Made by a program: the position numbers and the translations under genes | The notes under the pieces: generated by a model | Database searches by the model: none | What the model saw: only the letters and a program-made list of their open reading frames with translations | What the model was told of the DNA's origin: nothing | IMG/VR virus record: IMGVR_UViG_3300025098_000066 | Coordinates: 1-52,969 of that record | Source of the DNA: a virus | DNA: 52,969 nucleotides | Strand: one strand, 5' to 3' | In this document: positions 1 to 52,969 of the stretch, in pieces | Numbering within the stretch: the stretch's first letter is position 1 | Layout of the letters: each line of letters opens with the position of its first letter

Positions 1-10
1 TTACAATTAA

Positions 11-136
11 CCCTTGCTAATACACTAACTAAGTGCTACAATTGTGTTATTGTTAAACTAGGTATAACCACACACAATGAACGATACTCCTGATAAGTAC
101 AGGTCGTTCGTCTTAACAGCTCAAAATGTAATACGA
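11..136. repeat. left copy of the 126-bp terminal direct repeat
   Basis: Identical base for base to 52844-52969 (offset 52833). The outer 10 bases of the left end match the other copy only partly (mismatches at 3, 4 and 10). The repeat holds a promoter and the first 20 codons of the gene at 77. The simplest reading is an assembly overlap of a circular or circularly permuted genome; a true short terminal repeat is the alternative. Confidence 0.95.
14..42 (+). promoter_or_regulatory. sigma70-type promoter upstream of the virion/lysis genes
   Basis: TTGCTA (14-19), a 17-bp spacer, then TACAAT (37-42) with an extended -10 TGC. The core AAGTGCTACAAT recurs almost unchanged at 41608-41619 and 30693-30705, so it belongs to a phage-wide promoter class. 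It would drive the gene at 77 and the following plus-strand operon. Confidence 0.7.
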
Positions 137-532
137 TATTGGACGGTACTAGAGCCGCATATCGATAGAGCTTTAGAACACGGTATAGGCGAACTAACCT
201 CCTTCGACATCTGCAAATTAGCACTAAAAAATCAAGCTCAGATTTGGGCTACAGTAGACCACAATGAAAAACTATCATGTGTGACGGTGACAAAGATTAT
301 AGTCACACAAAACACGAAACACCTTCACATTGTTTGCCTTACGTCTGTCGATTCCACGGTGCGCAGCATGAAGGATCAGTTCCATAATCTAGAAGATTTT
401 GCGAAACACAACGGCTGCAAGTCTTTGCAAGTCTGGGGCCGCAAGGGTTGGGAACGGAAGTTGAAACCACTAAAAAGTAGAAGCGGGAATAGCTTTAAGA
501 CGCTGTACTACGTTTTCGATCAGGAGATATAG
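77..532 (+). CDS. GNAT-like phage virion protein (T7 gp13 position)
   Basis: This 151-residue protein has the fold signature of phage acyltransferase-like proteins that sit between the tail and internal-virion genes of podoviruses. The C-terminal motif GRKGWERKL (residues 121-129) is the conserved core of that family, and IWATVDHNEK (56-65) matches its first beta-strand region. Family members are thought to act in virion assembly; enzymatic activity is unproven. It opens the block that continues with the Pro/Gln-rich protein one base downstream (stop 532, next ATG 534). The start lies 35 bp after a promoter -10. The assignment rests on motif and position only. Confidence 0.7.
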   Translation: MNDTPDKYRSFVLTAQNVIRYWTVLEPHIDRALEHGIGELTSFDICKLALKNQAQIWATVDHNEKLSCVTVTKIIVTQNTKHLHIVCLTSVDSTVRSMKDQFHNLEDFAKHNGCKSLQVWGRKGWERKLKPLKSRSGNSFKTLYYVFDQEI

Positions 533-533
533 A

Positions 534-1814
534 ATGCTGTTTAATCCACTATTGCGCCACCTAAATCCACGAAGTTCAGGCCTTATTGTATTTAAAGGTG
601 GCGGTGGTGGCGGTACTCCAGAACCTGTTGTAGAAGAAGTAGAGGTAGAGGAAGTTGTTACCACACCTATAGCACCACCTCCACCTCCTCCTCCACCAGC
701 GCCTACTATCGATACTTCCAATCTAGCTAAGTCGGCTGCAATGGATGCAGGTTTTGCCAGCGTACTAGGCGATACGGGCAATATCTTATCCGACACTGGT
801 CAGATTAAATCCAACGTGAATACAGGTTTTGCGTCTATTGAAGACTTGCTGGGTCAGTATAATACTGCCTCACAACAGCAATTCAGCAACCTAAGTCAGG
901 GCCAGACCGCTGGCTTTCAGGACATGGGCAATCGCTTCGATACTGTCGATCAAGCTACAAGCAATCTTCAAGGCACGGTTGATCAAGGATTTGTAGATCA
1001 GGCACAGGGCTTTAGTGATGCACAGGCTAATCGCACGGCTAATGCGGCCCAAGCAGACGCAAGTTTTGCTGCCGCTGGTCAGGCTATGGATCAAGGATTT
1101 GCAAAAACCTCAGACCAGATGACCCAAACTCAGGCTAACGTCTTGGGCGGTCAAGCTAATATGCAAACAAATCTAGATACTATGTCTGACACTGCCGATA
1201 TTTACGCAGCCCAATCTATGCAAAACCAAGAAGCCCTGCAACAGGGTCAGGATCAATTTGTAAGTAGCTTTGATGATTACACTGACCGCTATGGTCAAGA
1301 TCAGAAATTAGCAACCAACTCCCGCAATGATATTTTTGAAGCACAGGCCAATCAATCTGAGAAACTGCGGGAAGATATTGGCGACTACTCACAGACGCTC
1401 CAAACTGGTCAGAAAGATTTGACGACTGAAATACAAGAACGCTCCGTTGGGTTGGAAGAACAGTTTGCTGAAGGTCTGGCTGGTCTGGATGCATCACAGA
1501 TTACACAGGCCCGTGATCAGGCTAGATCAGCTTCCCGGCTAACAAATCTAGAACCTGCAATGCGTACTAAGTTTAGCCAACTAGGCGCTTCATTTGATGA
1601 TGGAGGTCAACTTATTGCGAGTAGCATTGACGCAGATGGCGGCACAACAAACCGCTCAGTTGATCGCACTGGAAACCTTCTACTCAACAAATTTGATGTC
1701 ACTGGTCGATCAATGGGCGGAACATCAATTAACCTTCGTACCTCTCTTCAAGAGTTGAGCGACTTACAGGGCCGAGCAAGTGGCTTTGCCTCTCCATTCA
1801 CACAAACAGGATAA
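534..1814 (+). CDS. Pro/Gly/Gln-rich internal virion or structural protein
   Basis: A 426-residue low-complexity protein. It has a Gly6 run near residues 22-27, an acidic Val/Glu stretch and a Pro8 run (about 48-55). A long Gln/Ala/Asp-rich region with heptad-like spacing (about 60-330) follows, suggesting extended coiled coil, and then a C-terminal region with more ordered composition. No catalytic motif is visible. Its place between the GNAT-like gene and the endolysin corresponds to the internal virion protein slot of T7-like genomes. Function is inferred from position only. Confidence 0.6.
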   Translation: MLFNPLLRHLNPRSSGLIVFKGGGGGGTPEPVVEEVEVEEVVTTPIAPPPPPPPPAPTIDTSNLAKSAAMDAGFASVLGDTGNILSDTGQIKSNVNTGFASIEDLLGQYNTASQQQFSNLSQGQTAGFQDMGNRFDTVDQATSNLQGTVDQGFVDQAQGFSDAQANRTANAAQADASFAAAGQAMDQGFAKTSDQMTQTQANVLGGQANMQTNLDTMSDTADIYAAQSMQNQEALQQGQDQFVSSFDDYTDRYGQDQKLATNSRNDIFEAQANQSEKLREDIGDYSQTLQTGQKDLTTEIQERSVGLEEQFAEGLAGLDASQITQARDQARSASRLTNLEPAMRTKFSQLGASFDDGGQLIASSIDADGGTTNRSVDRTGNLLLNKFDVTGRSMGGTSINLRTSLQELSDLQGRASGFASPFTQTG

Positions 1815-1817
1815 ATT

Positions 1818-2549
1818 ATGCATCCAGCAACAGTATCAAAAGACTGCGTCGAACTAGTTAAAAAGTTCGAGGGTCTGCACAAATTAAAAGACGATGGGAT
1901 GGTACACGCCTATCGCTGTCCCGCAGGAAAGTGGACTTGCGGATTTGGGGCGACCAAAGGGGTACGCTCTGGAGTTAAGTGGACTAAAGAGTACTCCGAA
2001 ATGCGCCTGATCGAAGACCTAGAGGAACACGGCAAGATTGTTAAGAAGTACGTTAATGTACCTTTGACGCAATCACAGTACGATTCCCTTACCTCATTCG
2101 TATTCAATTTAGGCGGTGGTGCGTTCAGAACATCAACCTTGCTGAAGCGTCTGAACTCTGGAAAATACGACGAATGCCCTGAACAGATCATGCGGTGGAA
2201 CAAAGCCCGTGTCGATGGCAAACTAACGCCGCTTCGTGGTCTAACCCGCCGCCGCACCGCAGAGGCCGCTATCTTCTCCCGTGATGCACAATTACCTTCT
2301 GATGAAGGTGGGCCACAGATGGTTCAGAAACCTACCGCAGAAGCTCCTAAATCACTTGCTAAGTCAAAGACAATGGCTGGGGCCGGGATCGCTGGTGCAG
2401 CCACCGCAATGAATGAAGTAGCAGGGCAGATACAAGGTCTGGTAGCCTACGCCCCTATGCTCAAAACAATCTTCTTGGTGTGTGCAATCGGCGGCATAGC
2501 CTTGGCTGCATACGCTCGATTTAAAGATAATAAAGAAGGCGTCCACTAG
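1818..2549 (+). CDS. GH24 lysozyme-type endolysin with C-terminal membrane segment
   Basis: Cleaves peptidoglycan glycan strands for host lysis. The GH24 signature is clear: catalytic Glu18 in KKFEGL, Cys34 and Thr40 in CPAGKWTCGFGAT (the E-C-T variant of the T4 E-D-T triad), NLGGGAF (97-103) and GLTRRRTAE (141-149). Glu18 and Cys34 are further apart than in T4 lysozyme because of an insert of about seven residues. After the catalytic domain come a Pro/Ala linker and a hydrophobic helix (about 214-233) with a positive tail, so the enzyme is probably anchored by its C-terminus. It is followed directly by the spanin pair. Confidence 0.9.
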   Translation: MHPATVSKDCVELVKKFEGLHKLKDDGMVHAYRCPAGKWTCGFGATKGVRSGVKWTKEYSEMRLIEDLEEHGKIVKKYVNVPLTQSQYDSLTSFVFNLGGGAFRTSTLLKRLNSGKYDECPEQIMRWNKARVDGKLTPLRGLTRRRTAEAAIFSRDAQLPSDEGGPQMVQKPTAEAPKSLAKSKTMAGAGIAGAATAMNEVAGQIQGLVAYAPMLKTIFLVCAIGGIALAAYARFKDNKEGVH

Positions 2550-2788
2550 TGTTCATCTTTGGTAAAATTAAGATGTACATCATTGCCACGTTAGCATTGG
2601 CCCTGCCCATTATCTACGTCTTCGGGCAGATCAAAGGACGGGCAAAAGAGAAGAACAAAGTTCTTACTGATGAACTACAGGCGCAACAAAAGGCGGCTGA
2701 TTTTTATAAGGCGATGTCTGAAAATGAGAGCGATACTCTTACTGACCGCCGCTCTGTCACTGACAGGTTGCGCAAAAACGGTCTATAG
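2549..2788 (+). CDS. Rz: Rz-like i-spanin
   Basis: 79 residues starting with GTG that overlaps the endolysin TAG by one base. An N-terminal membrane helix (about 8-27) is followed by a charged Lys/Glu/Gln-rich periplasmic helix, the usual inner-membrane spanin plan. The lipoprotein gene at 2724 starts inside it in another frame, the classic nested Rz/Rz1 arrangement. Together they would fuse inner and outer membranes in the last lysis step of a Gram-negative host. The family is recognised by architecture and context, not by sequence motif. Confidence 0.75.
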   Translation: MFIFGKIKMYIIATLALALPIIYVFGQIKGRAKEKNKVLTDELQAQQKAADFYKAMSENESDTLTDRRSVTDRLRKNGL

Positions 2789-2969
2789 AACCCAGCTTGA
2801 AATCTACTGCCCTCAAATCAAGCAGTACGATGAGCGGTTCAACACTAAATTAGCTGATGAATTAGAAAGTCTTCCCGCCACTGCTACGGCAATCGATGAG
2901 GCTGTCAAAAACTACATATACCTGCGTGATCGCATTCGCAGATGTAATGAGGAAAAGGATAAGATCTGA
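2724..2969 (+). CDS. Rz1: Rz1-like o-spanin lipoprotein
   Basis: 81 residues if started at the ATG of MRAILLLTAALSLTGC. This gives a textbook lipoprotein signal peptide with lipobox LTGC and lipidated Cys16. Longer upstream starts would bury the signal behind basic residues, so this start is preferred. The 5' part overlaps Rz out of frame. It is longer than lambda Rz1 and not proline-rich, but outer-membrane spanins vary widely. Its stop overlaps the next ATG at 2969. Confidence 0.78.
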   Translation: MRAILLLTAALSLTGCAKTVYRTQLEIYCPQIKQYDERFNTKLADELESLPATATAIDEAVKNYIYLRDRIRRCNEEKDKI

Positions 2970-5371
2970 TGGGCGATTTTTGGGCAGACAATTTTGGCGG
3001 TGGTAATAGCTTCAAGGAAAGCGCAGCTAATGTGTTTACTCCTAACGATGGGGCTTCTTATGTAAACGGTACATTAACTTATGACAGCGGTAGTAACGCA
3101 GGTACGGTAGTCAAGGCAAACTCCTCTGGAGGGTTTGGTAGTGATGATGATGGTAAAGCAATTTATTCTGGTTCTGCAAATAACACCACTACAAACTCCG
3201 ATAACATTTCAGGTAATAAAAATAACGACTTCGTATTTAAAGGTACGGCCCCTAGCTCTAGCGGAGTTAACAAACTACTAGGGTTTGCTAACCCTTTTAG
3301 TGTCATCGGTAAGATTTCTGGCTGGGCGGCAGGAATTGATCCAGAAGTCGATGATAAGAAGGTTGTGGATGGTCAGCAAATCTACACTAAAACAGGTGAA
3401 GGAGGGATGTCGTACTCATACAACTTCCTAAATCAACCTTACGAGGTGGATGTCGTAGACGGTAAGGTTGTTGATAAGTTATCACAGGATAAAAATGGTA
3501 AATACCCTGGGGATGAGGGATATGATAAGTCTACCACCCGATACGCTGAAATGGCTGAAGATCTCCGCAAACAAGGTAAGGATGACGAAGCTGATGCAGT
3601 TATGCAGGAAGCCGAGGATAATGCTAATCCAAATGATGGCAGTGACGCCGCATCTACTGGCGCTGAAACAATTGTTAAGATGGCTCAAGAAGCAGGTATG
3701 GCTGCGAGTAACGAGCAGATCCAAGCTATCATCGATGATCCTGCGGGATGGTTAAAAGCAAATGGTGCAACTTTAGTAGATAAAGTTCCTAATTTAGATC
3801 CAGAAACAGCGGGTACACTATTAGATCCAAATAGCCCTAACTATCTCTTAGGAGAAAGTCCTAAAGTCGATATAAGCACCGTGGGGGCTATTTCTACAGT
3901 CGATAGTATGGAGAACCCAGAGGCAGAAACTTATGATGCTAGTACTACTGCAAACCAACTAGGAACGGATGAAACCACGGTTGATGCAGCTATAGGTAAT
4001 ATCCGTGATGAAAACCTGGTAGATGCTGAACAGATCGACATGCAGGGCGCTGCTACAGGCGTTAATGCTGATGGCACACGAAGTGTCACGGGAGAAGCAC
4101 TAAACGATTTTGCTGCCCAAGACATTAGTATGATTATTGATACGTCTACCGTTGGAGGTAAGCTCCTTGCAGATAAATTAGGGCAAGGGAACTACACTGA
4201 TAGCAAGGCTACTATTTTAGGGCAGATGGAGATTATCTCCGCTGAGTTTAAAAATAGTAATGGTGACCCTGTGATTCCCACATGGGCGCAAGCACTTTCC
4301 CGTGACGTTGCAAAGACTATGGCATTCTCAGGTATTTCTGGGACAGCACAGACTGCCGCCATGTCTAACGCAATCATGGAAGCCACCTTGGGGATTGCGG
4401 AAAAAGAAGCCACCTTCTTTCAGACATTAACTACAAAGAATTTAGATAACCGCCAACAGGCCATCATCAATAAGGCCAGTGTTCTTGCAAAATTTGAAGT
4501 AGCTAATTTAGATGCTCGACAGGCCGCAGCGGTACAGAATGCTAAAGCCTTCTTACAAATGGACATGGCTAACCTGACCAATGAGCAACAGGCAGAAGTT
4601 GTAAACACTCAGGCGATGGTTGATGCCCTCTTTAATGACCAGGCTGCAATAAATGCTGCACGATTGTTTGGGGCAGAACAGTCCAACGATATGCAGAAGT
4701 ATTACGATAATATGAATGCACAAATCTCCATGCAAAACTCTGAGCAGATCAATCAGATGAAAAAGTTCAATGCTGGTGAAATCAATGATGGGCGAGAATT
4801 CAACTCAAGATTAGAGCAATCCCGCCAAGAGTTTTACGCCAACATGCAGTACAACTTAGATCTGGCTAATGCCAAGTGGCGTCAGACGGTGGCAACAACA
4901 AACACCGAAATGCAGTTTGAGGCAGCTACATTAGACGTAAAAAACACCTTAGATCTTTCCACAGAAGCCATGACCCGTATGTGGGATCGTGTAGATAATA
5001 TGTTGGACTATATTTTTAAAGGATGGAATGCGGAAGCAGATCGTGATGCTACAATCCTCGCCGCAGAAATTAGAGCGCAAGCATCCGCTGGGGGTGGTGG
5101 TAATGGTATCATAGATGGTTTGTTTAGCCTTGGTGCAGCTTGGATCACATCTAAATCAGATGAACGCCTGAAAGAAAATATTGAATACTTCGACACAATC
5201 CGAGGGGTGAAATATTACACTTGGGATTGGAACAGCGAAGGAAAGCGGGTGGGGGCAGACAAGTACCCTAGTTTTGGCGTGATCGCTCAACAAGTACAGA
5301 AAAAATATCCAAATGCAGTGTCTACGGGTGAGGATGGATACCTAATGGTAAACTATGGAGAGATCCAATGA
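2969..5371 (+). CDS. large structural protein with C-terminal S74 intramolecular chaperone motif
   Basis: 800 residues. The N-terminal half is Asn/Ser/Gly/Asp-rich. A long helical Gln/Asn/Ala-rich middle (about 470-690) follows, then a Gly-rich linker and a C-terminal peptidase S74 (endosialidase-type chaperone) segment starting SDERLKENIE. In this family the Ser and the Lys five residues later form the self-cleaving dyad; here these are Ser730 and Lys735. The segment is short (71 residues) and ends at VNYGEIQ. S74 domains normally trimerise fibers or spikes and are then cleaved off, so this is either a fiber/spike or a trimeric internal virion protein. The position between spanins and internal virion proteins is unusual. 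Confidence 0.75.
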   Translation: MGDFWADNFGGGNSFKESAANVFTPNDGASYVNGTLTYDSGSNAGTVVKANSSGGFGSDDDGKAIYSGSANNTTTNSDNISGNKNNDFVFKGTAPSSSGVNKLLGFANPFSVIGKISGWAAGIDPEVDDKKVVDGQQIYTKTGEGGMSYSYNFLNQPYEVDVVDGKVVDKLSQDKNGKYPGDEGYDKSTTRYAEMAEDLRKQGKDDEADAVMQEAEDNANPNDGSDAASTGAETIVKMAQEAGMAASNEQIQAIIDDPAGWLKANGATLVDKVPNLDPETAGTLLDPNSPNYLLGESPKVDISTVGAISTVDSMENPEAETYDASTTANQLGTDETTVDAAIGNIRDENLVDAEQIDMQGAATGVNADGTRSVTGEALNDFAAQDISMIIDTSTVGGKLLADKLGQGNYTDSKATILGQMEIISAEFKNSNGDPVIPTWAQALSRDVAKTMAFSGISGTAQTAAMSNAIMEATLGIAEKEATFFQTLTTKNLDNRQQAIINKASVLAKFEVANLDARQAAAVQNAKAFLQMDMANLTNEQQAEVVNTQAMVDALFNDQAAINAARLFGAEQSNDMQKYYDNMNAQISMQNSEQINQMKKFNAGEINDGREFNSRLEQSRQEFYANMQYNLDLANAKWRQTVATTNTEMQFEAATLDVKNTLDLSTEAMTRMWDRVDNMLDYIFKGWNAEADRDATILAAEIRAQASAGGGGNGIIDGLFSLGAAWITSKSDERLKENIEYFDTIRGVKYYTWDWNSEGKRVGADKYPSFGVIAQQVQKKYPNAVSTGEDGYLMVNYGEIQ

Positions 5372-5547
5372 AATTTGAAGACGCCGTAAAGAAATCCATT
5401 AAAAACTTTATGCAAGGCAAACTTCCTAGCTCCACCAATGAGCTAATAGAAGATGGTATTTTTCATACCCCTGAATACTTTGATGAGTTGGAAGAAACCA
5501 TCTTAGGAGAAGCTAAAGAAGAGGAGAGCGTAGATGAAGATGTTTGA
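5368..5547 (+). CDS. small acidic protein, hypothetical
   Basis: 59 residues starting MKFEDAVKKS and ending in an acidic tail. The ATG overlaps the stop of the S74 gene (ATGA), and the next gene starts inside its 3' end at 5534. This coupled overlap on both sides is the best evidence that it is translated. No family is recognised; a small virion-assembly factor is possible. Confidence 0.65.
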   Translation: MKFEDAVKKSIKNFMQGKLPSSTNELIEDGIFHTPEYFDELEETILGEAKEEESVDEDV

Positions 5548-6085
5548 TGCCCCCATTGCGGGTGCGAACTACGCCGCCGATACACGAAACTACCCTTGGC
5601 ATAGGCCCCCCGACATTGTGGATTACGATGAAGGTGTTGATTACCTGATCACTAAAATGAAAGAGCCAGAGCAACTAGAACTAGTATTCTCTCTACTAGA
5701 AATAGATGCACAGGTGACTACCGTTGTATCATCCCTGTTAATGCAGGGTATCTCCCGTGGTAAATTCTCTATTGATCTAGCCGTACTTATGGCAGGGCCA
5801 GTTGCCCGTTACATCAGTATCATAGCTGATGAACAGGACATCAAATACGATATGGGCGTTGGCGAAAAAGATCGTGTTAGCATTACTCCTACCTCATTAA
5901 AAATGGCGCTGGGCATCTACGATGAAGAAGAAACCCTAGAGGTATTAGAAGAAGCACCCGTTGTGGCTATCCCTGAAGGTGGCCTCATGGGCGCTCCCAC
6001 CGAGGATGAGTCTGCGTCTGAGGACGAACAGGCTGCAATGTTGGGTATGGTAGAAGAAGAGGAGCCTACAGATGAGTTGGCGTAA
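5534..6085 (+). CDS. virion structural protein, marine podovirus type
   Basis: 183 residues. The N-terminus (FDAPIAGANY, then YPWHRPPDIVDYDEG) matches a protein common in marine podoviruses, where short proteins with a PIPGE/PWxxPP opening lie next to internal virion genes. A helical middle (about 45-105) precedes a strongly acidic Glu/Asp tail. It overlaps both neighbours and is probably co-translated with them. The role is inferred as a virion component; no enzyme motif is seen. Confidence 0.6.
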   Translation: MKMFDAPIAGANYAADTRNYPWHRPPDIVDYDEGVDYLITKMKEPEQLELVFSLLEIDAQVTTVVSSLLMQGISRGKFSIDLAVLMAGPVARYISIIADEQDIKYDMGVGEKDRVSITPTSLKMALGIYDEEETLEVLEEAPVVAIPEGGLMGAPTEDESASEDEQAAMLGMVEEEEPTDELA

Positions 6086-8678
6086 TGCACGGGCTAAAGT
6101 AGACAGAGGCTTCTACAAAAAACAGGATAATGCGATTGGTGATGGGTTTGCTAAAGCTGCAAACATCATAGCTAAAAGCTGGATGCAAGACGCTGCCGAC
6201 GAAAAAGTAGCAGAGAAAGAGCGTATAAAAGAAGAAAAGGCCGAGCGTAAACGTGTACGGGCGGCACAACAAAAGGCAGAGTTAGCAGAGAAAAAGCTTA
6301 AAGATAATGCACTCTACCTTGCCCGTACTTACACGAATGATCCCACGAATGTCGCCGCAGTTAAGTTTTTCTATGAGAATTTAAGTCTTATGGGGGGCGA
6401 TGTGGGTGATGTTATGACCTACGCTGACAGGCTTATTGAAGATAATAGACTAAGCTTTATTCCATCTACGACAAAAACAGAAACCGTCGAGTACCAAGGG
6501 CCAAACGTCCCTGCTAATGCGAAATTAAAAGACTTCGGAGGTAAAGTAGGTAGTAACTTTACTAACGATGGTAGAGATGTAACTCTGGGTGATCTTCCTA
6601 ATATAATCATTAACGACACGAATAGCTCATCTCTCAAGGCACAAGCGTCTGAGATGAATGATATGTTTGGAGACTTGGCAGAGGGTACAACGCTTCCAGA
6701 ACCTGGGGAAGTAGAAGTTCCTGTGCCAGGAGGCATAGAGTTTACCGCAGCCAAACGGAAATATGAAAAAATTGATATTTCTAAACTTAAAACATATGAA
6801 GATTGGTCTGCAACAAATACAGATATTAGCGCAAATAGCAGAAATGTAGATCCAGAGTTTATGAAGTTCTTTAATGAACGAGGTCAGAACCTACTGGATC
6901 TTGAAAAAACAGAAAAAGTTGAAAATCTATTCTCTATGGAAGTCTTGCTTGGGGATGATATGACCGCCAGTAAGTTACAAGACCGTATTGATTTAGCAAA
7001 AGCTAAAAGTATGGAAGTACCTGAATACATTGCCTCAGATGTACTTCCGATACTACAAGATAGAGGCGAGTATACACAAAAAGAATTAATTACGATGGCT
7101 CCAGAAAAACGTGCGCTGGTGGCTAAGTACTCTACAGATCCTAAGTCTAGAGAGGCCGCTGCTAGAATAAATTCAGGGGATGTTGCCGCATACTCTTGGA
7201 TATCAGAGGCATCTGGTAGTGCGGAAGCAATGACTGCTAAATCTAAAGAATTCTTCCAAGCAGAGGATCTGGTTAACTTCAACTTGGCGTCTACTATGGC
7301 AACAAGTCTGGCTAGAGGTGAAGCCCCATACAAAGACCTTCTTAAACCAACCTATCTAGTAGGTAAAACCTTACAAGAGTTGACTTCAATTAAGCGTATC
7401 GCTGAGAGTGGGGGCGCAACGACAGAGGAACTAGCAGTTCTAGGTGAAGAAATAGCCTCCGCACAGACTTTATTCGATAGTTCTGAATATCGTAGATATG
7501 CTGAAGGTGCTACCAGCTTTGATAAGACTTCTACGCAGATTTCCTTGGCAACAGAAGAAGGTGCATCATCTGAAACTATTAATGCCCTTAACGCACTGGC
7601 GGCTACACAGTCTAAGGCCGCAAGAGATCTAGCCCAAATTCAGAAAAACGGATTTGGAACACAGGCTATGGACGCTGTTATAACAGATAAAAACGGACAA
7701 AAGCGGTACGGGACAGTTTATAGGAAGCCTGGAGAAGAGGGTCTTATTGATGGTGCGGGTAATCCTGTAACAAACGCCGTTCCAATGTCGAGTATACAAG
7801 AAGACGCATACAAGACAATTAGAACAGAAACTCAGAAAATTGGTAATGAACTAGCTATTGCCAACGCAGCAATTACGGAAGGTATGCGTACTGCGGTTTC
7901 TGCGGTGGAAATAGTGCGAAACGATCAGCGGGTAAGAGGCGCTGGCGGTAAGGCTGCATTAGCCATTCGTAACTTAGTTGCAGGGGGTGGAGAACTCCTA
8001 TCAGTTGCGGAAGGCTTGTTTGAGGGAAAGCCCGACGATCATAAAATTACTCTGGAAGAACTCAAAGCTACAGGATCATTTGATAATGAATTCTTAAATG
8101 CGGTTGTTTCGGGTAATGTGCAAAACCTAGCCACTGAAACTGCACGGTTCCAAGCTAAGATGCTATCTCTAGCGTTTCAGGTCGGTCGCATGGAAGGTCA
8201 GTCTGGTAATGCTATGTCCAACCAAGACTTTAAGAAGATAATGGAAATTGTGAACACAGGTGGGGGTGCAGAAGCCTTTGAAACAAGTCTCATAGACTAC
8301 ATGGGTACTAAGTTGAAGGGCTATGATGATAAGACGCTTAACCTAATTGCAGGAAATACAAACGTAGCAACCTTCAAGCAAGACTACGGATTCCTACCAA
8401 TTGCAGAACCCCTGACTATGGCTCAGTATGTGGAGTTGCGTGACGAAGACAGCCTCACATCTGCATATAAAATGTTTAGTGGGCAAGGGTCAGAGCAGCC
8501 CCCTAGAAGTATTGATAATAGCCCTATAGAGGGATTGAGCGTAGTGCAATTTGGAAAGCTTCAGAAATATGCCAACGACGGTATACCAGATAAGGTTTTG
8601 AGGGACACCCTAACACGATTCGGAATATCTGACGTAGATGCTGCATTAGAGGCAATCAAAAAAGCGGGGTCAGAATAA
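6072..8678 (+). CDS. internal virion protein (T7 gp15-like slot)
   Basis: 868 residues. A basic N-terminus leads into a Lys/Glu/Arg/Ala-rich helix (about 45-95) likely to form coiled coil, followed by a long mixed alpha-helical body. No transmembrane segment or catalytic motif stands out. The gene overlaps the upstream structural gene and its TAA overlaps the ATG of the 1221-residue gene, giving the tandem of two very large proteins typical of podovirus internal cores. Such proteins are ejected and form the DNA conduit across the cell envelope. Assignment is by size, composition and order. Confidence 0.6.
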   Translation: MSWRNARAKVDRGFYKKQDNAIGDGFAKAANIIAKSWMQDAADEKVAEKERIKEEKAERKRVRAAQQKAELAEKKLKDNALYLARTYTNDPTNVAAVKFFYENLSLMGGDVGDVMTYADRLIEDNRLSFIPSTTKTETVEYQGPNVPANAKLKDFGGKVGSNFTNDGRDVTLGDLPNIIINDTNSSSLKAQASEMNDMFGDLAEGTTLPEPGEVEVPVPGGIEFTAAKRKYEKIDISKLKTYEDWSATNTDISANSRNVDPEFMKFFNERGQNLLDLEKTEKVENLFSMEVLLGDDMTASKLQDRIDLAKAKSMEVPEYIASDVLPILQDRGEYTQKELITMAPEKRALVAKYSTDPKSREAAARINSGDVAAYSWISEASGSAEAMTAKSKEFFQAEDLVNFNLASTMATSLARGEAPYKDLLKPTYLVGKTLQELTSIKRIAESGGATTEELAVLGEEIASAQTLFDSSEYRRYAEGATSFDKTSTQISLATEEGASSETINALNALAATQSKAARDLAQIQKNGFGTQAMDAVITDKNGQKRYGTVYRKPGEEGLIDGAGNPVTNAVPMSSIQEDAYKTIRTETQKIGNELAIANAAITEGMRTAVSAVEIVRNDQRVRGAGGKAALAIRNLVAGGGELLSVAEGLFEGKPDDHKITLEELKATGSFDNEFLNAVVSGNVQNLATETARFQAKMLSLAFQVGRMEGQSGNAMSNQDFKKIMEIVNTGGGAEAFETSLIDYMGTKLKGYDDKTLNLIAGNTNVATFKQDYGFLPIAEPLTMAQYVELRDEDSLTSAYKMFSGQGSEQPPRSIDNSPIEGLSVVQFGKLQKYANDGIPDKVLRDTLTRFGISDVDAALEAIKKAGSE

Positions 8679-11600
8679 TGGCAGGGCCAGAAATTAGCGT
8701 AGAAGACATATTGTTGGACCTGCAAGAAGATGACCAACCTTCAGTAGAAGATATATTAGCGGATCTTCGAAAAGACGGCTCCTCAGAAGAGAAAAAAAAT
8801 CAACCTGAAGATCCTACGGTAAACCCTGAATTAGTATCCTACGCCAGTGAATTAACCAATATACAAGGGGGATACGAGGCTGCGGATCTAGAGGCTGCGG
8901 GTTTCACAAACGAAGAGATCCAGGCATACAGCGACTCTATTGGACAGGAAATGCAAGAGCCGAAAGGCGATGGTTCCAAACTGTATTTAGGAGTGCCAGG
9001 TACTGATGTGTACGATGGACTTAAAATAGGTTACAAAGAAGACAGCTTTGAAAATAGAGAGCCTGACGCAGAAGTATCCGCATTTGAGATATATAACGCT
9101 TATGCAGACAATGAGAATACAGTTATTGATCCTACTACAGGAAACTTAACTTATAACGACCCCGTGTCAGGACAAAGCTTTATACTCTACTACCCTGCTA
9201 GGGCAGGTACATCTGTACCTATTATTCAAGATGTCTGGAACGAGGCAGTTCGCAGGTTACGCCCCGACTACTACGCCGACAAACCTGCCGGGGTTAATGA
9301 AGGTACACGTCTAATAAATGAAGTTACCGACAGTCTAACTAACACAGTAGAATTTGTAGCCGCTTTAGGAGACATTGCCGCAGATAAAGTGGGGCTTGAT
9401 ACGTCCTTCGTGGAATGGACAAACACCATCCCTAGAACGTCATCAGGCTTTTCTAAGTTTGATGCTGTAACAGGTGAAGGTGTGGGCCTAGCTGCATCAT
9501 TCTTCACAGGTAAGATTGTTTCGGATGCTGCGGTAGAAGGAGGGGAGTTTTTATTAAAAAGATTTATGTCCCCTATTTCAAAAACCTCTACCTGGATGAA
9601 GGTGGGACAACCTGTAATTGAAAAAGCTTACGAACCTACCCGGCAACTTCTAAAATATTCAGGTGGTGACCTAGGAGTTGCGTTAGGCGCTGACACAAAT
9701 ACTGAGGCGTTCATAGCGCCATTTGACGTAGATCCTAACGACCCTAAAGCAGAACAGATCCTTGCTGCCAGAATGAATATCTTTGTAGATAGTTTGATCA
9801 TGTCAGGTGTTATGGATACGGCACTTAAAGCGGGTCTGAAGACCGCTGACTTTGTTAACGAAGCTTCTGTAGGAGCAATTGCCCGGTCACTATTTGAAGG
9901 TGATGGCGCTAAAATGACTTCTGCTATGGATAATATCCTTTCGGATTTATCTGCGGTGCAAGCATCTTCCACAAAACAGGATATGGAAACTGCACGTCAA
10001 CAACTTATCGAAGTTCTTAGAAAGAACAGTACTCTTCTGATCGATCAGACCAAGGCAAGCAAGCAAAATAATGACCTGGTGCTAGATGTATTCTCTGCTC
10101 TAGAGGCTGGGGAAGCAGTCACTCCACAAACACAGGCAAGAATTCAGCAAATCCGTAGCGGTATTGTAAGTAGTTCTAAAAACCAGGGCGCACTTAACCA
10201 GCAAGCAAACGCTATTAACGTGCAGACAGATAGAATTCTTCAAGAGGAAGCAGAGGCAGCATTACCCGTAGGCTCTACTATGGACGATGCAGTAGAAGGT
10301 ATTGTTGGAAGTAATGACAGCCGAATTCTGAAACAACAACGTAGTATATTTGAGGCAGAAGAGGCAATTAAGACTGATAATGAAGCTGCTCTAAACAGCA
10401 TACTTAGTGACCCTAACTTATCTCCTGCGTTAAGCCGTTTAGGTAAAGTTTCATCCTCTGAAGTTAGCGCCCTATCAGTAGCAAAGAAAAAGGAAATAGC
10501 CACCACGCTTATCGATGAAGCGGAGCGCATGACTAAACAGAAAAACGATCTGTTTAATGCGATACCTGAAGGTTCTAGATTTGATTACGAAGGTTTCGGA
10601 AACTTAATTGATGAACTATCTACAAACCTGGATCAGTTTGGTACTGAAGGTGCGGAATTCTTACAGTCGAGATTAATTGCTACAATTAAGGCTGCATATA
10701 AAAAGGCTAAACCTGGCGAAGAGGCCCCCAGCACTATTCTAGATCAATTTGGTAACCCTGTTACTAAAGCACCAACAGATATTGCAGATTTAGGAGAAGA
10801 ATTATTTGAGGCGGGTGTGGATTTCAAACGCCTATATAATGATATTCGTCCTGCGATATCTGCTCTAGCGGAAGAAGCCTTTAATAGTGGTAAAGGGCCT
10901 GTAGGTACTCGCCTAAGATCTGTAGTTAAATATATCGATGATCAGGTTGAGTTTGTGGCTAATAACAACCCAGAAGCTAAAGACGCTGCCACAAATGCTA
11001 TGAACTACTATAAACGTGACTTTATTCCTTTGTGGGGGGATGCTCCACTAACGGATACTTATCAGACATTTAAAGATACCCGTGGCAGGGGTATTAATCC
11101 TGTAGCAGAAACCACGCAGTCGCAGGGACAAGTTACTAATATACTTGAGTCTGGGGCGTCTGAAGAAGTAGGGCAGTTGGTGAAAGCATTAGAAGTGTCT
11201 GACCTAGGCGCAAGTCCAGAGACTGTTCAAGAATATATAGTCGCTAGGACGTTTGAGGATTTATACTCCCAGATCACTAAAGACGGTATTAACAACATAG
11301 ACCCCGCTACTCTTAGTGCCACCATTCGAGGTTACGCTGACCAAATGCGAGGCAACTTTGATACTCTGGCAATGGAACTAGACTCGCTAGAAAGCAGAAT
11401 TAAGAATGCTAGGCAAACAGGAGAATCTGTCTCAGACACGTTAGTGCAAGCACAAGAGCAATTTGCAGCTATGCAGAACGATGCGTTTTCTAAATTAATT
11501 TCTGGGTTTGTAGATGACTTTGTACCAGGCATGCCTTCTGCAAATGTAGAAAATAAGATAACCTCCATGCTTAATTCTTCTAATGGTGCGGATAGTGTGA

Positions 11601-12343
11601 AAGCAATACTAGAAGCTACTGACAACAACCCTGTTGTGCGTGGAGGGTTGAAAAAACTTTACCTAAAGGAGTTGAGAGATAAAGCATTCACTGCGGGGCA
11701 GACATCTTCTGGCGCACCCGTAACTAGCGTAGCTAAAGTTCGCAACATACTTAAAGAAAACACAGGGCTTGCGGCGTCAGGGGAAATCATTCTTGCGGGT
11801 GAGCCTGAGTTAAATAACATCATTAAGACTATTTTAACATCTGCGTCCGAAAGTCAGGCAAAGCGTAATTCTAAAGCACTACCAGGGTCATCTGGAACAC
11901 CAGAGATCCAACAATACCAGAATGCTATCAACACTATGATCAACGTGATTGTAGGGCCACTTAATCGCATAGGTACTCAGGCAAGAACAGCGGGTAGACT
12001 TGCGGCAGAAAAGCTAGACATTGCTAATCGGTATGAGATTGCTATGGACGTTGTAGTAGCTGACAGTAAGCTTGCGTTAGAAGTCATAGAAAAGCTTGAG
12101 AAGCGTAGAGCTACTAAGGGAGTAGGACCATTTCGACTACCCCGTGATATGTACGATGAAATGTTCTCTTTAGGTATTCGCATAGGAAAGTATGCGGAAG
12201 CAGACAGAGAAGATACATACAAATCCTGGGACGAGTACGTCATTGATGGGGCTGAAGCCGTAGATGGTACGGTAGAAGATGCCAGGTCCACACTAAGAAA
12301 AATTGGGGATCAGACAATCGAAATGCTGGGACTAGGTAGGTAA
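8678..12343 (+). CDS. very large internal virion protein (T7 gp16-like slot)
   Basis: 1221 residues, the largest gene in the window and last of the plus-strand virion block. Two near-identical short acidic segments open the protein (VEDILLDLQEDD, then VEDILADLRKDG), a small internal duplication. The rest is mostly helical, Ala/Glu/Asp-rich and lacks a visible lytic transglycosylase motif. Terminators follow within 10 bp of the stop. An ejection-core role is inferred from length and position. Confidence 0.6.
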   Translation: MAGPEISVEDILLDLQEDDQPSVEDILADLRKDGSSEEKKNQPEDPTVNPELVSYASELTNIQGGYEAADLEAAGFTNEEIQAYSDSIGQEMQEPKGDGSKLYLGVPGTDVYDGLKIGYKEDSFENREPDAEVSAFEIYNAYADNENTVIDPTTGNLTYNDPVSGQSFILYYPARAGTSVPIIQDVWNEAVRRLRPDYYADKPAGVNEGTRLINEVTDSLTNTVEFVAALGDIAADKVGLDTSFVEWTNTIPRTSSGFSKFDAVTGEGVGLAASFFTGKIVSDAAVEGGEFLLKRFMSPISKTSTWMKVGQPVIEKAYEPTRQLLKYSGGDLGVALGADTNTEAFIAPFDVDPNDPKAEQILAARMNIFVDSLIMSGVMDTALKAGLKTADFVNEASVGAIARSLFEGDGAKMTSAMDNILSDLSAVQASSTKQDMETARQQLIEVLRKNSTLLIDQTKASKQNNDLVLDVFSALEAGEAVTPQTQARIQQIRSGIVSSSKNQGALNQQANAINVQTDRILQEEAEAALPVGSTMDDAVEGIVGSNDSRILKQQRSIFEAEEAIKTDNEAALNSILSDPNLSPALSRLGKVSSSEVSALSVAKKKEIATTLIDEAERMTKQKNDLFNAIPEGSRFDYEGFGNLIDELSTNLDQFGTEGAEFLQSRLIATIKAAYKKAKPGEEAPSTILDQFGNPVTKAPTDIADLGEELFEAGVDFKRLYNDIRPAISALAEEAFNSGKGPVGTRLRSVVKYIDDQVEFVANNNPEAKDAATNAMNYYKRDFIPLWGDAPLTDTYQTFKDTRGRGINPVAETTQSQGQVTNILESGASEEVGQLVKALEVSDLGASPETVQEYIVARTFEDLYSQITKDGINNIDPATLSATIRGYADQMRGNFDTLAMELDSLESRIKNARQTGESVSDTLVQAQEQFAAMQNDAFSKLISGFVDDFVPGMPSANVENKITSMLNSSNGADSVKAILEATDNNPVVRGGLKKLYLKELRDKAFTAGQTSSGAPVTSVAKVRNILKENTGLAASGEIILAGEPELNNIIKTILTSASESQAKRNSKALPGSSGTPEIQQYQNAINTMINVIVGPLNRIGTQARTAGRLAAEKLDIANRYEIAMDVVVADSKLALEVIEKLEKRRATKGVGPFRLPRDMYDEMFSLGIRIGKYAEADREDTYKSWDEYVIDGAEAVDGTVEDARSTLRKIGDQTIEMLGLGR

Positions 12344-12345
12344 AG

Positions 12346-12372
12346 AAAAACCCCCAGACCGAAATCTGAGGG
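12346..12372 (-). terminator. terminator of the minus-strand block
   Basis: Read on the minus strand, CCCTCAGA pairs with TCTGGGGG around loop TTTCGG and is followed by five T. It lies beyond the 3' end of the minus gene at 12458 and stops leftward transcription before it enters the virion operon. Confidence 0.8.
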
Positions 12373-12378
12373 CTTCTT

Positions 12379-12406
12379 ACTAGCTAAACGGGGGACCAAC
12401 CCCGTT
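12379..12406 (+). repeat. fifth copy of the CTAGCTAAAC leader motif, folded into a hairpin
   Basis: The bases ACTAGCTAAAC then GGACCA match the leader found upstream of four genes at 27579-29990. Here the motif is interrupted by extra G so that AACGGGG (12387-12393) pairs with CCCCGTT (12400-12406). No gene follows on the plus strand, so this copy may act as a transcript 3'-end hairpin or be a relic. Confidence 0.6.
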
Positions 12407-12425
12407 AAAGATATTATAGAATTAC

Positions 12426-12459
12426 AAGGCTCCTAGGTCAATAGACTTGGGGGCCTTTT
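12426..12459 (+). terminator. terminator of the plus-strand virion block
   Basis: A stem of about 14 bp with some wobble pairs (AAGGCTCC against GGGGGCCTT) around a small AT loop ends in TTTTA. It overlaps the stop of the convergent minus gene. Together with the hairpin at 12346 it forms a bidirectional transcription boundary. Confidence 0.8.
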
Positions 12460-12880
12460 ATATTTCTATAGGCACAAAAAATAGATCTTCTTTAGGTACA
12501 TCGAAGAACCGTTCCCCAAAAGCAATCTTCCTATTAGGAACCTCAACAGTAGCAGAACCTAACAACTTATTACGGCCTACTATAGCCGCTCTAGTCATAC
12601 TATTATTGAACACCATAAACTGAGTTGGTTTAGATAGAAACTTAGCCTTACGGGCAGGGATATGAAGTGTATCATAGTGGAACTCCTGACCATGCCAGGT
12701 GGTCTTAACCTCTACTTCGCAGTAGAACCGTTTGTTATCTTTCTCCACAACAAGATCCACGTCATATTCATCATCATGGTCCGTACAAGTGTACCCCTGG
12801 GAAGACCAAAACTTCTTGGCCTTATCTCTGGCAGGTGCATCATACTTGTTGAAGATATTCTTCTGGAATGCTTTGTACAT
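12458..12880 (-). CDS. putative PD-(D/E)XK-type nuclease
   Basis: 140 residues. YDVDLVVE (39-46) followed by FYCEVEVKT (52-60) gives the Asp...Glu-x-Lys arrangement of the PD-(D/E)XK fold (Asp40 or Asp42, Glu57, Lys59). The size suits a small structure-specific or DNA-breakdown endonuclease, as found in lytic podoviruses. It is the last gene of the leftward block; its 5' end is overlapped by the small gene at 12840. It could also be a non-catalytic relative, since the motif is short. Confidence 0.55.
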   Translation of the reverse strand: MYKAFQKNIFNKYDAPARDKAKKFWSSQGYTCTDHDDEYDVDLVVEKDNKRFYCEVEVKTTWHGQEFHYDTLHIPARKAKFLSKPTQFMVFNNSMTRAAIVGRNKLLGSATVEVPNRKIAFGERFFDVPKEDLFFVPIEI

Positions 12881-13019
12881 GCGTATTCCTATTTATAAAG
12901 TATGCTGCGTTAAATCCCCGTAACCATTCTTTTGCGTAGAAGCTGCGGGGTCTGTAACAGCTTGTCAGAACCCCTTGAAAGAAATCATCATACCCCTGCT
13001 CGTAAGGTTTTTCTTGCAT
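12840..13019 (-). CDS. small RMF-like phage protein
   Basis: 59 residues starting MQEKPYEQGYDDFFQG with a GAGGT Shine-Dalgarno six bases upstream. The central EWLRGFNAAYF pattern and the YEQGY opening resemble the ribosome-modulation-factor-like small proteins found in many marine phages. It lies between the RNR large subunit and the nuclease gene, overlapping the latter's start by 41 bp. The reading frame is open and has a good ribosome site. The family call is tentative. Confidence 0.6.
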   Translation of the reverse strand: MQEKPYEQGYDDFFQGVLTSCYRPRSFYAKEWLRGFNAAYFINRNTHVQSIPEEYLQQV

Positions 13020-13036
13020 TTTGTACCTCGTAGTTG

Positions 13037-14680
13037 CTATGCCTCACACGCACTACATTCCATGATGTTCTTAGCCGCCTCTTGCGCAGGGTTAGTCCCC
13101 CGCTGGTAGTACAGAGATTTTACGCCAAGTTCCCATGCGGTGAACATTAGTTCATTCACGTCTTTTAGCGGTGTCTTAGGATCGATTAAGAGATTTAATG
13201 ATTGAGACTGATCAATATGCTTTTGCCGTGCCGCCGCTTGCTGAATAACCTCAAGTGGAGATATTTCACTAAACGTCTTGAACACTGACTTCTCCGTAAG
13301 ATTTAGAAAAGTTAAGTGCTGAACAGACCCGTCTTTTTCTAAGATGCTTCGCCAAGTATCCCGGTCATTCTTGTTATATTTCTCAAGCAATTCTGCAAGG
13401 TAGGGGTTGCGATAGGTGAACTTACCTTTAGCTAAATCTTTGGTGAAGTAGTTAGACCGTAGTGGTTCAATAGAAGGTGAAACCTGGCCCAGGACAAAGC
13501 TACTTGTGGTGGTAGGAGCAACCGCCATGAGGGTAACATTTCGGCGTCCGTAACCTTCTAATAATTCAGGCTCACCAAACCACTCAGCAAGCTGCTCAGA
13601 TGCCTTAATGGCTTTTTCTTTAATAGTTTTAGCAATCTGTACGTTTAAAGATTTAGCCTCAAATCCTTCAAAGGGTATCATCTTGGATTGTAGGTACGAA
13701 TGCCACCCCAATATCCCTACACCGATTGCACGTTGCCGCACGGCAAAATTTCGAGCATGCTCCATGAAAGGCATATTCTCAGTCTTAATAATGTACTCTT
13801 CCATTACGGCGTCTAGAAAATATACTAGTAGTTCTACTGCGTCAGTATCTTTCCATTCATCATAGTGAAGAGCATTCATACTGGACAAGTCACAGACAAA
13901 GCTTTCGTCGTAAGTAGAAGACAAGGCTATCTCTGCACAGAGATTAGACCCATTAATCTTACGGTTTTTATCTTTATACACGTTAGGTGCATTGTTATTA
14001 ACTGTGTCGCTGAAAACTATATAGGGGTAACCACTCTCGAAGCGTTTTCTCATTATTTTACGCCATGTTTCCTGACGTTTTTTATCGCCTTTCTTGACCC
14101 CATTCATAAAGTCATCCGACACGCAGACGCCTAGGGATAAATCTTGAATGTCTGAACCTTCTTCACGAAAGAATAGGAATTCATCAATATCAGGGCTGTC
14201 TGCATCCTGGTAAACTGCGGCATTACCCCGGCGCACAGAACCTTGGGATATGCTAGTTACTGCCGTTTGCACTAACTTAGCAGGTAGGTGGCATCCATCT
14301 GCATGACCACCGCCCCGAATCTGACTGCCACGGGGGCGCACGTCACCTAAGTAGGCAGACGTACCCGCACCATGTTTTGTCATCATCCCAATCTCAGCTT
14401 GCTTGTACAGCATACTGGCTACATCATCCTGAACATAGCTGTTATTGCAGCTAATGGGTAAACCTGTCTGACGTGAAAAGTTAGCAAAGATAGGAGTGGC
14501 AATACTATAGAAACCCTTACCCATGTATTCATAGAACCGAATACCAGCACTCTTATCGTCTAGATATTTACCTAGAGCGTCAGCAAGGTCACGATAACGG
14601 CCTTCGACTGTTTCACCTTTTTCTAAACCGCCACGTTCCATTACCTGCCGTGCGGCATCATTTGCCCAATCAAAACTCAT
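13037..14680 (-). CDS. nrdA: ribonucleotide reductase class I alpha subunit
   Basis: 547 residues. Reduces ribonucleotides to deoxyribonucleotides for phage DNA synthesis. Active-site residues are all present: Cys78 (SCNNSY), Asn246, Cys248 and Glu250 (SNLCAEI), Cys263 (FVCDLSS), the radical-transfer Tyr pair 524-525 (SLYYQRG) and the C-terminal thiol pair Cys542/Cys545 (CSAC). The protein is about 200 residues shorter than E. coli NrdA and starts close to the catalytic barrel. It therefore lacks the ATP-cone and the dATP off-switch. The ATG overlaps the stop of nrdB, so the two subunits are coupled. Confidence 0.95.
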   Translation of the reverse strand: MSFDWANDAARQVMERGGLEKGETVEGRYRDLADALGKYLDDKSAGIRFYEYMGKGFYSIATPIFANFSRQTGLPISCNNSYVQDDVASMLYKQAEIGMMTKHGAGTSAYLGDVRPRGSQIRGGGHADGCHLPAKLVQTAVTSISQGSVRRGNAAVYQDADSPDIDEFLFFREEGSDIQDLSLGVCVSDDFMNGVKKGDKKRQETWRKIMRKRFESGYPYIVFSDTVNNNAPNVYKDKNRKINGSNLCAEIALSSTYDESFVCDLSSMNALHYDEWKDTDAVELLVYFLDAVMEEYIIKTENMPFMEHARNFAVRQRAIGVGILGWHSYLQSKMIPFEGFEAKSLNVQIAKTIKEKAIKASEQLAEWFGEPELLEGYGRRNVTLMAVAPTTTSSFVLGQVSPSIEPLRSNYFTKDLAKGKFTYRNPYLAELLEKYNKNDRDTWRSILEKDGSVQHLTFLNLTEKSVFKTFSEISPLEVIQQAAARQKHIDQSQSLNLLIDPKTPLKDVNELMFTAWELGVKSLYYQRGTNPAQEAAKNIMECSACEA

Positions 14681-15660
14681 TAAAATAGATCCTCACTATC
14701 GAAATCTCTGTTGTTTTTTGCATACTCGACAGGACGTTTCTGAAAGAAATCAGTCATAGTTGCACCATAAGTTTCCTCGTCCATCCACTCAGTTTGATCC
14801 AGAAGTTTTAGTTCTACTTCTGTCATGGGAAGTTCATCAAAGCCGATTGCTTTCATAGCGAGGTTCATGCGACCTTTGGTGTAGGCTTTAAGGATATCTG
14901 CCGAAATAGCTTCACCCTCGTAATCCCCTACCATCCAATCAATGATACTTTCTTCATACTGCACCCCTAGGACGCACTCTTCTTTTACACGCTCAATAAG
15001 ATCATCATCGAACAGTTCAGGGTATTCCTGGCGTAGGGTGTTTATTAAAAGTATACCTGCTTTGGAGTGTAGAAGTTCTTCATTTCGAGTGTACTGAACT
15101 TGCTGGGCGGTATCTTTTAAAACCGCCTTGAAACGATTGAAGTACATAATGGTGTAGAATTGACTGAACAAACTACAGTTTTCTACAAACAACGTGAATA
15201 AAATAAGTGCGTAAACAAACTGTTTACGATCATCATCATATTTTCGATTTAAGTATTTACGAAGGTAAGAAACACGCCCCTGCATAGTAGGCTCTTGTAG
15301 TGCATCATCAAAAGCAGATTGTAGGCCCAAAACGTCTAACAGTTTTTCATACGCCTGGTTGTGGATTACTTCGTTATTACCCATTACCAAGCCCATGTCG
15401 GACATAGACGGGTGGGGAAAGGTTTTACCTAAGTCAGCCCAGAACCTTTTAACTGCGATTTCAATTTGACCAATAGCTGACAAAGTGCGTACAACTACCT
15501 GCCGTTCTTGATCAGTAAGTTCTGAATGGAATTGGCTGTAATCAGAGCGAAACGAGAATTCGTTAGGTGTCCAAAAACTATGCCATAATGCGTCAATTAT
15601 TTCCTGTGTCCAGGGGTAAGCATTGGGCTTACGGCTTACCTGTTCGTCAAAAAGGCCCAT
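14680..15660 (-). CDS. nrdB: ribonucleotide reductase class I beta subunit
   Basis: 326 residues. Carries the metal site and radical that drive NrdA. Ligand motifs are visible: Glu67 (IGQIEIAV), Glu97 and His100 with Tyr104 (NNEVIHNQAY), Glu160 (FVENC), and Glu195 with His198 (NEELLHSK). The Tyr at the usual radical position is kept, so a tyrosyl-radical enzyme is likely. The ligand usually Asp in E. coli (Asp84) is Glu67 here. It directly precedes nrdA with stop/start overlap. Confidence 0.94.
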   Translation of the reverse strand: MGLFDEQVSRKPNAYPWTQEIIDALWHSFWTPNEFSFRSDYSQFHSELTDQERQVVVRTLSAIGQIEIAVKRFWADLGKTFPHPSMSDMGLVMGNNEVIHNQAYEKLLDVLGLQSAFDDALQEPTMQGRVSYLRKYLNRKYDDDRKQFVYALILFTLFVENCSLFSQFYTIMYFNRFKAVLKDTAQQVQYTRNEELLHSKAGILLINTLRQEYPELFDDDLIERVKEECVLGVQYEESIIDWMVGDYEGEAISADILKAYTKGRMNLAMKAIGFDELPMTEVELKLLDQTEWMDEETYGATMTDFFQKRPVEYAKNNRDFDSEDLF

Positions 15661-15682
15661 ATTAATCTCCCTATTATTTTTA

Positions 15683-16009
15683 TTATCGGTTATCGCCAGA
15701 ACCTTGAATTACTCCACGAGCTAAACGACTATTCAGTTTGTTCAAATTTCTCTGGGCAATTTCTTCCAGGCCAAAATCAAGATCTCTCGCAAGAATGGCA
15801 ACGTACCAAAGACAGTCACCCAATTCGTCAGCAATGGCGGCACGGTTTTCAGGCGAGAATTGACTATTATTGTCCCGCATGACTTTTTTTACTTTACCTG
15901 CAACCTCTCCCGATTCTGAAAACAAACCCATTGCAGGATAAGTAATTGCAATTTTATCCTCGTATATGGCAGTCTTTCCCGCCTGTGTTTGGTAGTCCTG
16001 CATGTTCAT
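15683..16009 (-). CDS. mazG: MazG-like nucleoside triphosphate pyrophosphohydrolase
   Basis: 108 residues, a single MazG domain. The metal-binding helix pair is present: GLFSESGEVAGKVKK (about 28-42, with Glu32 and Glu35) and DELGDCLWYVA (61-71, with Glu62 and Asp65). Phage MazG proteins hydrolyse (d)NTPs and have been proposed to adjust ppGpp or non-canonical dNTP pools. Gene order (mazG, nrdB, nrdA) places it in the nucleotide module. Its start overlaps the stop of the upstream DUF3310-like gene. Confidence 0.88.
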   Translation of the reverse strand: MNMQDYQTQAGKTAIYEDKIAITYPAMGLFSESGEVAGKVKKVMRDNNSQFSPENRAAIADELGDCLWYVAILARDLDFGLEEIAQRNLNKLNSRLARGVIQGSGDNR

Positions 16010-16257
16010 AGATGTTCTCCCCTTTCATGCATTTCTATTAAATCTTCGATGAAGAATTTCATTTTATTAAGGTCGTAGAGGGTGTCAGTTCCCTCTTTTT
16101 CTCCCAGCCGATAACAAGCTTTAAAGATGTCACCACGGCTCTTGGACATAGACTTGTGGCTGATCAAATGTCGGAGTTCGTTTGCGTGGCGGGGTAGGGC
16201 ATAGTACGAAGTAGACATTCCATCTGATGCCACCTTGTTGCGGTCTACAGCACCCAT
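16006..16257 (-). CDS. DUF3310-like small protein
   Basis: 83 residues. The pattern SYYALPRHANELRHLI, then GDIFKACYRLGEKEG and DLNKMKFFIEDLI, matches the DUF3310 (SaV-like) proteins that are common in phage nucleotide or replication modules and are often labelled nucleotide kinase without proof. Overlaps mazG downstream by four bases and abuts the gene upstream. Function is unknown. Confidence 0.65.
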   Translation of the reverse strand: MGAVDRNKVASDGMSTSYYALPRHANELRHLISHKSMSKSRGDIFKACYRLGEKEGTDTLYDLNKMKFFIEDLIEMHERGEHL

Positions 16258-16577
16258 CAGTTAGGTCTTTTCTTACCGTTGATGGGGACTACCTTGGTAT
16301 CATTCATCCTATCGATAAGTTCATCCGCAGGTTCAAAAGACCATTCCTGCTTTTCAAGTTCATCAGCCATTTCGAGGGCGCTGCCGAAAGTAGCCATAGC
16401 GTTAGGACCAAGACTTGCCATCAAGGACATACCTCTAAGCAAAAAACATAGATAGTTTTTGTCCTCTACATCAAAATCCTCTTCAAACTTAGCAAAGCTT
16501 TCCGTAACAAGGTTGCCCTCTACATCCAAAGAAACTGCTAGAGATACGGTGTTAGGTTCTAAATCTTCTGCGTTCAT
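16257..16577 (-). CDS. hypothetical acidic protein in the nucleotide/replication operon
   Basis: 106 residues, acidic in the N-terminal half, with a helical LCFLLRGMSLMASLG core (about 43-57) and a basic end (NGKKRPN). It abuts the DUF3310-like gene and overlaps the nuclease gene upstream by four bases, so it is clearly part of the operon. No family is recognised. Confidence 0.6.
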   Translation of the reverse strand: MNAEDLEPNTVSLAVSLDVEGNLVTESFAKFEEDFDVEDKNYLCFLLRGMSLMASLGPNAMATFGSALEMADELEKQEWSFEPADELIDRMNDTKVVPINGKKRPN

Positions 16578-16927
16578 TTTTTAATCCTCTGTAGTAAATC
16601 GAAAAAGTGAGAAGCATCCAAGACAACCAAAGGGGTTTGTCTGTCGGCTTTTATGACTGCGAGGGGTTCAGCACCTTTGGGACAATTGGCTTCCGCCTGT
16701 TCCATTACTTTGTAGATTGCGAAGCTTTTGTTGCTCTTGCATTCTACGGAGTAAGGAAAGAGTCTCCTGGCGGCAGGGGATAGCATAATATCCTCTCCGT
16801 TTTGCCCCATTCCAGTGGAACGGACATCATCAGGTTCTAACTTGGGGAACCTTCCCAGGATTTGATCTCTAACCCACTGTTGGTGGCGTCTACCCTTAGC
16901 CTTTGCAGACTGAGGTTTGATAGGCAT
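16574..16927 (-). CDS. PD-(D/E)XK nuclease, Holliday-junction-resolvase-like
   Basis: 117 residues. A basic N-terminus (KAKGRRHQQWVR) precedes GQNGEDIMLSPAARRLFPYSVECKSNKSF. Asp46 with Glu62-x-Lys64 gives the catalytic pattern of PD-(D/E)XK resolvases, and the following IYKVMEQA helix is typical. In this position it would resolve branched replication intermediates before packaging. It overlaps the Cas4-like exonuclease gene by one base. Confidence 0.68.
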   Translation of the reverse strand: MPIKPQSAKAKGRRHQQWVRDQILGRFPKLEPDDVRSTGMGQNGEDIMLSPAARRLFPYSVECKSNKSFAIYKVMEQAEANCPKGAEPLAVIKADRQTPLVVLDASHFFDLLQRIKK

Positions 16928-17781
16928 TAGTCCTCGCTAACGTACCATTTGAATGGTGGATTGACTGCCGTACTCTCAGGCTGCGCCTTGTACTGAACAC
17001 CGGGGTAGCAGGAAGTTTTGAAGTCACACATGCCGCAGTTATCTTTACTGAGATACTTACGTCCTGTGAGATTTCTCTTATAACTATCCTCAATGGGATC
17101 AAAACAACGCTTGAACGGGGCATCACTGTCTAGAGTTCGTACCGTAGACTTCAGCTTGTCTAGAACAATCTTACGTTCTGATGGGCTATTGTCTGCGTCT
17201 ACAACCATAACTTCGCCATTAGATTTGTTTACTACAATCCAACCGCCAACAGGTATGCTCTGCGCTTCTGAGTAGGCCATAAGTTGACCAACGTAACCAA
17301 AGTTATCGGACTTGCGTAAGCCACGATATCCTTCGCTCCACTTATTAGCGAAAGCCCAGGGGGAACACGACTTCACATCAAATTCTTTACCGTCGATTTG
17401 AACATCGTCCTCGCCCTTAATAGTTACGCCCTCAAGATCTAAAGAAACCTTTGCCTTACCACCTGTGATATTAGCATCCGCCACTTTAAGTATGAGTGTC
17501 ATAATCTCTTCGATCATGTATCCGTGCAGCATCTGCATTACAAAGTGATAAGGTTTTCTAGAAGGTTCGGCCCCAGACTTCTGCCTTTGCAGGACACACG
17601 CTGGTCTACCAACATTTGACCCACGAATTCGGAAATCTTTTGATCTAGGGGTGAGGCTTTTCTTTAGTTCCCGTTTGATATTTTCACCAACCGCATCAAT
17701 CCATTCATCCTTAACAACCAGATCGTCGTATTCGTCGTTAGACATACGATCCATCGTCATGTGAATGAGTTCTTGCAGCAT
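16927..17781 (-). CDS. Cas4/RecB-like exonuclease with probable Fe-S cluster
   Basis: 284 residues. The nuclease core has GEDDVQIDGKEFDVKSC (123-139) giving Asp126, Asp135-x-Lys137, and the later GYVGQLMAY (162-170) with the conserved motif Gln166 (QhxxY). Cys62 together with Cys249, Cys252 and Cys258 (CGMCDFKTSC) matches the split four-cysteine 4Fe-4S site of Cas4 and AddB nucleases. It likely acts as the 5'-3' exonuclease in recombination or host-DNA breakdown. It sits between the candidate ssDNA-binding protein and the resolvase, a usual replication/recombination order. Confidence 0.8.
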   Translation of the reverse strand: MLQELIHMTMDRMSNDEYDDLVVKDEWIDAVGENIKRELKKSLTPRSKDFRIRGSNVGRPACVLQRQKSGAEPSRKPYHFVMQMLHGYMIEEIMTLILKVADANITGGKAKVSLDLEGVTIKGEDDVQIDGKEFDVKSCSPWAFANKWSEGYRGLRKSDNFGYVGQLMAYSEAQSIPVGGWIVVNKSNGEVMVVDADNSPSERKIVLDKLKSTVRTLDSDAPFKRCFDPIEDSYKRNLTGRKYLSKDNCGMCDFKTSCYPGVQYKAQPESTAVNPPFKWYVSED

Positions 17782-18662
17782 TAGGCCACGTCCTCATAGT
17801 CAGCATCCAGGCTTTCATGCATCTGGTCTAGGACTTGAGAGGCTTCTGCTTCGTAGACATCACCTTTAATTGCTTTGTAGTACTCACCATCGACGTAAGC
17901 ATTTTCGTCATCTATGATCTGCTTAATCATTGTAATGGTATCAAAAATATCCTTATCGATAGGAAGCGGTGAACCGAAATCAGGGGAGTACTCAAAAGTA
18001 TAGTAAGCCTTGCCCGTGGCAGCACTTTTCCTACGTTTCGTTACCACACCAAGGGCAAAGTTCCACATACTAGATCCACGGGGAATCTGTTTTAAAAACT
18101 GTGTTTCAAAAGGAGAATATAGCCTACCCTTTTCGTCCAGGCGATAATTATTCTGCCCCTTTAAGCGCATCAATACAGGATGATTTTCATAAGTTTTTTC
18201 TTCACCTGAAGAAGACACCCCTGTGTAAGACACTAGGCCCCGTAGTTGTCTTTCATTTTTTACACCTGAATACTTTTTTCTCTGTTCTTCCGTCATGTCC
18301 CGCATCTCTTTGGAACTAGGTTTTCCGCAACGCAGTGTACCTTTCGTATCCCGTGCTTCCTCGAAAAAATCTGTAAGTAAACGGCTTTTGCATGCCATCT
18401 TCTTTTCTTGAGCATCATACAAAGTATACTGATGCATCTGGCTCAACGGACGAAACGTGAAAGATTTTGCGTAAAAGTATTTTTTATCGCTGCCTTTCAC
18501 GAACACATGGCCCAGATCTAGACGGGTTCCACTATCATCTTCATCCTCGTAATTTATCTTTAATTCATCCATAATGACTTTTGAATTTTCTACGCCTGAT
18601 GCGCCAAGTTCTTTTGCCATTGCTGCGAGGTCTGCTGCCTGTACTGTTGTTAGGTCACCCAT
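17781..18662 (-). CDS. candidate ssDNA-binding protein, conserved in HMO-type phages
   Basis: 293 residues with no certain family. Visible features are a central region rich in beta-type sequence with aromatic/basic stretches (FRPLSQMHQYTLYDAQ, WNFALGVVTKRRKS) and a very acidic C-terminal tail (DADYEDVA), the arrangement of phage ssDNA-binding proteins such as T7 gp2.5. It follows the polymerase gene in transcription order and precedes the exonuclease gene. It is preceded by a GGAG ribosome site. The binding role is inferred from tail and context. Confidence 0.45.
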   Translation of the reverse strand: MGDLTTVQAADLAAMAKELGASGVENSKVIMDELKINYEDEDDSGTRLDLGHVFVKGSDKKYFYAKSFTFRPLSQMHQYTLYDAQEKKMACKSRLLTDFFEEARDTKGTLRCGKPSSKEMRDMTEEQRKKYSGVKNERQLRGLVSYTGVSSSGEEKTYENHPVLMRLKGQNNYRLDEKGRLYSPFETQFLKQIPRGSSMWNFALGVVTKRRKSAATGKAYYTFEYSPDFGSPLPIDKDIFDTITMIKQIIDDENAYVDGEYYKAIKGDVYEAEASQVLDQMHESLDADYEDVA

Positions 18663-18711
18663 TGGTGTCTCCTTTATTATTGAGTTTATAATGTACCATA
18701 GTTAAGCACCA

Positions 18712-20484
18712 TTAATCAAGTGGTATCTCTTCTTGATCCAGCCAATTAGGCCCTACCGTCATTTCTACATCCAGAGGCAATACAGGCTTATAATCAAAGC
18801 GTTGCTCCAATTCTTCACCTACATTTGCCATAGCTTCGACCAAAACTTTTTTTACCTGCGTCAATTCATCTGGGTGGCAATCCACTACAATTGAGTCGTG
18901 TACCGTTAAAATGAGTTTCGACTTCAGGTTGTGTTTCTTAAACAGCCTAAAAGCACGGATACAGGCCAGAGGTACTATGTCCCCTGTGGCAAATCCTTGG
19001 ATCGGATAGTTGACTACTTGAGTAGCATTCGTAACACGACCATTCTTCAGTCTACGGGCATTAGGCCAGTAGTACTGTCTACCACTAGGCGTCTGGACTA
19101 TGCCGTTCTTAACTACCCCATCCATAAGACGTTGCTGGTAAGATTTTAGACCTTTGTAGATCACAAAGAATTCGTCGTAATATTTCTTCTCATGTTCCGC
19201 TAGACCTGACCCTTGCGAACCATATAGGGGAGCAAACGTATGAAATTTTACTTGGGCACGAGTTTCTTTGGTTACTTCTCCGGCAGGTATCCTGTGAATG
19301 ATAGAAGCTGTCTGCTTGTGAATGTCCTTACCATTTAGAATATCCTCAATAATCTGGGGATCTCTAGATACTTCTCCAGCAACACGAAATTCCAAACCTG
19401 AGTAATCAAATTCAACTATTTTGTAGTCAAATCTAGACACCATAGCTTTACGAACAGGGAAGCCTCTTTTCGGCATATTTTGCAGGTTAATATTAGAAGA
19501 ACTAAGACGCCCGGTTGCGGTTATGCACTGGTTAAAGTTCGTGTGTATTAATCCGTTAGGACGGGTCCATGTTTCGATGCCTTTAACGAAGCTAGTTAAG
19601 TAGGTAGACACTGCCGAAAGCCTACTAATCTTCGTAAGGAACTCTACCGCTAGGTCATTGTTCTTACTTCTAGCATGAGAGATCAAAAGCTTTATTGTGC
19701 CTTTGTCAGTTTTAAAACCATTCACGGAAGCATACTGAGGACCAAGAGGACTTATCTTCAGCCCCGCCACCTTGCCAGTAGGATTATAGAAAGCACCGAC
19801 CCCCACACATGAGGGACACTTAGACAAGTTTTTATATGGGTCACCAGGAACTTTGTAGGTGACCTTATTCTTTGTCCGGGTTTTCTGTTTATACTTCTGT
19901 ACCAGACCCCGACCATCACACTCTGGGCAGCAAACAACAGAAGTTTTCTGGATTACTTTAGTGTTTGAACGCACCGCAGTATTAAACTCTGCTATGCTCA
20001 TACGAGGAGGTGGAAGAGGTTTACCTTCAGCGTTTGTGCCGATGCGGAAAGTCTGTATATGGTAGTCCCTGTTAACTACCTCTCTGCTATATATAAGTTT
20101 AGATACATCTGCTCCTGAATTTAAATTGATTGGGGTATCCCCCATAACAATTTCTACGATCTCTTCCAGGCGTTTACTTAGTTCATCATGCTCTTTCTGG
20201 AACTGCTCACCGATAGATGAAAGTTCTTCTAAATCTATCTTTACCCCATTAGTCTCACACTCAACCAGAAACTCAAGCATCTCATTCATTAGGACAACAA
20301 TAGGTTTTAAGGATTTATTTTCCTCTGCCTCGAAAGCATCCATCTGTGATAGGTACACCCCAGCACATGATCTAACATCCGCCTCTGCATATGGAATTAC
20401 AACATCATCCAGAGGCATAGCTTCAAATCCGATGCCTGACTTAAACAGATCATCGACTAGTTCACTTTTCTTTTGCTCAATCAT
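18712..20484 (-). CDS. polA: DNA polymerase I family, with DnaJ-like zinc-finger insertion
   Basis: 590 residues. Polymerase motifs: TATGRLSSSN (322-331), motif A VEFDYSGLEF (357-366, Asp360), motif B R409...K413...F417...Y421-G, and motif C VHDSIV. Between the exonuclease remnant and the polymerase sits an insertion with two CxxCxGxG units (Cys186/Cys189 and Cys223/Cys226), the partial DnaJ central domain known from phage HMO-2011. The first 45 residues hold an Exo III motif (PYAEAD, 31-36) that completes the proofreading domain of the preceding ORF, which overlaps by four bases. Phe417 aligns with E. coli Phe762. Confidence 0.93.
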   Translation of the reverse strand: MIEQKKSELVDDLFKSGIGFEAMPLDDVVIPYAEADVRSCAGVYLSQMDAFEAEENKSLKPIVVLMNEMLEFLVECETNGVKIDLEELSSIGEQFQKEHDELSKRLEEIVEIVMGDTPINLNSGADVSKLIYSREVVNRDYHIQTFRIGTNAEGKPLPPPRMSIAEFNTAVRSNTKVIQKTSVVCCPECDGRGLVQKYKQKTRTKNKVTYKVPGDPYKNLSKCPSCVGVGAFYNPTGKVAGLKISPLGPQYASVNGFKTDKGTIKLLISHARSKNNDLAVEFLTKISRLSAVSTYLTSFVKGIETWTRPNGLIHTNFNQCITATGRLSSSNINLQNMPKRGFPVRKAMVSRFDYKIVEFDYSGLEFRVAGEVSRDPQIIEDILNGKDIHKQTASIIHRIPAGEVTKETRAQVKFHTFAPLYGSQGSGLAEHEKKYYDEFFVIYKGLKSYQQRLMDGVVKNGIVQTPSGRQYYWPNARRLKNGRVTNATQVVNYPIQGFATGDIVPLACIRAFRLFKKHNLKSKLILTVHDSIVVDCHPDELTQVKKVLVEAMANVGEELEQRFDYKPVLPLDVEMTVGPNWLDQEEIPLD

Positions 20485-20873
20485 CCCCAGCCACCTCTGC
20501 GCTGGGCAGTTTCTTTCAAAGAAAGCTTAGTTCTCTGGCCTTTAGACAGGATATATTCGTTGATCATTGTGCAACGTATTGTAGGAGGGATAGGCATACC
20601 CATAGCCTTTAGCCACAAGACATCGAACTTAGCATTATGCGCCACTAGCACGTCAGCTTCTTGCAGAGCTTTACGCAAAGGTTCAGGGCTGTCAGGCACA
20701 TCCTGTTCATTATGATGAAAGACAAGATTAGTTACTTCATCAACGGTGTCCCACCCTATCCATCCAAAGTGCGCTGACACGCATTTGTTCAGCGGGTTGA
20801 AGGGACTGTTGTCTATCTTGCCATCGAACCGTTGGACGGTGGTTTCCAGATCTAATACGAGGGTTTTATTCAT
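20481..20873 (-). CDS. 3'-5' exonuclease (DnaQ-like) N-terminal part of the polymerase
   Basis: 130 residues with Exo I (LDLETT, Asp7/Glu9) and Exo II (VAHNAKFDVLWL) but no Exo III. The missing Exo III Tyr-x3-Asp lies at the start of the next ORF, so the two products make one proofreading domain. The ORFs overlap by ATGA in a -1 relation, next to a GGGG run; one extra G would fuse them. This could be a natural split gene with coupled translation, a frameshift site or a sequencing indel. Confidence 0.85.
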   Translation of the reverse strand: MNKTLVLDLETTVQRFDGKIDNSPFNPLNKCVSAHFGWIGWDTVDEVTNLVFHHNEQDVPDSPEPLRKALQEADVLVAHNAKFDVLWLKAMGMPIPPTIRCTMINEYILSKGQRTKLSLKETAQRRGGWG

Positions 20874-21049
20874 ATGTTGAACCCCGATAACTTAGATACA
20901 ATCTTTGATTGAACGGAGATCAAACGCTGGATTAAAGAAAACTGTTCGTCCAATAGAATTTTAATCTCAGGGGCTTTTGTTTTCTGATACTCTGCTTTGT
21001 TCTTCTCAAGCATTTCATAGAATTCTTTTAGGTCTGTTTCATTAAGCAT
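20870..21049 (-). CDS. small helical protein, hypothetical
   Basis: 59 residues from MLNETDLKEF, Lys/Glu/Leu-rich and probably one long amphipathic helix pair. The internal ATG at 21049 is preferred over a longer frame because it overlaps the end of the upstream gene by eight bases, like its operon neighbours, and gives a sensible helical protein. Its stop overlaps the exonuclease start. No family is recognised. Confidence 0.55.
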   Translation of the reverse strand: MLNETDLKEFYEMLEKNKAEYQKTKAPEIKILLDEQFSLIQRLISVQSKIVSKLSGFNI

Positions 21050-21353
21050 CCGCTGACCCCCGCAATCTGTGAAGTAGGTCCATAGTGTTACCGTAGGGAT
21101 ACCACCAACCATTTCCCCCTATAACCGACCATTTTTTAACTACTAAGCTGACAAGGTATTTTTCATCTATCCGTATTTTTCCTCCCCAATAATCCACTCC
21201 TTCCCCGCCAAGCTCCATAAACTTATGCAGGGTTTTTAGTTTGTGTAGATTTTTACTAGCTGTCTGATTGTAACTAGTGTCACTTAATTTAAGCCTGTGT
21301 GCTTCATGTATGGCGTCTTTTACATCTTGAAGAGTGCAGCCAGGATTTATCAT
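21042..21353 (-). CDS. hypothetical protein in replication operon
   Basis: 103 residues. The N-terminal half is basic and helical (TLQDVKDAIHEAHRLKLS, then SKNLHKLKTLHKF); the C-terminal half is aromatic (VDYWGGKIRID, NGWWYPYGN). Both ends overlap genes of the operon, supporting translation. No motif that gives a function is visible. Confidence 0.6.
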   Translation of the reverse strand: MINPGCTLQDVKDAIHEAHRLKLSDTSYNQTASKNLHKLKTLHKFMELGGEGVDYWGGKIRIDEKYLVSLVVKKWSVIGGNGWWYPYGNTMDLLHRLRGSADA

Positions 21354-21877
21354 AATGTTCTCCCGTAAAATTTAGTGCGGTAGCTTTCGTCATGGCGGTC
21401 AAATAAATACCAACATGCGTTGTCTTTTCCTGTGGTGTTATCGAACCACTTTACCCGACCAATACTCACTATTTTGCGTAACCTAGGCAGGAACGGTATG
21501 GATTGCTTTGTGTGAATCCAATCCGCATCGAATAGCAGCCAGGTAGGTCTAAGGTTGGAAAAGGTTTCTATCATGGGGTGTAGAATAGATCTTTCCCAGG
21601 GCGGGTTGGTCACTATAACATCCGCATTCTTTAGGTGATGCTCCTCAATATTAAGGGCATCCAGAGTAATTATCCCAAGCCTCTGAGGCTCCAGATCATA
21701 GGCACTTACGCAGTTCATATCCATAGCCAGTAGGCAACGGATCAATGCCCCATCCCCCGCACAGGGTTCACAAAACGTCTGGATATCCTGCATGAATGGT
21801 CTGATAGGTTCAGCCGCTTCTATAGGCGTCCTATAGTAATCACGGGGCTTACGTTCAAAGTTAGATCGTTTCCCCAT
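21350..21877 (-). CDS. DNA adenine methyltransferase-like protein
   Basis: 175 residues from the ATG that overlaps the helicase stop (TGATG); the longer upstream frame lies inside the helicase gene and is rejected. Motif I is EPCAGDG (37-43) for S-adenosylmethionine, and motif IV is TNPPW (90-94), the amino-methyltransferase NPPW signature. The protein is compact, with no clear target-recognition domain. It may modify phage DNA against host restriction or mark newly replicated DNA. No cognate endonuclease gene lies nearby. Confidence 0.82.
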   Translation of the reverse strand: MGKRSNFERKPRDYYRTPIEAAEPIRPFMQDIQTFCEPCAGDGALIRCLLAMDMNCVSAYDLEPQRLGIITLDALNIEEHHLKNADVIVTNPPWERSILHPMIETFSNLRPTWLLFDADWIHTKQSIPFLPRLRKIVSIGRVKWFDNTTGKDNACWYLFDRHDESYRTKFYGRTL

Positions 21878-23094
21878 CAGTCTACATACCTTGTTATTTC
21901 GGCCTGTAGATTGCAGATGATTTGACCATGCCAACCTGATAATTTGTTCTTGGAGATTTGTAGGAACCTAGTGGGATCAGGGCCATCATCATCCTCCCCA
22001 GAGGATTTACCCACACCACAAATAAGATCTGCTTCCGCTGCCTTACCAGTGCGGCTGTTCTCCATCATAGAGAAGTCTAGGCGTACACGTCCCTCTGCTT
22101 CCGCACTTGCCTGGGATACAGCGATGATACCGCATTCATGCCGTTTAGCTAATTCTCTAGCTTGTCGGTATATTTCACGAAGCTTTTCATGTGTACCACC
22201 AAACTGACCCGATATGTTGACTTTATCAAGTTGATCCACCACCAGGATATCAGGCTTGATACGGGCGACATACCCATCCAACATAGTCATATCCCATTCC
22301 TGGGCGTCTTTCATAATTAAACGATCACGAATTGCGAGGTAACGGCTTGAAGCTAAATCAGGGTTAGCTTGTATATCTGTTGTGGTCATTCCTGTGAATG
22401 ATTGTATCGCCCGTAGCTTCGTGCGCCGGGTTGCTTCCTCGTTACCAATGTATAGTACCTTCGCACCTTGCTGACAGAAACCATCTGGAGCAGAACATAG
22501 GCTAACAGCTAGGGCGCTCTTACCTGTTTCAGGTCTGGCGAAGATAATCATAAACTCACTAGGGCCTAGTCCGTATACATTCCTAGAAAGCTGATTGATG
22601 TTAAATTTCCATCGTGACTCATCACTTGCTTGTGCGAGTAATTCATGCAGATCATCTGTTGTCGGCTCACCAAAATCGTCTGGAAGGTAGTCTTCTGAGG
22701 TGCGCTCAATCAGGCTCTTCAGTTTAGCCATTGCATCCACATGGCCTTCAGCCATTTGAATACCTAAGTTGGTTACATCCCGGCCTGTCTCTTTGCGCCA
22801 GAGATCCCCAATAACATCCCGTGCTATCTCTTGTGTCAGGGGTGTTTGCTGCCGCACTTCCGCTAACGTATCAGCAAAGTCTTCTTTCTCAGAAACTGTA
22901 GCTACGGGGTTGTTGGTGGCCCAGATTGCTAGGATGTCGTTAGTATTAACATCCTGATCATATTTATCCTGTGCCTGGGCAATGGTTTTATAAACCTCTG
23001 CATTGTTACCTGTGAATAGTGACTGCCTCATTTTTGTTTTATTTGCTTGATAGAATTCTGAAGACAGTAGCGTCTTCAACAATGCTTTATCCAT
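21877..23094 (-). CDS. DnaB-like replicative helicase
   Basis: 405 residues. An N-terminal region of about 150 residues precedes the RecA-like core: Walker A ARPETGKS (186-193) with Ala in place of the usual first Gly, Walker B ILVVDQLD (283-290), a following IIAVSQ motif, and a C-terminal arginine-containing segment. It unwinds DNA at the phage fork and would work with the separate TOPRIM primase at 23685. The gene is the first after a terminator (23171) and an ACCATA/TATGGT site, so it probably opens its own transcription unit. Confidence 0.88.
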   Translation of the reverse strand: MDKALLKTLLSSEFYQANKTKMRQSLFTGNNAEVYKTIAQAQDKYDQDVNTNDILAIWATNNPVATVSEKEDFADTLAEVRQQTPLTQEIARDVIGDLWRKETGRDVTNLGIQMAEGHVDAMAKLKSLIERTSEDYLPDDFGEPTTDDLHELLAQASDESRWKFNINQLSRNVYGLGPSEFMIIFARPETGKSALAVSLCSAPDGFCQQGAKVLYIGNEEATRRTKLRAIQSFTGMTTTDIQANPDLASSRYLAIRDRLIMKDAQEWDMTMLDGYVARIKPDILVVDQLDKVNISGQFGGTHEKLREIYRQARELAKRHECGIIAVSQASAEAEGRVRLDFSMMENSRTGKAAEADLICGVGKSSGEDDDGPDPTRFLQISKNKLSGWHGQIICNLQAEITRYVD

Positions 23095-23147
23095 GTTTGG
23101 CCCTTTCTAGCTAGCTGTAGCGTGATGCCACAATCACTGTATAGAGG

Positions 23148-23161
23148 ACCATAGTAATGGT
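23148..23161 (-). promoter_or_regulatory. ACCATA/ATGGT near-palindrome upstream of the helicase gene
   Basis: ACCATAGTAATGGT is one of several near-copies of ACCATAGTTATGGT that lie before transcription units (26908, 32086). On the minus strand its TATGGT could be a -10 giving a start near 23141. No good -35 is seen, so an operator is equally possible. Confidence 0.45.
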
Positions 23162-23170
23162 AATCAAGAT

Positions 23171-23204
23171 AAAAAAAGACCCCAGGTAAAACCCAGGGCC
23201 TTAA
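23171..23204 (-). terminator. terminator after the small gene at 23234
   Basis: On the minus strand a GC-rich stem (GGCCCTGGG against CCTGGGGTC with wobble pairs) around TTTTA is followed by seven T. It separates the primase-side operon from the helicase operon. Confidence 0.75.
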
Positions 23205-23233
23205 TGTAGATTAAACTGTTTTGTTACAGTTAT

Positions 23234-23440
23234 TTATGTCTGACGAAATTTCATCTTCTTTAAGTCAGGTTGGGTATCCCCTCTGCGCTCACGCATATCC
23301 ACTGTGCTATACACAATGTTTGAATTACCTTTAGTTATTTCGTCTACCTTGCTCTGGAGTGCTTTCTGTTGATCAGCAGCTTCAATTAATCCTGCATCTG
23401 GCAGATCGTAGTCCAGTAGGACCAACGCTCGTAATTTCAT
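23234..23440 (-). CDS. hypothetical 68-residue protein
   Basis: The N-terminus MKLRALVLLDYDLPDAG looks like a beta-strand plus acidic loop. The rest is helical and basic (DLKKMKFRQ end). An AAAGG ribosome site lies a few bases before the ATG. It is the last gene before the terminator at 23171. No family is recognised. Confidence 0.6.
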   Translation of the reverse strand: MKLRALVLLDYDLPDAGLIEAADQQKALQSKVDEITKGNSNIVYSTVDMRERRGDTQPDLKKMKFRQT

Positions 23441-23503
23441 AGTACACCTTTAAAATGATAGATTATCCATAGTGCAGTTGTTACCTGCACAGCCCCCATA
23501 AAC

Positions 23504-23698
23504 TTAAAGAGCAGGGGGGCCAAGGTGTGGATGAAGTGAATATGTACAAATAGCGGTAAAAGTACTAGGCCCGTATCTATCGCACTTAGCAGACATCTTT
23601 GAGGCAGTCCTACATGACTTACCTGCGGTGGACGATATCAAATAAGACCACTTATATTTAGATTTAAGTGTAGTATTCTTAGTGTCAATAATAATCAT
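23504..23698 (-). CDS. possible small basic protein, uncertain frame
   Basis: 64 residues starting MIIIDTKNTTLKSKYKW, with the ATG overlapping the primase stop. An overlapping +1 frame of the same strand encodes a strongly hydrophobic stretch (LVLLPLFVHIHF, then TALWIIYHF) that runs to the ATGA of the next gene but lacks an upstream ATG. One of the two frames is probably the real product. The second would be a small membrane protein, possibly started at a rare codon. Confidence 0.35.
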   Translation of the reverse strand: MIIIDTKNTTLKSKYKWSYLISSTAGKSCRTASKMSAKCDRYGPSTFTAICTYSLHPHLGPPAL

Positions 23699-24467
23699 TT
23701 AGCAGTCTCTCTGTATCTTGTAAGTTTAGAACCTTTAGATCTAACTTAGTTATCCTCATTGTTGTGGACTTAGATAAAGCCCGACACATAAACACTGCCT
23801 TTTGTTTAGCGTCATTGTCAAGGACAATAATTATTTTATTGTAACTATTAAGTGATTTTTCGAGGTCTTTAGTTAGGTTCGTACCTAATAGTGCGACACC
23901 TACTGTATTATTACATCTGGATACAGCACAGGCAGAAGCTGCATCTTCAACTAGTACCGCTGTAGATCCCTTACCAACGTGAACTCCAGCCTGTGTATTT
24001 CCATATGACCACCACTTAGGGCCTCTACTAGAGAGGCTTCTACCAACAGCACCTTCACTAGTATGTGTATAGAAAAGGACTCTGTCCTCATTAGGGCAAT
24101 ACTTCAAAGTAACTGACCCATCTTGGTAAGCTTCATAACTATTAACTGATTTAATATATTCCACTGCGGCGGGGTGATTATCTATCGACGTAACCATTGT
24201 GGGTAGAGGGGTAGTCTTTTTCTCAAACTTTGTTTTATTCTTTCCTGCCATATACGCTTTAGCTTCTTCAATAGTCCTGGGACCAGAGTATACACCTTTA
24301 GCTGTACAGCTTGCTTTATAGCAGTTCCAAAGAGTTTTACCGTCCATCTTGGATATACTGAATTTCTTACGTCCACCACAGAACGGGCAATCTATAGACT
24401 TATGCTCACCATCCGTAAGATTTATAGATTGTAATATGTCCCACTGGTCACGATAACTAAAGTTCAT
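23685..24467 (-). CDS. TOPRIM DNA primase
   Basis: 260 residues. An N-terminal zinc ribbon (CPFCGG at 27-32, then Cys49 and Cys54) is followed by the TOPRIM core with Glu174 (VLVEDAASA) and Asp217/Asp219 (IIIVLDNDA). It lacks a fused helicase, which is encoded separately at 21877; together they equal T7 gp4. The ribosome site is GGGAGGG, complementary to the loop of the predicted small RNA at 26989. Confidence 0.88.
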   Translation of the reverse strand: MNFSYRDQWDILQSINLTDGEHKSIDCPFCGGRKKFSISKMDGKTLWNCYKASCTAKGVYSGPRTIEEAKAYMAGKNKTKFEKKTTPLPTMVTSIDNHPAAVEYIKSVNSYEAYQDGSVTLKYCPNEDRVLFYTHTSEGAVGRSLSSRGPKWWSYGNTQAGVHVGKGSTAVLVEDAASACAVSRCNNTVGVALLGTNLTKDLEKSLNSYNKIIIVLDNDAKQKAVFMCRALSKSTTMRITKLDLKVLNLQDTERLLNDYY

Positions 24468-24631
24468 TGTATACCCTCCCTAGGTATTCCACCCCTGGAC
24501 GGGGTGTCCGTAGGATACAGTCAATGGTCAACTAGTCAACAGTTAATTGTGGTATTTAGTAAGGTGATAGGTTTTTAGCCTAACTAATTGATATCTCTGT
24601 ATCTTATTGATATTTAATAAGTTTCGCAGAC

Positions 24632-24669
24632 CCTGAAGGTCGTAGGTTCAAATCCTACTCCCGCAACCA
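24632..24669 (+). other. attP: candidate attP core: 3' half of a tRNA
   Basis: CCTGA (3' anticodon-stem strand), AGGTC variable loop, a perfect T arm (GTAGG-TTCAAAT-CCTAC), acceptor TCCCGCA, discriminator A and CCA. The 5' half of a tRNA is absent upstream, so this is not a functional tRNA. The sequence resembles alphaproteobacterial initiator tRNA (fMet), from memory and without a search. Tyrosine recombinases commonly use tRNA 3' ends, and the integrase gene is about 1.1 kb away. Confidence 0.75.
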
Positions 24670-24670
24670 A

Positions 24671-24710
24671 AATCCAATGATATCAGTAACTTAACTAGTA
24701 TCATTGGATT
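24671..24710. repeat. perfect 12-bp inverted repeat beside the attP core
   Basis: AATCCAATGATA (24671-24682) and TATCATTGGATT (24699-24710) face each other over 16 bp, one base past the tRNA CCA. Possible roles are a terminator-like hairpin without a U run, or a protein site used in recombination. Confidence 0.65.
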
Positions 24711-24739
24711 GGATTGGTTAAAATTGGTCGGGTCACCCC

Positions 24740-25471
24740 TTACCTGTATTGATTCTGTATAGACTTATAGGTTGCTCTTTGTCTTTCTTCATCAGTCATT
24801 GGTCTGATCTGCGGTTTGTTATCACCCATAATAATGGGGAACGCTGGGGTCATAACCTTTTTAATTTCACGGGCTAATAGGACATGCTCCCATTGCGTGA
24901 CCCCTTCATCGTCCCGTACATCCAGGTAATGGAGCCAGGACCGTAGTGTGCCGTTCACATAGAGCGTGGACATCGTAAGCCCCTCTGGAAGCAGCGCACG
25001 GGCTGTTTCTTTGGCTACGTTCATAGACCTCATTTCTTCATAGGCTTCTTTCGCCGCTGTTTTAACATCAAGAGTAAGGAAACCGTTTCGGGTTTTAACT
25101 TCGTCGGTCAGGTCATCTACACTGTTCTGACGGTTCTTTGTATCTTGCCTACGATACTCACGATTTGTGAATTCTATTTCATCTGAGTATCGCTGGCTGA
25201 ATTCCTGAAAGCTGAAGCTGCGGTGACGCAATAACTGACGGGTTATATCCCTAGGAGCCTTGACCTCTACAACAGCGTTAGCCATCTCAAACACGGACCA
25301 ATGCTTATTCTTCATGCAGTATTTAAGAAGCGCCTCGGCTGTCTTATGGTTGGCCTGGTTAGATGGGTTGGAAACCCTGGCAGCATAAGAGATCAGTTCT
25401 TCGGGCGAACTGGCATCCATATTTATGGTAGGTTGAGTTAGTCCAACAAGTTTAGCTAATATTTTTACCAA
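24740..25471 (-). CDS. thyX: flavin-dependent thymidylate synthase
   Basis: 243 residues. Makes dTMP from dUMP with FAD, NADPH and methylene-tetrahydrofolate. The ThyX signature RHRSFSFQEFSQRYS (82-96) is intact, with flanking conserved KAPRDITRQL. The frame starts with TTG overlapping the stop of the small gene at 25465, with a GGAG about eight bases upstream; an ATG start further in would cost conserved N-terminal sequence. It lies between integrase and attP, an arrangement that would keep thyX at a prophage end. Confidence 0.92.
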   Translation of the reverse strand: MVKILAKLVGLTQPTINMDASSPEELISYAARVSNPSNQANHKTAEALLKYCMKNKHWSVFEMANAVVEVKAPRDITRQLLRHRSFSFQEFSQRYSDEIEFTNREYRRQDTKNRQNSVDDLTDEVKTRNGFLTLDVKTAAKEAYEEMRSMNVAKETARALLPEGLTMSTLYVNGTLRSWLHYLDVRDDEGVTQWEHVLLAREIKKVMTPAFPIIMGDNKPQIRPMTDEERQRATYKSIQNQYR

Positions 25472-25620
25472 GGCGGTTCTCCATTATCGTCTAGTTCTAC
25501 TTTGTTAAATTCAAATACATTTGGGTGGGGAAGGTCTTCATGTTCGTCTAATGGGTTGTTAGTAAGCACCCCAATAGATTCCAAGTGACGCTCCAGTTCT
25601 GGAGGTATCCTAACGTCCAT
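25465..25620 (-). CDS. small acidic protein, hypothetical
   Basis: 51 residues, starting MDVRIPPELERHLESIG and rich in Asp/Glu/Pro. The ATG overlaps the stop region of the gene at 25610 and its TAA overlaps the TTG of thyX, a chain of coupled starts from integrase to thyX. No family is recognised. Confidence 0.6.
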   Translation of the reverse strand: MDVRIPPELERHLESIGVLTNNPLDEHEDLPHPNVFEFNKVELDDNGEPPW

Positions 25621-25771
25621 CTGTTTTTCTTAGCTCCCAGCGGATGGCAGTAACTAAATCGATAAACCGTTCAGTGAGCGGGTAAATATGATATGTAGGA
25701 ATATCCGCTGACTTAAATACCTTCCTCAGTTCATCTTCAAAGGCTGCTCTTGCCTCATTTACATTTCTCAT
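25610..25771 (-). CDS. small protein coupled to integrase
   Basis: 53 residues, starting MRNVNEARAAFEDELR, helical and mildly basic at the end (WELRKTDGR). The ATG overlaps the integrase TGA (ATGA). Being co-translated with the integrase makes an accessory role in recombination conceivable, but no winged-helix or excisionase motif is visible. Confidence 0.6.
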   Translation of the reverse strand: MRNVNEARAAFEDELRKVFKSADIPTYHIYPLTERFIDLVTAIRWELRKTDGR

Positions 25772-26874
25772 CTTCCGTGCCTTTTTCTTGCTGCGGTTGC
25801 TGCCATGCGGCGGGTTTTCTTGACGTAGACACTCACCACTTCCCGTGAAGTATGGCCTGTAAGCGCCATGATTTCGTCTTCTGTAAGACCAGCTTCTCCA
25901 GCCTCTGTAGCGCCAGTACGGCGTAAGTCTGAGATCTTGAGTTCTTCGGGTAGCCCAGCGGCTTTGCGCACCTCTGCTACCGTCTTATAAGCCCACCGAG
26001 TGTAAGGCCGACCTGTACGCTCATTAAGAATAATGAAGTCATTTTTGCCGCCACGGGTTAGGCTGTCGAGCCGTTCCTTCAGTTGCTCATTCACAACAGG
26101 GACAGACACTAGGTTGCCTTGCGGTTTACGAACCGTGCGGCTCTTCTCCTGCACAAAGTCGAAGAAGCCATCATCTTGGAGATCATAATTGCCCCAACGG
26201 ATCTGTCGCATGTCTCCAATACGCTGGCATAGATCGTAGCACATCAAGGCTAACGTACCTATCGACCACAGATCCATTTCGTCAGCTTTAGCTACAAATA
26301 TATCTATGTGTTCCTTCTCCCAGCGAACATCCCGTGAGGGTAGAGTGGCTAGACCCATCTTAGAAAAGGGGTTGGAACGTGTAAGACCTAAACGGAAACC
26401 TACGAACCACACACGGCGTAAAACTTTACACACATGGTTTGCACGATGCTCACTCACATCGTTACACAGTTGTTTGTGTAAGCTTTCCACTACTTTTACG
26501 GTGATATTGTGGTGCAGGGTCTGACCAAAGACGATATTTGAGCGTCCTATGCGAGTATTGATCACAGAATCTATAAGTTGCTGGTATGTATTCTTACTAT
26601 TGACCGAAAGACGGTCCCAATTGGATGTATTTTTATACGCAGCTATTAATCCATTAACAGAGTTCTCACTGATGTGCTTTTGCCTATCAATCCCTCGTTT
26701 GTAATCTAGAAATGCCTTCTCCCATTCCATGCAGCGGTCAACGGCGTCTTTTTTCTCTTGGTAGCTTTCATATTTGACCAGGAGTGCTTCTCGCACCGCC
26801 TTAGATGGGTTTGCACCCCAAGATATTTGACCTGTGGACAGCACATGCCGTTCTAAGTATTTAATCGATCCCAT
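25768..26874 (-). CDS. int: tyrosine recombinase (integrase)
   Basis: 368 residues from the ATG at 26874, which has GGGAGG about seven bases upstream. A frame 48 codons longer runs back through the promoter and small-RNA region and is rejected. Catalytic residues are Arg218 (LCQRIGDMR), Arg318 (SDLRRTG), His341 (LTGHTS) and Tyr350 (SVYVKKT). The first residue of the HxxR box is Ser315 instead of His. An N-terminal helical SAM-like domain precedes the catalytic part. It would recombine the tRNA-like core at 24632 with a host tRNA gene. Confidence 0.93.
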   Translation of the reverse strand: MGSIKYLERHVLSTGQISWGANPSKAVREALLVKYESYQEKKDAVDRCMEWEKAFLDYKRGIDRQKHISENSVNGLIAAYKNTSNWDRLSVNSKNTYQQLIDSVINTRIGRSNIVFGQTLHHNITVKVVESLHKQLCNDVSEHRANHVCKVLRRVWFVGFRLGLTRSNPFSKMGLATLPSRDVRWEKEHIDIFVAKADEMDLWSIGTLALMCYDLCQRIGDMRQIRWGNYDLQDDGFFDFVQEKSRTVRKPQGNLVSVPVVNEQLKERLDSLTRGGKNDFIILNERTGRPYTRWAYKTVAEVRKAAGLPEELKISDLRRTGATEAGEAGLTEDEIMALTGHTSREVVSVYVKKTRRMAATAARKRHGR

Positions 26875-26907
26875 TCTACAACCTCCCGTGGTTATGCGGA
26901 TAGGATG

Positions 26908-26937
26908 ACCATAGTTGTGGTATCGAGTCGGAGTCAA
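26908..26937 (-). promoter_or_regulatory. integrase promoter with overlapping ACCATA operator-like site
   Basis: On the minus strand TTGACT (26937-26932), an 18-bp spacer, then TATGGT (26913-26908); a start near 26901 leaves a leader of about 27 bases. The -10 is one arm of ACCATAGTTGTGGT (26908-26921), a near-copy of the site at 32086. A regulator binding there would block integrase expression. Confidence 0.6.
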
Positions 26938-26952
26938 TAAGAAAATAATTAC

Positions 26953-26982
26953 TTGCACTTTGTTAAGTGATTGTGCTAATCT
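26953..26982 (+). promoter_or_regulatory. promoter of the predicted small RNA
   Basis: TTGCAC (26953-26958), an 18-bp spacer and TAATCT (26977-26982) preceded by TGC, an extended -10. The expected start at about 26989 is exactly the first paired base of hairpin 1 in the small RNA. It is divergent from the integrase promoter 16 bp away. Confidence 0.6.
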
Positions 26983-26988
26983 TAGCTC

Positions 26989-27061
26989 GTGAACATCCTC
27001 CCTGTTCACACTGTTCACTGTGTAAGAACAGCCCCCCGGTTTTATAGTCGGGGGGTTTTTT
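26989..27061 (+). ncRNA. predicted small RNA: three stacked hairpins, anti-Shine-Dalgarno loop
   Basis: About 73 nt. Hairpin 1: GTGAACA (26989-26995), loop TCCTCCC (26996-27002), TGTTCAC (27003-27009), a perfect 7-bp stem. Hairpin 2: CTGTTC (27011-27016), nine-base loop, GAACAG (27026-27031). Hairpin 3: CCCCCCG (27032-27038), ten-base loop, CGGGGGG (27049-27055), then six T, a strong intrinsic terminator. The loop of hairpin 1 is complementary to GGGAGG, the ribosome sites of int (26881-26887) and primase. Loops with CCUCCUCCC-like sequence are known in alphaproteobacterial sRNAs (CcsR of Rhodobacter, cuckoo RNAs). Existence and targets are inferred. Confidence 0.65.
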
Positions 27062-27089
27062 GTTGCGAATCAAGTATCAGTATAAATGT

Positions 27090-27111
27090 AAAAAGCCCCA
27101 CAAAGGGGGCT
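27090..27111 (-). terminator. terminator of the gene at 27136
   Basis: On the minus strand AGCCCC pairs with GGGGCT (plus-strand reading AGCCCC ACAAAG GGGGCT) and is followed by a run of T. It ends leftward transcription before the small-RNA locus. Confidence 0.75.
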
Positions 27112-27116
27112 AATTT

Positions 27117-27156
27117 ACTCGCACGTCAGATGTATTTAAAGGGCTGTTACATGAGC
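27117..27156 (+). repeat. direct repeat, copy 1, at the 3' end of the gene at 27136
   Basis: Shares ACTCGCACGTCA, then TAAAGGGCT at the same spacing, with 27373-27412. The copy contains the last codons of the small gene. The pair may mark a partial duplication of that gene. Confidence 0.55.
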
Positions 27157-27327
27157 TACTATCTTGTAACCGTAACTGTTGGCATCAGGGTCAACAGCCA
27201 TGCATACAGCCTTCCCAGCTTCATCTAAGTAAATAACATAGTGGTCCTTATCGTCTTCAATGGATCGTTCAGATGCATCCACCAACGCCTCTCCAATCTC
27301 TTTAGCCTGTCCTGGTCCTAGTATCAT
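27136..27327 (-). CDS. hypothetical 63-residue protein
   Basis: Started at the ATG of MILGPGQAKEIGEAL, which has AGGAG upstream; the frame stays open for 34 more codons but these are hydrophobic, biased and lack a ribosome site. The protein has an N-terminal helix (GQAKEIGEALVDASERSI) and a beta-rich acidic C-terminus (HYVIYLDEAGKAVCMAVD). It is a lone leftward gene with its own terminator next to the integrase, a place where phages often keep regulators. No helix-turn-helix is visible. Confidence 0.5.
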   Translation of the reverse strand: MILGPGQAKEIGEALVDASERSIEDDKDHYVIYLDEAGKAVCMAVDPDANSYGYKIVAHVTAL

Positions 27328-27372
27328 ACTAATAGTCTCCTGCTCTAATGGAATTAGGTTTAATTTAAAAAA

Positions 27373-27412
27373 TACTCGCACGTCAATCATTATTAAAGGG
27401 CTACTTAGGTGA
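27373..27412 (+). repeat. direct repeat, copy 2, upstream of the gene at 27136
   Basis: Matches copy 1 at ACTCGCACGTCA and TAAAGGGCT, roughly 70 percent over 40 bp by eye. On the minus strand it would be the 3' tail of a vanished upstream duplicate of the same gene. Confidence 0.5.
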
Positions 27413-27515
27413 TATGATAGCGATAGCATTTTTCTGCTTATTAGATGGTCAGTTATGACAAAATTCTGACAATTTTTCTTAGCATTTTTTAAAATTATAA
27501 ATTTGGTTTTTATAA

Positions 27516-27543
27516 TTGCGAATCAATTTACCTTTGTTATGGT
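27516..27543 (+). promoter_or_regulatory. candidate promoter of the accessory island
   Basis: TTGCGA (27516-27521), a 16-bp spacer and TATGGT (27538-27543), the same -10 word as at the integrase and 31272 promoters. Transcription would begin near 27551, directly at the terminator-like hairpin. Confidence 0.45.
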
Positions 27544-27552
27544 CATTAAGAG

Positions 27553-27578
27553 TCGGGATTTAACCACCCGATTTTTTT
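27553..27578 (+). terminator. terminator-like hairpin at the head of the island transcript
   Basis: TCGGG (27553-27557) pairs with CCCGA (27567-27571) and seven T follow. It would sit at the very 5' end of a transcript from 27551, so it may be an attenuator, an RNA-stabilising 5' hairpin, or the end of an earlier transcript. Confidence 0.5.
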
Positions 27579-27600
27579 ACTAGCTAAACAAAAGGACCAA
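27579..27600 (+). promoter_or_regulatory. leader motif copy 1 (CTAGCTAAACAAAAGGACCA)
   Basis: The same 19-20 base sequence lies immediately before the ATG of four genes in the island. It contains the ribosome site AAAGGA. Each copy is preceded by a GC hairpin. This copy serves the gene at 27606. Confidence 0.8.
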
Positions 27601-27605
27601 AGAAA

Positions 27606-28313
27606 ATGAAACTACTCAACACAAATGCCAGTAATACCAAAATTCTGAAAACCCAAACGGGTACAGATTACTTGATTGCTAGCCTATCCCTAATGCCAAA
27701 CGCTATAATATGCCCCGCAAGGGATATTGCGCAGTGTTCTGTTGATTGCCTGGTATCGGCGGGACGGGGTCAAATGAATTCTGTTGCTAGGGCCAGACAA
27801 TCAAAATCGGATTTATGGAGGGATGATCAAGCGCAATTCCTGGAAACCCTCAAAAAGGAAATTGCCGCATTCATTCGTAAATGTGAAAAGCAACAAAAAC
27901 GGGCGGCATTCCGACTCAATACAATTTCGGATATCGCCTGGGAAAAGTACGGGATTCCGCAAATGTTTCCCCAGGCTTTATTTTACGACTACACAAAACT
28001 TGCCGCCCGATTAGGCAGAACCCCCGAAAACTATAAATTGATGTTTTCATATAGTGCCGCCCCGGCATATCAAAACCAGGTAAACAAAGCCCTAAAAACT
28101 AGCGCCCCGATATCGGCGGTATTTAGGGGGGGCATGCCAAAAACCTTTTTAAATAGAATTGTGATTGATGGGGACAAATCAGATTTAATCAATTTAAATT
28201 CTGGCCCCGTTATTGTGGGGCTGAAATTAAAGGGGGGGAAAGCAATCCAGGCAAGTAAGAGTCCCTTTATTATAGACAACCCCGAAACCTTAGAATTTCA
28301 GGGGGCGGCATAA
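27606..28313 (+). CDS. GP88-like / DUF7227-type phage protein
   Basis: 235 residues. Cysteines Cys36, Cys44 and Cys48 (C-x7-C-x3-C) follow SLSLMPNAIICPA; then come SAGRGQMN (51-58), RLNTISDIAWEKYGIP (103-118) and FYDYTKLAARLG (126-137). This order is shared by a family of phage and plasmid proteins of unknown biochemical role; the clustered Cys suggests a metal site. Base use (runs of C and G, CCC/GGG codons) differs from the replication and structural genes. It is the first gene of the accessory island, preceded by hairpin plus leader, and its TAA overlaps a tiny membrane peptide gene. Confidence 0.6.
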   Translation: MKLLNTNASNTKILKTQTGTDYLIASLSLMPNAIICPARDIAQCSVDCLVSAGRGQMNSVARARQSKSDLWRDDQAQFLETLKKEIAAFIRKCEKQQKRAAFRLNTISDIAWEKYGIPQMFPQALFYDYTKLAARLGRTPENYKLMFSYSAAPAYQNQVNKALKTSAPISAVFRGGMPKTFLNRIVIDGDKSDLINLNSGPVIVGLKLKGGKAIQASKSPFIIDNPETLEFQGAA

Positions 28314-28387
28314 TGCCTAGCGCCCTCTATTATATCGTCGGTTTTGCGGTGGTTTGGTTTTGGGTGGGTTCAATTGTTTTTGGGTAG
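28313..28387 (+). CDS. 24-residue membrane peptide
   Basis: MPSALYYIVGFAVVWFWVGS then IVFG, almost entirely one hydrophobic helix. The ATG overlaps the TAA of the preceding gene (TAATG), which suggests coupled translation. A second peptide of the same kind sits at 29847 behind the DUF932-like gene. Too short for homology; translation is inferred from frame, overlap and parallel placement. Confidence 0.45.
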   Translation: MPSALYYIVGFAVVWFWVGSIVFG

Positions 28388-28462
28388 CACCTAATAAAAA
28401 CCCTTTACTAAGTTACGAATCATGGTTATCAATTAAGGGGCGGGGCTTACACCTTGCCCCTA

Positions 28463-28484
28463 ACTAGCTAAACAAAGGACCAAA
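28463..28484 (+). promoter_or_regulatory. leader motif copy 2
   Basis: ACTAGCTAAACAAAGGACCA directly before the ATG at 28488. The upstream hairpin is GGGGC (28442-28446) with GCCCC (28456-28460). Confidence 0.8.
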
Positions 28485-28487
28485 CAA

Positions 28488-28901
28488 ATGACACATGAAA
28501 CATTAACTAACCCGTTTTTCGTTGCAGCTTATCTTTTTGTTATCATCGCAACTGCAGCATTGCTTGCATATGTCACGATCTATTTGCAGGACCGCCACAC
28601 GCAAAAAAAGCTTGATCAAATATCTGAAGAATCCGCCGCATGCATTGCCGCCGATAAAAAGAAACATTCCGATTTTATGGACCGTATTCATAAGATTGAA
28701 AATTGCGATTGGAATCGCCTGGACTTGCTAACAGATGCAACCAAAGCATACCGCCTAGCCCTTAACGCAAAATATGGCGAAGATAGTGAAAGACTCTGCA
28801 ATAAAATGGATCGGCTAACAGAGCAATTCGCCCGGATCAATAAAATTGATATGCCATTAGCAGAACGCATTCGGGATTCACATCACTTTGTACCTGCCTA
28901 G
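28488..28901 (+). CDS. membrane-anchored coiled-coil protein, hypothetical
   Basis: 137 residues. One N-terminal membrane helix (about 10-33, FFVAAYLFVIIATAALLAYV) is followed by a charged helical region (RHTQKKLDQISEE onward) likely to form coiled coil in the cytoplasm or periplasm. Holin-, spanin- or exclusion-type roles are all possible by architecture. It belongs to the island and carries leader copy 2. Confidence 0.55.
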   Translation: MTHETLTNPFFVAAYLFVIIATAALLAYVTIYLQDRHTQKKLDQISEESAACIAADKKKHSDFMDRIHKIENCDWNRLDLLTDATKAYRLALNAKYGEDSERLCNKMDRLTEQFARINKIDMPLAERIRDSHHFVPA

Positions 28902-28966
28902 GCTCTAACCCTTAGCCCCCCTCAATTCCTGGGGGGCATTGGGTTGCAGCTTATTGCAACAAAAAC

Positions 28967-28985
28967 CTAGCTAAACAAAGGACCA
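28967..28985 (+). promoter_or_regulatory. leader motif copy 3
   Basis: CTAGCTAAACAAAGGACCA before the ATG at 28990. Two hairpins precede it: GCCCCCC/GGGGGGC (28915-28937) and GTTGCA/TGCAAC (28943-28960). Confidence 0.8.
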
Positions 28986-28989
28986 CAAA

Positions 28990-29850
28990 ATGCCATTTGA
29001 TTTAATTCACACAATACAAAACGACCAAACCGCCCTCACATTTGAGGACATAGCCAAAACATGCCCGGCGGCATTTACTAAAACGGCAAGCCCTAATACC
29101 TCGAGTCGATATGGTTTTGTTGATACGGAATCCGCAATCAATATTCTTGCTGACTATGGGTTTGTTCCTACTAAGGCAATTCAAAAACCTAGCAGAACCC
29201 CGGCAATGACTCCCTATCAAGAGCATATGATAAGCTTTGCACGTCCTGCCGAATTCGGGAAAAAGGATCAAAAAAACCTGGTACTGTTTAACAGCCATAA
29301 TAAACGCTCGAGTCTGCGATTGATGACGGGCAATTTTAGGGCGGTTTGTAGCAATCAATTGATCAAAGAAGGGGAAGGGTTTGACGCTAAGTTGCGCCAT
29401 TCCAAAGTGACCGCAAGGGAATTTGAAAACCTTTTGACTCACCAGGTCCAGAACCTGGACTCCATGATGGAGTCTATTGAGACAATGCGGAGTCGTAACC
29501 TATCATCAAACGATTGCTTAGACTTTGCATATGACGCCCTCAAAATGCGCTGGGATATGGTAGCAACCCCCCAGGAATTGGAAGGGACCGAAAACGGGAT
29601 AAGAGCCACAACGTGGGAAACAATGCAGCAAGCCCTAAAGGTTCGCCGCCTAGGGGATGGGGGAAATGACTGCTACACTGTATTCAATAGGTTGCAAGAG
29701 TCGGTGCTGCGGGGGGGTGTTCAGGTCTATTCTAAAACCAAAGCAAAACCGATTTGGACTAAACGCAAAGCAAAAGCAATCACAAGCCTAACCGAAAACG
29801 TGCGCCTGAATGCGGGGTTGTTTGGCATGGCGGAAAGCTTTGCAGCGTGA
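28990..29850 (+). CDS. DUF932-like protein
   Basis: 286 residues. NSHNKRSSLRLMTG (101-114) followed by FRAVCSNQLI (116-125) is the core signature of the DUF932 phage/plasmid protein family, whose biochemical role is not established. The N-terminal third carries the family's GFVDTESAI-type segment. It is the largest island gene, with leader copy 3. A small membrane peptide begins within its stop codon. Confidence 0.72.
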   Translation: MPFDLIHTIQNDQTALTFEDIAKTCPAAFTKTASPNTSSRYGFVDTESAINILADYGFVPTKAIQKPSRTPAMTPYQEHMISFARPAEFGKKDQKNLVLFNSHNKRSSLRLMTGNFRAVCSNQLIKEGEGFDAKLRHSKVTAREFENLLTHQVQNLDSMMESIETMRSRNLSSNDCLDFAYDALKMRWDMVATPQELEGTENGIRATTWETMQQALKVRRLGDGGNDCYTVFNRLQESVLRGGVQVYSKTKAKPIWTKRKAKAITSLTENVRLNAGLFGMAESFAA

Positions 29851-29933
29851 AAGGTTTTATAGGCGACCTGGTGGGGGCTTTATCCTTATTTGGTATTTTA
29901 TACCTAATACAATTCGCCCCCTTTCTATTCTGA
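29847..29933 (+). CDS. 28-residue membrane peptide, GTG start
   Basis: MKGFIGDLVGALSLFGILYL then IQFAPFLF, one hydrophobic helix. GTG overlaps the DUF932 TGA (GTGA). Its position mirrors the 24-residue peptide at 28313: each follows a larger soluble protein and precedes the next hairpin and leader. Confidence 0.42.
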   Translation: MKGFIGDLVGALSLFGILYLIQFAPFLF

Positions 29934-29966
29934 AACAATGCGCCCCCTGGATTGCCTGGGGGGCTT

Positions 29967-29990
29967 ACTAGCTAAACAAAAGGACCAAAC
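29967..29990 (+). promoter_or_regulatory. leader motif copy 4
   Basis: ACTAGCTAAACAAAAGGACC before the ATG at 29994, preceded by the hairpin GCCCCCTGG/CCTGGGGGGC (29942-29964). Confidence 0.8.
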
Positions 29991-29993
29991 AAA

Positions 29994-30191
29994 ATGAAAA
30001 GCGTAACCCTAAAACCAAACGGCATAATGAAAACCACGAACACAAGCGGTCAAGCTAAATCCAAAAAATTCGGGGCAATGGGAAAGAAAGCCCCCCGGAT
30101 CATCACCCACGATTTAACCGTAGTTAATACCAGCAAGCCAAAAACTAAACGGTTAAACAAAAAACCAAAAGCATTGCGGGGGCGGGTGTAA
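29994..30191 (+). CDS. small Lys-rich protein
   Basis: 65 residues, strongly basic (KSKKFGAMGKKAPR, KPKTKRLNKKPK), little hydrophobic content; probably disordered and nucleic-acid binding. Its TAA overlaps the ATG of the next gene. No family is recognised. Confidence 0.55.
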   Translation: MKSVTLKPNGIMKTTNTSGQAKSKKFGAMGKKAPRIITHDLTVVNTSKPKTKRLNKKPKALRGRV

Positions 30192-30412
30192 TGTTTGAAC
30201 AAATAAAAAACGTATTAGAGGAAACTAGGGTTAACTCTATCGACAACACCGACCTAATAGCGAAAACCTGTTTTAAGTTAGGGGCCGGGTTTTTTGAACG
30301 CTATGGGGTTTACGAGGCCCCGGATGCTATCAATATAATTGCAGGGACTCTATATAATCAGGCCCCGCATTTAGACCATAATTTAGAGCAAGGGGAGTCA
30401 GCCGATGTTTAA
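30191..30412 (+). CDS. hypothetical 73-residue protein
   Basis: Acidic, helical protein starting MFEQIKNVLEETRVNS, with an aromatic GAGFFERYGVYEAPD segment. It overlaps both neighbours (TAATG upstream, 8 bp downstream), so it is part of a coupled three-gene group. Function is unknown. Confidence 0.55.
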   Translation: MFEQIKNVLEETRVNSIDNTDLIAKTCFKLGAGFFERYGVYEAPDAINIIAGTLYNQAPHLDHNLEQGESADV

Positions 30413-30593
30413 AATATGGTTTCGGGATGGTTCAAAGGTTGCAGATACTTCAGGCGGTTTAAATTATATCGACCCGCAAGAGTTGCCAAGCTTTGCGGAA
30501 AGATACGATTTTAATTTAACCGAATTGCTGCAAACTGGTGCAACCCAAATGATAGACCAGGGGGAAACTATTGGCGGGGTTTTTAAGGTATAA
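30405..30593 (+). CDS. hypothetical 62-residue protein
   Basis: MFKIWFRDGSKVADTSGG opens a beta-rich domain and a helical middle follows (PQELPSFAERYDFNLTELL). It is the last gene of the island before the strong terminator at 30622. No family is recognised. Confidence 0.5.
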   Translation: MFKIWFRDGSKVADTSGGLNYIDPQELPSFAERYDFNLTELLQTGATQMIDQGETIGGVFKV

Positions 30594-30610
30594 AACCAAA
30601 CCCCTCAAAG

Positions 30611-30658
30611 CCCCAGGAATTGCCCCCCCATTGAAGGGGGCTTTTCTATGTCCTGGGG
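30611..30658 (+). terminator. nested terminator closing the accessory island
   Basis: The inner hairpin GCCCCC / GGGGGC (30622-30641) has TTTT after it. An outer stem CCCCAGGA (30611-30618) with TCCTGGGG (30651-30658) encloses it. This is an intrinsic terminator within a larger cruciform. Confidence 0.8.
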
Positions 30659-30682
30659 TTGCTTCCCCTGGGGCGTTATCCC
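30659..30682 (+). repeat. 24-bp direct repeat, copy 1
   Basis: Identical to 30733-30756. It begins TTGCTTCCCC and contains CCCCTGGGG. This copy ends where the inverted repeat around the promoter begins. Confidence 0.85.
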
Positions 30683-30727
30683 TTAAGGGGACAAAGTGCT
30701 ATAATATATAGGAACCCGTCCCCTTAA
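30683..30727 (+). promoter_or_regulatory. promoter -10 framed by a 10-bp inverted repeat
   Basis: AAAGTGCTATAAT (TATAAT at 30700-30705, extended by TGC) lies between TTAAGGGGAC (30683-30692) and GTCCCCTTAA (30718-30727). No good -35 is visible, so an activator may be needed, or a protein bound to both arms may close the promoter. Confidence 0.55.
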
Positions 30728-30732
30728 CGATA

Positions 30733-30756
30733 TTGCTTCCCCTGGGGCGTTATCCC
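30733..30756 (+). repeat. 24-bp direct repeat, copy 2
   Basis: Exact copy of 30659-30682, start-to-start distance 74 bp, downstream of the framed promoter. Confidence 0.85.
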
Positions 30757-31214
30757 TGGGGGCTTATGTGGGTATTATGTCCAGGGGATGAGGTTTGATG
30801 GGATCTGATAGGGGGAAAGGTACGGGATATTGTACACCGCCAAGCCCTTCCCGCCGCCCTTTAAAAATTATCAACAGAATTCCGGGGCGTTTTTCTGGTG
30901 CATTTTCCCAGGGCTTTAAACCTTCGACCAATTCCCGCAATCAATTGAAAGTTTATCCCCTTATTATTGCTTATTTTTTCCCTTTGAAACTATGACCTAA
31001 AAGGTTGCAGCATGATAAATCCCTACTAAATACCAGGGCAATTTATTGTTATCTATATATTTTATTTGTTAGGTTTTATTTTCTTTGAGGGGGGCGAGTG
31101 CCAGGGGGGGGTGTACCCGTACCGTATACAAACCCTACCTATTTTCAGGAAATCATAACCGTAAACAGGCCCAGTATTGCGGGTCAGGATTTAAAACCGT
31201 CAACATCGTACAAT

Positions 31215-31226
31215 AGTTTGCAAACT
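31215..31226. promoter_or_regulatory. perfect palindrome AGTTTGCAAACT
   Basis: A 12-bp perfect palindrome centred 30 bp (about three helical turns) upstream of the second palindrome at 31244. Same-face spacing suggests paired operators for a dimeric regulator. Confidence 0.55.
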
Positions 31227-31243
31227 TAGCAACTGTAAATGTA

Positions 31244-31257
31244 AACTTTGCAAAGTT
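31244..31257. promoter_or_regulatory. perfect palindrome AACTTTGCAAAGTT over the -35
   Basis: A 14-bp perfect palindrome whose centre TTGCAA is also the -35 of the promoter at 31248-31277. It shares the core TTTGCAAA or TTTGCAAAC-like sequence with the upstream palindrome. Confidence 0.6.
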
Positions 31258-31277
31258 ACTATTGACTCAGTTATGGT
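31248..31277 (+). promoter_or_regulatory. promoter upstream of the gene at 31332
   Basis: TTGCAA (31248-31253), an 18-bp spacer and TATGGT (31272-31277). The -10 word is shared with the integrase promoter. It would start RNA near 31284, giving a leader of about 48 bases. Confidence 0.55.
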
Positions 31278-31331
31278 ACTTAGCTAATATCCATAATACA
31301 GGGAAACCTGTTATTAATATGTGGATCTCTT

Positions 31332-31646
31332 ATGAGTGAATACAGTGCGGATCTAGCCCTAGAGGTTAGTGCCAATGTGGACATCGATATTGAAGTAGAT
31401 GACCACGGAATATGTTACCTAGTAGCTTTGATTTATGTAGGTGATGAAGAGGAGCCTAATGAGGCTAGGATTGAGCTATCTGGCGTTACAGATACGGTTA
31501 AAGATTTCTTAGTTGATAGTGGCGATTATACTCAGCTTTATGTCGTTGCCCATGAGCTTGTTCGACAAGGGGAGAAGCTACGGGAAGTAGCCCGTAATAT
31601 GGAAGACAGCGTAGCGGCTGTAGAAGATCTATTTGATGTGAACTGA
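31332..31646 (+). CDS. hypothetical acidic protein, first gene after the operator region
   Basis: 104 residues, very acidic. The N-terminal half is beta-type (VDIDIEVDDHGICYLVALIYVG resembles paired strands) and the C-terminal half helical (LREVARNMEDSVAAVEDLF). The promoter carries two palindromes, so the gene is probably tightly controlled. No DNA-binding motif is visible; a DNA mimic or regulator partner is possible given the charge. It overlaps the GIY-YIG gene by one base. Confidence 0.55.
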   Translation: MSEYSADLALEVSANVDIDIEVDDHGICYLVALIYVGDEEEPNEARIELSGVTDTVKDFLVDSGDYTQLYVVAHELVRQGEKLREVARNMEDSVAAVEDLFDVN

Positions 31647-32080
31647 TGCCGTTTAAGGGTGCTTTAAAAGACGCACATAACCGCAGTCGTATGTGGGTGG
31701 ACGGTAAGTATATATCATTCTCTCATCCACTTCATAAACCTGGTCGTTATAAGAGTTTTAATGACGCTGCATTCTCTAGTTTTGAAAACTTACCTTCTAC
31801 GAAAGAAGGTTACGTTTATGTAATCTCTAATCCTGCTTGGCCCGAATGGGTTAAGGTAGGTATGGCTATTGATGCTAATGATAGGTGCAGTAGCTATCAG
31901 ACTTCTAGCCCTCTTAGGGATTATGTCCTGCATTGTGCGGTATCGTCTGAGGATAGGCGTAAGGATGAATCTATGGCTCATAAGCTTTTAGATGTAATAT
32001 CCTCTGATCGTAGAGGTGAATGGTTTAAGGTATCTGTTGAGAAGGCTACGGACTGCATAGCGGGTATTCGTAATACATAG
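31646..32080 (+). CDS. GIY-YIG family nuclease, T5orf172/MUG113-like
   Basis: 144 residues. The nuclease core runs from residue 54: GYVYVIS (GIY-YIG equivalent, 55-61), WVKVGMA (68-74), Arg80, YQTSSP (84-89), Glu108 in DESMAHKLL and GEWFKVS (124-130). This is the T5orf172 pattern found in phage and mobile-element proteins. The N-terminal 50 residues are basic and may bind DNA. It may be a free-standing homing-type or host-DNA nuclease. It is coupled to the gene upstream. Confidence 0.75.
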   Translation: MPFKGALKDAHNRSRMWVDGKYISFSHPLHKPGRYKSFNDAAFSSFENLPSTKEGYVYVISNPAWPEWVKVGMAIDANDRCSSYQTSSPLRDYVLHCAVSSEDRRKDESMAHKLLDVISSDRRGEWFKVSVEKATDCIAGIRNT

Positions 32081-32085
32081 AGGTA

Positions 32086-32109
32086 ACCATAGTTATGGTT
32101 TGGTATAAT
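32086..32109 (+). promoter_or_regulatory. operator-like ACCATAGTTATGGT with promoter of the DUF1127 gene
   Basis: ACCATAGTTATGGT (32086-32099) is symmetric except for its centre and abuts TATAAT (32104-32109), an extended -10 with TGG. No clear -35. It is the best copy of a motif also seen at 26908 and 23148. Confidence 0.6.
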
Positions 32110-32143
32110 ATAGTTACTAAAACACTTAACTATGGAGAATATT

Positions 32144-32305
32144 ATGAATTATGTGTTTGCCAGCCTTAATGGTATCTTTAAATCTATCCAGAAATCACAA
32201 CAGCAACGAGCTAACTATTGGCTGTTACAGAATATGTCCGACAGGCAATTAAAGGATATGGGTATATATCGTGGTGAGATTCACCATAAAGTATTTAAAC
32301 CATAG
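32144..32305 (+). CDS. DUF1127 (YjiS-like) small protein
   Basis: 53 residues. YWLLQNMSDRQLKDMGIYRG (25-44), followed by EIHHKVF, fits the DUF1127 pattern of a helix, (L/M)SDRxLKDxGixRxEI and a short tail. These small basic proteins are widespread in Alpha- and Gammaproteobacteria; one member, CcaF1 of Rhodobacter, binds RNA and is associated with CCUCCUCCC-motif sRNAs. GGAG lies upstream of the ATG and it has its own promoter and operator-like site. Presence in a phage suggests interference with host RNA regulation, or partnership with the RNA predicted at 26989; that is inference. Confidence 0.75.
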   Translation: MNYVFASLNGIFKSIQKSQQQRANYWLLQNMSDRQLKDMGIYRGEIHHKVFKP

Positions 32306-32408
32306 GTATGTTATATATATACCGGGGGGCGTAACTACTTTAGTATACCAAGATTTTCAGACTTGTCTACCCTAAAAACATACCATAGCTAATTTATTTG
32401 TTATGGTC

Positions 32409-32438
32409 TTGACTATAGGTTCTAACTAATGTTACAAT
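32409..32438 (+). promoter_or_regulatory. promoter of the packaging/structural operon
   Basis: TTGACT (32409-32414), an 18-bp spacer and TACAAT (32433-32438). A start near 32445 precedes the AAGGAAA ribosome site and TTG start at 32473. Confidence 0.65.
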
Positions 32439-32472
32439 ACAAGCATTGGGTTAGTTCCTAGTAAGGAAACCC

Positions 32473-32709
32473 TTGGTAAACCTCATATACATCCGTGCCG
32501 CCATTCTTCAAGCCACAGGCAAGAAGCTTAGTCTAGAGCAGGTCAGAGATTATCTCCTATCTGAGGGATTAATCTCTACCCGCCAGGCCCAGGATGAAAA
32601 CCTTATATTTCGTGGTTACGACGAATTCTTTGGTTTTGATGAAGCTTCAACAACAGTTGAGCAAGCAGATCATTACGTTGATAGGGAAAAGAAACATGAA
32701 GATGACTAA
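32473..32709 (+). CDS. hypothetical 78-residue protein, TTG start
   Basis: Starts with TTG after AAGGAAACCC. Helical N-terminus (RAAILQATGKKLSLEQVRDYLLSEGLI, helix-turn-helix-like spacing), then acidic. Typical of conserved small proteins at the head of HMO-type structural operons. The next gene starts inside its 3' end. Confidence 0.6.
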   Translation: MVNLIYIRAAILQATGKKLSLEQVRDYLLSEGLISTRQAQDENLIFRGYDEFFGFDEASTTVEQADHYVDREKKHEDD

Positions 32710-32839
32710 AGCGAAGTGCGGTGCGTCTAATCCTCCTGCGGGTAAACCTGCGAAGGTTAAGATGATGGGCGGTGGTATGGCGATGAAAAAGAAGCCTGGA
32801 TACAGCTACGGCGGTATGGCTTCTAAAAAGAAGAAATAA
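32696..32839 (+). CDS. Lys/Gly/Met-rich small protein
   Basis: 47 residues from MKMTKAKCGAS, ending GGMASKKKK. The shorter start has an AGGGAAAAG ribosome site and excludes an out-of-character leader. Low-complexity basic protein of the kind packed before the terminase in marine podoviruses; possibly a packaged DNA-binding peptide. Its TAA overlaps the next ATG. Confidence 0.6.
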   Translation: MKMTKAKCGASNPPAGKPAKVKMMGGGMAMKKKPGYSYGGMASKKKK

Positions 32840-33036
32840 TGTTTGTTGGGGTATTACTTCTCTGTATGTCCGTAGTCGATGTTTCGAGTTGCGACGTACA
32901 GATGAAGCCCAATACTTTCTACTCCACTCGAAACGAGTGTGCAGGAGAAATGTTAAAAATTGCTAAATACGCAGCGAATAGACTGCAACTGGTGACCAAG
33001 CCCTACTGTTTTAAATTAGAGGGGCAAAACATCTAG
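32839..33036 (+). CDS. small exported protein with two or more disulphide-type Cys
   Basis: 65 residues. A hydrophobic start (MFVGVLLLCMSVVDVSSC) looks like a signal peptide; the remainder contains Cys residues (CDVQ, NECAGEM, PYCFK) consistent with disulphides outside the cytoplasm. A similar design is seen at 38977. Function is unknown. Confidence 0.55.
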   Translation: MFVGVLLLCMSVVDVSSCDVQMKPNTFYSTRNECAGEMLKIAKYAANRLQLVTKPYCFKLEGQNI

Positions 33037-33056
33037 CATACTTCGGGGAGGGGGTA

Positions 33057-33512
33057 ATGCTTGCAGAAATTGCGATGGCAAATGCTGCCTTCGGGGTAAT
33101 TAAATCCGCTGTACAGAATGGTAGAGAATTAGCTCAATGCGGTAAATCGATCAGTGACTTTTTAAGCGCAGAAGACAGTCTTAAAGACAAAGCTGAGAGC
33201 GATAAGAAGTCTATATTTAAAAAGGTCATGGGCAAAGATACAGCCGACTTTGAGAGCTTCCTAGCCCTAGATCAGATCAAAGAACAACGCCGCCAGCTTG
33301 AAAGTCATATGCGGCTCTACGGACGCCCTGGATTGTACGATAGCTGGGTAGAATACCAGGGACAGGCTCGTAAAGCACGCAAAGCGGCTGAGAAGCAGCG
33401 CCAGAAGGAAAGAGAAGAGCTTATAGAAGCTATCTCTATTTTCGCCGGGGTTATTCTTATTTTCGGCATGGCGGTAGGCGGCGCTTACCTTTTTTATATT
33501 TATAAGATGTGA
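33057..33512 (+). CDS. membrane protein with C-terminal helix, marine podovirus conserved
   Basis: 151 residues. A soluble helical body and a Lys/Arg/Glu-rich helix (KARKAAEKQRQKEREELI) lead into one C-terminal membrane span (about 125-148, IFAGVILIFGMAVGGAYLFY). This type is common next to small Lys-rich genes in marine podoviruses. It may be a holin-like or envelope-associated protein. The ribosome site GGGGAGGGGG also contains GGGAGG. Confidence 0.6.
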   Translation: MLAEIAMANAAFGVIKSAVQNGRELAQCGKSISDFLSAEDSLKDKAESDKKSIFKKVMGKDTADFESFLALDQIKEQRRQLESHMRLYGRPGLYDSWVEYQGQARKARKAAEKQRQKEREELIEAISIFAGVILIFGMAVGGAYLFYIYKM

Positions 33513-33519
33513 AGTCAGC

Positions 33520-33762
33520 ATGGCAAAGATCGATAAATCTAAGATGAAGTGCAACAAGCCCCGCCGCACACCTGACGGGCCTAAGAAGTTTGTTGTTAAG
33601 GCATGTGAGGGCGGCAAGGAAAAGATCGTCAGGTATGGCGACCCTGATATGAAAATTAAGAAGAGCAACCCTAAACGCCGTAAATCATTCCGTGCCAGAC
33701 ATAAGTGCGACACGGCTAAATCTAAACTAACGGCCCGCTATTGGTCATGTAAGAATTGGTGA
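33520..33762 (+). CDS. conserved basic Cys-containing phage protein
   Basis: 80 residues. MKCNKPRRTPDGPKKFVVKA, KIVRYGDPDM, KKSNPKRRKSFRARHKC and LTARYWSCK form a pattern repeated in many marine phages (Cys, RRT, RYGD, SFRARHxC, YWSCKxW). Its conserved Cys and His suggest zinc binding and its charge suggests nucleic-acid contact. Probably a virion-associated or packaging accessory protein; no proven role. Confidence 0.7.
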   Translation: MAKIDKSKMKCNKPRRTPDGPKKFVVKACEGGKEKIVRYGDPDMKIKKSNPKRRKSFRARHKCDTAKSKLTARYWSCKNW

Positions 33763-33766
33763 TTTG

Positions 33767-33934
33767 ATGGCTACTAAAAAGAAAAAAGAATTAACTGATC
33801 GCCAGAAAGAAACTCTGAAACGTCATTCCTCGCATCACACCCCAAAGCATATGGCTATGATGCGTAAGCTTATGAAGGATGGAATGAGTTTTACCGCTTC
33901 CCATAAAAAAGCACAAAAAGAAGTGGGTAAATAA
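33767..33934 (+). CDS. small Lys-rich conserved protein
   Basis: 55 residues: MATKKKKELTDRQKETLKRH, then SSHHTPKHMAMMRKLMKDGM and a SFTASHKKAQKEVGK end. The pattern Q-K-x-T-L-x-R-H-S-x-H-H-T-x-x-H-M is a known marine-phage small protein type (DUF6496-like). Its stop abuts the next ATG. Confidence 0.65.
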   Translation: MATKKKKELTDRQKETLKRHSSHHTPKHMAMMRKLMKDGMSFTASHKKAQKEVGK

Positions 33935-34102
33935 ATGGCGGCTAAGAAAAAGAAAACCAAGAAGGATGCCTGTTACGAAAAAGTAACCAGAGCAATGCCA
34001 AAGAACTCTGCATACCGCAGCGGTCACATGGTTCGTTGCCGCAAAGTTGGTGCTAAAAATTACAACATAGGCGGTAAGAAAAGTGGCAGCAAAAAAAAGT
34101 AG
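33935..34102 (+). CDS. small Lys-rich protein with paired Cys
   Basis: 55 residues starting MAAKKKKTKKDACYEKV. The part YRSGHMVRCRKVGAKNY resembles a conserved YxSGxxVxCRKVGAKN motif of marine-phage small proteins. Starts one base after the previous stop and overlaps the GTG start of the next gene. Confidence 0.65.
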   Translation: MAAKKKKTKKDACYEKVTRAMPKNSAYRSGHMVRCRKVGAKNYNIGGKKSGSKKK

Positions 34103-34328
34103 CACAGGTAGCGGCCTAAAAAAGTGGTTCGGTCAGAACGGCGGCAAGGGCTGGGTTAACTGCAAGACAGGTGGCCCCTGTGGGCGTAAATCTAAAAAGA
34201 GTGGTGGGTCATACCCTGCCTGTAGGCCCACTATGGCTCAGTGTAAAACTAAGGCAGGTAAAGCAGCCACGGCAAAGAAAACTTCTTCCAAGAAGGTAAA
34301 TTGGAAACCTAAGAGGAAGAAAAAATGA
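34083..34328 (+). CDS. Cys/Lys/Gly-rich DUF5872-like protein
   Basis: 81 residues, GTG start. LKKWFGQNGGKGWVNCKTGG, CGRKSKKSGGSYPACRP and MAQCKTKAGKA follow the arrangement KxWF...W(V/N)xC...PCGR...YPxCRP of a conserved phage family with four or more Cys, probably zinc-binding. The C-terminus is pure Lys/Arg. Overlaps neighbours at both ends. Confidence 0.7.
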   Translation: MAAKKSSTGSGLKKWFGQNGGKGWVNCKTGGPCGRKSKKSGGSYPACRPTMAQCKTKAGKAATAKKTSSKKVNWKPKRKKK

Positions 34329-34600
34329 GCGAAGATCGCCTTACCCGAATTGAGGATAAGTTGGACGCACTCTCAAACGCAGTTATCACCCTCGCCCGCA
34401 TGGAAGAGCGTATGATTACTGTTTTTAAGCGTATGGATAATATTGATGACCAACAGAAAGCTCTTTGGGATCGTATCGTTAAGCTAGACCAGCTTACTGC
34501 GTCCAGAGGCCATAAGCTTCAGTTCTTTGAGCGCATTTGGTGGATCGTATTTACAGCGTCCATAGGTGCTGGGTTCGTATATATGAGGACAATGGGATGA
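34325..34600 (+). CDS. coiled-coil plus membrane helix protein, holin candidate
   Basis: 91 residues. An amphipathic coiled coil (about 4-65) with regular Leu/Ile/Met heptads, then WWIVFTASIGAGFVYM (about 73-88) as a single membrane span with a short tail. This is the layout of XhlA-type or class III-like holins and of phage membrane accessory proteins. No other holin is obvious, and the endolysin lacks an N-terminal signal, so this gene, 39134 and 28488 are the holin candidates. Confidence 0.55.
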   Translation: MSEDRLTRIEDKLDALSNAVITLARMEERMITVFKRMDNIDDQQKALWDRIVKLDQLTASRGHKLQFFERIWWIVFTASIGAGFVYMRTMG

Positions 34601-34977
34601 GCCGCATAGAGAAAGAATATTCAGAAAAGCAACAAGCTTTCCTAGATTGTCTTATGGGTGAAGCCCAGGGCAATATTCGTACTGCCATGAACATTGCAGG
34701 ATACGCTTCTACTACAAGGCTATCTGACGTGGTTAACCCCCTAAAAGATGAGATTGTAGAACGTGCCTCTCTAATGTTGGCTATGAATGCCCCTAAAGCG
34801 GCGTATGGAATTATTAACGTACTAGAAGACCCTAGTTCCCTGGGCGCACGGAACGCCATTTCAGCGGCACGGGAAGTTTTAGATCGATCTGGTCTGGTCA
34901 AAAAAGAGCAGATAGAAGTAAGCAATACAGGCGGCGGTATGTTCATCCTACCACCGAAACAGGATGTGGCAGAATAA
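34597..34977 (+). CDS. terS: terminase small subunit
   Basis: 126 residues from the ATG overlapping the previous TGA (ATGA). SEKQQAFLDCLMGEAQGNIR followed by AMNIAGYA is the N-terminal helix-turn-helix signature of phage small terminases (LTxKQxxFxxxY-like, TNAxxAAxxAGY). A helical middle with SLMLAMNAPKAAYGIINVLED and a C-terminal region follow. It recognises concatemeric DNA and recruits the large subunit, whose gene overlaps it by 14 bases. Confidence 0.85.
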   Translation: MSRIEKEYSEKQQAFLDCLMGEAQGNIRTAMNIAGYASTTRLSDVVNPLKDEIVERASLMLAMNAPKAAYGIINVLEDPSSLGARNAISAAREVLDRSGLVKKEQIEVSNTGGGMFILPPKQDVAE

Positions 34978-36820
34978 GAAACGTGTAAATTCTACCGCCA
35001 AGCTACCTTATGCATACGTTGAAAGCCCCGACGATCCACTAGTAGCTGTCCCTGACCCAGAAATGGTGAAGTTGGTAGAAGAAGCCTTAGATGGATTAGA
35101 GGAAGGCCACTCAAGTCGCAGAGTATCAGATTGGCTGACCGATAAGACCGGGGTTAAGATAAGCCATCAAGGCATCATTAACATCTGGAAAGAGCGTAGG
35201 CCAAACTCCAAACGCTTAAAGAAGTTAGCCAAGCAGCGTAAGAAAACCCGCCCTAAGACGCACGAAGAAAAGAAGTTAGCTGCGGTCAAGCGTAAGAAGT
35301 CAGATGCCAAACGTGTTCTGACCATGACCGAAAAGAAGCTGGCACAACTTGAAAGCTCTGATGAAGACACCACGGTTTCGGACACACTCGACTTTGGCTC
35401 TATCGCCACACAAAAGCAAACCCAAGAAGTCGTATTCGCCCCAAATCCAGGGCCGCAAACCGATTTTCTCGCAGCGCCAGAGAGAGAAGTCCTGTTCGGG
35501 GGCGCAGCGGGAGGCGGAAAAAGCTACAGTCTACTCGCAGATCCCATGCGCTATTTTTCAAATCCTGCATTCAGTGGACTCATCCTTCGCCGCACAAACG
35601 ACGAATTGCGTGAGTTGGTTTTCAAGTCACAAGAACTCTATCCGAAAGCGTACCCAGGAGCGAAATGGCAGGAAAAGAAAAGCCAATGGACGTTCCCTTC
35701 TGGAGCAAGACTATGGATGACATATCTTGAGCGTGACGAAGATGTCATGCGTTACCAAGGTCAGTCCTTCTCCTACATTGGGGTAGATGAACTAACTCAG
35801 TATAGTAGTCCCTACAGTTTCAATTATTTACGATCTCGATTGCGTACAACAGACCCTGATTTGCCTACCTACATGCGGGCAACGACGAACCCAGGTGGCC
35901 CTGGGCATCAATGGGTCAAGAAGATGTTTATAGATCCCGCTCCACCAAACAAAAAGTTTGTGGCGCAAGACCTCGAAACAGGTAAACCCCTTGTTTACCC
36001 CGAAACGCATGAAAAGGCAGGTGATCCTTTATTCTACCGCAGGTTCATTCCTGCGAGTTTATACGATAACCCTTACCTAGCTGACGATGGGGCGTATGAG
36101 GCAAATCTTTTGTCTTTGCCAGAGAACCAAAGACGGCAATTACTAGAAGGGGATTGGGCGGTAGCGGATGGCGCTGCGTTCCCAGAGTTTAAACAATCGG
36201 TTCATGTGGTAGAACCTTTCGACATACCATCTGAATGGGTACGATTTAGATCAGCGGATTACGGATATAGTTCGTGGAGTGCAGTACACTGGTTCGCAAT
36301 AGACCCTGCCTACGAAACTCTGATCGTTTATAGGGAGCTATATCTCAGTAAGCATACAGGCAAAGACTTAGCAGCCGCTGTTATGGAAGCTGAAGTGGGA
36401 GACAGGATTAACTACGGCGTCTTGGATAGCTCATGTTGGCACAACCGAGGACAAATAGGCCCTTCCATTGCAGAGGAAATGATAAACATGGGATGCAGAT
36501 GGCGTCCTAGTGATAGATCCTCTGGAGCAAGGGTAGCTGGTAAGAACCAATTTCATCAACGCTTGAAGGTAGACGAAGCTACAGAGCAACCGGGTATAGT
36601 TTTCTTTGATACTTGCCGCCAGATTATAGCGGATCTTCCTTCGATACCATCTGATCCCAAGGGTAGCGATGACATCGATCCTAGATACGCCACCGACCAT
36701 GCCTACGACAGTGTTCGCTACGGAATAATGAGCCGACCTAGGGCATTTTCACCTTTCGATATGGGTAGAGGCGTACCTGAACGCACTTACAGACCATCAG
36801 ATTCAGCATTTGGATACTAA
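34964..36820 (+). CDS. terL: terminase large subunit
   Basis: 618 residues. The ATPase has Walker A GGAAGGGKS (179-187), Walker B YIGVDE (271-276) and coupling motif TTNPGG; the nuclease carries acidic residues in RSADYGYS, GVLDSS and DPRYATDHAYDSVRY. It packages DNA through the portal and cuts concatemers. The first 160 residues are an extra domain: a helix-turn-helix-like segment (SRRVSDWLTDKTGVKISHQG) and a Lys/Arg-rich linker, possibly aiding DNA choice. Confidence 0.95.
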   Translation: MWQNKKRVNSTAKLPYAYVESPDDPLVAVPDPEMVKLVEEALDGLEEGHSSRRVSDWLTDKTGVKISHQGIINIWKERRPNSKRLKKLAKQRKKTRPKTHEEKKLAAVKRKKSDAKRVLTMTEKKLAQLESSDEDTTVSDTLDFGSIATQKQTQEVVFAPNPGPQTDFLAAPEREVLFGGAAGGGKSYSLLADPMRYFSNPAFSGLILRRTNDELRELVFKSQELYPKAYPGAKWQEKKSQWTFPSGARLWMTYLERDEDVMRYQGQSFSYIGVDELTQYSSPYSFNYLRSRLRTTDPDLPTYMRATTNPGGPGHQWVKKMFIDPAPPNKKFVAQDLETGKPLVYPETHEKAGDPLFYRRFIPASLYDNPYLADDGAYEANLLSLPENQRRQLLEGDWAVADGAAFPEFKQSVHVVEPFDIPSEWVRFRSADYGYSSWSAVHWFAIDPAYETLIVYRELYLSKHTGKDLAAAVMEAEVGDRINYGVLDSSCWHNRGQIGPSIAEEMINMGCRWRPSDRSSGARVAGKNQFHQRLKVDEATEQPGIVFFDTCRQIIADLPSIPSDPKGSDDIDPRYATDHAYDSVRYGIMSRPRAFSPFDMGRGVPERTYRPSDSAFGY

Positions 36821-36823
36821 AAT

Positions 36824-38977
36824 ATGGCTTTAATGGACAGACCAGAAAATTCTAACATGGAAGACGCTACCGAAACGGATCGTGTAGTGGCTTTGGAAGA
36901 AGATGGTGACGTAGAGCAGGAGAATACAGAGTATTCTGGGGTTGTTTCGTTTATTGACGGGCAGTTTCGTAGGTCAAAAGACCATCGACGCACTGACGAA
37001 GACCGATGGCTGACCGCATACCGCAATTACCGTGGTATATACGGGGCAGATGTACAGTTCACTGACACTGAGAAGTCCCAAGCATTTATTAAAATCACAA
37101 AAACTAAGGTATTAGCCGCATACGCACAGGTTGTGGACGTACTTTTCGCTGGTGGCAAGTATCCTCTAGGTATTGAGCAGCGTAAATTCCCAAATAACGT
37201 GGCTGACGCTGTACATTTTGATCCTAACTCCCTGACAACGGAAAAAGTTAAAGATAAAGTAGGCGTAGACTACAAAGTACCTCGTAATATCGTGCGTCCT
37301 GAGATCGCCAAAGAGTTAGGTGTGTACTCAGAGAAGTTAAAGCCGATTGAGGGCGAGCTTGAGGTTGGTGCAGGTACAAATCCTGGTTCTATTACGTTTG
37401 AACCTGCTAAAGTTGCCGCTCAGAAGATGGAAAAGCGTATGCATGACCAGCTTGAGGAGTCTCAAGCGTCTAAGCACCTACGTTCAATGGCATTTGAGTG
37501 TGCATTGCTGGGGCATGGCCTAATCAAAGGGCCATTTGCCCACGATAAGGAATATCCTCGCTGGACTGACGAAGGTGAGTACGATCCTCTCTTTGAAACT
37601 ATTCCTAAAGTAGAATTCGTCAGCATTTGGGACTTCTATCCCGATCCAGACGCCAGAAATATGGCGGAAGCTGAGTATACGGTACAACGGCATCGTTTAA
37701 ACCGCTCTCAGATGCGGGGACTAAAGAAACGCCCCCATTTCCGTGATGAAAGCATTGAATTGGCGATTGAGTATGGCCCTAGCTACACCAGAGCCTATTG
37801 GGAAGACGCTTTAGAGGACAATGCCAGTTCAGATCAAATAGATCGCTACGAAGTACTGGAGTATTGGGGCGTTATTGATGCCGAATTGGCTGAAGAAGCC
37901 GATCTGGACATCCCAGACGAATATGAGGATCAGGACGAAATACAGGTCAATATATGGGTCTGTAACGGTCAAATCCTGCGTTTAGTGCTAAATCCGTTCA
38001 CTCCTAGCCGTATTCCCTACCATGCAGTTCCATATGAGCTTAACCCGTATAGCTTTTTTGGTATTGGTGTTGCAGAGAACATGGAAGATACCCAACTTCT
38101 AATGAACGGTTTTTACCGTATGGCAATTGATAACGGGGCGCTATCAGGTAACCTTCTGATTGAGATTGATGAAACTAATCTAGTACCTGGTCAGGATCTA
38201 AGTGTGTACCCAGGCAAGGTGTTTCGGCGTCAGGCGGGTGCGCCAGGACAGGCCATATTTGGAACCAAATTCCCTAACGTATCGCAAGAATTAATGATGA
38301 TGTTTGATAAGTCCCGCCAGCTTGCTGATGAGGCTACAGGCATTCCTAGCTACTCTCACGGCACTACAGGAGTTATGGGGGTAGGTCGTACCGCTAGTGG
38401 TATGTCGATGTTGATGGGTGCTGCACAGGCTAACATCAAAGCGGTGGTGCGAAACATCGATGACTACTTATTGGCTCCGCTGGGTAAGGCGTTATTCAGT
38501 TTCAACATGCAATTTAACTTTGACAAGGAATTTGTTGGGGATTTGGAAGTTATTGCTAAAGGCACGGAAAGCCTAATGCGTAATGAGATCCGCAGCCAGC
38601 GTCTGCTCCAGTTCATGCAGATGACCCAGAACCAACAGATGGCTCCGTTTGTTAAATACGATTATGTTTTGCGTGAGTTGGCGGCGTCGATGGACTTGGA
38701 TGAAGACAAGATCCTTAACGATCAACGTGAGGCGATTATACAAGCTAAGATGATGGCAGAGATCCAAGCGATGATGCCCCAGCCTGAAGGCCCTCCAGCG
38801 CCCCCAGAAGGTGGCCCACCTAATCCTAGTGATCCGACAGGAACAGGCGGCGGAAACATAGCACCAGGAGAGGCTCCCGTACCAGGAGCAGAAGGCTTCA
38901 CAGGCGCAGGTGGTGGAGACAATGGGGGGCAGCAACCCGCACCCCCTAATGCCGCACCACAAGGACAGCCTCAGTAA
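36824..38977 (+). CDS. portal protein
   Basis: 717 residues. Forms the dodecameric vertex ring for packaging and tail joining. The central part (KVEFVSIWDFYPDPDARNMA, YHAVPYELNPYSFFGIGVAE, DNGALSGNLLIEID) has the WDxxPDPxA and PYExxPYSFxGxGxxE patterns of podovirus portals. The last 70 residues are Pro/Gly/Gln-rich and probably disordered. Three bases after terL; its TAA overlaps the next ATG. Confidence 0.93.
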   Translation: MALMDRPENSNMEDATETDRVVALEEDGDVEQENTEYSGVVSFIDGQFRRSKDHRRTDEDRWLTAYRNYRGIYGADVQFTDTEKSQAFIKITKTKVLAAYAQVVDVLFAGGKYPLGIEQRKFPNNVADAVHFDPNSLTTEKVKDKVGVDYKVPRNIVRPEIAKELGVYSEKLKPIEGELEVGAGTNPGSITFEPAKVAAQKMEKRMHDQLEESQASKHLRSMAFECALLGHGLIKGPFAHDKEYPRWTDEGEYDPLFETIPKVEFVSIWDFYPDPDARNMAEAEYTVQRHRLNRSQMRGLKKRPHFRDESIELAIEYGPSYTRAYWEDALEDNASSDQIDRYEVLEYWGVIDAELAEEADLDIPDEYEDQDEIQVNIWVCNGQILRLVLNPFTPSRIPYHAVPYELNPYSFFGIGVAENMEDTQLLMNGFYRMAIDNGALSGNLLIEIDETNLVPGQDLSVYPGKVFRRQAGAPGQAIFGTKFPNVSQELMMMFDKSRQLADEATGIPSYSHGTTGVMGVGRTASGMSMLMGAAQANIKAVVRNIDDYLLAPLGKALFSFNMQFNFDKEFVGDLEVIAKGTESLMRNEIRSQRLLQFMQMTQNQQMAPFVKYDYVLRELAASMDLDEDKILNDQREAIIQAKMMAEIQAMMPQPEGPPAPPEGGPPNPSDPTGTGGGNIAPGEAPVPGAEGFTGAGGGDNGGQQPAPPNAAPQGQPQ

Positions 38978-39141
38978 TGTGGGTACTTCTGTTTTTTCAG
39001 ATATTGAATAGCAACGTAACGCATTACCAGCTAGGCCAGTATCCTAGCGAGAAAATCTGCATGGAAGAAATGACTAAGGCGAGTGTTCTAGTCACTACCA
39101 ACAACATTGCGTTGTACTGTTTCGAGGTGATCAATGAATAA
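38977..39141 (+). CDS. small exported Cys-containing protein
   Basis: 54 residues: MWVLLFFQILNSNVTHYQLG, then PSEKICMEEM and NIALYCFEVINE. A short hydrophobic start suggests export, and two Cys could pair. TAATG overlap upstream and an 8-bp overlap downstream support translation. Resembles the protein at 32839 in layout. Function is unknown. Confidence 0.55.
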   Translation: MWVLLFFQILNSNVTHYQLGQYPSEKICMEEMTKASVLVTTNNIALYCFEVINE

Positions 39142-39412
39142 CGTAAAATTACCTATAGCTTTGGTTTTAGCTATGGCTATTCAGTTCGGTGGTGCAATTT
39201 GGTGGGTATCCCAGCAAGCATATATTATCGAAAGCTTGCGTGAAGAAGTGTCTGAATTACAGGAAATTACAGAAGTTCTAGGCTTAGACGTAAACCAACT
39301 TATCCTGTTCGCAACATTTACGGAAAATCGCTGGGCGGAAGCTTACGCAGAGGACATGACTTATATACGCCAATTTGGCACAAAAGCTGTCCCTAAAAAT
39401 ACAGGTAAATAA
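39134..39412 (+). CDS. membrane protein with coiled coil
   Basis: 92 residues. An N-terminal membrane helix (about 7-28, IALVLAMAIQFGGAIWWVS) is followed by a coiled-coil segment (IIESLREEVSELQEITEVLG) and an aromatic C-terminal part. Found between portal and scaffold genes, where several marine podoviruses carry small membrane proteins. It may be a holin or an envelope factor. Confidence 0.55.
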   Translation: MNNVKLPIALVLAMAIQFGGAIWWVSQQAYIIESLREEVSELQEITEVLGLDVNQLILFATFTENRWAEAYAEDMTYIRQFGTKAVPKNTGK

Positions 39413-39627
39413 TGGATAAGAGCTTTTATCGTCTATTGCTTCCTTTGGTGAATAACAAAGAGCAAATGAACCTACTGCACTATTACGTTGCGGCTAGAAT
39501 TGAAGGTCTTCGTGACCTTCTAGAAAAACAAAAAGACCCCCAGAGAATTTTAGAAGTTCAGGGGGCAATAAAAGAACTTCGTAGATTTAAAACGCTTCGT
39601 GACGAAGTGATTAAGGGTGCAGAATAA
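39412..39627 (+). CDS. hypothetical helical protein
   Basis: 71 residues, all-helical and charged (LRDLLEKQKDPQRILEVQGA, ELRRFKTLRDEV). Starts within the previous TAA and ends within the next ATG (TAATG). A capsid-assembly helper is possible from position; no family is recognised. Confidence 0.55.
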   Translation: MDKSFYRLLLPLVNNKEQMNLLHYYVAARIEGLRDLLEKQKDPQRILEVQGAIKELRRFKTLRDEVIKGAE

Positions 39628-40766
39628 TGGACTTAGAGCCAAAAAAAGTAGCTGGGGTAACCACCCGTAACGGTAAGCCTGTCTGGACGAATGCAGAGAA
39701 CAAAGAACCGTACTCTGAGAAATCATCATCTTTTGAATATGGTGACGCAATATTGGTTACGCCAACAATCGATCCCACTAACGGCAAGCCGTACGACTTA
39801 AAACAACTCTTTGATTACTATGCGGAGAATGGCCCCTACGATAAGTACACGGGCGAGAAGCTGCCCATGTTTGAAGATGAGGATATGGCTACTGAGTATT
39901 CTAAGTGGCGTTCTCAAAATCTCTTTAACACCGATCTGACAGAGCAACAGTTCTACACTGGCGAGAGCGATATGTACTCACCACAAGACGGCTCAGATGT
40001 CTCAATAAAAGAACGCATTAAAGACGCAATGTTTCATGCCGGGGAAATTAGAGATGACGTAGTAGGTTTTTTTGGTGGCGATGCCCCAGAGTACGCACTT
40101 GGTGGTCTTGCCACCTCTCAAAAAGGCATCACCACACAGGAAGGTTTGGACATGGCTAATAACAGATTTCAACTAGATCAGAAGAAAGCCGACTTAGATA
40201 AAGACGGTAAACTTAGTGATTACGAAGAGGCCCGTGGAGAGGCCATCCAGAAAGCTAAAGCTGACGATCCAGAGAATGATGAAAAGATGAAGATGTACCA
40301 CGGCGGCATGTCTTGTGGATGCGGTGGTGATTGCGATGGTTCTTGTGGGGGCGGTATGATGTCAGACCCTGTATCAGGAAATCCTATTCCCGTGGGTTCC
40401 AGTGCAGAGAATGTACGGGACGATATCGAAGCAATGATTAGCGAAGGTGAATACGTTTTACCCGCTAACGTGGTTAAATGGCATGGACTTAAACATATCA
40501 TGGATATGCAGTCAGAGGCTGAAATGGGCCTCATGGGCATGTTTGATATGGGCCTAATACAATACGCAGGTGAAGAGGAAGCTGAAGAACCTGAAGAGGT
40601 TACTGAGGCAGAAGACGATGTTCCTTCCGAGGAAATCGATATCGAAGTCGCCGCCGTAGAGGTGGATGACATGCTGGATGAAGATGAGGAAGTCGAGGAG
40701 GTCTACCCCAAAACATCCAAACTACCAGGCATGATGAACACACCAAAAATGGTGTTCATGTCCTAA
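39627..40766 (+). CDS. EF-hand-containing virion-associated protein
   Basis: 379 residues. DLDKDGKLSDYEE (189-201) is a canonical 12-residue EF-hand calcium loop (Asp189, Asp191, Asp193, Gly194, Glu200). A Cys/Gly cluster CGCGGDCDGSCGGG (230-243) follows, then a conserved block AMISEGEYVLPANVVKWHGL that recurs in marine phage proteins, and an acidic tail. The position between portal and scaffold suggests a capsid-associated structural protein. Calcium and metal binding are inferred from motifs. Confidence 0.65.
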   Translation: MDLEPKKVAGVTTRNGKPVWTNAENKEPYSEKSSSFEYGDAILVTPTIDPTNGKPYDLKQLFDYYAENGPYDKYTGEKLPMFEDEDMATEYSKWRSQNLFNTDLTEQQFYTGESDMYSPQDGSDVSIKERIKDAMFHAGEIRDDVVGFFGGDAPEYALGGLATSQKGITTQEGLDMANNRFQLDQKKADLDKDGKLSDYEEARGEAIQKAKADDPENDEKMKMYHGGMSCGCGGDCDGSCGGGMMSDPVSGNPIPVGSSAENVRDDIEAMISEGEYVLPANVVKWHGLKHIMDMQSEAEMGLMGMFDMGLIQYAGEEEAEEPEEVTEAEDDVPSEEIDIEVAAVEVDDMLDEDEEVEEVYPKTSKLPGMMNTPKMVFMS

Positions 40767-40809
40767 CGGGCTACCCGCCTAAGAGCGGCCCCCAAAGAGG
40801 CAAAATACA

Positions 40810-41589
40810 ATGGCAAAATATAGACGTTTAGATGAAGACGATAATGGTCTTTCTTACTCCGAGGAGTTAGCAAAAGAACAAGAGGTTCAGTCAGGTGGCC
40901 CCGAGCCAGTTGATGCGGAAGATGCAACGTACAAAAAACGGTACGGAGATCTTCGTCGGCACTCTCACCAATTGATGCAGCAAAAGGATCAAGAAGTCGC
41001 TCAAATGAAGGCGCAACTTGAACAGGCCGCAAAGGGGCAAATTAAATTCCCTAAAACTGATGAAGAGATTGACCAGTGGTCAAAGAAATACCCTGACGTT
41101 GCTAAAATTGTTGATTCAATTGCTCGAAAACGTGCAAACGAGGCTCTGGAAGAGGGCGAGAAGCGGATGGCAGGGCTAAAGCAGCTTGAACACAAGCTCA
41201 CCCGCAAAGAAGCTGAACAACAACTTGTTAAGATGCATCCTGATTTCCATGACATTCGGCAGGATTCTTCCTTTCACGAATGGGTAGCTATGCAGCCACA
41301 GTACATTCAAGATGCTTTGTATAAAAACAACACTAACGCTGTTGAAGCTTCCCGTGCCATTGATCTTTATAAAGCGGATACAGGCAAGCGTAAGAGTAAG
41401 AGTAGGTCAGCCGCACAGGCAGTAGGGCGTACATCTAGTTCTGCCCCTAGTACAAACCAACGTGGCGCATTTTCTGAAAGTCAGATCGCATCTATGTCAG
41501 ACGCAGATTTCATTAAGAACGAAGAGGCCATAAAAGAGGCTGTCCGTAATGGAAGTTTTGTTTATGACCAAACTGGCGCAGCAAGGTAG
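40810..41589 (+). CDS. scaffolding protein
   Basis: 259 residues, highly charged and helical with an acidic start, coiled-coil middle (Gln/Lys/Glu-rich, about 45-140), a Ser/Thr-rich linker and a C-terminal helix, the standard plan of podovirus scaffolds. The gene precedes the major capsid gene, separated by a promoter and long leader. An AAGAGG ribosome site precedes the ATG. Confidence 0.78.
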   Translation: MAKYRRLDEDDNGLSYSEELAKEQEVQSGGPEPVDAEDATYKKRYGDLRRHSHQLMQQKDQEVAQMKAQLEQAAKGQIKFPKTDEEIDQWSKKYPDVAKIVDSIARKRANEALEEGEKRMAGLKQLEHKLTRKEAEQQLVKMHPDFHDIRQDSSFHEWVAMQPQYIQDALYKNNTNAVEASRAIDLYKADTGKRKSKSRSAAQAVGRTSSSAPSTNQRGAFSESQIASMSDADFIKNEEAIKEAVRNGSFVYDQTGAAR

Positions 41590-41590
41590 C

Positions 41591-41619
41591 TTGCAAAGTA
41601 AATAGTTAAGTGCTATAAT
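41591..41619 (+). promoter_or_regulatory. strong promoter of the major capsid gene
   Basis: TTGCAA (41591-41596), exactly 17 bp, then TATAAT (41614-41619) with extended TGC. The best consensus promoter in the window. It starts two bases after the scaffold stop codon and gives capsid mRNA independent of the upstream operon. Confidence 0.82.
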
Positions 41620-42008
41620 AAAGGTATTCAGCTAGAGGCTGTTCTGAGGCAGTTGGGTGTTCTTCTAGTTGGATTATGTCTTGGTCTGTATTTATTAAAG
41701 AGGATCAAGGAGTCACCTGAGTATGTGACGTATCAACTGCTCTTTACTCTTTGAAGATACGTTTCCATGAGACATATTTTCTAAGAGGCTTACCTCTTAA
41801 AACACAGAATAGAGCCACCGCAAGGTCTACCTCTGTTTCTGCTTATTCCCAAGAATTTAGACGTTTAGTCCACCAGTGTGGTGAGGCCCGTTTGCTTGTT
41901 AGCTGCAACTAATTAGGCACTCGCACCCTCATATATCACTGCCACTCAATTGTCCTCTTCGGGGTCTGTTCGGGCATTTCGCCCCGCCATTCCAAAGGAG
42001 TACATAAA
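41620..42008 (+). other. 389-bp untranslated leader of the capsid mRNA
   Basis: No ORF longer than about 15 codons with a ribosome site. Several hairpins are visible, such as AAGAG/CTCTT around 41790-41809, CCACCAGTGTGG (41871-41882) and CGGGG/CCCCG (41960-41985). The ribosome site AAAGGAG is at the very end. The length and folding suggest a structured leader that stabilises or regulates the capsid message, or an embedded small RNA. Confidence 0.5.
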
Positions 42009-43055
42009 ATGGCATTCGCAAAAGCATCAGGTTATACCAACCTAAACTCAGGCGGCTTCTCGCCCGTCATCTACAGTAAAAAAGCCCAGCTTGCTTTCAG
42101 GAAAAGTTCTGTAGTCGAAGCTGTGACTAACACAGATTACGCTGGTGAGATCGCTCAACACGGAGATTCAGTGACCATCGTCCGTGAGCCAACAATCACT
42201 ATCAACAATCTGGAACGTGGTACAACACTCGCAACGCAAGATCTGACAGATACTTCGTTCACGATGGTTGTAGACAAAGCTAACTACTGGCAGTTCACAC
42301 TGGCGGATATTGAAGTTGCGCATTCTCACTTAAATTTCATGGACTTAGCAAGTGATCGTGCTGGCTATGATCTTCGTGACGCATTCGATGCGGAAGTTCT
42401 TGGCTATATGTCTGGTTGGAAAACACCAGGTGCATGGGCACGGAACACAACCACATCTGGTTCTGTAGCTAATACTGCCGCAGGTACGGATGAATTGCTT
42501 GCGGCTAACAAGCTGGATATCACTGACTTTGGTGGTTCTGACTTGGGTGCTGATGGCGAAGTAACATCTATCCCACTCGCCGCTGGCGGTGGAGCAGGTG
42601 GTATTACTTCACCATTAGCTGTTATGAACCGCATCAATCGTAAGATGGATGAGGCCAATGTAGCTACAGACGGGCGTTATATCGTAATCTCACCCCTAGT
42701 AGCAGAAATCCTTCTCGATGAATCGAGCAAGTTAATAAATGCTGATTTCGGTGGTTCGGATGAAATCCGTAACGGCAAGCTCCCAGCTAAAATCCGTAAC
42801 TTTACTGTCTATGTGTCGAACAATCTGCCTTACGTTGGCAACCTCGACACCACAGCGGCTGCGGGTTCCGAAACTAACTTCGGAGTGATGGTAGCTGGTC
42901 ACGATAGTGCTGTAGCAGTAGCTGATCAGATCGCCAAGGTGGAGACATTCCGTTCTCCAGATACCTTCAGCGATGTTGTCCGGGGCATGCAATTATACGG
43001 ACGCAAGATCCTTCGCCCAGAGGCGTTGTTCACGGCGAACTATAACCTCGCATAA
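42009..43055 (+). CDS. major capsid protein
   Basis: 348 residues. An N-terminal arm is followed by an HK97-fold-like body: VEAVTNTDYAGEIAQHGDSV, then LDESSKLINADFGG and the C-terminal VADQIAKVETFRSPDTFSDV with GMQLYGRKILRPEAL, a pattern of podovirus capsid proteins related to P22-like and HMO-type coats. A strong own promoter and AAAGGAG ribosome site fit the most abundant virion protein. A hairpin lies 12 bp past the stop. Confidence 0.9.
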   Translation: MAFAKASGYTNLNSGGFSPVIYSKKAQLAFRKSSVVEAVTNTDYAGEIAQHGDSVTIVREPTITINNLERGTTLATQDLTDTSFTMVVDKANYWQFTLADIEVAHSHLNFMDLASDRAGYDLRDAFDAEVLGYMSGWKTPGAWARNTTTSGSVANTAAGTDELLAANKLDITDFGGSDLGADGEVTSIPLAAGGGAGGITSPLAVMNRINRKMDEANVATDGRYIVISPLVAEILLDESSKLINADFGGSDEIRNGKLPAKIRNFTVYVSNNLPYVGNLDTTAAAGSETNFGVMVAGHDSAVAVADQIAKVETFRSPDTFSDVVRGMQLYGRKILRPEALFTANYNLA

Positions 43056-43067
43056 CACTTACTTGGG

Positions 43068-43088
43068 GGGCGGGTCAAGTACCCGCCC
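43068..43088 (+). terminator. hairpin after the capsid gene
   Basis: GGGCGGGT (43068-43075), loop CAAGT, ACCCGCCC (43081-43088): a perfect 8-bp stem followed by a poor T tract (TTCACTT). Probably a partial terminator or mRNA-protecting hairpin that lets some transcription reach the tail genes. Confidence 0.7.
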
Positions 43089-43110
43089 TTCACTTAATTA
43101 AGGTTAAATT

Positions 43111-43800
43111 ATGCCATCTACTTATATCGATCTGTGTAACCAAACCCTTCGACGCCTGAATGAGGTGGAGATTGCGGAAGCCGACTTTGGGTCGGTTCGT
43201 GGTGTTCAAGCACTCGTTAAGGATGCCGTGAAGGCGGCTGTAGCTAAGATCAACCAAGCGGAGTTTGGGTGGCCTTTTAACGCCGCAGAAGAGACTGACA
43301 CATTAGTAGCAGGTCAGACAGAATACGCCTGGCCTCAATATTTTAAAATAGCGGATTGGAATAGTTTTCAAATCCAATCAGACGATAATCTAGGTGCAGG
43401 TTTTAAAACTCTTAAATTTATAGAACAGGATGAATGGTATTCTACATATCGTGACGCCGACTACACCGCTGGTTCAGAAGGTAGGGATATCCCAGAGTTT
43501 GTATTTCCAAGCCACGGTAATGGATATGGCGTGAGTCCTTCCCCAAACAAAGCGTACACATTAAAGTTTCGTTATTTTATGAATTACACAGACATCACTA
43601 ATGCAACAGATGTCACCCGTATTCCAGAGAGCTATGATACCGTCCTAATAGATGGGGCGCTGTACCATTTATATATGTTTAAAGACAACGTGGAATCCGC
43701 CCAGGTCGCTTTTATAGCCTTTGAGAAGGGCGTTAAGGATCTGCAAACACTATTTATAAACAACAATGTCTCCATAAGAGACACTAGGATTAAATTCTAG
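43111..43800 (+). CDS. tail tubular protein A / adaptor (T7 gp11-like)
   Basis: 229 residues. Matches the podovirus adaptor pattern: YIDLCNQTLRRLNEVEIAEA at the N-terminus, a DAVKAAVAKINQAEFGWPFN helix-Trp motif and the DGALYHLYMFKDN segment near the C-terminus. It joins portal to nozzle. Its TAG directly precedes the ATG of the nozzle gene. Confidence 0.85.
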   Translation: MPSTYIDLCNQTLRRLNEVEIAEADFGSVRGVQALVKDAVKAAVAKINQAEFGWPFNAAEETDTLVAGQTEYAWPQYFKIADWNSFQIQSDDNLGAGFKTLKFIEQDEWYSTYRDADYTAGSEGRDIPEFVFPSHGNGYGVSPSPNKAYTLKFRYFMNYTDITNATDVTRIPESYDTVLIDGALYHLYMFKDNVESAQVAFIAFEKGVKDLQTLFINNNVSIRDTRIKF

Positions 43801-45465
43801 ATGCCCGATCAAATTCAATCCTTCAAGCTAGTCAGTAGCGGTGGTCTGAACAGTAACGAAAATCATCTAGATCTTTCGGACAATAGACCAGGATCAGCCA
43901 CACGACTTGTTAACTACGAACCAGGCCTCTTCGGGGGCTATCGTCGTATTGAAGGCTACTCACAATTTGATAGCGACTACGGCGAAGTGACGGTTGATGG
44001 ACAGACTACAGGACAGGGCAAGGTCTTAGGTCTGGCTATCTTTAAAGAAGACGTAACGAATACCACTAAGATTATTGCCGCCCGTCAGGATGCAGGGGCT
44101 AATACTTACAGCTTCTACTTCTACACTAAATCAATTGGCTGGCGTAAGTATACACTAGACCACTCAGTATCTCGTCCGATGACCCTGAACGGATTAACCG
44201 TAGATAAGCTGCGTCACGCTACTTTTAACTTTGGCACAGGTAACCACATCGTCTTCGTAGACGGGGTAAACCCTGCTATCGTATTTAACGGGGCAAACTG
44301 GAAAGAAATCAAGTCTTCTCACTCTGGTGGATACGATGCTGCAAATAATACTGCGGGTGGCCCACAGGCGCTGAACGCCCCTGCTTTGGTAGATGTATTT
44401 GAGAACCATGTTTTCTTATCAGGTCACGAAGCTACCGCAGCGGCAGTAGCACATAGCGCACCTAATGATCCGTATACTTGGACTACTGCGGCGGGTGGTG
44501 GACAACTGGCTTCTGGCTTTGATGTAGTACAGATTAAACCGTTCCGTGATGACTTATTCGTTTTCGGCGGCAACTCAATCAAGAAGATTGGGGTAGATGG
44601 CTCTGGTAACTTTACTCTCGCACAGGTCACCGCAAACGTAGGCTGCGTGGCACGGGACAGTGTACTGGAAATCGGCGGGGATCTGATGTTCCTCGCACCT
44701 GATGGCTTCAGACCGTGCGCTTCAACTTCTCGCATTGGGGATGTGGAGCTTGAAACATTAAGTAAGCCCATACAAGCCACTCTAGTTGATATTATTAAGA
44801 ACGAAGACATGACTACGCTGAATGGCGTTGTGATTAGGTCTAAGTCTCAAGTCAGGTATTTTATCGGGGACGGTGGGGTTTTGGCGGGGGATAGTCTTGG
44901 TATTATCGGTGGATTAACTAATAGCTCTGGTTCTATTGGTTGGGAGTTTGGGGAACTTTTAGGTATTCGAGCTTCTTGCTGCACTAGTGGATACATTGGA
45001 ACCACAGAGTTCATATTACACGGTGATTATGACGGCAAAGTATACAAGCAAGAAGACGGCATAAGCTTTAATGGTGAAGATATCGTAAGTATTTACGCTA
45101 CACCTTATTTAGATTTTGGCGAGACAGAACAACGCAAAATAATGCGAAAGATAAATACATTCATTCGGGCAGAAGGCCCGTTAGAAATGTTGCTTTCCAT
45201 GACCTACGATTGGGGTGACGGGGCTGTTTCAACGCCATCCACATACTCACAGACATCTTCAGGAGCGCCTACCCAATACGATGGTAGGAACATTAATTAT
45301 GCTGCCACAAACGTACTGTATGGCGGCTCATCTAAGCCAATTATGACCAGCGACATTCAAGGATCAGGTTTCTCTGCACAAGCCACTTTTGTGACCGTAG
45401 GGCAGACGGAATCATTTTCTATTCAAGGTATGGTCTTTGAATTTACGGCGGCAGGGAGAAGATAA
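43801..45465 (+). CDS. tail tubular protein B / nozzle (T7 gp12-like)
   Basis: 554 residues, beta-rich with propeller-like strands. The N-terminus (GGLNSNENHLDLSDNRPGSA, then RLVNYEPGLFGGYRRIEGY) is the recognised opening of podovirus nozzle proteins. Regions such as FDVVQIKPFRDDLFVFGG and GDLMFLAPDGFRPCASTSRI fit beta-propeller blades. It builds the tail tip that seals packaged DNA. Confidence 0.82.
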   Translation: MPDQIQSFKLVSSGGLNSNENHLDLSDNRPGSATRLVNYEPGLFGGYRRIEGYSQFDSDYGEVTVDGQTTGQGKVLGLAIFKEDVTNTTKIIAARQDAGANTYSFYFYTKSIGWRKYTLDHSVSRPMTLNGLTVDKLRHATFNFGTGNHIVFVDGVNPAIVFNGANWKEIKSSHSGGYDAANNTAGGPQALNAPALVDVFENHVFLSGHEATAAAVAHSAPNDPYTWTTAAGGGQLASGFDVVQIKPFRDDLFVFGGNSIKKIGVDGSGNFTLAQVTANVGCVARDSVLEIGGDLMFLAPDGFRPCASTSRIGDVELETLSKPIQATLVDIIKNEDMTTLNGVVIRSKSQVRYFIGDGGVLAGDSLGIIGGLTNSSGSIGWEFGELLGIRASCCTSGYIGTTEFILHGDYDGKVYKQEDGISFNGEDIVSIYATPYLDFGETEQRKIMRKINTFIRAEGPLEMLLSMTYDWGDGAVSTPSTYSQTSSGAPTQYDGRNINYAATNVLYGGSSKPIMTSDIQGSGFSAQATFVTVGQTESFSIQGMVFEFTAAGRR

Positions 45466-45468
45466 ACT

Positions 45469-48237
45469 ATGGCAGGTTACACACGGCAGTCTACAGGCAC
45501 TATAATCAATGGGTCGCCTATTACTGCACCTCCCCTTAATTCTGAGTTTAATCAGGTAGCTGACGCATTTCACGGCACAACTGGTCATGGACATACTGGC
45601 GCTACAGGTGATGCCCCTAAAATACCTCTGGCGACATCTGTTTCTGGGTTTTTGCCCGCCGTAAATGGTGGTGTAGGTGGCCTTAATAAAATGGATGCCA
45701 CCGCCGCCCCTATAGCTACCAACGATATCTCTCAGGGCTATGTCGTAGGCTCGATGTGGCAGAATACTTCAACAGGACGTACATACATCTGTATCGTTAA
45801 TTCTGCTAATGCAGCGGTCTGGGAAGAGTTAGTAAAAGTATCAAATGGTAATGCAATACTGCCTGTTGCTAACGACACTATAGATTTGGGTAACACATCT
45901 ACTCGTTTTCAAGACTTATTCCTTAGCGGCGGGATTGCGGCGGCTACTAACGTAGCTGTTGGTGGTACGCTTAACGTAACTGGCGATGCAGGGTTCGCTA
46001 ATTTAGCTGCTACTGGAACTACGACTATTACATCCGTAGACCTTAATTCTGGTGTGATAGATAATACTGTAATTGGTAATACCACCGCTGTTGCAGGTAG
46101 CTTCACCACTCTTTCAGCTACTGGAACCACAACACTAGCCACAGTTGATATTAATGGCGGTGCTATCGATGGCACTACAATCGGCGCTTCTACTCCTGCG
46201 GCTATCACAGGCACGACTATTACATCTACGGGATTAGCTACTTTAGCTACTGTAGACGTAAACGGCGGCAATATTGATGCTACAGTCATTGGCGCATCGA
46301 CTGCGGCGGCGGGTAGTTTTACTACAGTGGGTACATCAGGTCAGGCCACTCTTGCTACGGTAGATATTAACGGTGGTAACATTGACGGTACAATTGTTGG
46401 CGCAACAACTCCCGCAGCCGTAACAGGTACTACAATTACAGGTACAAGCCTTGTAGGGCCACTTACAGGAACCGTGGCGGGCAATGTCACGGGTAACGTA
46501 GTAGGTAATCTAACAGGCAACGTAGCGGGTAATGTGACAGCCTCTAGCGGCACATCCTCATTCACAGATGTGACCATCAATGGTACACTGAATATGAATG
46601 CGGGTACGACTGCTACCATCACTAACTTGACTGCACCCTCAAATGACCTTGATGCAGCCACGAAAAAATACGTTGACGATGAAGTAGCTGCTCTTGTAGA
46701 TAGCGCACCCGGTACACTGGACACGTTGAATGAGTTAGCGGCTGCGCTGGGCGATGATGCAGACTTTGCTAATACAATCACAACAAGCATAGCGACTAAG
46801 TTACCACTGGCTGGCGGCACAATGTCTGGCCCGATTGCTATGGGTACGTCTAAGATTACTGGTCTGGGTGATCCGACTGCTAACCAAGATGCAGTCACGA
46901 AGTCATTCTCTGACACTACTTACTTAGGCAAAGCTGGTGGCACGATGTCTGGTGCGATTGCTATGGGTAATCAGAAGATTACTGGTCTGGGCGCACCCAG
47001 CTCTGCAAATGATGCTGTGAGTAAAAGTTACGTTGATACGATTACTGGTAGTCTTAGTTCCGCACAAACCAACGCTACTGCCGCCGCTGCTTCTGCTACA
47101 GCCGCTGCTACCAGTGAAACCAATGCAGGTAACTCTGCTACTTCCGCTGCTAGTTCGGCTACATCTGCCGCTGCATCTTATGATGACTTCGATGACAGAT
47201 ACCTTGGTGCTAAGTCTTCCGCTCCCGGTACAGACAACGATGGTGACGCACTTATAGCTGGTGCTTTGTATTTCAATACTACCACTGACATCATGTACGT
47301 CTATGGTGGTTCTGGATGGCAAGCTGCTGGTTCATCCGTTAATGGTACATCTAGCCGTAACACTTACACTGCTACTGCAGGTCAGACTACCTTCGCTTCA
47401 ACGTATGATCCCGGCTATGTCGATGCTTATCTCAACGGTGTTAAACTAATAGTAGGCACAGACTTTACTGCTACAAATGGTACATCTGTTGTACTGGCTA
47501 CAGGTGCAGCCGTAGGTGATACTGTAGACATTGTAGCTTACGGTACATTCGTAGTAGCCGATACATATACTAAGACACAGGCAGATGCTCGTTACGTTGA
47601 AGTAGCTGGCGATACTATGACGGGTGCTTTGACTGTTAATAATGAAGTTCGCATTAACACTACATCGGGCAAACTTGTCTACGTTAATGACGTTGCTGGT
47701 TGGACTTTGGACATGGAGGATGGGTCTAGCGACTTTTACATTCGCCAAGGGGTAGCATCCCCAAGAGATGCGTTCAAGATAGACGGTAACGGCGACATCA
47801 GCTTCTACGAGGACACAGGCACTACCGCAAAGTTCTTCTGGGATGCGAGTGCTGAACGGTTGGGTATTGGAGCAACCTCACTTAATGATGCTACAGTAGA
47901 AATACGCCCAGCCACAGATATACCTCAAATTAAGCTAACACAAAACAACGTACCTGATGGCGGGGACGGTTGGAAGTTTCATGCTAGTGGCCCTACTGGT
48001 GGTAATCTTGCGATAATCAGAGAAAGCAGTGGTTCTGATACAGAGGCTGTGCGGATTCACACTTCGGGTAACCTACAGATGACAGGCGGCGGTTCTGTTG
48101 GCTGGGCTAACTGGACTATCACAGAGTCTGGCGGCTCACTGTACTTCGCTACAGGCGGCACAAACAAGATGAAACTGGACGCAAGCGGCAACTTGGATGT
48201 TGTAGGCAACGTCAATTCCAACGCAACAATCACCTAG
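45469..48237 (+). CDS. tail fiber / stalk protein with tandem repeats
   Basis: 922 residues. The N-terminus has GHGHTGATGDAP, a metal-binding HxH type loop used in fiber trimers. Residues about 170-330 consist of tandem blocks of the type ATVDINGGxIDGTxIGAS, then a TGNVxGNVTGN stretch, two GGTMSGxIAMGxxKITGLG blocks with KSYVDT, and a region with YVDAYLNGVKL and YTKTQADARYVEVAGD. Repeats make this region variable in length between relatives. It probably attaches to the nozzle and carries receptor-binding proteins. Confidence 0.85.
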   Translation: MAGYTRQSTGTIINGSPITAPPLNSEFNQVADAFHGTTGHGHTGATGDAPKIPLATSVSGFLPAVNGGVGGLNKMDATAAPIATNDISQGYVVGSMWQNTSTGRTYICIVNSANAAVWEELVKVSNGNAILPVANDTIDLGNTSTRFQDLFLSGGIAAATNVAVGGTLNVTGDAGFANLAATGTTTITSVDLNSGVIDNTVIGNTTAVAGSFTTLSATGTTTLATVDINGGAIDGTTIGASTPAAITGTTITSTGLATLATVDVNGGNIDATVIGASTAAAGSFTTVGTSGQATLATVDINGGNIDGTIVGATTPAAVTGTTITGTSLVGPLTGTVAGNVTGNVVGNLTGNVAGNVTASSGTSSFTDVTINGTLNMNAGTTATITNLTAPSNDLDAATKKYVDDEVAALVDSAPGTLDTLNELAAALGDDADFANTITTSIATKLPLAGGTMSGPIAMGTSKITGLGDPTANQDAVTKSFSDTTYLGKAGGTMSGAIAMGNQKITGLGAPSSANDAVSKSYVDTITGSLSSAQTNATAAAASATAAATSETNAGNSATSAASSATSAAASYDDFDDRYLGAKSSAPGTDNDGDALIAGALYFNTTTDIMYVYGGSGWQAAGSSVNGTSSRNTYTATAGQTTFASTYDPGYVDAYLNGVKLIVGTDFTATNGTSVVLATGAAVGDTVDIVAYGTFVVADTYTKTQADARYVEVAGDTMTGALTVNNEVRINTTSGKLVYVNDVAGWTLDMEDGSSDFYIRQGVASPRDAFKIDGNGDISFYEDTGTTAKFFWDASAERLGIGATSLNDATVEIRPATDIPQIKLTQNNVPDGGDGWKFHASGPTGGNLAIIRESSGSDTEAVRIHTSGNLQMTGGGSVGWANWTITESGGSLYFATGGTNKMKLDASGNLDVVGNVNSNATIT

Positions 48238-48252
48238 TAGGAGTATACGAAG

Positions 48253-49848
48253 ATGGCGATTAAAGTAGGCGGTACAACCGTCATAAATGATAGCAGACAG
48301 CTTAGTAACATTACTTCTGTAGATGCGACTACTGTAGCTGCCTTGGGTACGGCTGGTGTTGGTGGCGGTGGGACTGCTGAGCTAACAGCGGCGTCTACAT
48401 TAACAGCAGGGCAAGCAGTGATTATTAATACTAGCGGTCAGGCAGCAGGTATTACAAAAACAATAGGTAGTGTTTCTTCGGTTGGTAGTAGTCAGTTTCA
48501 ACTTCCCTATGGCGGCAGTGACATTATTGCTAATGCTGCTGCCTATGACTCAATAAATAAAAAAATTATTGCTTTAGCTAGAAACTCAAACGGCTGGGTT
48601 CAATGGTGGCATGGGAATGTTGTTACAGATACTGGTTCTGAAGCTGTCGCAAGCCAAGGCGATAGTGTATATCCAGACAGCTCAAACATTGGCGCAAGTG
48701 TAGCCATGACTTTTGATCCCGACTGCAACGTAAATGGGTTTTTTTTAATTGTTATAAGTGATGACTCTAACAATAATACAGAAATGCGAACAGCCTATTT
48801 TAATGGTAACAGTAGAATATCTAGTAATAACGTTTCGTTAGCTAATAGAGTATCAGGCAATGGTGCATATGCCTTGGTTTATGACACTAGTCTACAAGCA
48901 CATATACTGATTTCACAGCTACATAGCGGTTCTCCAGTTATCAATGTGATTACATTGAGCTCTAGTGGGTATCCTACAAGCAGACTTCAAGCTACAATGT
49001 CTAATACTGGTGGAAACTATAAATTCCCAAAGGTTGGAACAGACGGAAATGGACAATTTTTAGCTATTCTTGGAGATGCTGGAGGCAGTGCTTCCTATGC
49101 CTATCCTTTTAAAGTAACAGGAAGTATTGGAGCAGGTTTTTCTATATCCCAAGGAACGAGGCAAACTTTAGACAGCAGTAACGCTATAAATAACTCTAAT
49201 AAACAAAGCGTAAAATTTGATACCCACAGTGGAAAATTTTTAATTTCTTATGGTACAGGTACATCCTCAGTTAAAGTAAGAAGTGCTACAATTAGTAATA
49301 ATAGTTTAACACTTAATACTGCGGTTACAGCGTCTTCTTTGGAAGGGCATAATAGTTTACTTGAGGATAAAAATGCTAAAAGCGCAATTATTTATGCAGG
49401 GGGGTATAATAACGCTACCTTTCAGTACAGGTCTATTGACGTAGCCACCAACGGAAATGTTACTCTTGGAACGGCTAGCGACTTAACAGGGTACAATGCT
49501 TACTTCTCAGGTTCAGCTAACTTTAATGTTCTCTCACATCTTAATAACCCTGATGTATCATTGTATACTGTGATTGGGAATGGAAATAACGCAAATGATT
49601 GGGAAAGTAGTAGTCATAAATTACCCATTACAAGTGACTCTTCTAAATTTGTAGGTTTTGCAACGGCTGGAATTAATAGCGGGGCGTCAGGGGATATAAC
49701 TGTGATTGGCGGTGTTAATGAACAACAGTCAGGGCTTACAGCGGGGTCAAAACACTACGTTAATAGTGGTGGTGCAGTTACCACCGATAGCGGTGGAACC
49801 TACGCAGGTGTAGCACTTTCAGCAACTAAACTATTGGTGAAAGGATAA
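48253..49848 (+). CDS. beta-propeller-like tail protein, receptor-binding candidate
   Basis: 531 residues, Ser/Asn/Gly-rich. The N-terminus (MAIKVGGTTVINDSRQLSNI) is a known fiber-attachment type, followed by repeated blades such as AAAYDSINKKIIALAR and NKQSVKFDTHSGKFLISYG. The end, GDITVIGGVNEQQSGLTAGS then a GVALSATKLLVKG finish, is closely related to the end of the next gene. Likely an exposed host-recognition protein. Confidence 0.68.
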   Translation: MAIKVGGTTVINDSRQLSNITSVDATTVAALGTAGVGGGGTAELTAASTLTAGQAVIINTSGQAAGITKTIGSVSSVGSSQFQLPYGGSDIIANAAAYDSINKKIIALARNSNGWVQWWHGNVVTDTGSEAVASQGDSVYPDSSNIGASVAMTFDPDCNVNGFFLIVISDDSNNNTEMRTAYFNGNSRISSNNVSLANRVSGNGAYALVYDTSLQAHILISQLHSGSPVINVITLSSSGYPTSRLQATMSNTGGNYKFPKVGTDGNGQFLAILGDAGGSASYAYPFKVTGSIGAGFSISQGTRQTLDSSNAINNSNKQSVKFDTHSGKFLISYGTGTSSVKVRSATISNNSLTLNTAVTASSLEGHNSLLEDKNAKSAIIYAGGYNNATFQYRSIDVATNGNVTLGTASDLTGYNAYFSGSANFNVLSHLNNPDVSLYTVIGNGNNANDWESSSHKLPITSDSSKFVGFATAGINSGASGDITVIGGVNEQQSGLTAGSKHYVNSGGAVTTDSGGTYAGVALSATKLLVKG

Positions 49849-49852
49849 CCCA

Positions 49853-51661
49853 ATGACAAAAGCAAGAGACTTAGCAAACCTTATAGCAGCGGGTAATCCT
49901 CTGGCAGATGGGGCTATTAGTGTCGCAGAGATTAGTGACCTCACAGCTTCAGCGGCAGACCTTAATAAACTTGATGGTGTAACTGCAAGCACAACTGAAA
50001 TCAATAAACTGGATGGTCTTACTTCTAGTACTGCCGATCTTAACAACGTAGCGGGCATCAACTCATCAGTACAAACTCAGTTAAATGCTAAAGCACCTCT
50101 AGCAAGCCCAACACTAACTGGTACGGTTACTATGGGTGGTACTACTTACCCTAACTCTGATGGTACTGAAGGTCAGGTGCTTACTACGAATGGCTCTGGT
50201 GCGGTTAGCTTTGCTGATCCCGCTGGTGGTGGTAGTGCAGACTTTGTAGCTAGTGGTGCTATAGCTAATGGTGATGTTGTTGTACTGAATAGTAATGGTA
50301 CTGTTAGTGTGGCAGGGTTTGCTGACCCTAGTGTAGGTTCGCCTACAACATTTACTAACGGTAACCCACCAGAAAAAGATGTTGTATTTGATAGTTTAAA
50401 CAATAAAGTTGTAGTTGTTTATAGGGACATGGGTAACAGTAGTTCTGGAACTGCTATTGTCGGGACTGTAAACGGAAGCTCTATTTCGTTTGGTACTCCT
50501 GTTGTTTTTAAGGCAGGTCTAATCGAATCTATATCTGCTACGTTTGATACTAATAATAACAAAGTGGTAGTAGTTTATGGGGACAATACTAATTCTAGTT
50601 ATGGTACTGCTATAGTAGGGACTGTAAATGGTACGTCTATCTCTTTTGGAAGCCCTACCGTTTTTAACAGTATCGGTACAAGCGACACATCCTGCACGTT
50701 TGATACTAATAATAACAAAGTAGTAGTAGCCTATAGATCGTATCAAACGTACCCCTACGATGGTACAGCTATAGTAGGAACGGTAAGCGGTACGTCTATC
50801 TCTTTTGGTACTGCTACTGTATATGAATCAGCACGGACTAGCTATAATTCTGCCGTATTTGATAGCAGTAACAACAAAATTGTTATTGCATATGTTAGTT
50901 CCTCTAGTACCGAACGGGCTGTAGTAGGAACTGTAAACGGAACCTCAATAAGTTTTGGTACACCTGTTACTTTTAGTAGTGAAGGAGCAGCGTACTTATC
51001 TGCAGCGTTTGATAGTATCAACAATAAAATAGCCATTGCTTACTATGGAAGTGCAGGTGCTGGTAAAGCTCTTGTTGGGACTGTGAGCGGAAACTCTATC
51101 AGCTTTGGCACGACAGTAACTTTTAATGTTAGGGCTGCTTATATAACAACAACTTTTGATGTAGGTACAGGTAAAGTCGTTGTAGCATATCGTGATTTTT
51201 CAACAGGAAAGCCTTTTATTATAGTAGGAACCATAAGCGGAACCTCAATAAGTTTTGGAACAGCGTTACAGTATAGTACTAATAATAGTTCTTGGTTGGC
51301 CTCTGCATATGACAGCAATAGTAATAAAGTAATAATAGCTGACCAAAATAATAATGGTTCTACTCTTGATGGGAAAGTCGTTGTGTTTGACTCTGGCTCA
51401 ACCAACGCCTCATCCTACATAGGCGTAGCAGACGGAGCTATATCTAACTCAGCTACAGGTAAGATCACTATCAATGGTGGTGTTAACGAAGGGCAGTCAA
51501 GCCTAGCAGTAGGCACAACTTACTACGTTGCTGACAACGGTGACCTACAAACAACTAACAATGGACGCAAGATTGGCAAGGCTATCTCTGCAACTAAGTT
51601 ACTCGTCAATTCTAACATGAGCGGTGATGAGATGAACGCATACCTTGGAGGTCTGGTATAA
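49853..51661 (+). CDS. beta-propeller tail protein with about eight blade repeats
   Basis: 602 residues. The N-terminal stalk has ADLNKLDGVTAST-type repeats (35-70). Residues about 180-480 contain tandem blades of roughly 45 residues with FDTNNNKVVVVY, then GTAIVGTVNGTSISFG. The C-terminal ITINGGVNEGQSSLAVG and KIGKAISATKLLVNS match the previous protein's end. The repeat structure suggests a six- to eight-bladed propeller presented on the fiber. It probably binds the host surface. Confidence 0.72.
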   Translation: MTKARDLANLIAAGNPLADGAISVAEISDLTASAADLNKLDGVTASTTEINKLDGLTSSTADLNNVAGINSSVQTQLNAKAPLASPTLTGTVTMGGTTYPNSDGTEGQVLTTNGSGAVSFADPAGGGSADFVASGAIANGDVVVLNSNGTVSVAGFADPSVGSPTTFTNGNPPEKDVVFDSLNNKVVVVYRDMGNSSSGTAIVGTVNGSSISFGTPVVFKAGLIESISATFDTNNNKVVVVYGDNTNSSYGTAIVGTVNGTSISFGSPTVFNSIGTSDTSCTFDTNNNKVVVAYRSYQTYPYDGTAIVGTVSGTSISFGTATVYESARTSYNSAVFDSSNNKIVIAYVSSSSTERAVVGTVNGTSISFGTPVTFSSEGAAYLSAAFDSINNKIAIAYYGSAGAGKALVGTVSGNSISFGTTVTFNVRAAYITTTFDVGTGKVVVAYRDFSTGKPFIIVGTISGTSISFGTALQYSTNNSSWLASAYDSNSNKVIIADQNNNGSTLDGKVVVFDSGSTNASSYIGVADGAISNSATGKITINGGVNEGQSSLAVGTTYYVADNGDLQTTNNGRKIGKAISATKLLVNSNMSGDEMNAYLGGLV

Positions 51662-51918
51662 TGAAGACTATCGTAGAAACTGCAACAGGCTTATCAAAGT
51701 ATGTCTTTGAGGATGCGGCAGAGGTAGCAATGTCTAGTGCTAACATTATTGCGCCCAACTTTATTATTGGTGACTTAAATAGCAATAACTCAACAATGCA
51801 CGAAGGCGTAACACCACCAGAAAACTGGACAGGTAATCGTTACACCTTTGATGGCACTACATGGACAGCTAATCCTGACTGGGTAGACCCTGCGACACTT
51901 GAAGAGGAGGGCGAGTAA
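51661..51918 (+). CDS. small tail-associated protein
   Basis: 85 residues. The segment ENWTGNRYTFDGTTWTANPD resembles the WxxxxYxxDGxxW motif of tail fiber accessory proteins, and the C-terminus is acidic. Starts at the stop of the propeller gene and overlaps the next ATG. Confidence 0.6.
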   Translation: MKTIVETATGLSKYVFEDAAEVAMSSANIIAPNFIIGDLNSNNSTMHEGVTPPENWTGNRYTFDGTTWTANPDWVDPATLEEEGE

Positions 51919-52520
51919 TGGCTTTATTAACTGACTTACTGTCTGCTAACACGACTGACATTGCAGCTAATGCTACGGCGGTAGCTAGTGCGGGTGGTGG
52001 AGCCTATGAGTTACTTTCTACAACAACTGTATCTTCTGCCACTTATAATGTTTTTCTGGATTGGGGTTCAAGTTACTCGGGCCACTTTAAGGTTATCATA
52101 GAAAACATGACGGTCAACACTACCAATAGTTACCTTAATTTGAGATTTCGTACTGGGTCAAGTTCCCCCACAAGTAACTACTATTCAATGGGAAAGTCTT
52201 ACTATCCAAACAATACAAGTAGTTTCGCTAGATATAACGAAAATCATATGCAACTTACGACAGTTGATACGGCCGCAGACGGTGACGCTACTTTAAATGC
52301 TGAAATTGACATTTTTGCTGCGGGTATTTCTAACAAAAACACCTTTGGGCAATCGAGAATTGTTCAAATGCCGGGGTCGCCCGGTTCGTATAATTATGTG
52401 GCGGGTAGTAATGTTTGGTTTACCAGAAATAATAGCTCCGCAACAGTAACGGGTTTAAATCTATTTCACTTTAGTGCGCAAATTAACGGTGGAACTTTTA
52501 AACTTTATAAACTGAGTTAA
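51918..52520 (+). CDS. tail fiber tip / jelly-roll-like protein
   Basis: 200 residues. A short helical start (MALLTDLLSANTTDIAANAT) is followed by an all-beta Ser/Thr/Asn-rich body with GHFKVIIENMT and a C-terminal GTFKLYKLS. Small fiber-tip modules in podoviruses often have this arrangement. It is probably part of the receptor-binding complex. Confidence 0.6.
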   Translation: MALLTDLLSANTTDIAANATAVASAGGGAYELLSTTTVSSATYNVFLDWGSSYSGHFKVIIENMTVNTTNSYLNLRFRTGSSSPTSNYYSMGKSYYPNNTSSFARYNENHMQLTTVDTAADGDATLNAEIDIFAAGISNKNTFGQSRIVQMPGSPGSYNYVAGSNVWFTRNNSSATVTGLNLFHFSAQINGGTFKLYKLS

Positions 52521-52531
52521 GGGGTTACAAA

Positions 52532-52828
52532 ATGGCAATGATAAAATATGTAAATGGCGTTGAAGTAGAATTAACAGCCGAAGAAATTACGCAAATTGAA
52601 ACGGAACAAGCAGCGTGGCTTTCTGGTGCAAATGACCGTGTGGCAGAACGTAATCGCAATGAACGTAACACTATCCTATCGCAGTCAGATTGGACACAGT
52701 TCAACGACAGCCCACTTACAGGCGAGGTGAAGACCTCTTGGGCGACCTACAGGACTGCGCTTCGTAACCTTACGGCACACGATAACTGGCCTAACCTAGA
52801 AGATGCAGATTGGCCTACTAAGCCTTAA
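52532..52828 (+). CDS. tail fiber assembly chaperone-like protein
   Basis: 98 residues. ELTAEEITQIETEQAAWLSG, then RNERNTILSQSDWTQFNDSP and WATYRTALRNL follow the pattern xxRxxxLxxxDWTxxxDxPLxxxxxxxWxxYRxxLRxL of phage tail assembly chaperones. Such proteins help fold the neighbouring fiber. Last gene before the circle junction promoter. Confidence 0.75.
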   Translation: MAMIKYVNGVEVELTAEEITQIETEQAAWLSGANDRVAERNRNERNTILSQSDWTQFNDSPLTGEVKTSWATYRTALRNLTAHDNWPNLEDADWPTKP

Positions 52829-52843
52829 TGTCATTGTAATTAC

Positions 52844-52969
52844 CCCTTGCTAATACACTAACTAAGTGCTACAATTGTGTTATTGTTAAACTAGGTATAA
52901 CCACACACAATGAACGATACTCCTGATAAGTACAGGTCGTTCGTCTTAACAGCTCAAAATGTAATACGA
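52844..52969. repeat. right copy of the 126-bp terminal direct repeat
   Basis: Exact copy of 11-136, including the promoter (-35 at 52847-52852, -10 at 52870-52875). It shows that the last gene of the window reads on into the gene at 77 on a closed molecule of about 52.83 kb. Confidence 0.95.
52910..52969 (+). CDS. 5' fragment of the GNAT-like gene, cut by the window end
   Basis: First 20 codons (MNDTPDKYRSFVLTAQNVIR) identical to the gene at 77-532. Not a separate gene: it is the same locus seen again through the terminal repeat. Confidence 0.9.
   Translation, partial: MNDTPDKYRSFVLTAQNVIR

What the first reader, a model, noticed from the sequence alone, without database searches (positions are those of the whole stretch)
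48253..51661. Two propeller tail proteins sharing a C-terminal module
Adjacent genes have different bodies but related ends (ITxxGGVNExQSxL...ALSATKLLV). This indicates a duplicated scaffold with exchanged receptor-binding blades, a way to alter host range. The second has about eight blade repeats that could expand or contract by recombination.
Basis: seen in the sequence. Interest (0 to 1): 0.52.

Follow-up and report, generated by a model that had tools for sequence, protein, structure and literature searches.

The report
Swappable seven-blade rings on phage tails
Two neighbouring genes of a marine bacteria-infecting virus each carry a seven-bladed, propeller-shaped domain inserted into the middle of a small shared domain, and related viruses exchange, double or lose the whole propeller at that spot, which looks like a modular way of changing what the virus tail can stick to.

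Summary
The two genes and their related ends are real (C-terminal 69 aa: 45% identical, E=2e-17). The reading needs correcting. Both proteins (A 531 aa, B 602 aa) are modelled as seven-bladed propellers (B well, A moderately). B has seven blades, not eight. The shared "C-terminal module" is one half of a small domain whose other half lies before the propeller. It resembles the phage cement family PF09956; A's and B's own C-halves score below Pfam's cut-off, one relative passes, and a natural propeller-free relative matches both halves continuously.

Of 155 distinct complete relatives holding both halves, 144 carry a one-ring insert (355-418 aa), 8 a long insert, 1 a six-blade length and 2 no ring. 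Rings move as units: B's ring is about 90% identical in DNA to one on a different scaffold. In 61 of 62 pairs with like scaffolds and unlike rings, both DNA arms were found and stop near the junctions. Orthologous fibres exist with and without a ring.

Most likely role, inferred: interchangeable receptor-binding heads of tail fibres in an HMO-2011-type, roseophage-like podovirus. Binding and host range are untested. Blade number is almost fixed.

The parts
48253..49848 (+). Gene A, 531 aa: anchor + split scaffold + seven-bladed propeller
   Evidence: ORF; AlphaFold2 model mc3d4e4bc74a8, mean pLDDT 71.5, pTM 0.70
48253..48369 (+). A anchor, aa 1-39 (MAIKVGG type), low confidence in the model
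   Evidence: alignment A3, invariant columns 1-40; pLDDT below 50 at 1-39; DNA of this part shared with relative L202
48370..48450 (+). A scaffold N-half, about aa 40-66
   Evidence: profile hit aa 40-64, 28 bits
48451..49638 (+). A ring, aa 67-462, seven diverged blades
   Evidence: strand list of the model (hairpins counted by me); Foldseek hits to seven-bladed propellers; blade profile sees few blades
49639..49845 (+). A scaffold C-half, aa 463-531
   Evidence: profile hit 81 bits; PF09956 positions 28-92, E=4.1e-4, 21.1 bits, cut-off 24
49853..51661 (+). Gene B, 602 aa: anchor/stalk + split scaffold + seven-bladed propeller + short tail
   Evidence: ORF; AlphaFold2 model m73a725e75a2b, mean pLDDT 77.5, pTM 0.64, ring mostly above 90
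49853..50230 (+). B anchor/stalk, aa 1-126 (MTKARDLA type), mostly pLDDT below 50
   Evidence: first 117 nt shared with L202 while the body is not
50231..50311 (+). B scaffold N-half, aa 127-153
   Evidence: profile hit 48 bits
50312..51406 (+). B ring, aa 154-518: blades at about 177-221, 228-273, 280-327, 333-377, 383-425, 433-477, 484-512, the last closed by a strand near 160-170
   Evidence: blade profile; model; about 80-95% DNA identity to L005:4741-6162 in 60-nt bins over nt 50333-51412
51407..51616 (+). B scaffold C-half, aa 519-588
   Evidence: profile hit 92 bits; PF09956 positions 27-91, E=0.0094, 16.8 bits, cut-off 24
51617..51658 (+). B C-terminal tail, aa 589-602 (NSNMSGDEMNAYLGGLV region), 93-100% identical in L007-L010
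45469..48237 (+). Tail fibre gene upstream, 922 aa
   Evidence: phrog_38058 tail fiber E=4.3e-35
52532..52828 (+). Phage tail assembly chaperone downstream
   Evidence: PF16778 E=1.6e-15

Best explanation
A and B are paralogous tail-fibre proteins built from three parts: a variable N-terminal anchor, a small cement-like (PF09956-like) beta domain, and a closed seven-bladed propeller inserted in a loop of that domain. Shown here by sequence: the scaffold is split by the ring, natural ringless copies exist, rings are replaced, doubled or lost as whole units, and DNA similarity between alleles stops at the junctions. Inferred: exchange happens by recombination using the conserved scaffold halves (and anchors) as homologous arms; the anchor docks the protein to the tail; the ring is the receptor- or glycan-binding head; changing the ring changes which host surface is bound.
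For: Split scaffold: 56 of 56 complete ORFs with a strong C-half in the first set also had the N-half; in the enlarged set 155 have both, 8 more have the C-half itself interrupted, 1 had an N-half just under threshold, 1 had an N-half only. Ringless natural copies: L155 (121 aa, 8-aa loop) and L197, L285 (6-aa loop) and one unit of the fibres L294/L295 (18-aa loop). Empty versus occupied: the empty unit of L294 matches its arms in 6 of 6 compared occupied fibres (78-94% DNA identity), which lie about 1.2 kb apart there, and L295 is also empty (98.6%). Ring transfer: B versus L005:4741-6162, ring about 80-95% DNA per 60-nt bin, C-half 47-61%; protein: blades 76-91%, scaffold 39-56%; in-register blade identity 87 versus 60 shifted. 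Ring replacement: 62 pairs (49 proteins, 12 groups) with scaffold >=80% and ring <=45%, out of 155 pairs with scaffold >=80%; 61 of 62 have both DNA arms, ending at a median +6 nt (IQR 2 to 11) after the N-half and starting at a median -2 nt (IQR -7 to +7) from the C-half. L014 versus L015: arms 93% and 96% DNA, ring without a DNA match in register. Anchor exchange: L007 and L010 bodies 92% identical under different anchors. Tail location: next to tail fibre and tail chaperone genes; in L133, L136, L156, L158 the cassette is the C-terminal end of proteins whose N-terminus resembles the window's own fibre (E 1e-8 to 5e-14), L133 also hits phrog_38058 tail fiber. Fold: best PDB matches of B are seven-bladed Photorhabdus lectins (6rgg, E=5e-9, TMt 0.78).
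Against: No binding, structure or host-range experiment. Junctions were defined from conservation, so breakpoints falling there are partly circular; the stronger arguments are >=90% DNA arms around 23-41% rings and the empty/occupied pairs. Of 104 testable pairs with similar rings on dissimilar scaffolds only 5 (3 groups) pass the in-register control; the other 99 look alike because their blades are near consensus. PF09956 scores of A and B are below the curated cut-off and a PF09956 search of the window genome found nothing. A's model is of moderate confidence. Fold similarity to lectins is also shared with WD40 and sialidase propellers.
Confidence: 0.72

Rival explanations
1. A and B are capsid decoration (cement) proteins that display propellers on the head, not tail proteins.
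For: The scaffold resembles PF09956 Phage cement (21 of 36 C-halves at E<=1, best 7.5e-6); 8 of 36 hit phrog_122 head decoration; weak PDB matches to minor capsid proteins 8giu and 8saj (E 0.003 and 0.11).
Against: Genes lie between a tail fibre and a tail assembly chaperone; the same cassette forms the end of tail-fibre-like proteins in L133, L136, L156, L158; no PHROG or Pfam head match for whole A or B.
Confidence: 0.12
2. No cassette exchange: the ring simply evolves much faster than the scaffold under diversifying selection.
For: Ring and scaffold identities correlate (r=0.39 over 10440 pairs); breakpoints sit at the edges of the conserved scaffold, as a rate change would give; most similar-ring/dissimilar-scaffold pairs fail the register control.
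Against: Arms of 93-97% DNA identity flank rings of 30-41% protein identity; B shares a ring at about 90% DNA with a protein of a different scaffold; rings are present or absent in orthologous fibres.
Confidence: 0.1
3. One reading: single blades are swapped and the number of blades changes by recombination to tune host range.
For: Blades within a ring can be nearly identical (mean pairwise up to 0.94, median 0.58 over 141 ORFs), so single blades are amplified; one ORF (L197:5974-7257) has six blades.
Against: 144 of 145 single-ring inserts are in the seven-blade length class; L003 and L004 show an unchanged ring. The six-blade case has near-identical blades and could be an assembly collapse.
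Confidence: 0.05

Closest known systems
Phage cement family PF09956 (Phage_cement_2, formerly DUF2190 by my recall)
   Same: Same domain signature; the ringless relative L155 matches profile positions 6-92 continuously
   Different: Here the domain is split by a propeller and sits in tail-region genes; A and B themselves are below the cut-off
Lentibacter phage vB_LenP_ICBM2 gp49 (hypothetical protein, 515 aa)
   Same: N-half, C-half and several blades detected; best named viral fold match
   Different: Different virus group (Zobellviridae), unannotated; no function known
Photorhabdus PLL/PHL seven-bladed lectins
   Same: Top PDB fold matches of B; among the top for A
   Different: 11-14% identity; sugar sites not tested; not phage proteins
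Propellers in phage receptor-binding proteins: S. aureus phi11 Gp45 (five blades), PRD1 P2 (five), phiKZ gp131C (seven), as described in passages of PMC4901313
   Same: A propeller as putative receptor-binding part at the virion periphery
   Different: No split cement-like scaffold is described in the passages I read; phi11 has five blades and a stem-platform-tower order
SU10 nozzle protein with a seven-bladed propeller (passages of PMC9509320)
   Same: SU10-like portal and adaptor occur in this window
   Different: The nozzle is an internal tail component; its likely counterpart here is 43801-45465, not A or B (inferred from order)
Cultured roseophages CRP-235, CRP-738, CRP-3, CRP-212
   Same: Portal 69-80% identical; same gene slot after the fibre, with the same anchor types in CRP-235 gp33, CRP-212 gp31 and CRP-738 gp33
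   Different: Of the proteins examined in CRP-235, CRP-212 and CRP-738 none carries ring or scaffold signals

Membership tests
PF09956 Phage_cement_2 | Whole-protein score over the curated cut-off (24 bits), for the window's A and B | tested here: not met
   A and B whole proteins: no hit; C-half fragments 21.1 and 16.8 bits; genome search 0 matches in G000
PF09956 Phage_cement_2 | Same score for relatives of A and B | tested here: inconclusive
   L056 35.5 bits, over the cut-off; ringless L155 23.3 and L197 13.9, both below
PF09956 Phage_cement_2 | Location on the capsid | not testable with these tools
   Gene context and fusions point to the tail instead
Seven-bladed beta-propeller | Seven four-stranded blades with closure by the N-terminal strand | tested here: met
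   B: sequence repeats and model with ring pLDDT mostly above 90. A: model only, moderate confidence
PLL/PHL-type lectins | Sugar-binding sites between blades | not tested
   Only fold similarity seen
Phage receptor-binding protein | Binds a host surface receptor and determines adsorption | not testable with these tools
   Inferred from position, modularity and fold
Phage tail fibre | Tail-fibre N-terminal docking region or tail gene neighbourhood | tested here: met
   Neighbourhood for A and B; fibre N-terminus for relatives L133, L136, L156, L158, not for A and B themselves, whose anchors differ

The most novel reading that the evidence does not exclude
A widespread marine phage cassette system: a cement-like domain acts at once as a structural socket and as a pair of homologous DNA arms, so whole propeller heads are dropped in, replaced, doubled (in the same loop or in a second loop, where a different propeller type can sit) or removed with the reading frame kept, while ring size stays at seven.
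Probability: 0.5. Interest if true: 0.72.

Novelty: new variant of a known kind. Interest (0 to 1): 0.55.

Why it matters
Modular exchange of phage receptor-binding parts is well known in general. What is less usual here is how exact the unit is: the socket domain, its empty form, its occupied form and its double form can all be read in natural sequences, with junctions to within a few nucleotides. That makes the exchange of adhesive heads in uncultured marine phages directly testable, and gives a sequence handle (paired N-half and C-half) to find such heads.

Tried and rejected
Whole A and B against Pfam and PHROGs gave nothing useful. A as tblastn query in the phage collection: no match. N-half fragments against Pfam: 1 of 10 hit PF09956, but at an internal position (48-79) rather than the start of the model, so they do not by themselves place the N-half. 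A naive count of 119 pairs with similar rings on dissimilar scaffolds was rejected as evidence after the register control left 5 of 104 testable pairs. Genome collection: 3 loci, all in metagenome-assembled bins, so no host was learned. Counting blades by profile alone gave 6, 8 or fewer in some ORFs; I used insert length instead, because detection fails in diverged rings and the profile sometimes hits the N-half. Six diverged ORFs with inserts of 402-418 aa were put in the seven-blade class by length and, for L047, L050, L071 and L090, by the alignment; they are not resolved blade by blade. Diversity-generating retroelements were not searched for. Literature: no paper joining cement protein, tail, beta-propeller and inserted; the search for Phage_cement_2, PF09956, cement domain or DUF2190 listed 5 papers, read as listing only. 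This does not show that the system is unpublished.

Full report
What the window is. The record is a virus contig of 52969 bases. Its first and last stretches overlap by 132 bases with one mismatch, and two other contigs (L003, L004) run across the join, so it is probably a complete genome of about 52.8 kb. It encodes an SU10-like portal and adaptor, family A DNA polymerase, ribonucleotide reductase, an integrase and a lysozyme. The closest cultured portals are those of roseophages CRP-235, CRP-738, CRP-3 and CRP-212 (69-80% identity). Passages of PMC6918029 place CRP-3 in subgroup II of the HMO-2011-type phages.

The two genes. A (48253-49848) and B (49853-51661) follow a tail fibre gene and precede a tail assembly chaperone. 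The C-terminal 69 residues are 45% identical (E=2e-17). Shuffle tests give z about 18 for the C-half, 6.6 for a short segment before the ring, 6.7 for the ring and 0 for the N-terminal anchors, with 0 of 500 shuffles reaching the first three. Plain BLASTP of the whole proteins is weak (E=0.005).

Seven blades. B holds six full blades spaced 49-53 residues apart and a seventh completed by an N-terminal strand. Its model has a confident ring (most 10-residue blocks above 90) and a scaffold region at about 60-80. A's model is of moderate confidence (71.5) and I count seven hairpins in its strand list. The best PDB matches of B are seven-bladed Photorhabdus lectins, followed by sialidases and WD40 proteins. 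For A they are WD40 proteins with the same lectins close behind.

The shared end is half of a split domain. I built profiles of the N-half and C-half. In the first set of relatives 56 of 56 complete ORFs with a strong C-half had the N-half. In the enlarged set of 197 loci, 155 distinct complete ORFs had both. The stretch between them was 8 aa in 2, 320 in 1, 355-418 in 144 and 667-767 in 8. Eight more ORFs had a C-half interrupted by a second insert, 1 had a C-half with the N-half at 19.7 bits, and 1 (L060, 196 aa) had an N-half only. The 8-aa cases are natural ringless scaffolds. A further search found L285 with a 6-aa loop, and fibres L294 and L295 whose first scaffold unit has an 18-aa loop.

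What the scaffold is. C-halves of 21 of 36 relatives match PF09956, Phage cement protein (best E=7.5e-6). One relative exceeds the curated cut-off (L056, 35.5 bits). The ringless L155 matches positions 6-92 of 103 without interruption (23.3 bits, cut-off 24), while ringless L197 reaches only 13.9 bits over positions 28-92. The window's own C-halves score 21.1 and 16.8 bits, and a genome search of the window with the family finds nothing. I therefore call the scaffold PF09956-like, not a member.

Rings move as units. (a) Unlike scaffolds, like rings: B and L005:4741-6162 share blades at 76-91% and scaffold at 39-56%. At DNA level the identity is about 80-95% per 60-base bin over nt 50333-51412 and 47-61% in the bins covering the C-half. 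Because near-consensus blades can look alike by convergence, I compared blades in register with blades shifted around the ring. Of 119 pairs (104 testable) only 5 pairs in 3 groups exceed the best shift by 15 points; two of those five pairs are B (in L001 and L003) against L005. (b) Like scaffolds, unlike rings: 62 of 155 pairs with scaffold at least 80% have rings at 45% or less, from 49 proteins in 12 groups. In 61 of 62 both DNA arms were found. The left arm ends at a median +6 nt from the N-half end (IQR 2 to 11) and the right arm starts at a median -2 nt from the C-half start (IQR -7 to +7). Since the halves were defined by conservation, this sharpness is partly built in. (c) Presence and absence: the empty unit of L294 matches six occupied fibres on both sides (78-94% DNA), with the arms about 1.2 kb apart in the occupied ones, and matches the empty L295 over its whole length (98.6%).

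Anchors are exchanged too. L007 and L010 have bodies 92% identical under different anchors. Against L202, a relative with a 97% identical neighbouring protein (43801-45465), DNA similarity covers the fibre gene, the first 119 nt of A and the first 117 nt of B, stops in both bodies and resumes at 52837. Relatives L203 and L204, equally close, carry no ring gene there. Of 80 loci found with that protein I laid out 29.

Second loop and double rings. In eight ORFs the C-half is interrupted by a second insert. In L012 it is a second ring of the same type; in L048/L049 and L145 it is a different propeller repeat with the KPDGTKMY- or NNDGTKMY-like motif. L015, L131, L169 and L200 carry 13-14 blades between the halves.

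Blade number. 144 of 145 single-ring ORFs fall in the seven-blade length class; L197:5974-7257 has six. Rings whose blades average 94% identity with each other exist (L148, L135), so blades are amplified, yet ring size holds. Passages of PMC9218822 describe a continuum of blade numbers in amplified propellers biased towards the family median, so a nearly fixed number is worth noting.

Function. Over 876 blades, variability is highest in the B-C loop (columns 16, 18, 22, 23) and around the D strand and D-A loop (columns 41, 45), and lowest in columns 30-39. I infer that one face of the ring varies most; I had no coordinates to measure it, and which face that is follows general knowledge of propellers. 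The tail role rests on gene context and on relatives in which the cassette ends a protein with a fibre N-terminus. Receptor binding and host-range change remain inference.

Verdict. An ordinary kind of protein (a propeller-bearing tail protein) in an unusually clear modular arrangement.

Noticed in passing
window 5-136 and 52838-52969: The ends overlap by 132 bases with one mismatch, and L003 and L004 span the join, so the record is probably a complete genome although it is classed as linear.
   Followed up: partly
L197:5974-7257: A six-bladed ring with near-identical blades, the only single-ring ORF in the six-blade length class; real variant or assembly collapse is open.
   Followed up: no
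L148:422-2155, L135:3892-5331, L146 three genes: Rings whose blades are 88-94% identical to each other, a sign of recent amplification from one blade.
   Followed up: no
L048:1896-6584, L145:3719-5971: A second, different propeller repeat type sits in a second loop of the scaffold.
   Followed up: partly
L294, L302, L305-L310: Long tail-fibre-like proteins with two scaffold units in series, the first with or without a ring.
   Followed up: partly
window 13037-15660, 25768-27018: Ribonucleotide reductase large and small chains and a tyrosine-type phage integrase; CRP-3 is reported to integrate into a tRNA-Met gene (passage of PMC6918029); no tRNA gene was found in the window.
   Followed up: no
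L117-L119 (CRP-235, CRP-212, CRP-738): The slot after the fibre holds hypothetical proteins with the same anchor types but other bodies; an acyltransferase gene lies beyond it in CRP-235 and CRP-738.
   Followed up: partly
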